Shown here: positions 1 to 36,900 of the stretch, one piece after another | Numbering within the stretch: the first letter of the stretch is position 1 | Layout of the letters: the number at the start of each line of letters is the position of its first letter | Assembly: GCA_946186665.1 (NCBI GenBank) | Contig: CAMHOE010000023.1 | Coordinates: forward strand, 1-36,900 | Reading direction: 5' to 3' | Source of the DNA: an uncultured Clostridia bacterium | GTDB lineage: Bacteria > Bacillota > Clostridia > Oscillospirales > Acutalibacteraceae | DNA length: 36,900 nucleotides | Program-made: the position numbers and the translations under genes | Notes under the pieces: model-generated | Seen by the model: the letters and a program-made list of their open reading frames with translations, nothing else | The model's database searches: none | What the model was told of the DNA's origin: nothing

Positions 1-83
1 CTCGGATTTCTGCCACAGAATCAAAATTGTTTCAACTTGCTATTGCAATTCGGGATAATTTTTTTATGAAAGGAAGTTATAAT

Positions 84-809
84 ATGATATGCAGAAATTG
101 CGGAATGGAAAGCAATGATACGAATGACTTTTGCCCATATTGCGGCACTCCTACGATGTTTGTCAATCCCCCTGAGCTTATCAATGCAAATCCACAGGGC
201 GCAGTATTACCGGCTGCTCCTCCGACTGCTGTCCCGGGTGCTTTGACTGCTGCCCCGGGTGCTCCGACGGCTGTTCCCTCAGCCGGTGTAAAAACAACAA
301 ATAAGAAAACTATACTTATAATATCGATCGTTTCCGCTTTTGTCGTTCTTATTGCTGCGGCGGTAATAATTATTATATGTGTCAACGCAAACAAAAATCC
401 CAGAGATTTTCTGATAGGCACATGGACATCCTCATCAGGCATACGCTCCTCTTCCCTGACCTTCAATCCGGACGGATCTTTTGCTTTTACAAATCCGGAT
501 AACGAAACGTATACCGGAACATACAAGATGAAAAAGATCGAGTCATTAGACAACACCGGAGAAGAAACATATTATCAGATAAACATTGATTATGGTAGTT
601 ACCGCTCAGCAGAAATGCGCTTGTACTATAGAGACTATCTGCACTACAGGGACTCGTTGACTCCCTTAACACCAACCGATGACGCCGTGATTGATGAATT
701 ATATCGTGTGGGAGATTTTTATATCTGCGAAAACAATCTCTATGTAGTAACATTTATTGAGGGTACGTTTACAACGGAAACCAAAGTCATACACCTTACA
801 AAAATATAA
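84..809 (+). CDS. Zinc-ribbon single-pass membrane protein
   Basis: Product of 241 residues. Cys3, Cys6, Cys17 and Cys20 form a CxxC-x10-CxxC zinc ribbon of the zinc_ribbon_2 type. A low-complexity Ala/Pro/Thr/Val linker follows (about 38-68), then one hydrophobic segment (about 76-100) and a C-terminal domain of about 135 residues beginning with a GTW...LTFNPDGSF pattern, as in small beta-barrel lipocalin-like domains. The likely topology is zinc ribbon in the cytoplasm and beta domain outside. The start was set at 84 because AAAGGAAG (69-76) lies 7 nt upstream and the zinc ribbon begins there; an upstream in-frame ATG at 27 has no ribosome site. The cysteine pattern is the same as in the two zinc-ribbon membrane proteins at 4952-5815 and 6301-7605, but there is no adjacent XRE gene. 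Function unknown. Confidence 0.8.
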   Translation: MICRNCGMESNDTNDFCPYCGTPTMFVNPPELINANPQGAVLPAAPPTAVPGALTAAPGAPTAVPSAGVKTTNKKTILIISIVSAFVVLIAAAVIIIICVNANKNPRDFLIGTWTSSSGIRSSSLTFNPDGSFAFTNPDNETYTGTYKMKKIESLDNTGEETYYQINIDYGSYRSAEMRLYYRDYLHYRDSLTPLTPTDDAVIDELYRVGDFYICENNLYVVTFIEGTFTTETKVIHLTKI

Positions 810-853
810 ATCAGAGCCATAAAATACACTCACATATGAAATAGTTTCAATTC

Positions 854-890
854 CCTGCCACACTAAATCTATAGTGCGGCAGGTTTTTAT
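854..890 (+). terminator. Rho-independent terminator after the zinc-ribbon gene
   Basis: CCTGCC-A-CACTA pairs with TAGTG-C-GGCAGG around a short loop and is followed by TTTTTATTT. It lies 45 bp past the stop codon at 809, so it closes that transcript. Confidence 0.85.
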
Positions 891-936
891 TTATCTTTAC
901 CTGCTCAATATTCATGCTCCTTAATAAAAATTATTC

Positions 937-964
937 TTGTGTCAGTTGTTTTTTATGATATAAT
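937..964 (+). promoter_or_regulatory. Possible promoter for the sortase gene
   Basis: TTGTGT (937-942) and TATAAT (959-964) are separated by 16 bp. The 146-bp leader between them and the sortase RBS holds two inverted repeats: ACTCTGC/GCAGAGT at 983-1007 and ATTTATAG/CTATAAAT at 1039-1067. The second encloses a TTGACA, so it may mark a second promoter or an operator. Nothing else is recognisable between 891 and 1101. Confidence 0.45.
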
Positions 965-1119
965 TATATTATGCTTTGTTATACTCTGCACATATAATAC
1001 GCAGAGTTGAAGGTGTAAAATGACGTTTTAACCGTTGGATTTATAGTTGACAGATTGAACTATAAATTCATTGTTTTGAGTGGATATGTAAACTATAATA
1101 TAGGAAAGGCGTGTATGAT

Positions 1120-2361
1120 ATGAAAAATAAACTTTCGGCTTTACTTCTTGTTTTAGGCTGTATCACTATAGGCGCAACGGTGCTTTATTCAACGGATATA
1201 GGACAGACGGCTGACAGCGGAAGTAAAATAGACGGCGGAGAAGAACAGCTCCCAAAAGTGGAGGTTGTAAAAGTACAGGAAGAGGAGGACCCCCCTGCCG
1301 CTGTACAGACTATACCCGGTGATAATGTTGTGGCGGATTTCTCTGACCTGCTGAAACAAAACAGCGATACAGTCGGATGGATAACAATTCCCGACTCGGC
1401 GGTGGATTATGTTGTGGTTCAGGCTAAGGGCGATGATGAAAGAATGGCTAAGGGCGAAGACCCGTATTATCTGAATACCGACTTTTACGGCTATTCTTCA
1501 AATCTCGGAACTATTTTCATGGACTACAGAAGCACCCTCGACGGAAAGAACCTTATCCTTCATGGTCACCATATGATGAACGGCAGTATGTTCTCTTCCA
1601 TAATCTATTACGACAGTCTGGATTATTATAAGGAAAGACCCGTTTTCACATTCAATACGCTTTATGGGAACAGCGAATGGAAAATCGTCTCTATCTTCAA
1701 AACCAATACCCTTGAAGAACACGGACCGTTCTTTGATTATCTTAGGGGAAGCTTCCTCAATGATTATGATTTTCTCGACTTTGTGTATCAGCTTCGTGAG
1801 CGTTCGGTCATCGACTGTCCTGTCGATTTGAACGAGAACGATACTATTGTAATGCTCTCTACCTGCGCATATGATTTCAGCAATTTCAGATGCGTTGTAG
1901 TTGCACGAAAGGTCAGGGACGGCGAGGATAATAAGGTCGACGTGTCAAAGGCAGACTATAATCCCGATACGCTTTATCCCGATGTATGGTATTATTCAAA
2001 GGGCGGCACAAAGCCGGAGGTGACTACCTTTCAGGATGCCTATAACAAGGGCAAGATAACATGGTATGACGGCGATACAAAATGGTCTGAAAAGGACGAT
2101 AAAACACTTGCAAAGCTCAGAGAAAAGGCAGACAAGGAACAGAACTTTGCAAACTCAAAGATATACGCCATCAACGACATGATAAACTCTGTGGCAAATA
2201 CAGAGTACAGAAACGAAGAGTATGAACAGCTTCAGGATATCATAAAGGAATACACCGACAAGATATATGACGCTGAAACATCAGAGGACATTGAAAAGCT
2301 CAAAACCGAAGGCATATCTAAGCTAAAGAAAGTAAAGACATATGCACAGTTGAGCGGGTGA
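1120..2361 (+). CDS. Class B sortase with C-terminal extension
   Basis: Cysteine transpeptidase that would attach surface proteins or pilins at the outer face of the membrane. Numbering from the ATG at 1120, the protein has 413 residues with an N-terminal membrane anchor (about 4-25). The sortase fold covers about 75-270: HGHHMMNGSMF matches the SrtB His motif, with His150 as the likely catalytic residue; LSTC gives Cys249; Arg257 follows in NFRCVVV. A charged helical extension (about 270-413) goes beyond a typical SrtB of around 245 residues and has no recognised domain. The start was chosen because AGGAAAGG (1102-1109) sits 10 nt before this ATG, while the in-frame GTG at 1111 is too close. 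The TGA stop lies in the loop of a repeat hairpin. No sorted substrate is adjacent; the anchored proteins at 12271-16708 are candidates, but that is inference. Confidence 0.88.
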   Translation: MKNKLSALLLVLGCITIGATVLYSTDIGQTADSGSKIDGGEEQLPKVEVVKVQEEEDPPAAVQTIPGDNVVADFSDLLKQNSDTVGWITIPDSAVDYVVVQAKGDDERMAKGEDPYYLNTDFYGYSSNLGTIFMDYRSTLDGKNLILHGHHMMNGSMFSSIIYYDSLDYYKERPVFTFNTLYGNSEWKIVSIFKTNTLEEHGPFFDYLRGSFLNDYDFLDFVYQLRERSVIDCPVDLNENDTIVMLSTCAYDFSNFRCVVVARKVRDGEDNKVDVSKADYNPDTLYPDVWYYSKGGTKPEVTTFQDAYNKGKITWYDGDTKWSEKDDKTLAKLREKADKEQNFANSKIYAINDMINSVANTEYRNEEYEQLQDIIKEYTDKIYDAETSEDIEKLKTEGISKLKKVKTYAQLSG

Positions 2362-2485
2362 CCCCGCTGGACTACTTAGAACGCAGTGGGTGACCCCACC
2401 GGACGACTTAGAACGCAGCGACTTCTTATATAACCGTCCGCGTCACGCACCTAAAGGTGCGCTTTGGCTGTTTTTATAGACGTCT
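2353..2485 (+). repeat. R1 palindromic repeat, copy A, overlapping the sortase stop
   Basis: First copy of a roughly 110-bp element. It starts with hairpin AGCGGG-TGAC-CCCGCT (2353-2368), followed by a second GTGGG-TGAC-CCCAC (2386-2399), each trailed by GGAC(G/T)ACTTAGAACGCAG. Further on come CCGTCCGCGTC, the hairpin CGCACC-TAAA-GGTGCG (2446-2461), CTTTGGCTGTTTTT and a near-palindrome around GACGTC. The sortase TGA (2359-2361) falls in the loop of the first hairpin. Copies B, C and D lie at 2605, 4316 and 8472. Confidence 0.8.
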
Positions 2486-2551
2486 GTAGTTTTGCTGTTA
2501 AAAAGCCGTAATCGCGGACGCAAACCTACCCTTTCATTTAAAAGTCGTAGC

Positions 2552-2603
2552 GCGAATTGGGTGCGCAGGCGCCCGTAAGAAGTGCCCTTGGGGTGCTCTG
2601 CGC
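2552..2603 (+). repeat. 27-bp unit repeat interrupted by another repeat module
   Basis: Spacer GCGAATTGGG (2552-2561) is followed by GCGCAG (2563-2568), the left arm of a hairpin seen intact at 4937-4951 and 8843-8857. Here the right arm CTGCGC comes only at 2598-2603. The arms are split by a segment reading GGCGCCCG...AAGTGCCCTTGGGG that recurs as a separate module, inverted, at 23653-23678. The layout suggests one repeat inserted into another. Confidence 0.6.
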
Positions 2604-2604
2604 C

Positions 2605-2690
2605 GCGTCACGCACCTAAAGGTGCGCTTTGGCTGTTTTTGTAGACGTCTATAGTTATGTAGAATGCGGAAAGTGGTGCGTGACCGCACA
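2605..2690 (+). repeat. R1 palindromic repeat, copy B (partial)
   Basis: Starting at 2604-2605 this copy is identical to copy A over about 37 bp, covering CGCGTCAC, the hairpin CGCACC-TAAA-GGTGCG and CTTTGGCTGTTTTT, then GTAGACGTCTATAG. It lacks the leading hairpins in the usual place, but GTGCG-TGAC-CGCAC occurs just downstream (about 2676-2689), 18 bp before the MutS-family start codon. This stretch (2486-2707) holds no gene. Confidence 0.75.
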
Positions 2691-2707
2691 GAAACGAGGG
2701 AATTAAA

Positions 2708-4360
2708 ATGAAAGATTTCAGCCTGCTTTATCCGAACGATTCCGAACCCAATTACATATTACTGAGTGATGAGACGTGCAATGACTTGTCTATATCACAT
2801 ATCTGTGAGAAGCTTTCCGGACTTGAATTCGAGCAGAATATCATCAAAAACATAATGATAAAGATGGAAAAAGACCCAAAGGTCATCAGCTACCGCCGCG
2901 ATGTGTTCGATGATATATTCCATTTTCCGAAGCTCAGAGAGCGCATGAAGGAGCTTCTTGACGAGCTTGCATATCTTAAGGATCTGGAAAAATCCGTAAA
3001 GGACGCAACAGCCGCACCTATATGGCAGCTCATAAACAGACTTCAGGAGCTTGATATTTATGTAAACTGCATTTCCGGTATCAACGAGTCGCTGACAACG
3101 CATGACATAAAGTCTGAGGGGCTTAAAGAGCTTAAAGAGTTTGTAAGCTCTGTTTATAATGAAAGCGGCTTTGAACACCTGCACGAGGATATTAAGGACC
3201 TTGTTACAGAGATAGGACGGATAAAGAGTATATCTCTCGGTGTGAACCTTGACAGTAAGCTCATGCCTGTAGAGGTGGGAATAGTCTCCCTGAATGACGA
3301 GCCGTTTTCAAGACCCGGACTGCTCAGCAAGTTTCTGGATTTCTCATCGAAAAAGAGCGAGATACACGGCGGCGCGGCATTTGACGGTATGGCAAGGATA
3401 CATACAGTAGGCAAGGTGAGCGGTGAAGACCCTCTCATGTCAAACCTGAGCCGCGTCGTTACCGAAATGCTCAGCACCACAGTAAAACAGCTGAAGAACA
3501 AGCTTTCGCGATACACGAACATCAGCGGATACAGCCTTACAAAGCTCATACCGGAGCTTATCTTCTATATACGTTGGGCGGACTATTTTGAGAAGGTACA
3601 GAATGCCGGAATAGCCGTGTGCAAGCCGGAGATAATTGACCCTGCAAAGCGAGAGATGTACGCAAAGGGACTGTATAATTTCAAGCTTGCCATACAGACC
3701 GTTGACGGCAAAGGCTCTGAGATAATCAACAATGACCTTGAATTCACAAAGGAACACGGCATATATATTATGACAGGACCAAACAGAGGCGGAAAGACCA
3801 CCCTGACACAGGCTGTGGGACTGCTGTTCCTGTTTGCACAGAGCGGAATATACGTTCCTGCGGAAAGCGCGGTGATAAGCCCTGTTGACTGCATATACAC
3901 ACATTTCCCGGCGGACGAAAACAAAACCGTAAATCTTGGCAGACTGGGCGAAGAGTCGAAGCGTATGAGCGAAATATTCGGAATGGCTACAAAAGAGAGT
4001 CTGCTTCTGTTCAATGAATCACTTGCAACGACATCGTTTGCAGAGGGTCTGTATATCGCAAAGGATGTTGTAAAGGCACTGCGCATACTTGGTGCAAGGA
4101 CTATTTTCAACACACATATGCACGAGCTTGCCATGACAGCTGATGAAGTAAACGAGAATGTTGAAGGCGACATGAACGTAGCGAGTCTGATAACAGGCAT
4201 ACACGAAGGAAAGCGTTCCTACAAGATATTCATAGCTCCGCCTGAGGGCGTCAGCTATGCACAGGATATCGCTAAAAAGTACGGTGTCACACTCGACCAG
4301 CTGAAAAATCAAATAGAGCGTGACCGCACTGGAGCGGGTGACCCCGCTGGACGACTTTGA
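2708..4360 (+). CDS. MutS-family ATPase lacking a mismatch-recognition domain
   Basis: Product of 550 residues. Residues of about 20-330 are helical and resemble the MutS core/lever region. Residues of about 345-520 are the MutS domain V ATPase: Walker A GPNRGGKTT (357-365), then PAESAVISPVD, then LLLFNESLATTSFAEG at the Walker B/signature position, then FNTHMHELA. No N-terminal mismatch-binding domain and no C-terminal Smr domain can be seen, so it is neither canonical MutS nor canonical MutS2. The Walker B aspartate is Asn here (FNES), while the following Glu is kept. The last 13 or so residues (RDRTGAGDPAGRL) are encoded by repeat R1 copy C. GAGGG about 8 nt upstream supports the start. 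The specific DNA role is unknown. Confidence 0.85.
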   Translation: MKDFSLLYPNDSEPNYILLSDETCNDLSISHICEKLSGLEFEQNIIKNIMIKMEKDPKVISYRRDVFDDIFHFPKLRERMKELLDELAYLKDLEKSVKDATAAPIWQLINRLQELDIYVNCISGINESLTTHDIKSEGLKELKEFVSSVYNESGFEHLHEDIKDLVTEIGRIKSISLGVNLDSKLMPVEVGIVSLNDEPFSRPGLLSKFLDFSSKKSEIHGGAAFDGMARIHTVGKVSGEDPLMSNLSRVVTEMLSTTVKQLKNKLSRYTNISGYSLTKLIPELIFYIRWADYFEKVQNAGIAVCKPEIIDPAKREMYAKGLYNFKLAIQTVDGKGSEIINNDLEFTKEHGIYIMTGPNRGGKTTLTQAVGLLFLFAQSGIYVPAESAVISPVDCIYTHFPADENKTVNLGRLGEESKRMSEIFGMATKESLLLFNESLATTSFAEGLYIAKDVVKALRILGARTIFNTHMHELAMTADEVNENVEGDMNVASLITGIHEGKRSYKIFIAPPEGVSYAQDIAKKYGVTLDQLKNQIERDRTGAGDPAGRL

Positions 4361-4440
4361 ACGCATCAACTTTTAATAGAGCCATCCGCGTCGCGCTCCT
4401 GAGGGAGCACTTTGGCTATTATTGTAGACGTCCGTAGTTT
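4316..4440 (+). repeat. R1 palindromic repeat, copy C, overlapping the end of the MutS-family gene
   Basis: Two leading hairpin-like segments, GCG-TGAC-CGC and AGCGGG-TGAC-CCCGCT, are followed by GGACGACTTTGAACGCA, CATCCGCGTCGC, the hairpin GCTCC-TGAG-GGAGC (4395-4408), CTTTGGCTATTATTG and TAGACGTCCGTAG. The reading frame passes through the leading hairpins and stops at 4358-4360 inside the element. Confidence 0.8.
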
Positions 4441-4466
4441 CACAGATATCTTTAATACGACAGATA

Positions 4467-4498
4467 AACGCCGCTGCTTTTAATGCAGCGGCGTTTTT
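4467..4498 (+). terminator. Rho-independent terminator downstream of the MutS-family gene
   Basis: AACGCCGCTGC and GCAGCGGCGTT form an 11-bp stem with a 7-nt loop, ending in TTTTT. It sits just beyond repeat copy C. Confidence 0.85.
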
Positions 4499-4898
4499 GC
4501 GCTATTATTGCAGACATCTGTAATTTTAATGTGGAATGTGGAAAGTGGAAAGTGGAATGAATGATGGTATGTTTTCTTACCCCAATGGCACTTCCTACGA
4601 GCGCATAATAAATAAATGAATACTGAAAACTTAAAACTTAAAAATGAATAATAGTGGTACGTTTTCGCTAAAGCGAAAACAATCATAGTAAGTGTAATAA
4701 AAACTATGACTTCATACTGTACAGGCGCATAAAGTTGAATAGGCGTAAAAACTTTGTGTTCGTAAAAAACAGCCGAAACAGCAGCCCCTTTGGGCTGCGC
4801 CGGCGGATGGAGAATAGTGTCCTGCAATTCTGCGCCGTCAATCGCGGACAGGAAAAGCTTCGGTCAGAATATCAGAGTGAGCTTTAGCGAACGAGAAC
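4499..4898. repeat. Gene-free stretch filled with mosaic repeats
   Basis: No credible gene. In order: a fragment like the R1 tail (4501-4525); a 7-bp-period array of GTGGAAT/GTGGAAA (4531-4559); an inverted, degenerate copy of the CCCCAAGGGCACTTCC module (about 4579-4604); a second 7-bp-period array, TGAATAC-TGAAAAC-TTAAAAC type (4617-4654); an R4 element (4655-4745) with hairpin GTTTTCGCT-AA-AGCGAAAAC and the tail ATACTGTACAGGCGCATAAA; and hairpin GCAGCCC-CTTT-GGGCTGC (4781-4798). R4 recurs at 23575-23700 (inverted) and in part at 35257-35300. Confidence 0.6.
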
Positions 4899-4952
4899 GC
4901 GTATCGACAGCGGAGGCACTCCGCCGCGAATCGGGTGCGCAGGCTCTGCGCT
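4899..4952. repeat. Two tandem 27-bp hairpin units
   Basis: Unit 1 (4899-4925) is GCGTATCGAC plus a 17-bp hairpin with stem GCGGAG/CTCCGC and loop GCA. Unit 2 (4926-4952) is GCGAATCGGG plus a 17-bp hairpin with stem GCGCAG/CTGCGC and loop GCT. Unit 2 ends at the stop codon of the minus-strand gene that follows, so in that gene's transcript it would be the first 3' hairpin. Same family as 8203-8249 and 8785-8858. Confidence 0.75.
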
Positions 4953-5815
4953 TATTGAGATGAAGGTATTGTTTTGGGAGATTTTCCGGAGACACTCTTG
5001 TAATCATCATATTCAAATCCGAATGCACTGATGATACCTCCTGCAATAACAAACACACAGCCTGTTATTTCTCCAATAACCGCAGTTCTGCCATCCTCTG
5101 TCATTCTGAGCATCATTCTTTGTACGATGTCCTGAGTAAAATATCCTGATCCTATTGCCCACACAATAACTCCCAGTACAACACACGCTATACCTGCGAT
5201 AACCGCTATGTTCAGACCTTCCTTTGTACTCTGGGTGAAATATAGAATAATCACCGCAAGTACAAGCGTTGTATAAAAACCTATATTTGCTGAAAATGTT
5301 ATTCCAGTAACTCCGTCAGCTGAAAAGATATTCCCCATTATTGCTCCTGCTGCTAATGTGAAAACATTCAGCACAACGCTCATAACAGCAAAGAAATTCT
5401 GTATGGAATATTTTTTCGCAAATGCACAGGCAACCGTTATTATCATACACAATATTATCAGGAGAGGACTTACCATGCAAAAAATGTTAACAAATGATAT
5501 TGCCCGTGAAGCAGACATTGATGCATCTGTTACATCTTCGCCAAAAACGCTGAGCTGAGGGTTCATTCCAGTGACATTGAGAACAACTCCACTGCCCTGA
5601 AACGTAAATGTCGGCAGTACAAAAATCAATATCGCTGCAATAACAGCAAGTATAGTGATGAAAATGGCAGATAGTGATACTGCCCCCGATGCCGCAGATG
5701 CCGCAGATGCCGCAGATGCCTGATCGGGTCCTACAGGAGCTTTAAGTGGATAGAGACATTTTTCGCAGTATTCGTGATTGTCTGAGTTTTTGGTTCCGCA
5801 TTTTTTACATAGCAT
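4952..5815 (-). CDS. Zinc-ribbon multi-pass membrane protein (module 1)
   Basis: Product of 287 residues. An N-terminal zinc ribbon (Cys3, Cys6, Cys17, Cys20) is followed by an Ala/Ser linker and about six hydrophobic segments (roughly 48-70, 107-133, 140-162, 175-193, 200-226, 244-268). This is an integral membrane protein with a cytoplasmic zinc ribbon; the family is not assigned. The start at 5815 follows AAAGGA with suitable spacing. Its promoter (5862-5890) carries operators shared with the divergent XRE gene at 5928, so expression is probably repressed by that XRE protein. The arrangement is repeated at 6301-7911. The two membrane proteins share the zinc ribbon and overall plan but not length. 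Confidence 0.8.
   Translation of the reverse strand: MLCKKCGTKNSDNHEYCEKCLYPLKAPVGPDQASAASAASAASGAVSLSAIFITILAVIAAILIFVLPTFTFQGSGVVLNVTGMNPQLSVFGEDVTDASMSASRAISFVNIFCMVSPLLIILCMIITVACAFAKKYSIQNFFAVMSVVLNVFTLAAGAIMGNIFSADGVTGITFSANIGFYTTLVLAVIILYFTQSTKEGLNIAVIAGIACVVLGVIVWAIGSGYFTQDIVQRMMLRMTEDGRTAVIGEITGCVFVIAGGIISAFGFEYDDYKSVSGKSPKTIPSSQ
5688..5723. repeat. In-gene 9-bp tandem repeat
   Basis: GATGCCGCA is repeated about three and a half times and encodes the Ala-Ser-Ala linker (about 34-43) after the zinc ribbon of the 4952-5815 gene. The unit is a multiple of three, so copy-number change would only lengthen or shorten the linker. Confidence 0.8.
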
Positions 5816-5839
5816 AGAGATCGTCCTTTCATATTAAAA

Positions 5840-5890
5840 TATACCAAATTGGGATATATTAATTATACCGCTTTGGTATAATTTTGTCAA
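5840..5890. promoter_or_regulatory. Promoter and twin operators between zinc-ribbon gene and XRE (module 1)
   Basis: The minus-strand promoter is consensus: TTGACA (5890-5885), 17-bp spacer, TATAAT (5867-5862). Operator O1 is a perfect inverted repeat, ATTATACC-GCTTT-GGTATAAT (5862-5882), lying in the spacer and -10. Operator O2, TATACC-AAATT-GGGATA (5840-5856), is centred 24 bp away, near the expected transcription start. Module 2 has the same layout with the same 24-bp spacing. Confidence 0.8.
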
Positions 5891-5927
5891 TAGGTGGGCA
5901 TTATTTTTATTAAAGGGATGATCACAA

Positions 5928-6137
5928 ATTTTCAGATTAAAAGAATTGAGAAAGACGAAAAAGATTTCACAGGTCAGGCTCGCTATGGAACTGAATATAA
6001 ATCAGAACACCATAAGCCGGTATGAAAACGAGGAACGTCAGGCTGACTATGAAATGCTGATAATACTTGGAGACTACTTCAATGTGTCAATAGATTATCT
6101 TCTCGGCAGAACAGACAATCCCGAAATAAACAAATGA
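5928..6137 (+). CDS. XRE-family repressor, apparently ATT-initiated (module 1)
   Basis: A 69-residue, single-domain helix-turn-helix protein of the Cro/C1 type. The frame reads FRLKELRKTKKISQ at the N-terminus, NQNTISRYEN across the recognition helix, and DYFNVSIDYLLGRTD near the end. Expected homologues begin MFRLKELR, which puts the start at ATT 5928; an in-frame stop at 5919-5921 leaves no ATG, GTG or TTG upstream. TTG at 5946 would delete most of helix 1. AAAGGGA (5912-5918) lies 9 nt before the ATT. It probably represses the divergent membrane-protein gene, and its own expression, through the operators at 5840-5882. Its paralogue at 7702 has the same length and the same ATT. Confidence 0.85.
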   Translation: MFRLKELRKTKKISQVRLAMELNINQNTISRYENEERQADYEMLIILGDYFNVSIDYLLGRTDNPEINK

Positions 6138-6226
6138 ATCGGCACAGCCTTAGAAAAAGGTTACAGTCAGATTGTTCATAACGTCCCCAAATATATAAAA
6201 CTTATAGCAGATAATTCAAAATAATT

Positions 6227-6268
6227 AAAGCTTCGGCTGACAGTTTTTACGCTGTCAGCCGAAGCTTT
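6227..6268. terminator. Strong two-way terminator between the modules
   Basis: A 17-bp perfect stem (AAAGCTTCGGCTGACAG and its complement) with an 8-nt loop and A/T tracts on both sides. It separates the convergent XRE gene (ends 6137) and zinc-ribbon gene (ends 6301). Confidence 0.85.
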
Positions 6269-6300
6269 TCTGTTCGTGTATATTTCAGTAGAATGTGTGA

Positions 6301-7605
6301 TCAGTTATCATTAAAAAATTGTATGCCGAAAACAAACTGTACAATAGACATTAAAAGAACAAATACATAACCTGTTTCAATACCAAGTGCGTTGGAAGTA
6401 TTATTGATAATATCCATTTGTCCGCTGAATACATTCATGGCAGTTACATCGTTTCCGACGGTCCATACAATAACTACCACCAGGAACATAAGGAACGGAA
6501 TAGCAAGATTTGCTATCATTGTTACTAATCTTAATCCATAAAGGTTTGTAAAGCTGGATATTACCGCTCCTATCAGTGATAACAGTAAGAGTATCGCAAA
6601 AGCTTTGAATAATCCGTTTGCAGCACCCACTCTGTCACTTTGCGCTGTCACTTCACGCAGAGAATATTCCTTAACAGATATTGAATTATCAATGCTTTTA
6701 GCAAGCTCGTTGCTTTCCTTGTTTATATCATCAATATTTTTATCTGTTACTTCGCCGACTTTTCCGAGCATAGCCATGCTTTCTTCAAGAGTATTGTTCA
6801 GCTCCTCCTCTTCCGTACAGATACTCAGGAGATACGTATAGGAGCTTTTAACTGATGAGAGTAATTTATTTCTCTGTGATTTGAACTTGTTATAGTCCTT
6901 ATCGTCCTTATCGTGCTTCTCGTCTTCTTCTTTATTTTTATCATTCAGTTCATTATAGTAATTCTTGAACTCAGTAAAGACTTCTGTTTTTGAATCAGCC
7001 AGATCTCCAACCTTATCAAGTGTCTTTTTGCCGTCATCAACTATGGAATTCATCTCATCCTTTGTTGCTGCCACCTGTATCTTAGAGGAAAATACAGATA
7101 CTACCGCACTATAATACTCTTTAAAATCTTCGTTTAAATGTGCCGCAGTGCCTACATTTCCAACTTCAATAGTCTCTAATTCTTCATCCTCTTCACCATT
7201 TTCGTCTGAGCTTGATGCAACTACAGCGCTGCCGCCGCTATACACAGACAACGTTGCCATTGCTTTTTGTTTTTCTGCTGTTTCATTTACAAACTCTATA
7301 GATCTGGTAAAAGTAATGCTGTCGCCCGATGATTGTAATAATCCTTCTTTGCCGTACTGTAAAGTCTGTTCGTATGATTCACCACTCTCGTCTTCCTGCC
7401 TTGAGAAGAAATAAATATGTAAATTAAACATGGGCATAATAGTTACCAGTACAGCAATGGCAACACACGAAAGAGCAAATCCAATGGTGCTTATTGAAAT
7501 TCCTGCGCCTCCGCCGGAAGATCTCTGTTCTTTCAGAGACGCTCCGCATTTTGAACAAACGCCTGCATTATTGCTGTTTTTTGTTCCGCATTTTTTACAA
7601 ATCAT
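6301..7605 (-). CDS. Zinc-ribbon membrane protein with coiled-coil ectodomain (module 2)
   Basis: Product of 434 residues. The zinc ribbon (Cys3, Cys6, Cys17, Cys20) is followed by a Gly/Ser linker and a membrane segment (about 36-60). A long charged, Lys/Glu/Asp-rich region (about 65-330) has heptad-like stretches, and about three membrane segments lie in the last 100 residues. The start was placed at 7605 because AAGGAG lies 9 nt upstream and the zinc ribbon begins there, as in its relatives; the in-frame ATG at 7629 overlaps the operator palindrome and has no ribosome site. Divergent from the XRE gene at 7702, whose product should control it. Function unknown. Confidence 0.8.
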   Translation of the reverse strand: MICKKCGTKNSNNAGVCSKCGASLKEQRSSGGGAGISISTIGFALSCVAIAVLVTIMPMFNLHIYFFSRQEDESGESYEQTLQYGKEGLLQSSGDSITFTRSIEFVNETAEKQKAMATLSVYSGGSAVVASSSDENGEEDEELETIEVGNVGTAAHLNEDFKEYYSAVVSVFSSKIQVAATKDEMNSIVDDGKKTLDKVGDLADSKTEVFTEFKNYYNELNDKNKEEDEKHDKDDKDYNKFKSQRNKLLSSVKSSYTYLLSICTEEEELNNTLEESMAMLGKVGEVTDKNIDDINKESNELAKSIDNSISVKEYSLREVTAQSDRVGAANGLFKAFAILLLLSLIGAVISSFTNLYGLRLVTMIANLAIPFLMFLVVVIVWTVGNDVTAMNVFSGQMDIINNTSNALGIETGYVFVLLMSIVQFVFGIQFFNDN

Positions 7606-7627
7606 CTTGTACAGCTCCTTACAACGC

Positions 7628-7688
7628 ATAATATAAATATCTCAATTTGAGATATTTATATTATAGCAATTTGGTATATTTTTGTCAA
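7628..7688. promoter_or_regulatory. Promoter and twin operators between zinc-ribbon gene and XRE (module 2)
   Basis: Minus-strand promoter: TTGACA (7688-7683), 17-bp spacer, TATAAT (7665-7660). O1 is TATAGC-AATTT-GGTATA (7662-7678). O2 is TATCTC-AATTT-GAGATA (7638-7654), the core of an 18-bp-armed palindrome (7628-7664). The operator centres are 24 bp apart, as in module 1. Confidence 0.8.
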
Positions 7689-7701
7689 GAGGTGAGTAAA
7701 A

Positions 7702-7911
7702 ATTTTTAGATTAAAAGAACTAAGGAAGCAGCGGCATATATCTCAGATAAAGCTGTCTATGGAACTCAATATTGCACAGAATACGCTGAGTCAATATGAA
7801 ACGGGGATACGCGAGCCGGACTTCCATACTTTATTAGCAATAGCTGATTATTTTAATGTTTCTTTGGATTATCTTTTTGCACGGACAGATAATCCTGAAA
7901 TAAACAAATGA
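7702..7911 (+). CDS. XRE-family repressor, apparently ATT-initiated (module 2)
   Basis: A 69-residue helix-turn-helix protein, paralogous to 5928-6137. The N-terminus reads FRLKELRKQRHISQ, the recognition helix NTLSQYETG, and the C-terminus DYFNVSLDYLFARTDNPEINK, matching module 1 closely. The only position giving a full first helix is ATT at 7702; the frame is closed by TGA at 7693-7695, and the first in-frame ATG (7759) lies inside the helix-turn-helix. AGGTGA (7690-7695) is 6 nt before the ATT, an ideal distance. It is easily missed by standard start-codon rules. Likely repressor of the divergent 6301-7605 gene and of itself. Confidence 0.82.
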   Translation: MFRLKELRKQRHISQIKLSMELNIAQNTLSQYETGIREPDFHTLLAIADYFNVSLDYLFARTDNPEINK

Positions 7912-7962
7912 ATATTTGGGATACTAATCAAATGCTCTGACTATTCGCTATTTTTTTCCAAA

Positions 7963-8040
7963 GGTGCCGGTCTATACTGAACTCCCTCTATAACAAAAAA
8001 AGAAAAAGCTATATAGAGAATTTATGAAATGACCGGCACC
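7963..8040. other. Structured inverted-repeat element of 78 bp
   Basis: GGTGCCGGTC (7963-7972) pairs perfectly with GACCGGCACC (8031-8040). Inside, CTCTATA (7986-7992) pairs with TATAGAG (8012-8018) around an A-rich loop. It could be a terminator-like structure for the XRE gene, a small RNA or a miniature mobile element; no T-run follows the outer stem. The rest of 7912-8100 is AT-rich with no gene. Confidence 0.5.
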
Positions 8041-8100
8041 AAACTAAAACATACATTATTCCGATTTTGCACAAATGGCACTTACTCCGGACATCGCCTT

Positions 8101-8128
8101 TAATTCCACTTTCCACATTCCACATTTA
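8101..8128. repeat. 7-bp-period array
   Basis: ATTCCAC-TTTCCAC-ATTCCAC-ATTTATT: the reverse-strand form of the GTGGAAT heptamers at 4531-4559 and 25301-25328. Confidence 0.7.
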
Positions 8129-8137
8129 TTATAAGTC

Positions 8138-8165
8138 TTGTATTTTAAAAAAAACGTGTTATAAT
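8138..8165 (+). promoter_or_regulatory. Probable promoter for the DUF1858 gene
   Basis: TTGTAT (8138-8143), 16-bp spacer, TATAAT (8160-8165), about 104 bp before the start codon. The transcript leader would carry the repeat hairpins at 8203-8249. Confidence 0.55.
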
Positions 8166-8202
8166 AATACTATAAATTTTTAGGCACGGAAGCTGACCTC
8201 CT

Positions 8203-8249
8203 GTTACAGCCAAAGCCGTAACGCGAATCGGGAACGGCGGCTCGCCGGC
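8203..8249 (+). repeat. Hairpin plus one 27-bp unit in the DUF1858 leader
   Basis: A 20-bp hairpin with stem GTTACAGC/GCCGTAAC (one mismatch; 8203-8222) is followed by a 27-bp unit: GCGAATCGGG and a hairpin CGGCG-GCT-CGCCG (8223-8249). It ends 5 nt before the ribosome site AAAGGGA (8254-8260). Similarity to the copy inside trmK extends about 15 bp further left, to GGAA(G/A)CTGA. Confidence 0.75.
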
Positions 8250-8268
8250 GCAGAAAGGGATTGTTAAT

Positions 8269-8472
8269 ATGGCACAGATTACAAAAGATACTATAATCGG
8301 AGATATACTTGATATCGACGAAACAACCGCACCGATATTTCTTTCCATCGGTATGCACTGTCTCGGCTGCCCTGCTTCAAGGGGAGAAACAGTAGAACAG
8401 GCTTGCGCTGTTCACGGCGTTGACGCTGACGAACTTGTTAAAATGGTCAACGAACACATTAAGGATAAATAG
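8269..8472 (+). CDS. DUF1858 domain protein
   Basis: A 67-residue protein that is almost entirely a DUF1858 domain: ITKDTIIGDILDIDETTAPIF, then GMHCLGCPASRGETVEQACAVHGVD. The CLGCP motif supplies two closely spaced cysteines, typical of this family, which is described in annotations as a hybrid-cluster or disulfide oxidoreductase-associated domain. The biochemical role is not established. AAAGGGA 8 nt upstream sets the start. The gene stands alone between two repeat elements; its TAG stop touches R1 copy D. Confidence 0.88.
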   Translation: MAQITKDTIIGDILDIDETTAPIFLSIGMHCLGCPASRGETVEQACAVHGVDADELVKMVNEHIKDK

Positions 8473-8580
8473 TGCGTGACCGCACAGGACGACTTAACAA
8501 CGTATCCGCTTCTGATAGAGCCGTCCGCGTCGCGCTCCTGAGGGAGCGCTTTGGCTATTATTGTAGACGTCTACAGCTTT
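8472..8580 (+). repeat. R1 palindromic repeat, copy D
   Basis: Starts on the last base of the DUF1858 stop codon with hairpin GTGCG-TGAC-CGCAC (8472-8485), then GGACGACTTAACAACG, GTCCGCGTC, hairpin GCGCTCC-TGAG-GGAGCGC (8532-8549), CTTTGGCTATTATT and the perfect palindrome GTAGACGTCTAC (8563-8574). The two stems have different sequences from copies A and B but still pair. Confidence 0.82.
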
Positions 8581-8600
8581 CGTTGCAAAACATGGTGTAT

Positions 8601-8628
8601 GCTAATGGCGCATTGCTAATTGCTAATT
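8601..8628. repeat. 7-bp-period array
   Basis: GCTAATG-GCGCATT-GCTAATT-GCTAATT, directly before the terminator at 8644. Confidence 0.65.
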
Positions 8629-8643
8629 TATTAAAGCACTTAG

Positions 8644-8688
8644 GCTTTCGGCTTTGATATATCTTATCATAGCCGGAAGCATTTGTTT
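8644..8688 (+). terminator. Probable terminator before trmK
   Basis: GCTTTCGGCT pairs with AGCCGGAAGC (one G-T pair) around an AT-rich loop that can pair further (TGATA/TATCA), followed by ATTTGTTT. Confidence 0.65.
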
Positions 8689-8690
8689 AT

Positions 8691-8721
8691 GTGCGTGACC
8701 GCACATTGCACATTGCACATT
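8691..8721. repeat. Hairpin and 7-bp-period array before trmK
   Basis: GTGCG-TGAC-CGCAC, the leading hairpin of R1, runs straight into three exact copies of GCACATT (8701-8721), 6 bp before the trmK ribosome site. Two repeat types touch here. Confidence 0.7.
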
Positions 8722-8742
8722 TTTATAAAGGGTCTTGATACA

Positions 8743-9519
8743 ATGGAACAGAAAAAAATCAAAGTCGCGGAAACTGAACCGCCTGTTACAGCCAACGCTG
8801 TAACGCGAATCGGGACCGGCGGCTCGCCGGTGCGAATCGGGAGCGCAGGCTCTGCGCCGATCGATAACAGGATTGCACTTTGTGCGTCGTTTGTGCGTGA
8901 GGGTACAAAGCTTGCGGATGTCGGCACAGACCATGCCTACCTTCCGATAAAGCTTGCATTGGACGGATATATACAGAGCGCAGTGGCTTGCGATGTCCGT
9001 GTGGGTCCCCTTGAAAACGCTAAGAACAATATTATACGCTACGGAGTAGAAAATATTGTAAAGACAAGGCTTTCGGACGGACTGGATGAAATAGCTCCGG
9101 ATGAAGCTTACGATATAGTTATGGCAGGTATGGGCGGTGAGCTTATCGCTGAAATAATAAATCGTACAAAATGGCTGTATGATAACAGATACAGACTTAT
9201 ACTACAGCCTATGACCCGTGCTGAGATACTCAGACCATTTCTGCTTGAAAACGGATTTAATATCGAAAAGGAAAAAGCCTGCATATCCGGCAGAAAATCC
9301 TATTCCGTCATGCAGTGCAGTTATGACGGACAAAAACGCTCCTGCGATGTCCGGACACAATATATCGGACTTCTTGCCGGCGACAGTTCTGAAGAAGCCG
9401 GACGCTATATCGCTTCGGTAACTGCAAAGCTGAAAAGAAAGATAAACGGTCTGCAAAAGTCCGGACAGGATAAGGAAGCGGAAATGTTCTCCGACATCCT
9501 CAGAGAAATAAGTAGGTGA
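8743..9519 (+). CDS. trmK: tRNA (adenine(22)-N1)-methyltransferase
   Basis: S-adenosylmethionine-dependent enzyme forming m1A22 in tRNA. The product is 258 residues. The core starts near residue 41 (DNRIALCASFV). The SAM motif reads LADVGTDHAYLPI, followed by ACDVR and MAGMGGELI, all typical of TrmK. The start at 8743 follows AAAGGG (8727-8732). Known TrmK proteins begin close to the DNR motif, so about 40 residues are extra here. Residues of about 15-39 are encoded by a palindromic repeat (8785-8858), including the near-duplicate RIGTGGSPV and RIGSAGSAP. The insert keeps the frame and leaves the catalytic core untouched. First gene of an operon with nif3 (4-bp gap) and rqcH, the trmK-nif3 pair being common in Firmicutes. 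Confidence 0.93.
   Translation: MEQKKIKVAETEPPVTANAVTRIGTGGSPVRIGSAGSAPIDNRIALCASFVREGTKLADVGTDHAYLPIKLALDGYIQSAVACDVRVGPLENAKNNIIRYGVENIVKTRLSDGLDEIAPDEAYDIVMAGMGGELIAEIINRTKWLYDNRYRLILQPMTRAEILRPFLLENGFNIEKEKACISGRKSYSVMQCSYDGQKRSCDVRTQYIGLLAGDSSEEAGRYIASVTAKLKRKINGLQKSGQDKEAEMFSDILREISR
8785..8858 (+). repeat. Palindromic repeat inside the trmK coding region
   Basis: A 20-bp hairpin with stem GTTACAGC/GCTGTAAC (8785-8804) is followed by two 27-bp units: GCGAATCGGG + hairpin ACCGGCG-GCT-CGCCGGT (8805-8831) and GCGAATCGGG + hairpin GCGCAG-GCT-CTGCGC (8832-8858). Each unit is nine codons, so a unit can be gained or lost without a frameshift. The element is read as 25 or so residues of TrmK. 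Confidence 0.85.
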
Positions 9520-9523
9520 TAAT

Positions 9524-10291
9524 ATGATAAGTGCAAAAGAAATATACGATTTCATAGACAGCTTTGCGCCGTTTGAATCTGCTATGGGCTTTGATAATGT
9601 GGGTATACTTATCGGTGATAAAAACGCTTCCGCTGACAGGGTGCTTACAGCTCTGGATGTCAGTGCGGAAGTGATAAATGAAGCTGTGGAAAAAGGCGCA
9701 GGTATTGTTGTTACACATCATCCGGTGATATTCAAGCCGCTGAAAAGCATAGATACAAACAGTATACCCTATCTCGCGGCAAAGCATGGCATTACAATAA
9801 TATCTGCACATACAAATCTTGATATCGCTCCGGGCGGCGTCAATGATACACTGGCAGAAAGTATCGGTGTACATACGGAGGAACGCTTCTGTGATGAATG
9901 TGCATTGGTGGGAAATATACCGGAAGAGACTGATTGCAGAGGACTTGCGTATATGTTGATGGAAAAGCTCGGACTTGCAGGACTGCGCTATGCCGACAAT
10001 AACAAAATGATAAAGCGTGTTGTAGTCTCATGCGGTGCAGGCGGCGATAACATCACCCTTGCAAAGGACATCGGCGCAGACGCTGTAATAACCGGCGAGA
10101 TAAAACACAACTATATAATGTACGGCAATGATAATGATATCGCTGTATTTGATATAGGACATTTCGGTTCGGAGGGACTTATCATACCTGTGCTTACAGA
10201 AAGGCTCAGGGAGAGATTTCCTGATACAGAATTTATAAGAGCCGCCTCAGATACGGACGGAGTAAAATATATAAGTAAGGAACAGATGTAA
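9524..10291 (+). CDS. Nif3-like dinuclear metal center protein
   Basis: NIF3/DUF34 family (YqfO-like) protein of 255 residues, the short form without the middle insert found in YqfO. Metal-ligand motifs are visible: VTHHPVIFKPLKSI, SAHTNLDIA and VFDIGHFGSEG. The family forms hexameric rings with two metal ions per site; some members are labelled GTP cyclohydrolase I type 2, but the physiological role is not settled. It starts 4 bp after trmK and ends 4 bp before rqcH, so translation is probably coupled. Confidence 0.92.
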   Translation: MISAKEIYDFIDSFAPFESAMGFDNVGILIGDKNASADRVLTALDVSAEVINEAVEKGAGIVVTHHPVIFKPLKSIDTNSIPYLAAKHGITIISAHTNLDIAPGGVNDTLAESIGVHTEERFCDECALVGNIPEETDCRGLAYMLMEKLGLAGLRYADNNKMIKRVVVSCGAGGDNITLAKDIGADAVITGEIKHNYIMYGNDNDIAVFDIGHFGSEGLIIPVLTERLRERFPDTEFIRAASDTDGVKYISKEQM

Positions 10292-10295
10292 TACT

Positions 10296-12032
10296 ATGGC
10301 ACTGGACGGAGCATTTTTAAGACATGTAAAAAAGGAACTTGAAGAAAGCATTATAAACTGCAAGGTAGATAAGATATATCAGCCGTCACGGGACGAGCTT
10401 ATACTTACAATGCGCTCACGGGAGGGTGCAAAAAAACTGCTGATATCCGCAAGGGCAAACAGTCCCAGAATAAACATTACCTCATCAACTCCCGAAAATC
10501 CCAAAACACCGCCTATGCTCTGTATGCTTCTGCGAAAAAGGCTTTCCGGAGCAAGGCTCAGGGATATACGTCAGATAGATCTGGAAAGACTTTTGCTTCT
10601 GGACTTCGAGGGCACTAACGAGCTTGGCGACACTGTAATGATGACTCTTGCGGTGGAAATAATGGGACAGTACAGCAATATCGTATTCATTGACGGTGAG
10701 GGCGTGATAATAGATGCGGTAAAGCGTGTGGACGTTACCATGTCATCTCAGAGACTCATACTGCCGGGAATGAAATACGAAATGCCCCCAAAACAGGATA
10801 AGCTTTGTGTACTTGAAAATGACGCAGATGATATCATCAAAGCCGTACAGGCTCTGCCTAAGAATACACTGCTTTCAAAGGCACTGCTTTCAGTAATACA
10901 AGGCGTCTCCCCTATTATCTGCCGTGAGCTTGAATATCTTACGGGACGGGGCAGGGATGTGTTCTCGCAGGAGCTGGATGAGGAGCTTATAACAAGACTC
11001 AGATTTTTCCTGAAAAGAATGATTTCCGCCATACGTGAACAGAGCGGAGAACCTTACATTATAATTGACCCTGCAAAGAAGCCTATAGACTTCACATTCA
11101 TGGACATACAGCAATACGGAAGCGGCAGAGCTTTCAAAGAGTGCGGAAGCTTCTGTGAACTTCTGGACAGGTATTATTCAAGGCGTGACGCAATGGAGAC
11201 TATACGTCAGCGGAGCGAGGACCTCAACAAGCTTATGAATAATGCCGCATCCCGTCTGATAAAGAAGATATACATTCAGAAGGACGAGCTTGCCGCCTGT
11301 GCAGACCGTGAGCATTACAGGATATGCGGCGATATCATACAGGCAAATCTGTATCGCATTAAAAAGGGCGACTCTCAGCTTGTGGCTGAAAATTTCTACG
11401 ATAATATGTCAGAGATAACGATCCCCCTTGAGCCTGCGCTCTCAGCCGCCGCAAATTCCCAGAGATACTACAAAAGCTATCAAAAAGCCAAAAATGCCGA
11501 GCAGGTGCTTAAAATACAAATTCAAAAAGCCGAAGAGGAGCTTGACTATGTATCCTCAGTTCTGGACAGTCTTTCAAGAGCCGAAAGCGTCCGTGAGCTG
11601 AACGAGATACGCACGGAGCTTAGCGAACAGGGCTATATCCGTTCAAGGGGCAAAAAGCAAAAGTCTGAAGCCGCTCTCCCCCCTCTGGAGTTTACATCAC
11701 CCACAGGTTTCCGCATACTTGTGGGCAGAAACAACAAACAGAACGACAGGCTCACGCTTAAGCAATCGGACAAAAACGACATATGGTTTCACACAAAGGA
11801 CATTCCCGGTTCCCACACGGTAATAGTTACAGGCGGCAAGGAGCCTGATGAGGCCACTATACTGTTTGCGGCGTCACTTGCCGCATATCACAGTAAGGCA
11901 AGAGAAGCCGGAAAGGTTCCTGTGGACTACACGAAAATACGCTATGTCAGCAAGCCGCAGGGCAGCAAGCCCGGCATGGTCATTTACGTGAATCAAAAGA
12001 CACTTTTCGTTGAGCCGTACAGAGCAGAATAA
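10296..12032 (+). CDS. rqcH: Ribosome quality-control factor RqcH (NFACT family)
   Basis: A 578-residue protein. The NFACT-N domain covers about 1-180 (MALDGAFLRHVKKEL, KVDKIYQPSRDEL). A middle helical/coiled-coil region spans about 260-440, and the C-terminal NFACT-R (DUF814) domain about 450-570 has NDIWFHTKDIPGSHTVI. The family binds stalled 50S-peptidyl-tRNA complexes and directs alanine tailing; older labels are fibronectin-binding protein or FbpA. Last gene of the trmK operon, closed by the terminator at 12070. Confidence 0.93.
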   Translation: MALDGAFLRHVKKELEESIINCKVDKIYQPSRDELILTMRSREGAKKLLISARANSPRINITSSTPENPKTPPMLCMLLRKRLSGARLRDIRQIDLERLLLLDFEGTNELGDTVMMTLAVEIMGQYSNIVFIDGEGVIIDAVKRVDVTMSSQRLILPGMKYEMPPKQDKLCVLENDADDIIKAVQALPKNTLLSKALLSVIQGVSPIICRELEYLTGRGRDVFSQELDEELITRLRFFLKRMISAIREQSGEPYIIIDPAKKPIDFTFMDIQQYGSGRAFKECGSFCELLDRYYSRRDAMETIRQRSEDLNKLMNNAASRLIKKIYIQKDELAACADREHYRICGDIIQANLYRIKKGDSQLVAENFYDNMSEITIPLEPALSAAANSQRYYKSYQKAKNAEQVLKIQIQKAEEELDYVSSVLDSLSRAESVRELNEIRTELSEQGYIRSRGKKQKSEAALPPLEFTSPTGFRILVGRNNKQNDRLTLKQSDKNDIWFHTKDIPGSHTVIVTGGKEPDEATILFAASLAAYHSKAREAGKVPVDYTKIRYVSKPQGSKPGMVIYVNQKTLFVEPYRAE

Positions 12033-12069
12033 CGTATAATGTGATCACATAACAAATATTTAAAACAAA

Positions 12070-12107
12070 CGGTATATCAGTTATACAGGGCTGATATACC
12101 GCTTTTT
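12070..12107 (+). terminator. Rho-independent terminator after rqcH
   Basis: CGGTATATCAG and CTGATATACCG form an 11-bp stem with a 10-nt loop, then CTTTTT. Confidence 0.9.
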
Positions 12108-12205
12108 GTGCAGGTTATCATAATAAAATACATTTTCATAAAAAGTGAAGACAAACAAAAATCACTGAGAATTTTATTCATATATACAAAATTATTTTCA
12201 ACTTA

Positions 12206-12234
12206 TTGACAGAAATTATATATGTATATATAAT
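12206..12234 (+). promoter_or_regulatory. Consensus sigma-A promoter for the secreted-protein pair
   Basis: TTGACA (12206-12211), 17-bp spacer, TATAAT (12229-12234), in very AT-rich DNA. The start codon at 12271 is 37 bp downstream with AAAGGAG (12255-12261) as ribosome site. Both elements match consensus exactly, so basal expression may be high. Confidence 0.85.
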
Positions 12235-12270
12235 CATATTAATATATTTTACTTAAAGGAGTGAGCAGTA

Positions 12271-15200
12271 ATGAAATCAAAAAAAATGCTGTCTATGTTC
12301 GTGGTGTTTGCCATTATACTCGCAGTTGTAAGTGCAGGCTCAGTAAATGTAGAAGCAAATACAATCGCAGGCACTAAGAGGTGTATCACATCTGAGAATG
12401 AGTATATTAAGCTGTCGGTTGACGAAATGGGAGCATATACTCTTGGTACGACCGGAGAAGGTATTTTTCAACATGATATTGTTAACAAAGCCATGTTGTA
12501 TGGATTTCCTGATACACCCGGAACATCGACCACATCTATCCATGTAGATGGTGAATCTGTTAATTACGGTTTTGAAATATTGCAAACTGATCCGTATTTT
12601 AATGAGGATGGAACTGTCAACACATCAGTACTTGTGTTTAACGATATTCAGGTCACACAGATACTATCTTTTGTTCAAGGACCGGCAACAGGCAGAGAGG
12701 ACGCAATTCAAATAAAATATGAACTTACAAATATAGGAGAAATTTCTCATAATGTCGGTTTGGTTATCAAGCTTGACACAATGCTTGACAAGAATGACGG
12801 TTCGCTGTTCAGAATTAATACAGCTAAAATTGAACGTGAAACCGAATATTCAGGTGAGGATATACCCGAAAACTGGTATTCATTGAGTGATATTGAATCA
12901 AATTTTTTTGATTCTTATGGACAATTAAATAATGGTATAGATCCACCTCCGGATAAAGTTCAGTTTGCAGATTGGAGACATCTTACACTTGATAAACTTA
13001 ATTATGAGGTTGATGAAGATTTTCCGATAGGAGACAGTGCTGTCAATATTATCTGGAATGAAGAAGTACTAAATCCCGGCGAAACAAAAGTGTGTTCTAC
13101 AATTTACGGTTTAAGTGTATCAACAAAAGACTTGGTGCCGCCCCTTGCTGTCAGCTTAAACGCTGATTCAATAGTTCATCCTATTGGAATTAACTATGAA
13201 TACAATTTATTGACTTATGATTTTTTTAATGTTACATGCAGATATAAGAATATTTCGGGAAGGGATGGCAGCAGCACAGTCACAGCAGAAAACGTATTTA
13301 TAGAATTGATTTTGCCTGAATATATGTATATAGAAGCCGGAGATGAAAGTTTAACAAAATATTATCGTTTTACCCCTGAGCAAACAGGTGAATTAAATTG
13401 GGAAATAGCGGTTTCCGAATATATTGAACCGGGTGATTATCCGATAACTATTGTCTGTGGTGCAGATAATTGGGAGACAAAAACCGTAACAAGATATGTA
13501 ACTATATCCGGTAGTTATGTAGATAATACAATATACTCAGAAGAAGACAGATTTCAATTCCATAATAGAACGGAGGATTTTTTTGACGAGTCTGAATCAA
13601 AATATGTTTACAATCTTTCAGATGAATACTACGATTTTCTAATAAAAGATATGAACGAGGATGTAGCACATTGTATAGATAAACAAATAGATTGCACATG
13701 GGAAGGCTCTTGTTATGGGATGAGTGCTGTGACTTCATTGGCGAAGATCGGATATATTCACCCTTCATTCTGGCAAAGTGATGCTGTAAACTTGCATGAC
13801 CTGAATGCGCCTAAAATAAGCAAACAATCCGAAGATTTGGTCAATTTCTATTTTCTGACACAATATCTGCCGGATATAATTGAATTACACCTAACTTACG
13901 AATCAATGGTAACTATAAAACCAGACAAATCCGCAGAAGCATCAATGACTGGTGAAGAACGAGCAAAAAGTGAAAAAGATCGAGCAGAACTTGAAAAAGA
14001 ATTAAGGAAAGAACAACAAAGTACACTGCTGAAAAAATTAGTCAAGGAATCAGGTAAAGTCAAAGATGGTGGTATGCCGGTAGTATTGTCAATAAATTTT
14101 GTTGATGACAAATTGTTTTCAATAGGTCATGCAGTGGTTGCCTTTGACGTAAATAAAGATATGGGTGGTTATGACGTAGGGGATGAGAACACCTATATAT
14201 ATCAGGTTGCAATATACGATTCATCAGAAGATGATCTGCAATATATATATATAAATGAAGATTATACTGAATGGTTCTATACTGCAATGTACACAAAACC
14301 TATATCTGAATATGACGAAAACACATTAACAATTAAGCATGATAATAAATATATAACAGATGCAATGTGTGATATTGGCACAATTGATATTAAGAATCCC
14401 GAAACAATGGAAGACAGGACAATACAAAAGAGATACAATAGAAACTTCATGGACGTTATTAATTTAGCAAGTATGAGAATAACATTTGCAGATGGAACTT
14501 ACTTCAATTCCTACCCCTCAATAACAAAACTATCAGCAAGCTCACCAGAGAGCAAGCCCTACCTCAGACATCAAATCAGTCTTCTTCCTGAGGATGAGGA
14601 AGTGTTTACTGTAACTCCACAGGACGAAAGTACGGAAATAAATGCTTATATGGTTCTTGACGGTTATTTTTTGGATGTTGTAACAAAATACGCCGAGTCA
14701 GCTGTTTATGATAAATCGGGAAGTGTATCTTTATTTGGCAACAAAGGCGAATATGATCTGGAGTTAAGTTTTAATAAAGGCGAAGGTAAAGGTGATTTAT
14801 ACTGGCATTCTGTGCATGTAAATGGTTCGGATGCGAATGAAGCCACTTTGAAAATGGCACAACATGGTATGATTTTTTACTGTGACAATATGCATGATAT
14901 AACCATATTTGCTAAGGATGCAGGTCGTTATGCAGAAAAACTGTACGCCACCTTTTCCACAGATTATGACAGCGTAAATATAAGAAATCTTGATAGGGAC
15001 ACATTCGGCGTCTACATAGACAGTGACAATGACGGCGAATACGAAACGCTGATAGCTGACAGCAACGGCACAGACTACGGCACCTATGAAAAACCTGAGG
15101 ATGAAGAACCAACTCCATCCGAACCGGAAAGCAGTACACCCACAAGCGCACCTGCCGATGAAACAAGCAAGGATGAAAGAAGAGATGAAAACAAAACAGA

Positions 15201-15567
15201 AACTGCATCCGACACCTCTGCAATGGAAACAAGCGATGACAAAGACAGCAGTAAAACCGAAACATCATACGAAGCTGAAAGCAACAGTGACATTTCCACC
15301 AGTGAATACGAAACCAAGATCATAAGCGGTGCTGAAAGCGGCAGTATAGATAAAATCTCAGACCCGCAAAACAGCAACATTGACGAAACCGAAAGTGACA
15401 CTGCCTCATCACAAAAAATCGATAGTACAAATAATGGTGCAATCAATAAGGACGGTTCCCCACTGTTTACAGGAGAAAACAGCATACTGTTTATAACAGT
15501 TCTTGCTGTATGTTTGATTACGTCTGGTGTTTTGGTCACAATTAAACTTTCAAGGCGCAGTAAATAA
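12271..15567 (+). CDS. Large secreted, membrane-anchored cysteine-protease-like protein
   Basis: Product of 1098 residues. The signal peptide (about 1-29) is followed by a beta-rich N-terminal domain (about 36-285) and a CARDB/Ig-like domain (about 295-425). A papain-like region (about 445-690) has Cys481 in GSCYGMS, His620 in IGHAVVAF and Asp650 in AIYDSS: order and spacing fit a Cys-His-Asp triad. A C-terminal domain (about 757-925) with DSDNDGEYET and a Ser/Thr/Glu-rich stalk (about 930-1060) follow. The end SPLFTGENS, a hydrophobic segment and RRSK resembles a sortase signal, but LFTGE is not a canonical LPXTG. Probably a surface protease or peptide-binding enzyme; substrate unknown. It shares the C-terminal domain, stalk and anchor with the next gene. 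Confidence 0.75.
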   Translation: MKSKKMLSMFVVFAIILAVVSAGSVNVEANTIAGTKRCITSENEYIKLSVDEMGAYTLGTTGEGIFQHDIVNKAMLYGFPDTPGTSTTSIHVDGESVNYGFEILQTDPYFNEDGTVNTSVLVFNDIQVTQILSFVQGPATGREDAIQIKYELTNIGEISHNVGLVIKLDTMLDKNDGSLFRINTAKIERETEYSGEDIPENWYSLSDIESNFFDSYGQLNNGIDPPPDKVQFADWRHLTLDKLNYEVDEDFPIGDSAVNIIWNEEVLNPGETKVCSTIYGLSVSTKDLVPPLAVSLNADSIVHPIGINYEYNLLTYDFFNVTCRYKNISGRDGSSTVTAENVFIELILPEYMYIEAGDESLTKYYRFTPEQTGELNWEIAVSEYIEPGDYPITIVCGADNWETKTVTRYVTISGSYVDNTIYSEEDRFQFHNRTEDFFDESESKYVYNLSDEYYDFLIKDMNEDVAHCIDKQIDCTWEGSCYGMSAVTSLAKIGYIHPSFWQSDAVNLHDLNAPKISKQSEDLVNFYFLTQYLPDIIELHLTYESMVTIKPDKSAEASMTGEERAKSEKDRAELEKELRKEQQSTLLKKLVKESGKVKDGGMPVVLSINFVDDKLFSIGHAVVAFDVNKDMGGYDVGDENTYIYQVAIYDSSEDDLQYIYINEDYTEWFYTAMYTKPISEYDENTLTIKHDNKYITDAMCDIGTIDIKNPETMEDRTIQKRYNRNFMDVINLASMRITFADGTYFNSYPSITKLSASSPESKPYLRHQISLLPEDEEVFTVTPQDESTEINAYMVLDGYFLDVVTKYAESAVYDKSGSVSLFGNKGEYDLELSFNKGEGKGDLYWHSVHVNGSDANEATLKMAQHGMIFYCDNMHDITIFAKDAGRYAEKLYATFSTDYDSVNIRNLDRDTFGVYIDSDNDGEYETLIADSNGTDYGTYEKPEDEEPTPSEPESSTPTSAPADETSKDERRDENKTETASDTSAMETSDDKDSSKTETSYEAESNSDISTSEYETKIISGAESGSIDKISDPQNSNIDETESDTASSQKIDSTNNGAINKDGSPLFTGENSILFITVLAVCLITSGVLVTIKLSRRSK

Positions 15568-16700
15568 ATATGAAATAAAAGGAGCGAGGAATATGAAAAA
15601 GAGAATAGTATCAAGATTATCGTTTTTTTGTATTCTGACTTTAATGTTCATATTTTGCTGTAGTATAAATGTTTTGGCTATGGAAAGCTCACCAGAAAGC
15701 AAGCCTTACCTCAGACATCAAATCAGTCTTCTTCCTGAGGATCAGGAAGTGTTTACTGTAACTCCACAGAACGGAAGTACAGAAATAGACGGTTGTATGG
15801 TTCTTGATGGATATTACCTAGAAGTTGTCACTAATAATGCAAAATCGGCTGTTTATGATAAATCGGGAAAAATTTCTATTTTTGATAATATTGGTGAGTA
15901 TTACCTGAAACTGGGTTTTATTGAAGGTAAGGGCAACCTGAATTGGTGTTCTGTAAAAGCAATTGGTTCGGACGCAAAAGAAGCTACTTTAGAAATGGCT
16001 CCACAAGGTATGATACTCACCAGTGAGAATTTGCATAATATAACATTGGAAGTTGGTGACCCATTTGAAGAAAAACTGTACGCAACCTTTTCCACAGATT
16101 ATGACAGCGTAAATATAAGAAATCTTGATAGGGACACATTCGGCGTCTACATAGACAGTGACAATGACGGCGAATACGAAACGCTGATAGCTGACAGCAA
16201 CGGCACAGACTACGGCACCTATGAAAAACCTGAGGATGAAGAACCAACTCCATCCGAACCGGAAAGCAGTACACCCACAAGCGCACCTGCCGATGAAACA
16301 AGCAGGGATGAAAGCAGAGACGAAAGCAAAACAGAAATTATAGCTGAAACCTCTGACAAAGAAACAAGCGATGACAAAGACAGCAGTAAAACCGAAGCAT
16401 CATACGAAGCCGAAAGCAACAGTGACATTTCCACCGGTGACCACGAAACCAAGATCATAAGCGGTGCTGAAAGCGGCAGTATAGATAGAACCTCAGACCC
16501 GCAAAACAGCAACATTGACGAAACCGAAAGTGACACTGCCCCGTCACAAAAAATCGATGGTACAAATAATAGTACAATAAGTGAGGACAATTCCCCACTG
16601 TTTACGGGAGAAAACAGCATACTGTTTATAACAGTTCTTGCGGTATGTGTAACTACCGCCGCTGTCTTACTGATCGTAAGTCTTTCAAAGCGCAGAAGAA
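14541..16700 (+). repeat. Tandem partial duplication of the C-terminal coding part
   Basis: The 3' part of the first secreted-protein gene (14541-15567) is repeated in the second (15687-16708). The first 100 bp or so and the stretch 14941-15175 versus 16075-16309 are almost identical, while the middle (about 14650-14935 versus 15795-16070) is clearly diverged. The stalk and anchor parts show scattered changes. Confidence 0.85.
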
Positions 16701-16708
16701 AAGACTGA
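15593..16708 (+). CDS. Secreted anchored protein, C-terminal paralogue of its upstream neighbour
   Basis: Product of 371 residues: its own signal peptide (about 1-31), then directly the domain beginning SSPESKPYLRHQISLLPED shared with the upstream protein, the DSDNDGEYET motif, the Ser/Thr/Glu-rich stalk and the same SPLFTGENS-hydrophobic-KRRRKD end. The protease-like and N-terminal domains are absent. The start is at 15593 after AAAGGAG (15578-15584), 25 bp past the upstream stop, so the pair is one operon. It could be a decoy, partner or alternative ligand-binding version of the larger protein. This is inference; the domain itself is unassigned. Confidence 0.8.
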   Translation: MKKRIVSRLSFFCILTLMFIFCCSINVLAMESSPESKPYLRHQISLLPEDQEVFTVTPQNGSTEIDGCMVLDGYYLEVVTNNAKSAVYDKSGKISIFDNIGEYYLKLGFIEGKGNLNWCSVKAIGSDAKEATLEMAPQGMILTSENLHNITLEVGDPFEEKLYATFSTDYDSVNIRNLDRDTFGVYIDSDNDGEYETLIADSNGTDYGTYEKPEDEEPTPSEPESSTPTSAPADETSRDESRDESKTEIIAETSDKETSDDKDSSKTEASYEAESNSDISTGDHETKIISGAESGSIDRTSDPQNSNIDETESDTAPSQKIDGTNNSTISEDNSPLFTGENSILFITVLAVCVTTAAVLLIVSLSKRRRKD

Positions 16709-16738
16709 TCAATGACCAGACTTTGAAATAAAGCCAAA

Positions 16739-16776
16739 AAACAGGCGTATTATCTTTCCGGATAATACGCCTGTTA
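16739..16776. terminator. Two-way terminator between convergent operons
   Basis: ACAGGCGTATTATC and GATAATACGCCTGT form a 14-bp stem with a 6-nt loop. Read from the minus strand it ends in a T-run (TTTTTT), and from the plus strand in ATCGTTTT. It serves the secreted-protein operon and the minus-strand rluB-type gene. Confidence 0.88.
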
Positions 16777-16804
16777 TCGTTTTAACATAGCTAATAATAT
16801 ATCT

Positions 16805-17659
16805 TCATTTTTGTTTAGTTCCGAATTTCTGCCGCTGAGTTCTGTTCAGAGAACGTGCCTTTGGTTTTGGCGCGGATACCTTTGACCTTGCAAGAAGCTT
16901 TTCATGCTCGTTCTTAGCTGTGAGCTTGCTGTAATAATTGCGTATGCTTTTCATTTCTGCAAGCTCTAATTCACGCCATTTTCCGGGCTGTAACATCCCA
17001 AGCTTTATTGGGCCTATAGCTATCCTTTTTAGTCTCGCTACTTCAAGTCCGACAGCTTCACACATTTTTCTTATTTGACGGTTCCTGCCCTCTTCAAGTA
17101 CTATTTCAAGTACAGTCCTCTCTTTTTCACTCTTTACCACACGTACAGCCGCCGGCATGGACTTTCTGCCCTCTATCACAACGCCCGTTGTAAGCGCAGT
17201 AAGCTGTTCTTCGTTTATATGCGGATGTACCGTGACTCTGTATGTTTTCGGAAAATGCGTTGACGGGTGACTTATCATATTTGCAAATTCACCGTCATTT
17301 GTCATGAACAGAAGTCCTTCCGAGTCTCTATCCAGTCTGCCGACAGGAAACAACCTTGCAGGTATCTCGTCTACAAGCTCGGCTACACATTTCCTGCCGC
17401 CCTCATCATTCATTGTTGTGATAAAGCCTCTTGGTTTATGCAGCATTATATAATACTTCTTTGCATCTTTCCTGAGGGTTATCTCCCTGCCTGCTACAAT
17501 GATCTTGTCCTTATATGGGTCTGCCTTATCGCCAAGCTTTACCCTCTTGCCGTTTACGCTGACTGCGCCCCTTTCAATAAGCTCCTCTGCTTTTCTCCGT
17601 GAAGCGATACCTGCATCGGCAATTATCTTTTGTACTCTGATTTTTTCCTTGCTATCCAT
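16805..17659 (-). CDS. rRNA pseudouridine synthase, RsuA/RluB family
   Basis: A 284-residue enzyme that isomerises a specific uridine in rRNA; RluB-type in Firmicutes acts on 23S rRNA. The N-terminal S4 RNA-binding domain (about 4-60) reads RVQKIIADAGIASRRKAEEL. The catalytic domain contains HKPRGFITTM and the active-site motif GRLDRDSEGLLFMTNDG with the conserved Asp. The C-terminal tail is basic. The start was placed at 17659, where GGAGG lies 4 nt upstream; the in-frame ATG at 17677 has no site. It follows the DacF-like gene by about 30 bp and is the last gene before the terminator. Confidence 0.9.
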   Translation of the reverse strand: MDSKEKIRVQKIIADAGIASRRKAEELIERGAVSVNGKRVKLGDKADPYKDKIIVAGREITLRKDAKKYYIMLHKPRGFITTMNDEGGRKCVAELVDEIPARLFPVGRLDRDSEGLLFMTNDGEFANMISHPSTHFPKTYRVTVHPHINEEQLTALTTGVVIEGRKSMPAAVRVVKSEKERTVLEIVLEEGRNRQIRKMCEAVGLEVARLKRIAIGPIKLGMLQPGKWRELELAEMKSIRNYYSKLTAKNEHEKLLARSKVSAPKPKARSLNRTQRQKFGTKQK

Positions 17660-17691
17660 TTTTCCTCCGAACCCCAAATATCAACTGTATA

Positions 17692-18780
17692 TCAACTGTT
17701 TTCCGTCTGCATATCAACACACTCTTTTACTCTGAGCTTTGCATAGGCTATTTCCCTGCCGCCGAGATAATAGCGCGCCTCTCCGACGATCTTATCCTTT
17801 TCAACGGGAGCATATACAAAATGCGGCATATACACCCTTTGAACTATTTTGTCACGGCTATCATCCAATATATGCACTCTGCACTCACGGGTCGCACAAA
17901 CATCAGCGAAGTCACTCTCTCCGCCCACCACAGGCAATTCTATAATATTGCTCTCACCCGACAGTGAGACTTCCGAAAGAGCTGAAAACCCATAGTCATA
18001 CAATGTCTGATGGTCGTTCCAGTCGTCTCTGTCGTTCAGGGTCACGGCAATAAGCCTGACACCATCTCTTTCTGAACATGACGTAAGCGTCCTGCCTGCT
18101 TTCTGTGTATAGCCTGTCTTTATCCCGATACAGCCCTCGTACAGTGACAAAAGCTTGTTGTGGTTCACGCAGGTCTGCTTCTTGCCCTCAGGATGAACAT
18201 ATGAAACAACAGCTGTTTTCTCAGACACGATCTCTGCAAAGCTTTGCATATTCATCGCATAGCAGCACAGCACAGCCATATCCCGTGCAGTGGAATAATG
18301 CTCGTCATCGTCAAGTCCGGACGGTGTGACGAAATGAGTATTTGTCATACCCAGTTCTTTCGCCTTTGCGTTCATCATATCGGCGAATTTTTCCTTACTG
18401 CCTGCAATGCCTATAGCTGCGGCATTTGCGGCGTCATTCCCCGACACGATCATCATGCCCTTTACAAGCTCCGAAAGCTTCAATACATCCCCTGTCTGCA
18501 AATAAAGGCTTGAACCCTCCGCCTGCATATCCTGAGTGAACTCTATTTCAATATCCTCATACTCTGCCGCTTCAAGTGCGACCACAGCGGTCATTATTTT
18601 TGTAATGCTTGCAATTGCCCTTTTCTCATCTGCATTTTTTTCAAACAGAGTTTCGCCGCTGTATGCAGAAACAAGTATTGCCGCTTCTGCACTCACCGAC
18701 ACTCCTGCTCCGTTTACACCCAAAGGAAACCCCGAAATGACCATCATAAAAGCAACCGCAACAGAAATTATTTTCTCCAC
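17692..18780 (-). CDS. D-alanyl-D-alanine carboxypeptidase (penicillin-binding protein, DacF-like)
   Basis: S11-family serine peptidase that trims the terminal D-Ala from peptidoglycan stem peptides outside the membrane. Signal peptide at about 1-26; active-site SITK (Ser near residue 58); SGNDAANA as the SxN motif; IKTGYTQKAG as the KTG motif; and a C-terminal beta domain (about 260-360). Length of about 362 fits DacF/DacA. Two GTG codons are adjacent (18783 and 18780); the second is better spaced (6 nt) from AGGTGG. Next to gerW, which suggests a sporulation-linked DacF, though the synteny alone does not prove it. The last coding bases contain an 11-bp tandem repeat, ATATCAACTGT, at the gene end near 17685-17700. 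Confidence 0.9.
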   Translation of the reverse strand: MEKIISVAVAFMMVISGFPLGVNGAGVSVSAEAAILVSAYSGETLFEKNADEKRAIASITKIMTAVVALEAAEYEDIEIEFTQDMQAEGSSLYLQTGDVLKLSELVKGMMIVSGNDAANAAAIGIAGSKEKFADMMNAKAKELGMTNTHFVTPSGLDDDEHYSTARDMAVLCCYAMNMQSFAEIVSEKTAVVSYVHPEGKKQTCVNHNKLLSLYEGCIGIKTGYTQKAGRTLTSCSERDGVRLIAVTLNDRDDWNDHQTLYDYGFSALSEVSLSGESNIIELPVVGGESDFADVCATRECRVHILDDSRDKIVQRVYMPHFVYAPVEKDKIVGEARYYLGGREIAYAKLRVKECVDMQTENS

Positions 18781-18837
18781 CACAAACCACCTGCCCTATC
18801 CGCTATACAGAAATATATGCAAAAGCAAGCAGTATTA

Positions 18838-18862
18838 TTAGTGGTTAGTGGTTAGTAATTAG
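18838..18862. repeat. 7-bp-period array
   Basis: TTAGTGG-TTAGTGG-TTAGTAA-TTAG, followed by AGCTCAAAGC, a sequence also next to the related arrays at 25422 and 27456. It lies in the 146-bp gap between the gerW and dacF-like genes. Confidence 0.7.
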
Positions 18863-18926
18863 CTCAAAGCTGCTGACATCTCCACTTTCTTCATACAGAG
18901 GCACTGTTTGTGACGAGCCGCTGTAA

Positions 18927-19361
18927 TTATACAGCAGGGTCATCCAGACCGGTTTCTGTTATTTCCGGCTCAGAGGGAGTCTCTTCCTTATCATCCTTCT
19001 TAAAGATACTGAGTATCTTATCGAGTATCTCCGGAACAAGACCGACAGCTCTGTCCTGAGAGTCCTTAAAGTCAGTAACATTCAGGAGCTTAACATCGTC
19101 TTTAGTGACAGCGATAAAAGCGATAGGCGTAATAGTTACACCTGCGCCCGAACCGCCGCCGAAGAGATTTTTATTTTCCGCCTTTTTAGGGTTAAACTCA
19201 GAACCGCCGGAAGCGAAGCCGTACATAACCTTAGAGATAGGTATAACGGTAGTACCGTTAGGTGTATTTATAGGGGTACCCACCACTGTATTTACATCCA
19301 CCATTTGTTTAATTTTATCAAGAGTTGTGCCCATAAGACCTTCTATCGGACGATCACTCAT
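18927..19361 (-). CDS. gerW: GerW family (YtfJ) sporulation protein
   Basis: A 144-residue protein. The family signature is clear: RPIEGLMGTTLDKIKQMVD, NTVVGTPI, GTTVIPISKVMYGFASGGSEF and a glycine-rich GGGSGAGVTITPIAFIAV. In Bacillus, YtfJ/GerW is needed for spore germination steps, but the family is also found in non-sporulating Clostridia. The C-terminal tail is acidic. The start at 19361 is preceded by AAGG with 8 nt spacing; the GTG at 19370 overlaps that site. It follows the DUF2953 gene, the usual Firmicutes order. Confidence 0.92.
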   Translation of the reverse strand: MSDRPIEGLMGTTLDKIKQMVDVNTVVGTPINTPNGTTVIPISKVMYGFASGGSEFNPKKAENKNLFGGGSGAGVTITPIAFIAVTKDDVKLLNVTDFKDSQDRAVGLVPEILDKILSIFKKDDKEETPSEPEITETGLDDPAV

Positions 19362-19454
19362 TTCAAACACCTTCTTATAAAAATTTTTAAAATCAGCTTC
19401 TCACTTCAAGCCGAAGCATCTGCATTAATTATACTACATACCTGCCGAATTTTC

Positions 19455-19555
19455 TATAGTTCTCTGTAAGTTTTCAGTATTCATTTATTTTTAATTCCAC
19501 TTTCCACTTTCCACATTACACATTTTTATATTATAGTTCTCTGTAAATTTTCAGT
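19455..19555. repeat. 7-bp-period array flanked by copies of the DUF2953 gene end
   Basis: A 24-bp sequence, TATAGTTCTCTGTAA + (G/A)TTTTCAGT, occurs at 19455-19478 and again at 19532-19555, the latter being the 3' end of the DUF2953 gene. Between them lies ATTCCAC-TTTCCAC-TTTCCAC-ATTACAC (19494-19521). The offset between the copies is 77 bp, exactly 11 heptamers. Confidence 0.75.
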
Positions 19556-20196
19556 GATCTGAAAAGTGCGCTCAGTAATGCGCTCAGGAGAAATACCGGA
19601 AGTATCCTGAACTTAAGTACAAAGTAAACCTCTGTATCTGTTTTGGTGAAAACCGGATAGATATTCTCTCTATGCCTGCATTTCTTTACATTCTGCTCAA
19701 TTATAGATATAAGCGGAAATACCGCAGAACACACATAGCCGTAGTTCATGGCTGTCTGTGCGGCATCCTCACTGGCTATCGCAAGCTCAAGATCCATTTT
19801 ATAAATGACAAGGTGACTTGTTATCTTCTTTACGGTTGACGTCACTATTCCGGCAAGCTCCTTCAAAAGCTCTATTATCCCATCGAAGCCCTTAGATTTT
19901 ATCCTTGAAAACAGGGAAGGCTTTTTCTCCTCTTCGGTCTGCTCTGCCTTATCCTTGTTCTTTTCGGCTTTTTTTCGTTTTTTCTCTTCTTTCTTCCTCT
20001 GCTTCTCAGCTTTTTTTCGTGCCTTTTCAGGATCCTCCTCTTCACTTCCTGCAAGGGGTATCCTTATCAGCGGAAAGAAATATCCTGCGCTCAGCTTAAG
20101 CTCGTCATCAAAGCTGATTTTGACTGCTACCGGACAAAACAGCAAAAGAAGTATAAGAATTATTATGATCCCAAGTATCAGTAAAAACACTCTCAT
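19531..20196 (-). CDS. DUF2953 domain protein (YtfI-like)
   Basis: A 221-residue protein. An N-terminal hydrophobic segment (about 2-25) leads to a highly charged Lys/Glu-rich stretch (about 57-92). The DUF2953 core (about 100-221) contains VIYKMDLELAIASEDAAQTAMNYGYV. It is predicted to be membrane-attached; no biochemical function is known. Its place between scpB and gerW is conserved in sporulating Firmicutes and supports the assignment. It starts right at the end of scpB (2-nt gap) after AGGTGA. Confidence 0.85.
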   Translation of the reverse strand: MRVFLLILGIIIILILLLLFCPVAVKISFDDELKLSAGYFFPLIRIPLAGSEEEDPEKARKKAEKQRKKEEKKRKKAEKNKDKAEQTEEEKKPSLFSRIKSKGFDGIIELLKELAGIVTSTVKKITSHLVIYKMDLELAIASEDAAQTAMNYGYVCSAVFPLISIIEQNVKKCRHRENIYPVFTKTDTEVYFVLKFRILPVFLLSALLSALFRSLKIYREL

Positions 20197-20197
20197 A

Positions 20198-20776
20198 TCA
20201 ATTCACCTGTTCTGTACCGTCCTCTTCTTTTGTATCGCCTTCGCTGTCTGAGCTTTCATTTTCCTCATCATTTGGCAGGGGCGGCAGTTCTTCTATTGAA
20301 GAGATATTGAAGCACCTCAGAAAATGCTCTGTCGTGCCGTATACAAGCGGACGTCCCGGAAGTTCCAGACGACCCTTTTCTTCTATCAGCTGCCGCGATA
20401 CAAGGCTCGATACCACTCCCGAACAATCCACACCTCTCACCTGCTCTATAAAAGCTTTTGTAACAGGCTGGTTATATGCTATCACCGCAAGGACTTCTGA
20501 TGCCGCCTGTGACAGCGGTGTATTGCGCCTGAGATCCATAACTGTACGTATCACACCTGAATATTCCTCAACACTGCACATCTGATAGCTTTTATTCAGA
20601 CGCACTATGCGTATACCTCTTTTATCCCTTGCGTATTCATCCGCAAGCTCACTGCAAATTGCTTCCGCCTCAGAGGTCTTTATTTCCAGTGCCTGAGCGA
20701 TTCTCTCAGCTTCTACGGGTGTACCGCAGGCGAATATCACAGCTTCTACCGCACTTTTCAGTTTTCCTCTTTCCAA
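20198..20776 (-). CDS. scpB: Segregation and condensation protein B
   Basis: A 192-residue winged-helix protein forming dimers that join ScpA and SMC in the bacterial condensin. The N-terminus (GKLKSAVEAVIFACGTPV) and AASEVLAVIAYNQPVTKAFIEQVRGVD are typical, and an acidic tail covers about 170-192. The start is TTG at 20776, 6 nt after GGTGG, and overlaps the scpA end by 19 bp, so the two are translationally coupled. Confidence 0.94.
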   Translation of the reverse strand: MERGKLKSAVEAVIFACGTPVEAERIAQALEIKTSEAEAICSELADEYARDKRGIRIVRLNKSYQMCSVEEYSGVIRTVMDLRRNTPLSQAASEVLAVIAYNQPVTKAFIEQVRGVDCSGVVSSLVSRQLIEEKGRLELPGRPLVYGTTEHFLRCFNISSIEELPPLPNDEENESSDSEGDTKEEDGTEQVN

Positions 20777-21486
20777 TGCTTTCCACCACCGCTTATCAAT
20801 TTCAGTTCCTGCTGTTCCCCATCACCGTCAATACGCACCCGCTTACCCTTGATAAGCTCCAGTATTGCAAGAAAAGTAGCCACAAGCTCGCTTTTGTCAG
20901 AAGCGTCATCAAACATCGAAGAGTATTTCTTCGACTTTCCGCCCCACAGCTTTTTCATAACACCGATTATCTTGGAGCTTACAGAAACTATCCTGCGTGT
21001 AACGATACCCGAAAACGCCTCTTTCGTGGGCGGAATCTTTGCTTTGCCCCTGCCGACTGCGGCAAGGTAAGCGCTGACAAGATATTCAGGCTCATGGCTG
21101 CGCTTGTAGGTCATATCTGCCTTTATCTTCGCAGGCTCTCTGCAAAAACTGTCGAAGCTTATTTTCCGGCTGAGCATCTGCGCCACACGCTTACATTTCT
21201 GATATTCTATCAGCTGTCCGGAAAGCTCCTTGCGCATTTCCTCGCCTTCCTCATACTTTGGCAGAAGCATCGCGGATTTTATCTGAACGAGCCTTGATGC
21301 CATAGCAAGAAATTCTCCGGAAACATCCAGATCCTGCTGCTGCATAATATCTATCTGCTGCATATACTGCTCTAAAAGCTCGGATATCTGAATGTCATAA
21401 ATATTCAATTTGTTTTTTTCTATAAGGTGCAGCAGAAGGTCAAGAGGACCCTCAAACACATCAAGCTTATATGATAATTTTTCCAT
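20758..21486 (-). CDS. scpA: Segregation and condensation protein A
   Basis: A 242-residue kleisin that bridges the SMC head and neck. The conserved N-terminus YKLDVFEGPLDLLLHLIEKN is followed by KLNIYDIQISELLEQY; the C-terminal winged helix includes ELVATFLAILELIKGKRV. It overlaps scpB. SMC itself is encoded 8 kb away in the same direction. The start follows GGGGTGAG. Confidence 0.95.
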   Translation of the reverse strand: MEKLSYKLDVFEGPLDLLLHLIEKNKLNIYDIQISELLEQYMQQIDIMQQQDLDVSGEFLAMASRLVQIKSAMLLPKYEEGEEMRKELSGQLIEYQKCKRVAQMLSRKISFDSFCREPAKIKADMTYKRSHEPEYLVSAYLAAVGRGKAKIPPTKEAFSGIVTRRIVSVSSKIIGVMKKLWGGKSKKYSSMFDDASDKSELVATFLAILELIKGKRVRIDGDGEQQELKLISGGGKHWKEEN

Positions 21487-21523
21487 TCAGACTCACCCCG
21501 TACAAAGCAAACAAGCTCTCATT

Positions 21524-22228
21524 TTACCATGCCCATGAAAAAGGCAGTGCTGTGAGCCAGTCAATGCCGCTGCACAAAAAGTTCTGTACCGGCAGAAGAA
21601 ATCTTGTTCCGCCCATAAACAGCAGCACAAACAATGCCATAGAAATATACATTTCATACTGATATATCTTATTGATAGTCTTGTACGACAAAAATGCCAT
21701 CAGTATCTTTGAGCCATCCAGCGGCGGTATAGGCACAAGGTTAAACACAGCAAGACAGATATTGAGCCATTCAAGATAATAGAAAAACATATACACATAA
21801 TACATCACGGGGTTATTGATAGACAACAGCAAAATATATCCATTAGCACCCGTGACCGTAAAAATAAGATTGCATACAAGTCCTGCAACAATAGCTGCCA
21901 AAAGGTTAGACACAGGACCTGCAAGTGCCGATATCGCCATACCGACCTTTGGTTTTTTGAAATTATTGGCATTTATCGGAACGGGCTTTGCCCAGCCGAA
22001 GCCTATTATCAGCATGGATAATGCACCCACATAGTCTATATGAGCCATAGGGTTAAGGGTAAGTCTGCCCATATTTTTAGCTGTTTTGTCGCCCAGCTTA
22101 TAAGCGACAAAACCATGCGCGCACTCATGCAGAGGGTTTATCAGGAATATTACCATCAGCACAGAGAGTATATAGACGATAACATTAAAAATATTAAAAT
22201 TGCCTGATCTTATCAAGCTCAGAAGCAC
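21524..22228 (-). CDS. Site-2 protease family (M50) membrane metalloprotease
   Basis: Polytopic protein of 234 residues. The zinc motif HECAH (HExxH) sits in the first membrane region (about 33-37), and the third-ligand region reads NLVPIPPLDGSKIL. About five hydrophobic segments. There is no PDZ domain, so this is the short S2P type rather than RseP. It would cut transmembrane substrates within the membrane; the substrate is unknown. Neighbour of scpA, as in many Firmicutes where an M50 gene precedes scpA. Length and motifs look intact. Confidence 0.9.
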   Translation of the reverse strand: MLLSLIRSGNFNIFNVIVYILSVLMVIFLINPLHECAHGFVAYKLGDKTAKNMGRLTLNPMAHIDYVGALSMLIIGFGWAKPVPINANNFKKPKVGMAISALAGPVSNLLAAIVAGLVCNLIFTVTGANGYILLLSINNPVMYYVYMFFYYLEWLNICLAVFNLVPIPPLDGSKILMAFLSYKTINKIYQYEMYISMALFVLLFMGGTRFLLPVQNFLCSGIDWLTALPFSWAW

Positions 22229-22269
22229 AGCTCATTCCACCTTTCTGTAAAGTCAGCCGTCAGACACAT

Positions 22270-22311
22270 AAATAAAAATAAACGAGATCCTGCGTTATGA
22301 ATTGCAGGATC
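22270..22311 (-). terminator. Terminator after the CD1247-like gene
   Basis: On the minus strand GATCCTGC and GCAGGATC form a stem with a 10-nt loop, followed by TCGTTTATTTTTATTT. Confidence 0.75.
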
Positions 22312-22329
22312 CCGCAGTTTTTACCGCAA

Positions 22330-22791
22330 TCAGTCCTTATCGGAAGCTTCCTCATCCTTGCTGTCGCTTACATCATCAAGCTCATCCTCTTCGTAATCGA
22401 AAGCAAGAGTTTCGCCGCAGTTAGGGCAGGTCATACCGCCCTCGCTGAGATCGTCCTCATCAAGACCTATAGTTGTATTGCAGGTCGGACAAGTCACTTC
22501 ATAAGCTGCATCCTCATCACCGCAAAGTCCGCAGCCGGAGCAATCATCGTCATCATAATCATCATAGAGATCCTCGCCTAAAAGATCTTCTACACCTGCA
22601 AGATCGTCGTCAAGTGCATCTATCTGGTCGCAAACATCATCATAGCACTGTTCAAGATTGCAAAGCTCCTCTGCCATTTCGTTGACAAGCTCTACAAGTG
22701 CTTTGATGACCTTAGTCTGCTTATCCTTTGGGTCAAGCTCCAGACCATCCACCAAACCTTTGATATATGATGCCTTTTCGGTCATTTTCAT
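22330..22791 (-). CDS. CD1247-like zinc-ribbon protein
   Basis: A 153-residue acidic protein. The N-terminal helical part (about 4-65) reads TEKASYIKGLVDGLELD and resembles the CD1247 N-terminal domain found in Clostridia. An Asp-rich stretch is followed by a zinc ribbon (about 100-130) with pairs CPTC and CPNC. No function is established. The start at 22791 follows GGAGG with 8 nt spacing. It lies directly downstream of efp (about 33 bp). Confidence 0.8.
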   Translation of the reverse strand: MKMTEKASYIKGLVDGLELDPKDKQTKVIKALVELVNEMAEELCNLEQCYDDVCDQIDALDDDLAGVEDLLGEDLYDDYDDDDCSGCGLCGDEDAAYEVTCPTCNTTIGLDEDDLSEGGMTCPNCGETLAFDYEEDELDDVSDSKDEEASDKD

Positions 22792-22824
22792 TTAGTCGCC
22801 CTCCGTAGTAAAAAAGTCAGAGAC

Positions 22825-23382
22825 TCAGGCTCTGGACATATACTCGCCTGTTCTTGTATCTATCTGGATCTGGTCGCCCTCGTTTATAAAGAGCGGCACC
22901 TTGATCTCTGCGCCTGTTTCAAGAGTTGCAGGCTTAGTTACGTTTGTAGCCGTATCGCCCTTGAAGCCGGGATCAGTCTGTGTAACGGTAAGAACAACGA
23001 AGTTAGGCGGCTCAACACCAAAAACGCTGCCCTTATATGAAAGGATCTTACATTCCGTATTCTCCTTAACGAACTTGAAGTTATCGCCCAGCACATCTGC
23101 GCTTATCGGGATCTGCTCGTAGGTTTCCATATCCATGAAGTAGTAAAGGCTGTCATCGTTATAGAGATATTCCATATCCTTTCTCTCGATGAAAGCTGTA
23201 GGATACTTATCGTTAGGGTTAAAGGTTTTTTCAACTACTGCACCTGTGATAACGTTCTTGATCTTTGTACGCACGAAAGCTGCGCCCTTACCGGGTTTTA
23301 CGTGCTGGAACTCGATAATGGTAACTACCTGTCCATCCATATCGAAGGTAACGCCGTTTCTGAAATCGCCTGCTGTGATCAT
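22825..23382 (-). CDS. efp: Translation elongation factor P
   Basis: A 185-residue protein, standard length, that binds between the P and E sites and relieves stalling at polyproline. Three beta domains are seen; the modified-lysine loop reads [13 protein letters not shown] with Lys32 at the tip, the residue that carries a modification in Bacillus. The C-terminus holds [29 protein letters not shown]-type features. AGGAGG 7 nt before 23382 sets the start; an in-frame TTG/GTG extension of about 30 residues upstream is not expected in the family. Confidence 0.96.
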
Positions 23383-23574
23383 AAAAAAGTCCTCCTGTCC
23401 GGGAATTTGTTTTCTTTCCTGGGGAGCAGCATCCGCCGGGACAAAACTATCCATCCTGCCGAAGCACCCCATTTAATTATCTATCGGGTAGAGTCTGAAA
23501 CATTCAGATTTCTACACGCTCACCCTATTATACTATACCAAAACCAAAATTGCAAGAATTAATCGTGAAATTTA

Positions 23575-23737
23575 TTCATCCTTTTCAACTTTATGCGCTT
23601 GTACAGTATAAAGTAATAGTTTTTATCATACTTACTATAATTCATTTTTGTACCCCAAGGGCACTTCCTTCGGGCGCCTATCAAAAATGTACCACTATTA
23701 TTCATTATTCAGTCTTAAGTCTTCAGTATTCATTTAT
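23575..23737. repeat. R4 mosaic repeat (inverted) and 7-bp-period array
   Basis: Reverse complement of the R4 element at 4640-4745: shared flanks TGAATAATAGTGGTAC, ATAGTAAGT and GCGCATAAAGTTGAA. The hairpin between the flanks differs: here it is CCCCAAGGGCACTTCCTTCG module DNA (23653-23678), at 4661-4680 it is GTTTTCGCT/AGCGAAAAC. A 7-bp-period array (about 23694-23737) runs up to the stop codon of the peptidase gene. No gene in 23383-23737. Confidence 0.7.
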
Positions 23738-24814
23738 TTATAGCTCTATCAGCTCTCTGGGAAGGGCTGCAAGGTCAATGCAGCCGTCCGCTGTTACTAC
23801 AGCCATGTCCTCTATTCTTACGCCGCATTTTCCGGGAATGTATATGCCCGGCTCCACTGTGATGACCATTCCGCTGCGCAGAACAAAATCGCTTTCCGGT
23901 GACACTGACGGGGCTTCGTGAATTTCAAGTCCCACACCGTGTCCTGTTGAATGTCCGAAGCATCCTTCATAGCCTGCGCTGTAGATATAGCTTCTTGCGG
24001 CTTCATCCACAAAACCGCAGGTCACACCCTCTTTTACGGCTGACAATGCGTTTTTCTGCGCCTGAAATACAGTTTCGTATATGCGTTTCTGGGTACTGTC
24101 TGTCTTGCCGAGAGCTACAGTCCTTGTCATGTCGCTGTGGTATCCGTCTGATGTCGCGCCGATATCGAAGAGTATGAAGTCGCCGTTTTTCACCTTGCTG
24201 TCTCCCGGAACGCCATGCGGCATAGATGTCCTCGCTCCTGTAAGAACGATAAGGTCAAAGGATACTCCGTCCGCTCCGGCTCTTCTCATCCGGAACTCCA
24301 GATCAAGCGCAAGCTCCCTTTCGCTGACACCTTCTTTGATAAGCTTTATTGTTTCGCAGAAAGCATTTTCTGTGAGCCGCTGAGCCTTGCGTATTTTTTC
24401 TATCTCTTCTGCGGTCTTTGTTATCCTCATCTTGCCGATGATGTTGTCAAGCTCATCACTGCATACTGCTTCGGCTCCTGCCTGCTTTATGTAATTTTCT
24501 ATTACAGCGGCGGAGTTCAGTGTAAACGCAGAGCCTTCCAGCATAACGCTCTTTATGCTGTTCTGTGAAATAAGCCCGGTAAGTGTTTCAGACAGTTTTC
24601 TGAAAGGCACAACGGTACAATTCTTTGACTGTGCCTTTGCAGCCTCTTCATAGCGTGAGTCCACAAGAAGATAAGACTCCTTATGCGTCACAAGAAGATA
24701 TCCGAGAGACGACACAAAATCCGTAAAATATCTTCTGTTCTCGTTTGATATTATCAAAGCCGCATCCGCCCTGCCGGAAAGCAGAAGCGAAAGTGTAGAA
24801 AGCCGGTTTTCCAT
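23738..24814 (-). CDS. Xaa-Pro aminopeptidase (M24, PepP/YpdF-like)
   Basis: A 358-residue cytoplasmic peptidase releasing N-terminal residues before proline. The N-terminal creatinase-like domain (about 1-115) is followed by the pita-bread M24 domain. Metal ligands are visible in FDIGATSDGYHSDMTRT (two Asp), GHSTGHGVGLEIHE (His), VEPGIYIPG (Glu) and VRIEDMAVV (Glu). AAAGGAGGTC 5-8 nt before 24814 marks the start; the in-frame ATG at 24862 overlaps aroQ. It lies 31 bp downstream of aroQ and upstream of efp, a common Clostridia arrangement. Confidence 0.93.
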   Translation of the reverse strand: MENRLSTLSLLLSGRADAALIISNENRRYFTDFVSSLGYLLVTHKESYLLVDSRYEEAAKAQSKNCTVVPFRKLSETLTGLISQNSIKSVMLEGSAFTLNSAAVIENYIKQAGAEAVCSDELDNIIGKMRITKTAEEIEKIRKAQRLTENAFCETIKLIKEGVSERELALDLEFRMRRAGADGVSFDLIVLTGARTSMPHGVPGDSKVKNGDFILFDIGATSDGYHSDMTRTVALGKTDSTQKRIYETVFQAQKNALSAVKEGVTCGFVDEAARSYIYSAGYEGCFGHSTGHGVGLEIHEAPSVSPESDFVLRSGMVITVEPGIYIPGKCGVRIEDMAVVTADGCIDLAALPRELIEL

Positions 24815-24845
24815 AGCATGACCTCCTTTAGAGTGCAGAGCCTCC

Positions 24846-25277
24846 TCAGAGCATTTCAGCAAGTGCAGTAAGTCCGAGATAATAGCTCAGCTTTCCGAAG
24901 CCTGCGACAGAACCTGCACAAACCGCTGAAATAACAGACTCGTGCCTGAACTGTTCACGGGCATATATATTTGACATATGTGTTTCAATAGTAGGTATCT
25001 GTACAGCTTCAATGGCATCTCTCAGGGCATAGCTGTAATGTGTCAGCGCACCGGCATTTATCATTATACCGTCTTTTTCGCCGTATGCAGAGTGAAGCTT
25101 GTCGATAATATCCCCCTCATGATTGGACTGATATATCTCCAGCTCCAGACCCAATTCATCTGCCCATTTCTTTACCTGTTCGTTAATGCTTTCAGCTGTT
25201 TCTGTTCCGTAAACGTGCCTGTCACGTATACCCACCATATTGAGGTTGGGTCCCAGTATAAAAAGTATTTTTTTCAT
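24846..25277 (-). CDS. aroQ: Type II 3-dehydroquinate dehydratase
   Basis: A 143-residue enzyme of the shikimate pathway, converting 3-dehydroquinate to 3-dehydroshikimate; dodecameric in the family. Motifs are GPNLNMVGIRDRHVYG (with the catalytic-loop Arg and Tyr), SNHEGDIIDKL, INAGALTHYSYALRDAI, ETHMSNIYAREQFRHES and VCAGSVAGFG. The start at 25277 follows GGAGGG; the frame is open about 100 bp further upstream into repeat DNA, which is not coding. First of the aroQ-pepP-like pair. Confidence 0.95.
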   Translation of the reverse strand: MKKILFILGPNLNMVGIRDRHVYGTETAESINEQVKKWADELGLELEIYQSNHEGDIIDKLHSAYGEKDGIMINAGALTHYSYALRDAIEAVQIPTIETHMSNIYAREQFRHESVISAVCAGSVAGFGKLSYYLGLTALAEML

Positions 25278-25300
25278 GCGTACCCTCCGCTTTATAAAAT

Positions 25301-25456
25301 GTGGAATGTGGAAAGTGGAATGTGGAATTAGTTGTGGACTCAAGCTTTGCAGTGTTCTCAACTTTTGTCTGAACTGCAACTTCCGTGCTGCCTCCCCTTT
25401 CAGGGGAGCTTTGGGCTTGAGCTAATCACTAATCACTAACCACTAACCACTAATCT
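25301..25456. repeat. Two 7-bp-period arrays bracketing an R3 hairpin element
   Basis: GTGGAAT-GTGGAAA-GTGGAAT-GTGGAAT (25301-25328); then about 60 bp without clear structure; the hairpin CTCCCCT-TTC-AGGGGAG (25392-25408); GCTTTGGGCTTGAGCT; and CTAATCA-CTAATCA-CTAACCA-CTAACCA-CTAATCT (25422-25456). The hairpin-plus-GAGCT-plus-array order recurs at 35373-35450. Confidence 0.75.
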
Positions 25457-25459
25457 GAG

Positions 25460-25792
25460 TCAGACTTTTTCCCTGACTGAATATACAAGGGTTATCCCTC
25501 TGTTCCGGAGCTGTTTCTTTCCGGAAGCAAGAAATCTCTCGCCGTCATTTGTATAGCGATATTTGAATACCAGCTCTATGCGGAAGCCGTCAAAGCCCCT
25601 GTCAGGATATCTCTCCGAATACATCTTTTTTTCTATATAAGAAACATATGTATTCATTTTCTTCTGTATAGACCTGAGATGCTCATGCTCCTGCACCTTC
25701 CAGTCAAAAGGGTCAACGGCTAAAAGCACAAGTGTATTCGTCTCTTTTTCTATACCTATTCCGTCAATGACATCAGAATCCTTTACAGACAT
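25460..25792 (-). CDS. DUF6572-like small protein
   Basis: A 110-residue soluble protein, MSVKDSDVIDGIGIEKETN at the N-terminus, then VLLAVDPFDWKVQEHEHL and a C-terminal part rich in Arg and Tyr. It resembles proteins annotated DUF6572, judged from memory of the family pattern. No function known. The start at 25792 follows AAGGAG (9 nt), a site lying inside the end of the upstream yqeG-like gene; the coding regions are 4 bp apart, so they are probably co-translated. Confidence 0.65.
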   Translation of the reverse strand: MSVKDSDVIDGIGIEKETNTLVLLAVDPFDWKVQEHEHLRSIQKKMNTYVSYIEKKMYSERYPDRGFDGFRIELVFKYRYTNDGERFLASGKKQLRNRGITLVYSVREKV

Positions 25793-25796
25793 GATA

Positions 25797-26300
25797 TCAG
25801 TCTCCTTCATCCAAAAGCTTTATTTTTTTGCGCACACCCTTTTCCATTCTTCGCCTTATCTTTATGGAAAGTCCTTTTTCTTCGGACTGCGGCACAAGAA
25901 GTATCGACTTCATTCCTGCAAGATTTGCTCCTAAAATATCCGTATACACCTGATCGCCTACCACAAGTACAGACTGGGGTTTTTCCTTGAGCTTGCGTTT
26001 TGCTCTTATAAAACCTATGGGAAACGGCTTGAAGCTCATAGCCACACAGTCAAGTCCCACACTGTCAGAAAAAGGCTTTATGCGTCTTGTGTAGTTGTTG
26101 GAGCATATGACGATATGTATACCGCTGCCCTTTATCCTGTCTATCCATTCCTGCACACCGTCATACGGCACATGGGTAGTGGGCGGCGCAAGAGTATTGT
26201 CAACATCTAAAAGTATAGCATCAGTATCAAGCTTTTTCAGAAGCTCTATTGATATATCCGTCACACTTCTCAGGGCAACAGTCGGCTTTAAAAGGCTCAC
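25797..26300 (-). CDS. YqeG family HAD phosphatase (IIIA type)
   Basis: A 167-residue HAD-superfamily hydrolase. Motif I is ILLDVDNTLAPP (DxDxT), motif II ICSNN, motif III Lys in GFIRAKRKL, and motif IV VVGDQVYTDILGAN. Substrate unknown in bacteria; eukaryotic relatives act on phosphatidylglycerophosphate. The start is taken as GTG 26300, where AAGGGGG lies 8 nt upstream; TTG at 26318 overlaps no site. It follows yhbY by 52 bp, an order often seen in Firmicutes. Confidence 0.9.
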   Translation of the reverse strand: MSLLKPTVALRSVTDISIELLKKLDTDAILLDVDNTLAPPTTHVPYDGVQEWIDRIKGSGIHIVICSNNYTRRIKPFSDSVGLDCVAMSFKPFPIGFIRAKRKLKEKPQSVLVVGDQVYTDILGANLAGMKSILLVPQSEEKGLSIKIRRRMEKGVRKKIKLLDEGD

Positions 26301-26352
26301 GGTATCGACCCCCTTCAACGATATTTTTCAGCACCTGCAAGCGCAGAGTCAC

Positions 26353-26664
26353 TCATCTCCTGCTCTTCTTAGCCTTAGGAAGCTCTATTTTAGGTTCATC
26401 AGGGTTGCGCCTGTACAGTACAAATTTTGAACCTATCACCTGTACCACCTCGCAGGAAACTTCCAGTGCAAGCTGTTCCGCAATTTCTCTTGGTGTAACG
26501 CCTGCTGTTTCAAGCACTTTACCCTTGATAAGCTCTCTTGCTGTGAGCGCATCGTCCGCCTGTTTGATTATCTGCTGGCTCATTCCGCCCTTGCCTACCA
26601 TAAGGATAGTATCCTCATTCGACGCAAGAGAACGCAGAAAAGCCCTTTGTTTACTTGTCAACAT
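26353..26664 (-). CDS. yhbY: YhbY/CRS1-type RNA-binding protein
   Basis: A 103-residue protein consisting of one CRM domain: LTSKQRAFLRSLA, then the GxxG loop in VGKGGMSQQIIKQ, then KGKVLETAGVTPREIAEQL and VIGSKFVLYRRNP. The family associates with the pre-50S ribosomal subunit. The C-terminus is basic (KAKKSRR). The start follows AAAGGA at 7-8 nt. Confidence 0.93.
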   Translation of the reverse strand: MLTSKQRAFLRSLASNEDTILMVGKGGMSQQIIKQADDALTARELIKGKVLETAGVTPREIAEQLALEVSCEVVQVIGSKFVLYRRNPDEPKIELPKAKKSRR

Positions 26665-26689
26665 ATGATTTTCCTTTCGCTGTAATTTC

Positions 26690-26820
26690 TGTTATTGCCT
26701 TAAACAAGGAGCTTAGCTCCAACAAGCTCGTTTGATTGGAGCGTGCGACGCAGTCAACAAACGTCGGGAAGCTTTAGCTCCTGCGGACGTCGGTGGGGGA
26801 TATTGATCCACCACCGACGA
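26690..26820. other. Hairpin-rich gap between rdgB and yhbY
   Basis: No gene. Hairpins: GGAGC-TTA-GCTCC (about 26708-26720), GTTTG...CAAAC (about 26728-26763), and CGTCGGTGG/CCACCGACG at about 26789-26820, just past the rdgB stop codon. The last can act as a 3' stem for rdgB, but no T-run follows it. Confidence 0.5.
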
Positions 26821-26823
26821 TTG

Positions 26824-27441
26824 TTATAAAAGCTTACGTTTGTCGTCTTTTTCGAACTTTTCTTTAAGGACAGTTACAAGCTCTTTGAGTGCCTTGCCCC
26901 TGTGACTCATAAGGTCTTTCTGGTGGTCACTCAGCTCCGCAAAGGTCTTGTTGCCCTCCACAAAAAATATCGGGTCATAGCCGAAGCCGTTTGTACCTCT
27001 CGGTGCATAGCCTATACTGCCGTCGCATCTGCCGTGAGCAAAGAGCTTTTCGCCGTTCGGAAAGCAGCAGCAGATAACACATTCAAAATGCGCGCTTCTG
27101 TTACCGTCATCAGCATCTCTCATCTCCGACAGGAGCTTGTCTATTTTTTGTGCGTCTGTGGCATTTTCGCCGGCATATCTTGCAGAATACACGCCCGGTC
27201 TGCCGCCCAGTGCATCTACCGCAAGTCCTGAGTCATCGGCTATTGCCGGATAGCCAGTCTTTTCACAAGCCGCAATTGCCTTCAGCTCAGCATTTTCTTC
27301 AAAGGTAGTTCCTGTCTCTTCCACCTCATCCAGTTCCTTGCCGAGCTGACTGGCTGTTTTGGCATATATCCCCAGAGGTCTGAGTATCCTGTCCAGTTCC
27401 TCGACCTTCTTTGCGTTATTTGACGCTATTACAAAAATCAT
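26824..27441 (-). CDS. rdgB: XTP/dITP pyrophosphatase (RdgB/HAM1)
   Basis: A 205-residue house-cleaning enzyme hydrolysing ITP, XTP and dITP to monophosphates. It shows FVIASNNAKKVEELDRIL, the substrate-loop region AIADDSGLAVDALGGRPGVYSARYAG, GFGYDPIFFVEGN and the terminal MSHRGKAL. Basic tail after residue 190. It stands between two repeat-filled gaps, so it is probably a separate transcript or loosely coupled. Confidence 0.94.
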   Translation of the reverse strand: MIFVIASNNAKKVEELDRILRPLGIYAKTASQLGKELDEVEETGTTFEENAELKAIAACEKTGYPAIADDSGLAVDALGGRPGVYSARYAGENATDAQKIDKLLSEMRDADDGNRSAHFECVICCCFPNGEKLFAHGRCDGSIGYAPRGTNGFGYDPIFFVEGNKTFAELSDHQKDLMSHRGKALKELVTVLKEKFEKDDKRKLL

Positions 27442-27455
27442 TACCCATTCCCCAT

Positions 27456-27595
27456 TTTAGTGTTTAGTGGTTAGTGTTTAGTGGTCAGCCCAAAGCTCAA
27501 AGCCCAAATCCTTTCCCTTTTAGGGATGACCCCCCTCCGGCACTTGGTGCCGCCATTATTAATTCTTAAGTCTTAAGTTTTCAGTATTCATTAAC
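27456..27595. repeat. Two 7-bp-period arrays around an inverted R3-like element
   Basis: TTTAGTG-TTTAGTG-GTTAGTG-TTTAGTG (27456-27483), then AGCCCAAAGCTCAAAGCCC, which is R3 in reverse orientation, a degenerate hairpin around CCTTTCCCTTTTAGGG, GGCAC-TTG-GTGCC (about 27539-27551), and ATTATTA-ATTCTTA-AGTCTTA-AGTTTTC-AGTATTC (about 27556-27590). It fills the ftsY-rdgB gap. Confidence 0.7.
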
Positions 27596-27607
27596 GCTTC
27601 ATGCGTC

Positions 27608-28864
27608 TTATTGTTCGCCTTTTTTCCACTGCTCGAACCAGTCGTCATCAGCAGCAGATGTCTCCGGTGCCGGAGAAGTGCTCCAGTTGTATTTCTTTGC
27701 TCTGCTGCGGCGTTCTTCTGCTCGTCTCTCCTTTTCAAGACGCTCTTCTTCTTTCTGCTTCTCTATCTCTTCCTCTGTAGGCTGAGGTTCTGCTTCCTGC
27801 TGTGCAGCCGCCTGTGCTTCTGCTTCTGCCGCTGCTTCTGCGTCTATCTGCGCCCAGATGTCAGCCGTTGCAGGACGGTATTCCTCTTCCTCAGTATTAT
27901 CAGCAGCTTCGGTATCCGCAGACTGTGGAGCAATATCTTCTTCCTCTTCGTAGTCCTCTGCACCGAACAGTGCTCTTGCAAACTGCTCCGGTTCAAAGGG
28001 CTGCAAATCGTCTATCTGCTCGCCTACGCCTATATACTTGACAGGAACATCCAGTTCCTCTTTTATGGCAAGCACAACGCCGCCCTTTGCGGTACCGTCA
28101 AGCTTTGTAAGTACTATACCCGTAATGCCTGCTGCATTTTTGAACTCCTTGGTCTGATTTACAGCGTTCTGACCGGTAGTAGCGTCAAGCACTAAAAGTA
28201 CCTCTTTATCCGCATCCGGAAGCTCACGGTCGATAATACGGTTTATCTTTTCAAGCTCTGCCATAAGGTTTTTCTTGTTGTGCAGTCTGCCGGCGGTATC
28301 GGCAATGATAATGTCACTGCCCCTTGCCTTTGCTGCGGATATTGCATCAAATACTACTGCGGCAGGGTCGGAGCCTTCGTTCTGCTTGATTATATCCGCG
28401 CCTGAACGCTCAGCCCAGATCTGGAGCTGATCTATAGCCGCCGCACGGAATGTATCGGCTGCCGCAAGAGTGACCTTCTTGCCCTGTCTGACAAAGCTTG
28501 CAGCCATCTTGCCTATGGTAGTAGTTTTACCCACACCGTTAACGCCTATTACAAGGATAACAGAGGGCTTTGTGCTGATATGAAGCTCCTGACCGCCCTT
28601 GAGCATTTCTGTGATAACATCTGCCAAAAGTCCGTTGATTCTTTTCGGGTCGGTAATGCCCTCCTGCTTTACACGCTTTCTCAGCTCATCACAGATCTTT
28701 TCAGCTGTGTATATACCCACATCTCCCATGACAAGCAGCTCTTCAAGCTCCTCAAAAAGGTCCTCATCTATTTTGGTAAAGGAATTGAGCATGGCGGCTA
28801 TCCTGCCGAATATCGCATCTCTCGTTTTCCTCAGTCCGTCTCTTATTCTTCCGAATATACTCAT
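27608..28864 (-). CDS. ftsY: Signal recognition particle receptor FtsY with C-terminal acidic tail
   Basis: A 418-residue GTPase that docks SRP-ribosome complexes at the membrane. An amphipathic N-terminus (SIFGRIRDGLRKTRDAIF) is followed by the N domain and the G domain with GVNGVGKTTTIGKMA, DTFRAAAIDQL, DTAGRLHNKKNLM, TKLDGTAKGG and GVGEQIDDLQPF. The NG core ends near residue 305 (FARALFGAE). About 110 further residues are Glu/Ala/Gln-rich with a charged helical stretch. FtsY proteins usually carry their acidic region before, not after, the NG core. The start at 28864 is 9 nt from AGGAG. It lies 32 bp after smc. Confidence 0.94.
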   Translation of the reverse strand: MSIFGRIRDGLRKTRDAIFGRIAAMLNSFTKIDEDLFEELEELLVMGDVGIYTAEKICDELRKRVKQEGITDPKRINGLLADVITEMLKGGQELHISTKPSVILVIGVNGVGKTTTIGKMAASFVRQGKKVTLAAADTFRAAAIDQLQIWAERSGADIIKQNEGSDPAAVVFDAISAAKARGSDIIIADTAGRLHNKKNLMAELEKINRIIDRELPDADKEVLLVLDATTGQNAVNQTKEFKNAAGITGIVLTKLDGTAKGGVVLAIKEELDVPVKYIGVGEQIDDLQPFEPEQFARALFGAEDYEEEEDIAPQSADTEAADNTEEEEYRPATADIWAQIDAEAAAEAEAQAAAQQEAEPQPTEEEIEKQKEEERLEKERRAEERRSRAKKYNWSTSPAPETSAADDDWFEQWKKGEQ

Positions 28865-28896
28865 ATACATCTTCTCCTGTCATTCACGGTGAAGCT

Positions 28897-31800
28897 TCAC
28901 CGCTCCTTGATACCGAGCTTCTGCTCAATCTCGCTTGCACGAAGCTCCAGCAGCTTAGAGATACCCCTGTCCTGCATGGTCACTCCATAAAGTACATCAG
29001 CTTCCTCCATAGTTCCTCGTCTGTGAGTTATACAGATGAACTGCGTTTTATCATTCATACGTCTCAGGTAAGAAGCAAAACGATATACGTTTACATCATC
29101 AAGAGCCGCCTCTATCTCATCCATAACGCAGAAGGGCGAGGGGCTTACCTTCATTATAGCAAAATACAGCGCAATTGCAACAAGTGCTTTTTCTCCGCCG
29201 GACAAAAGCTCTATGTGAGCCACTATCTTTCCGGGCGGTTCCACGGATATGTCTATGCCCGTTGTAAGTATATTATCGGGGTCTGAAAGCGACAGCGACG
29301 CCTTGCCTCCGCCGAACAGCTCCACAAACGTCTCCGAGAAATTCCGGTTTATCATGTCAAAGCGTTCTATGAATATCTCTCTCATCTGCTTTGTCAGCTC
29401 ACCGATAAGCTTTATAAGCTCAGCTCTTGATTTTTCCACATCGCCTATCTGAACCTTCAGGAACTCATAGCGTTCGCTTACTTCCTTGTATTCTTCTATC
29501 GCAGAGACATTCACACTTCCGAGCGAGCGTATTTTCTGCTTCAGCTCCGCAAGCCTGCGCTGTGCCTTTCCAAGGTCGGATATCTCAATAGCCGTCTTTT
29601 CGGCTTCACGCTTTGTAAGCTCATATTCCTCCCAGAGCTTGCCCACTATCTCGTCATACTGCTTCTGGATATTCGCCCTGCGCTCTTCAAGCCTTGCAAG
29701 CTCTCCGCCTATTCTCTCGCGCTCTGAGGTCTTTTCCCTTTCCTCCTGCCTGAGCTGTGAGGAACGCTTTTCAAGCTCCATGCGCTCCATATTGAGCTTT
29801 TCTATCTCTTTTCCAAGAGACACAGACCTTTCCGCAAGCTCCTTGTTCTGCTTTTCAAGCTCCGATATTTTTATCGTTATCTCATTGTTTTTTTCCCTCA
29901 GCAGCTCAGACTCTCTGCGGCTCTGTATGATTCTTTCCTCAGCGCTTTCCGAGCGAAGCCTTGCGTTTTCTATTTCTGTCCTTGCTGCGGAAATATCCTT
30001 TTCTATTGCAAGGATATCTATACGAAGCTCATGTATCTTTTCCGACAGACCCTCACGCTTGCGTATATATTCACTGCGTGAGCCTGACAATACCTGTACA
30101 AGCTCTTCGTTCTTTCTTATTTCCTCACTGTGAAGGTCATACTGCGACCTTGCGCTGTTCATCATTTCTGTAAGCTCGGCTATCTTTATCTGTGAGCTTT
30201 CCAGTTCACGCTTTGCTTCTTTAAGAGACTGTTCTATAGTATCAAGCTCTGTCCTGCGGGCTTTTATCTCGGCTTCTATTTTTATCCTGTCCTCGTTTAT
30301 CCTCGCAAGCTCTCTTCTGCCCTCTTCAAGCCTTTGCAGCTCTGAGGAAAGCTCCCTGCGTGACTCCTGCAAGAGTTCGGTCTCCTTCTCGGCACTGCTT
30401 TGTATCTCACGTGCCTGAGAGCGTATTTTTTCTATTTCGGCAGCACGTCCTAAAAGTCCGGTATTCCTTGAAAGAGAACCACCCGTAAGTGAACCGCCTG
30501 CATTTACTACCTGACCGTCCAGCGTGACTATCCTGAAACGATAGGAATACTTCTTTGCGATAACTACAGCATTGTCAAGATTATCGGCAATGACTATCCT
30601 GCCCAGGAGATTTGAAAGTATTCCCTTGTAGCAGTCCTCGCATGAACAAAGCTGTGAAGCGATACCCACAAATCCCTTACAGCCGTCAAGTCCCTGCTCG
30701 TTAAGCTCACGTCCCTTTATGGTGGACATAGGAAGAAATGTAGCGCGGCCGCCGTCATGACTTTTGAGGTATGCAATAGCAGCCTTTGCGTCGGCATCCG
30801 TTTCGGATACTATATTCTGCATAGCAGCGCCTAAAGCTATCTCCACTGCCACACTGTATTCAGGCGGCGTTGTGACGACTCTTGACACCGGTCCTCTGAT
30901 GCCTTTGAGCGTGCCGTTTCTGGCTTCTCTCATAACTATCTTGACGCTGTGGGTAAAGCCCTCCAAGTTTCTTTCAAGCTCCTCCAGCATCCTTGCTTTT
31001 CTGAAAAGCTGTTCGCTGTCCAGAGAAAGCTTATCCGCCTTTGACTTTATCTGCTCACATTCACTCTGCTTATCACCTATGATACTCTCACGCTCTAAAA
31101 CTGCGGCGTTTATCATCTCGTGGTTTTCGCTGCATTCCTTCAGCATTTTCTCATAGTCCAGAATAATGCCCTCCAGAGTCTCTGTCTGGGACTCCCTTGC
31201 CTTCACGTTATTTTCCAGTGTATCAATTCTGCCTGTCAGTTCATCCCGTGAAGCAGAGGATGTCATATACTTTACTTTTTCGTCAGAGGCTTTATCAGTC
31301 AGCTGAGCGATTATGTCGTTTATCTCGTCAAGACGTTCACCCGACCGGCTCTCGTCGCTTCTCAGAGAGTCAAGGGTCTTTGTGTGCTTATCAAGCTCGC
31401 TTTTCTTTTCTGAAAGCTTCGACTCATGCTCCTTAATAAGCGTTTCCTTTTGTTCTATTTCCCTGCCGATAGACTTACCCGACTGTTCCGTCTGGGCAAT
31501 ATCAGAATTAATGCGTTCTATGGTATGCTCATTGTGAAGTATATCATTTTTCAGAACGGATATCTCCGAACGGCAGGCAGATGCCTTTTCATCCGTCCGG
31601 GATATCTCCCGGCGGATATCATCGAGCCTTGCAGAGAAGCCGCTTTGTTTTACATATATCTGTTCAGTCTCGGACTGGATATTCTCAAGTGCCTTTTCTA
31701 TATCTCCGTGCTGAGCATTCGCCACAGCAAGCTTATCCTCCTGTTCACGCAGCTGCACAGCCGACTTGTCAAGAGTTTTCAGCCACAAGGCTATTTCAAG

Positions 31801-32472
31801 TCCTCTCTTTTCCTCCGCATAGGCAAGATACGCCTTAGCCTTTTCAGACTGTATTTTCAGCGGCCCCACTCTGCCCTCAAGCTCGGTCAGGATATCCCTC
31901 AGACGCACAAGATTATCCTCTGTCTTGTCAAGTCTGCGTTCAGCCTCAGCTTTTTTGTAGCGGAAGCGTGAAATACCTGCCGCCTCCTCGAATATCTCGC
32001 GTCTGTCCTCGCTTTTTGAGGAAACGATAGAATCTATCTTACCCTGACCTATCATGGAATAGCCGTCCCTGCCAAGACCCGTATCCATAAAAAGCTCATG
32101 TATATCCTGTAGTCTGACGTTGGTATTGTTGATAAGGTATTCGCTGTTGCCGGAGCGATAGAAGCGTCTTGTTACAGCCACCTCATCTCCGTCAAAGCCG
32201 AGAGTCCTGTCGGAATTGTCTATAGAGAGCGTAACCTGAGCATATCCGGTTTTTTTGCGCTGTTGAGTACCGTTAAAGATAACGTCCTCCATTTTTGAGC
32301 AGCGCAGGGACTTAGCGGACTGTTCACCCAGCACCCAGCGTATAGCGTCGCTTATATTGCTCTTGCCGCTGCCGTTAGGACCCACTACAGCCGTTATTCC
32401 GTTTGTAAAATCCAGTTTAGTTTTATCGGGAAACGTCTTGAATCCCTGTACTTCCAAAGCCTTCAACTTCAT
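28897..32472 (-). CDS. smc: Chromosome partition protein SMC
   Basis: The 1191-residue condensin ATPase. Head: FPDKTKLDFTNGITAVVGPNGSGKSNISDAIRWVLGEQ with Walker A near residue 32. Long coiled coils span about 170-490 and 680-1010; the hinge (about 510-650) reads GIRGPVSRVV...GGRATFLP; the C-terminal head has signature LSGGEKALVAIALYF and Walker B PFCVMDEIEAALDD. Complete length. Partners ScpA and ScpB are encoded at 20198-21486. It sits in the plsX-rnc-radical SAM-smc-ftsY cluster typical of Clostridia. Confidence 0.97.
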   Translation of the reverse strand: MKLKALEVQGFKTFPDKTKLDFTNGITAVVGPNGSGKSNISDAIRWVLGEQSAKSLRCSKMEDVIFNGTQQRKKTGYAQVTLSIDNSDRTLGFDGDEVAVTRRFYRSGNSEYLINNTNVRLQDIHELFMDTGLGRDGYSMIGQGKIDSIVSSKSEDRREIFEEAAGISRFRYKKAEAERRLDKTEDNLVRLRDILTELEGRVGPLKIQSEKAKAYLAYAEEKRGLEIALWLKTLDKSAVQLREQEDKLAVANAQHGDIEKALENIQSETEQIYVKQSGFSARLDDIRREISRTDEKASACRSEISVLKNDILHNEHTIERINSDIAQTEQSGKSIGREIEQKETLIKEHESKLSEKKSELDKHTKTLDSLRSDESRSGERLDEINDIIAQLTDKASDEKVKYMTSSASRDELTGRIDTLENNVKARESQTETLEGIILDYEKMLKECSENHEMINAAVLERESIIGDKQSECEQIKSKADKLSLDSEQLFRKARMLEELERNLEGFTHSVKIVMREARNGTLKGIRGPVSRVVTTPPEYSVAVEIALGAAMQNIVSETDADAKAAIAYLKSHDGGRATFLPMSTIKGRELNEQGLDGCKGFVGIASQLCSCEDCYKGILSNLLGRIVIADNLDNAVVIAKKYSYRFRIVTLDGQVVNAGGSLTGGSLSRNTGLLGRAAEIEKIRSQAREIQSSAEKETELLQESRRELSSELQRLEEGRRELARINEDRIKIEAEIKARRTELDTIEQSLKEAKRELESSQIKIAELTEMMNSARSQYDLHSEEIRKNEELVQVLSGSRSEYIRKREGLSEKIHELRIDILAIEKDISAARTEIENARLRSESAEERIIQSRRESELLREKNNEITIKISELEKQNKELAERSVSLGKEIEKLNMERMELEKRSSQLRQEEREKTSERERIGGELARLEERRANIQKQYDEIVGKLWEEYELTKREAEKTAIEISDLGKAQRRLAELKQKIRSLGSVNVSAIEEYKEVSERYEFLKVQIGDVEKSRAELIKLIGELTKQMREIFIERFDMINRNFSETFVELFGGGKASLSLSDPDNILTTGIDISVEPPGKIVAHIELLSGGEKALVAIALYFAIMKVSPSPFCVMDEIEAALDDVNVYRFASYLRRMNDKTQFICITHRRGTMEEADVLYGVTMQDRGISKLLELRASEIEQKLGIKER

Positions 32473-32509
32473 TGTATATCATATCTCCTAACAAGCAGCT
32501 TCCGGCTGC

Positions 32510-33517
32510 TCACTGAACGCCGACAGCTCTGACCTGATATTTTGAAAGCCGGATGTCCTGACGAACAACAGCTGTTATACCGAGCTGCGAAAGACGGCTG
32601 AGGTTCTTGCGTTTCTGTCCGATAAAGCGTGACACGGAAGAGGGACTGACAAAGAACTCCGCTGTTCCCTCCCTGACACCGCTTTTTTCAAGGGCTTCAA
32701 GAGTATTTTTGTAGACTATCTCACTTTCGCAAAGCTCACGGAACGCAGGATGATAAGCTCCTGCCGCCATATTCTCACGAAGGCTGTCACTGTCGTGCAG
32801 TCCGAGTCTTATCACCTTTATGTCCCTGCCCTCAAAGAAGCTCAGAAGCTCCGAACAAAGCTCCACTGCTTCATCAAGCTCCTGCGGAACATACTCTCCC
32901 CTTTTGTACAAGTCATAAAGCTCCGTACCGTTCATGACTATTGTAGGATATATCCTCATTGTATCCGGACAAAGCTCCGCAAGCTTTTGCGCGGTATATC
33001 TGTCAGTATCCGCACTGCTTTTGTAAAGCCCCGTCATCATTTGCAGTCCGAGAGAAAAACCATTGTTTTTTATCATCTCAGCCGCATTTTCAACATCCTT
33101 TGACGTATGACCTCTTCTGTTCGCAATAAGCACATCATCAGACATACTCTGCGCTCCCAGCTCGATTGAGGTAACGCCGTGTTCTTTAAGTATCGACAGC
33201 ACCTGACTGTCTATAGCGTCAGGCCTTGTGGAGAGCCGTATACCGCCGAACTCTCCGCTGAGTACATACGGAGACGCCGCACTCAGCAGTTCTGTCATAT
33301 ATTCTCTGTCTATCGCCGTAAAGCTGCCGCCGAAAAAGGCTATCTCTGCATTTGCAGTTTCCTTCCCAAGACTTTTCCTTGCAGTCTCCACAGCGTTTAT
33401 CACGTCCTGCGATGACGGCTGATATGCCTGTCCTGTTATCCTTCTCTGGTCACAAAAGGTGCAGGCATGAGGACAGCCGTTATGCGGTACAAATATCGCT
33501 ACGTTAGAATGTTTCAA
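32510..33517 (-). CDS. Radical SAM protein of the Elp3-like group
   Basis: A 335-residue protein. The iron-sulfur motif CPHACTFC (Cys15, Cys19, Cys22, CxxxCxxC) is close to the N-terminus, followed by FFGGSFTAID and LSTRPDAID, features of the Elp3/MiaB-NifB type radical SAM fold. It lacks the GNAT acetyltransferase domain of true Elp3. In Clostridia this gene is regularly found between rnc and smc; the substrate is unknown. It overlaps rnc by 4 bp, so the two are coupled. Confidence 0.88.
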   Translation of the reverse strand: MKHSNVAIFVPHNGCPHACTFCDQRRITGQAYQPSSQDVINAVETARKSLGKETANAEIAFFGGSFTAIDREYMTELLSAASPYVLSGEFGGIRLSTRPDAIDSQVLSILKEHGVTSIELGAQSMSDDVLIANRRGHTSKDVENAAEMIKNNGFSLGLQMMTGLYKSSADTDRYTAQKLAELCPDTMRIYPTIVMNGTELYDLYKRGEYVPQELDEAVELCSELLSFFEGRDIKVIRLGLHDSDSLRENMAAGAYHPAFRELCESEIVYKNTLEALEKSGVREGTAEFFVSPSSVSRFIGQKRKNLSRLSQLGITAVVRQDIRLSKYQVRAVGVQ

Positions 33518-34188
33518 TATCCCATCAACTCCAAAGCTTCTCTTGCGGCCTGCTGTTCAGCTTCCTTTTTGCTTCTGCCGCCGCCTTTTCCTATCACATT
33601 GTTATTCAGATGCACCTCAACCGTGAAGTGCTTGTCATGGTCGGGACCTTCCTCTCCGGTCAGCACATAGGAAAGGTGTTCCTCAGGATTGCGCTGTATT
33701 ATCTCCTGCAAGGTGGTCTTATAGTCCTTGAAGGCTCTGGGTCTGGGATTTTTTATCTCAGGCTCCACAAACCTCAGCACAAATTTTCTTGCCTGTTCAA
33801 TTCCGCCGTCAAGATATATGGAAGCTATTATCGCTTCAAAGGCGTCCGCAAGTATAGAGGGTCTTTCACTGCCTTTAAGGTTGCGCTCGCCCCTGCTGAG
33901 CTTCAGACAGGAACCTACCCCCAGCTCCTTTGAAAAACGGCACAGGCTTTTTTCACAAACAAGTGACGCCCTCAGCTTGGAAAGCTCCCCCTCCGGAAGC
34001 TCCGGACATTTGCGGTAGATATAGTCCGATACCACGATACTCAGCACAGCGTCTCCCAAAAACTCAAGACGCTCGTTGCTTTTGCACCCGTGCTTTACCT
34101 CGTTTGCATAAGATGAATGTGTCAAAGCATTATCAAGATAGGATATATTCTTATATTTATAGCCTATCCTTTTTTCAAGCTCCTTCAT
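33514..34188 (-). CDS. rnc: Ribonuclease III
   Basis: A 224-residue dsRNA endonuclease for rRNA and mRNA processing. The RNase III domain includes LTHSSYANE and the signature ERLEFLGDAVLSIVVSDYIY, with the catalytic Glu/Asp in DAFEAIIASIYLDGG. The C-terminal dsRNA-binding domain (about 150-222) ends KKEAEQQAAREALELMG. The start at 34188 was chosen from AAAGGG upstream and the family N-terminus; it overlaps the plsX end by 14 bp. Confidence 0.95.
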   Translation of the reverse strand: MKELEKRIGYKYKNISYLDNALTHSSYANEVKHGCKSNERLEFLGDAVLSIVVSDYIYRKCPELPEGELSKLRASLVCEKSLCRFSKELGVGSCLKLSRGERNLKGSERPSILADAFEAIIASIYLDGGIEQARKFVLRFVEPEIKNPRPRAFKDYKTTLQEIIQRNPEEHLSYVLTGEEGPDHDKHFTVEVHLNNNVIGKGGGRSKKEAEQQAAREALELMGY

Positions 34189-35206
34189 TGGTCTTATTCC
34201 CTTTCCTTGATTCATTTATCTGTTCTATTTTCTGAGTTATCTTACCTGTCACATCCGTATTGGTATAGTCAATAACGGACTTCATAGCCGTAACAAATGC
34301 TTCTGCCTTTGCGCTGCCATGAGTTTTCAGCACAGGCTTTGAAACTCCCATTATGGGCGCCGCGCCGTACTGATTGTAGTCAAAGAACTGTTTCAGCTCA
34401 TATATATCCTTTTTTATCAGCAGAGCCGCTATCTTTGTCTTTAAGTTCTTTGTGAACATTCCCTTTATCTTTTTCATTATTTCCTTGGCGACACCCTCAT
34501 ACATTTTAAGTATAATATTGCCTGTAAAGCCGTCTGCCACCACAACATCTGCTGTTCCGGCAGGAACGTCCCTTGCTTCGATATTCCCTATGAAATTGAT
34601 ATCGGACTCTTTAAGAAGCTTAAAGGCTTCATGCTGAAGCTCGCCGCCCTTATGCTCTTCCGTACCGACATTGGCAAGTCCCACCTTCGGTGACTTCACC
34701 CCCAGTACGTTTTCCATATAGATACTTCCCATTATACCGAACTGCTGGAGCATTTCCGGTCGAACATCAATATTTGCGCCGCCGTCTATAAGCATCACAG
34801 CCCCGTCAGAAGACGGCATCACAGGCGAGAACGCCGGACGCTTAACTCCCTTTATGCGTTTTACTATCAGTGTCGCGCCCATCATCAGTGCGCCGCTGTT
34901 TCCTGCCGACAGGAAAGCGTCTGCCTTGCCTTCCGCAAGAAGCCGCAGTCCCACTGCCATAGACGAATTTTTCTTTGACTTCATTATCTCGCCGGCATCG
35001 TCCTCCATTGTCAGCACATCCGGCGCATCGGATATCTCAAAGCCCGCTAAAGACAAGCCGTTTTCCTCAGCGGCGGTCTTTATCCTGCTTTCGTTTCCTA
35101 CCAATATTATTTCAAGTCCTTCATATTTTTCAAGGCAGACAACGCACCCCTTTATGACCTCTACCGGCGCATTATCTCCACCAAAGGCGTCAACAAGTAC
35201 CCTCAT
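34175..35206 (-). CDS. plsX: Phosphate acyltransferase PlsX
   Basis: A 343-residue peripheral membrane enzyme that makes acyl-phosphate from acyl-ACP for phospholipid synthesis. MRVLVDAFGGDNAPVEVIKGC begins the family fold; SAGNSGALMMGATLIVKRIKGV and DGFTGNIILKMYEGVAKEI are typical. The start at 35206 follows GGGGGGAGG; the open frame further upstream is repeat DNA. In many Firmicutes acpP lies between plsX and rnc, but here the two overlap and acpP is not in the window. Confidence 0.95.
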   Translation of the reverse strand: MRVLVDAFGGDNAPVEVIKGCVVCLEKYEGLEIILVGNESRIKTAAEENGLSLAGFEISDAPDVLTMEDDAGEIMKSKKNSSMAVGLRLLAEGKADAFLSAGNSGALMMGATLIVKRIKGVKRPAFSPVMPSSDGAVMLIDGGANIDVRPEMLQQFGIMGSIYMENVLGVKSPKVGLANVGTEEHKGGELQHEAFKLLKESDINFIGNIEARDVPAGTADVVVADGFTGNIILKMYEGVAKEIMKKIKGMFTKNLKTKIAALLIKKDIYELKQFFDYNQYGAAPIMGVSKPVLKTHGSAKAEAFVTAMKSVIDYTNTDVTGKITQKIEQINESRKGNKTNEGA

Positions 35207-35235
35207 ATTTATCCTCCCCCCAATAACGGAAAAAG

Positions 35236-35456
35236 TGAATAATGAATAGTGAATAGTTGTGGTACGTTTTCGCTTAAGCGAAAACGAATTATAGTAAGTG
35301 CTGTAAAGAATTGAAAGTGCGTCCGCCGAGTGGAACCCCTCCGTCAAAAATTCACTGTGTAAATTTTTGACACCTCCCCTGAATGGGAGGCTTCTGGCTT
35401 TGAGCTTCTACTCATCACCAACCACTAACCACTAATCACTAATAGCTAAAAAGTCA
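35236..35456. repeat. Repeat-filled gap between plsX and trmFO
   Basis: TGAATAA-TGAATAG-TGAATAG array (35236-35256); the R4 segment GTGGTAC with hairpin GTTTTCGCTTAAGCGAAAAC and ATTATAGTAAGTG (about 35259-35300); hairpin GTCAAAAATT/AATTTTTGAC (35343-35371); R3 hairpin CCTCCC/GGGAGG (35373-35390); TTTGAGCTTCTACTCATCA; and the array CCAACCA-CTAACCA-CTAATCA-CTAATAG (about 35417-35445). The array runs into the trmFO 3' end and includes its stop codon (35432-35434). Confidence 0.75.
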
Positions 35457-36754
35457 TCAAGCGCAGAAAGCGCCCTGTCGGAATATGCTTTTGCACGGAG
35501 CTTCTTGTCACGGATATGTTCACTCAGCGGCGGCAGTATTCCTAAATTTGCTCCCATAGGCTGGAAGTCCTTTACTGTCGGGTCAGAGATATATCGTGAC
35601 AGCGCACCCGTCATAGTTTCCGGAGGATACGTAACAGTTTCCATATTCATCAGTCTTTTAACTGCGTTTATGCCTGCCATCATACCTGATGAAGCCGACT
35701 CCATATAGCCCTCTACCCCCGTCATCTGACCTGCAAAGAAGATATCCGGGTCGCTTCTCAAAGAATAGTCCGAATCAAGCACTCTCGGAGAGTCCAGGAA
35801 GGTATTGCGGTGCATCACTCCGTATCTCACATACTCAGCATTTTTCAAAGCAGGTATCATCCCGAATACTCTCTTCTGTTCCGGGAACCTCAGGTTTGTC
35901 TGGAAGCCCACAAGGTTGTACATGGTTTTTTCTGCATTTTCCGTTCTGAGCTGGAGCACAGCCCATGGTCTGTGACCTGTTCTGGGGTCACGCAGTCCGA
36001 CCGGTTTCATAGGCCCGAACCTGAGGGTATCAAGTCCCCTCTGGGCAAGTATCTCCACCGGCATACAGCCTTCATATACTTTCGGGTCCTGAACATCAAC
36101 ATCATGTCTTGGTGCTCTTTCCGCAATGACCAGTTCCCTGTGGAAGTTCTCATACTCTTCCTTATTCATAGGGCAGTTTATGTATGCGTCATCCTCACCT
36201 CTGTCATATCTTGAAGCCGCAAACGCATAATTCATATCTATACTTTCTGCTGAAACAATAGGAGCCGCCGCATCAAAGAAATGCAGAGAGCCATTGCAGA
36301 GTGCTATGATTTTATCAGCTAAAGCATCACTTGTCAGAGGACCCGTAGCAACAACGGTAACGCTGTCCTTTGGTATCTCTGTGACTTCCTGTTCTATGAT
36401 ATAGATAAGCGGTTCGCTTCTGAGTCGTGACGTCACCATTTCAGAGAACTTATCCCTATCCACAGCCAAAGCACCGCCTGCCGGAACCGCGCATTTATCC
36501 GCACATTCAAGCAGCAGAGAACCGGTACGTCTCATTTCCTCTTTAAGAAGTCCGGCAGCGCTTTCCACTCTTGAAGCCTTAAGCGAGTTTGAGCATATCA
36601 ATTCACATAGGTATTTACTTTTATGAGCAGGCGTCATCTTTTCAGGCTTCATTTCATAGAGGCGCACATGAACTCCCCTTTTAGCTATCTGATAAGCCGC
36701 CTCACACCCTGCAAGACCTGCCCCCAACACATTCACAAAAACATCTTTTTCCAT
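35432..36754 (-). CDS. trmFO: Methylenetetrahydrofolate-tRNA-(uracil(54)-C5)-methyltransferase
   Basis: A 440-residue flavoprotein that makes ribothymidine 54 in tRNA using methylenetetrahydrofolate. The FAD motif VLGAGLAGCEAAYQIAKRG lies near the N-terminus, then YEMKPEKMTPAHKS, SNSLKA, YINCPMNKEEYENF, GCMPVEILAQRGLDTLRFGPMKPVGL and FFAGQMTGVEGYMES. The start at 36754 is the likeliest from family length; the ribosome site (GGTGACAGG) is unusually close. The last few codons and TAG stop lie in a heptamer array. Confidence 0.94.
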   Translation of the reverse strand: MEKDVFVNVLGAGLAGCEAAYQIAKRGVHVRLYEMKPEKMTPAHKSKYLCELICSNSLKASRVESAAGLLKEEMRRTGSLLLECADKCAVPAGGALAVDRDKFSEMVTSRLRSEPLIYIIEQEVTEIPKDSVTVVATGPLTSDALADKIIALCNGSLHFFDAAAPIVSAESIDMNYAFAASRYDRGEDDAYINCPMNKEEYENFHRELVIAERAPRHDVDVQDPKVYEGCMPVEILAQRGLDTLRFGPMKPVGLRDPRTGHRPWAVLQLRTENAEKTMYNLVGFQTNLRFPEQKRVFGMIPALKNAEYVRYGVMHRNTFLDSPRVLDSDYSLRSDPDIFFAGQMTGVEGYMESASSGMMAGINAVKRLMNMETVTYPPETMTGALSRYISDPTVKDFQPMGANLGILPPLSEHIRDKKLRAKAYSDRALSALDDFLAISD

Positions 36755-36793
36755 CCTGTCACCATTCCGTTCAATAAGACAAAAAACGTCCAT

Positions 36794-36900
36794 TCACTTT
36801 ATTCTACCACATCCTCCCAACAATATCAACCCCGGTGCAAGGCTTGCACACGTCAATCTAATTCAGACATCAAAATGATACAAAGTTTAATAAGATGTCA
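36794..36900. other. AT-rich window end, no gene seen
   Basis: About 107 bp with no open frame or clear signal; it presumably holds the trmFO promoter region. Confidence 0.4.

Follow-up and report, generated by a model that had tools for sequence, protein, structure and literature searches.

In-frame palindromic repeats are best known from Rickettsia and other Proteobacteria. The Rickettsia palindromic elements (RPE), 100-150 bp in length, are found in Rickettsia and Wolbachia and, according to excerpts of the published accounts, nearly half of them lie within open reading frames (ORFs) in R. conorii (PMC3767692, PMC10969869). Excerpts of PMC3733652 describe REP elements within ORFs of several species, where dimers or groups encode 20-30 residues and clusters 43-82 residues, and indicate that REP ends may supply stop codons as well as N- and C-terminal residues. 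BOX of Streptococcus pneumoniae is described as a composite repeat in which a flanking module is joined to middle modules that stand in tandem and vary in number (PMC3049150), and the enterobacterial RU as intergenic repeats with open frames that also occur within genes (PMC2759123). Here, we describe a modular hairpin repeat from the genome of an uncultured Clostridia bacterium, one copy of which lies in the 5' end of trmK in the 36,900-nucleotide stretch of DNA that was analysed (hereafter, the window). No description of this family was found in the literature searched, the scope of which left out most subscription papers, and the papers listed as containing its bare 10-base spacer (5 of 16) were unrelated, as judged by title and the start of the abstract.

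The repeat within trmK

The trmK gene (8743..9519, forward strand, 258 codons from ATG 8743) encodes a tRNA (adenine-22-N1)-methyltransferase, as identified by comparison with relatives and by profile matches of its translation to Pfam PF04816 (E 1.3e-39) and PF12847 (E 1.6e-50). Its codons 7-38 are made of repeat, one hairpin and two 27-bp units, all in frame, and the N-terminus reads MEQKKI KVAETEPPVTANAVT RIGTGGSPV RIGSAGSAP I, followed by DNRIALCASFV, the start of the part common to TrmK relatives, with conserved sequence from codon 41. The hairpin, GTTACAGC-CAAC-GCTGTAAC (8785..8804, forward strand), forms the end of a left module of type B (see below), as indicated by its sequence, RNA fold and module class. 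Unit 1, GCGAATCGGG-ACCGGCG-GCT-CGCCGGT (8805..8831, forward strand), has seven stem pairs and yields the peptide RIGTGGSPV, while unit 2, GCGAATCGGG-AGCGCAG-GCT-CTGCGCC (8832..8858, forward strand), has six and yields RIGSAGSAP. The hairpin and the two tandem units that the earlier note had placed in the trmK frame at 8785-8858 are directly visible, and both nine-codon, frame-neutral units can be read in the translation; the 7-bp arms ascribed to them hold for unit 1, but those of unit 2 are 6 bp long, its outermost A and C being unpaired. The predicted RNA fold of positions 8766-8862 was better than that of all 200 shuffled sequences (z -2.77). A promoter and terminator scan of positions 8000-8900 had no usable outcome, and the search for known RNA families in 8000-9000 returned only two matches, far below the gathering score.

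TrmK was found in 59 of the 64 genomes of the genus. The loci read comprised 30 of these 59 (including the one studied here) and 80 named loci, which gave 90 distinct relatives, namely 29 genus loci plus the named ones, the nearest of the latter bearing the titles Ruminococcaceae or Ruminococcus. None of the 90 has a 27-bp unit before the TrmK core, where the open stretch is shorter than 40 codons in 77 of them; counting only starts three or more codons ahead of the core, the nearest lies at a median distance of 5 codons (n=85 relatives, maximum 18). Weak spacer matches in two loci (L037 and L079) have no hairpin and lie, by eye, within the DUF1858 gene. The comparison of TrmK homologues proposed in the earlier note finds the extension missing in the relatives compared. 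Judging from these comparisons, the extension is peculiar to this genome among the genomes examined.

The sequences flanking the repeat resemble the intact N-terminus of a relative (MEQKKI...PI-DNR here, MRKQQIPL-DER in L159), and x-P-L immediately precedes the core in 11 of the 29 relatives from the genus, where the present protein has A-P-I after the repeat. The DUF1858 gene (8269..8472, forward strand; Pfam PF08984, E 1.5e-23) normally stands upstream of trmK in this genus, as it does in 28 of the 29 relative loci, and the distance from its stop codon to the TrmK core is 390 bp here versus 13-160 bp in 28 relatives. Because of the short N-termini of relatives, the matching flanks and this longer distance, an insertion into trmK of about 96 bp (32 codons), with ends uncertain by several bases, is favoured. 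The putative segment spans 8761..8856 on the forward strand; the part common to a sister copy (see below) begins at 8768, and the whole would measure about 91-96 bp. As the closest TrmK is only 68-70% identical, an empty site at the DNA level is absent among the genomes compared. In an AlphaFold2 model built from 44 sequences, residues 1-40 have no secondary structure (pLDDT 42-64 per ten-residue block), and the core is confidently modelled from residue 41 (pLDDT 96-99); as the other 43 rows start only at the core, part of the low confidence ahead of it is to be expected. The model fits a disordered, floppy tail outside the enzyme fold.

A family of tandem hairpin units and its genomic placement

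The unit comprises 27 bp in total, a nearly constant 10-base spacer, GCGAATCGGG, followed by a stem-loop. Its occurrence elsewhere in the genome, on which the earlier note had made its reading depend, was confirmed by 125 sites matching the strict pattern with at most one mismatch, versus 0 for the reversed pattern; the spacer alone, also with at most one mismatch, gave 226 sites versus 26. In the 36.9-kb window taken by itself, the 10-mer with up to two mismatches was not enriched (14 found, 22.6 expected). At the 102 exact-spacer sites of the fetched loci, taken regardless of their pairing, all six inner pairs are present in 71 and at least five in 88, compared with 0.09% and 0.67% of random 17-mers, respectively. 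Covariation was analysed in 82 distinct units from this genome and its relatives, a set preselected for at least five of seven stem pairs. The two sides of the stem vary in concert: two-sided changes were counted in 100 cells versus 34.9 in shuffles, and the covariation score was 0.521 versus 0.204, with slid partners not exceeding 0.086. Two further measures were less discriminating, as 70 of 500 shuffles attained the number of pairs with two-sided change (7) and 13 of 500 the measure based on further pair types. In 61 of the 82 units the outermost bases do not pair, and the loop is GCT in 60, GCC in 14 and something else in 8. Of the constant spacer, changeable stems and constant loop described earlier, the first two therefore stand, the spacer being nearly constant, while the loop is constant only in part. 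The openness of units in all six frames was dismissed as a special adaptation, since 31-60% of shuffled versions of seven units are equally open.

To be counted, arrays had to combine a spacer carrying no more than one mismatch with five or more of seven stem pairs, a rule that leaves out hairpins broken by another element (e.g., L118, L126 and L132) and a degenerate unit at 4899. In this genome, they were collected from the stretches around 100 of the 226 near-matches and from contigs C61 and C93, and 119 units in 86 arrays were counted among the matches listed. The left module of 60 arrays (type A) ends in GAGTGAGC...CGAACG or a longer form, and that of 13 (type B), including the trmK copy, in GCTGTAGC, GTCGTAAC or similar; the remaining 13 were not classed. 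The left module form with the GTTACAGC arm has only two mismatch-free matches in the 64 genus genomes, one in trmK and the other in the leader of the DUF1858 gene. This sister copy (8187..8251, forward strand; repeat family D13) consists of a left module and one unit, lies about 20 bp upstream of the DUF1858 start and is 89% identical to positions 8-73 of the 98-base trmK query; the earlier note had reported the same hairpin and unit at 8203-8249, and the copy is indeed there, with less perfect arms. Similarly, the two tandem units reported at 4899-4952 (forward strand) comprise a degenerate first one, with spacer GCGTATCGAC, and a canonical second one (4926-4952), the array ending on the last base of an opposite-strand gene (4952-5815). 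A spacer with one mismatch, GCGAATTGGG, was also seen at 2552-2561, outside the counted arrays. Five contigs of the assembly (C2, C11, C20, C61 and C93) begin or end in units or within a few tens of bases of them; the assembly seems to break at units, so that array lengths may be wrong.

Other repeats were observed in the same DNA. A probable MITE of 214 bp, the inverted ends of which read ACGTCAATCTAATT, occurs in the window (36850-36900) and in L117, L118, L121, L126, L132, L182, L184 and L188. Six of its eight complete copies in the fetched loci of this genome lie inside or next to unit hairpins, those of L117 and L188 being the exceptions, and the copy starting at 36850 comes after a hairpin-like CCGGTGCAAGGCTTGCAC; unit hairpins may be a favoured target of this element. 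Further hairpin-like repeat families with several copies (D3, D4, D6, D7 and D18; e.g., GTGCGTGACCGCAC and CGCGTCGCGCTCCTGAGGGAGCGC...) were found at 2347-2659, 4311-4526 and 8467-8579, including copies between DUF1858 and trmK. Finally, stretches within 14538-16365 are repeated 1135-1147 bp apart with 73-95% identity (D1, D2 and D5), across the end of one ORF, of 1098 aa, and the ORF that follows it.

With up to one mismatch, the strict unit pattern had no match in a sample of 390 other genomes of the class, eight of them from the same family and none from the same genus. With a looser pattern, matches were obtained in 19 of 60 other same-genus genomes versus two of 38 others of the order, the three matches in the latter not looking like units. 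For 17 of these 19 genomes, arrays with hairpins could be verified, based on 57 of 67 same-genus places, ten near contig ends being left out; three fetched stretches (L240, L277 and L284) had no such array. These searches support a repeat family that, apart from the three unit-unlike matches, appears restricted to one genus in the genomes searched.

Genes were called with a home-made hexamer script on the 73 fetched stretches and the window. Among the matches listed, 77 of 86 arrays are intergenic even though 78% of the fetched sequence was called coding, and in relatives 62 of 66 are intergenic, the other four overlapping a gene end by one or two bases. Protein invasion, by which the earlier note had characterized the family, is not supported as its general character; the proposed count of units inside and outside genes gave a large majority outside, trmK being the single same-strand case among the 86 arrays. 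The 3' (unit) side of arrays lies at a median of 107 bp from a gene, compared with 491 bp for the 5' side (73 arrays, p 4e-10), and units are co-directional in 21 of 25 spaces between genes of one direction (p 0.0009), p values to be read with the caveat that arrays sharing one intergenic space are not independent. Promoter-like sequences occur within 70 bp of the 3' end in 25 of 86 arrays versus 517 of 13,370 intergenic 70-mers (3.9%), a control drawn from all intergenic 70-mers and not just those near gene starts. At the 3' ends of tRNA and tmRNA genes, the hairpin was observed to begin within one or two bases in five of six relatives' loci checked: L235, L257, L259, L273 and L280 have unit arms TGCGGCG/CGCCGCT at tmRNA, tRNA-Arg(CCG) or tRNA-Leu(CAA) 3' ends, and the sixth, L239, has no tRNA call.

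Nine of the 86 arrays overlap a called gene among the matches listed: trmK on the same strand, four tails on the opposite strand, and four by only one or two bases, so that in five the contribution to a gene exceeds one or two bases. The four tails, identified through Pfam, belong to QueH, RsmH, SpoIID and an EamA transporter, the 3' ends of which are overlapped over 27-54 bp by arrays on the opposite strand. In comparison with 19 relatives read for each, QueH ends 47 residues after its CGC-x-x-S motif (2-22 in relatives), RsmH 22 residues after RSRSAKLRCC (3-10 in relatives) with the tail ARLAHPIRGGVPPLSIRAAASE, and SpoIID 25 residues after a YY pair (4-14 in relatives). These longer tails indicate that the repeat does write protein sequence, but rarely and at protein ends. 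Some other candidates were discarded. Long ORFs over units in L138 and L114 have Pfam domains that start downstream of the units, with a promoter-like sequence after the unit in L138, and both were read as non-coding; a 10-mer site inside a long open frame in L103 has no hairpin. Overall, the family is a modular palindromic repeat located mostly outside genes which, like REP and Rickettsia elements, supplies a protein end from time to time.

Origin of the trmK copy

A copy of a non-autonomous modular hairpin repeat probably entered trmK after six codons, a tolerated change that would give the protein about 32 translated residues. The family combines a left module with one to five units of 27 bp, each with the constant 10-base spacer and a stem-loop, and sits mainly between genes, with its unit end near a promoter or a gene 3' end. 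The copy in trmK would have landed in frame after codon six, in a variable, non-conserved N-terminal tail, and could be tolerated there because it has no stop codon, is a multiple of three bases and falls in a region that is not conserved. Spread may be mediated by some enzyme acting in trans, arrays may grow in tandem through slippage at the hairpins, and the element would persist where it does little harm. For TrmK itself, the extension most likely has no role and is a tolerated passenger tail; at gene edges, the hairpins may, as RNA or DNA, affect mRNA ends or transcription.

We infer that the extension is translated from ATG 8743, which is followed by EQKKI, similar to the start of a relative (MRKQQI). 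The sole in-frame ATG, GTG or TTG between the left end of the repeat and the core is GTG 8830, at the unit junction. Initiation at this codon, which would turn most of the repeat into an untranslated leader with only unit 2 adding a tail, is unlikely in our view. It is in frame, 11 codons before the core and hence within the range of nearest starts in relatives (3-18), and its Shine-Dalgarno pairing energy equals that of ATG 8743 (-5.8 kcal/mol, the GTG being taken one base off); the excerpted PMC3733652 further cautions that many N-terminal REPs may be extragenic because of later starts. However, the RNA fold has two of the three bases of the GTG in pairs at the foot of the unit 1 stem and, as the sole alternative start, it would still leave at least unit 2 within the protein. 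A start near codon 41, which the earlier note held to be fatal to its reading, is countered by the lack of any in-frame start between GTG 8830 and the core. As to how the repeat reached trmK, the copy in the DUF1858 leader, at a distance of about 580 bp, could have been duplicated locally, a possibility we regard as less probable than not, and one compatible with the main protein reading. Both copies have a common left module that has no third perfect match in the 64 genus genomes, and they are 89% alike over about 66 bases, but the unit pair of trmK is closest to a dispersed array on contig C30 (96% over 56 bases), the leader copy has only one unit, and the left-module junction of trmK resembles that of 11 other type B arrays.

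That the segment results from a repeat consensus wrongly joined into trmK during assembly is highly improbable: the assembly is fragmented (101 contigs, several ending in units), but the reading frame of trmK runs unbroken through the segment, the genes on either side are in genus order, and the left module form is perfect only in trmK and its sister copy. Hardly more credible is the reading of the repeat as a REP that owes its mobility to a REP-associated tyrosine transposase (RAYT). According to the excerpted PMC3733652, REPs are hairpins of 20-40 bp, mostly extragenic and sometimes inside or at the ends of ORFs. PF01797 (Y1) was detected in 17 of the 64 genus genomes, including unit-bearing ones (G018, G019, G026 and G059), and in this genome as one frame with an internal stop (C5, E 1.5e-31), perhaps left over from a former mobiliser, and one fragment below cut-off. 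Yet there is no conserved GTAG or CGTC tag, these motifs being found in two and four of the 82 units, respectively, inside the stem-loop. RAYT mobilisation was rejected as Y1 transposases and units show no association among same-genus genomes, matches being found in five of 19 unit-bearing versus 10 of 41 other genomes; G012, G034 and G039 have many units and no Y1, while G020 has seven Y1 and no unit. Delivery might be selective for gene boundaries, the 3' end of the units stopping time and again a few bases at most from stop codons and tRNA or tmRNA 3' ends, or shortly before promoters, with slips extending five proteins. We consider this quite unlikely; if true, a slipped aim would write nine-codon modules, N-terminal on TrmK and C-terminal on QueH, RsmH, SpoIID and EamA. 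A viral or plasmid origin was set aside, as the exact unit pattern had no match in the viral contigs searched and the 98-base trmK segment none in the plasmids searched.

Comparison with known repeat systems

The likeness to Rickettsia elements raised in the earlier note holds for the effect. In the excerpted accounts, RPE (RPE-1 to RPE-3 in ORFs) are palindromic repeats in protein genes that leave the frame intact and add tens of residues, as the trmK copy would. In contrast, size, host and ORF share differ: the unit here is 27 bp long, the host is another, and one of 86 arrays among the matches listed lies on the coding strand of a gene. REP/BIME elements, described in the excerpts of PMC3733652 as 20-40 bp hairpins that are mostly extragenic, clustered and near gene ends, are matched in being extragenic (77 of 86 arrays), clustered (119 units) and hairpin-forming (stem covariation), again among the matches listed. 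Unlike them, the present family has no conserved GTAG/CGTC tag and no association with Y1, and its units in this genome follow one another head to tail at a constant period of 27 bp; GTAGC does occur right ahead of the spacer at the end of some type B left modules, but not in the 60 type A arrays. Its left module followed by n tandem units recalls the make-up of BOX, a composite Firmicute repeat of the order boxA, n boxB, boxC, but neither a right-hand boxC-like module nor terminal inverted repeats were identified in the arrays, and the likeness is one of description only. The RU units are far longer (103-168 bp, in enterobacteria, in the portion of the account cited).

This repeat works like RPE and REP elements but is filed with neither, as its host and size are not those of RPE and the tag and RAYT of REP are missing. 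It offers five concrete decorated proteins with testable tails (TrmK, QueH, RsmH, SpoIID and EamA) and many natural copies with two-sided stem changes, a material for studying how hairpins spread and multiply without a found partner transposase. Similar in-frame palindromic repeats being known in other bacteria, it seems to represent a new family within a type already described, and adds to these systems a palindromic family, restricted to one genus and built in tandem, from a Ruminococcus-like Firmicute.
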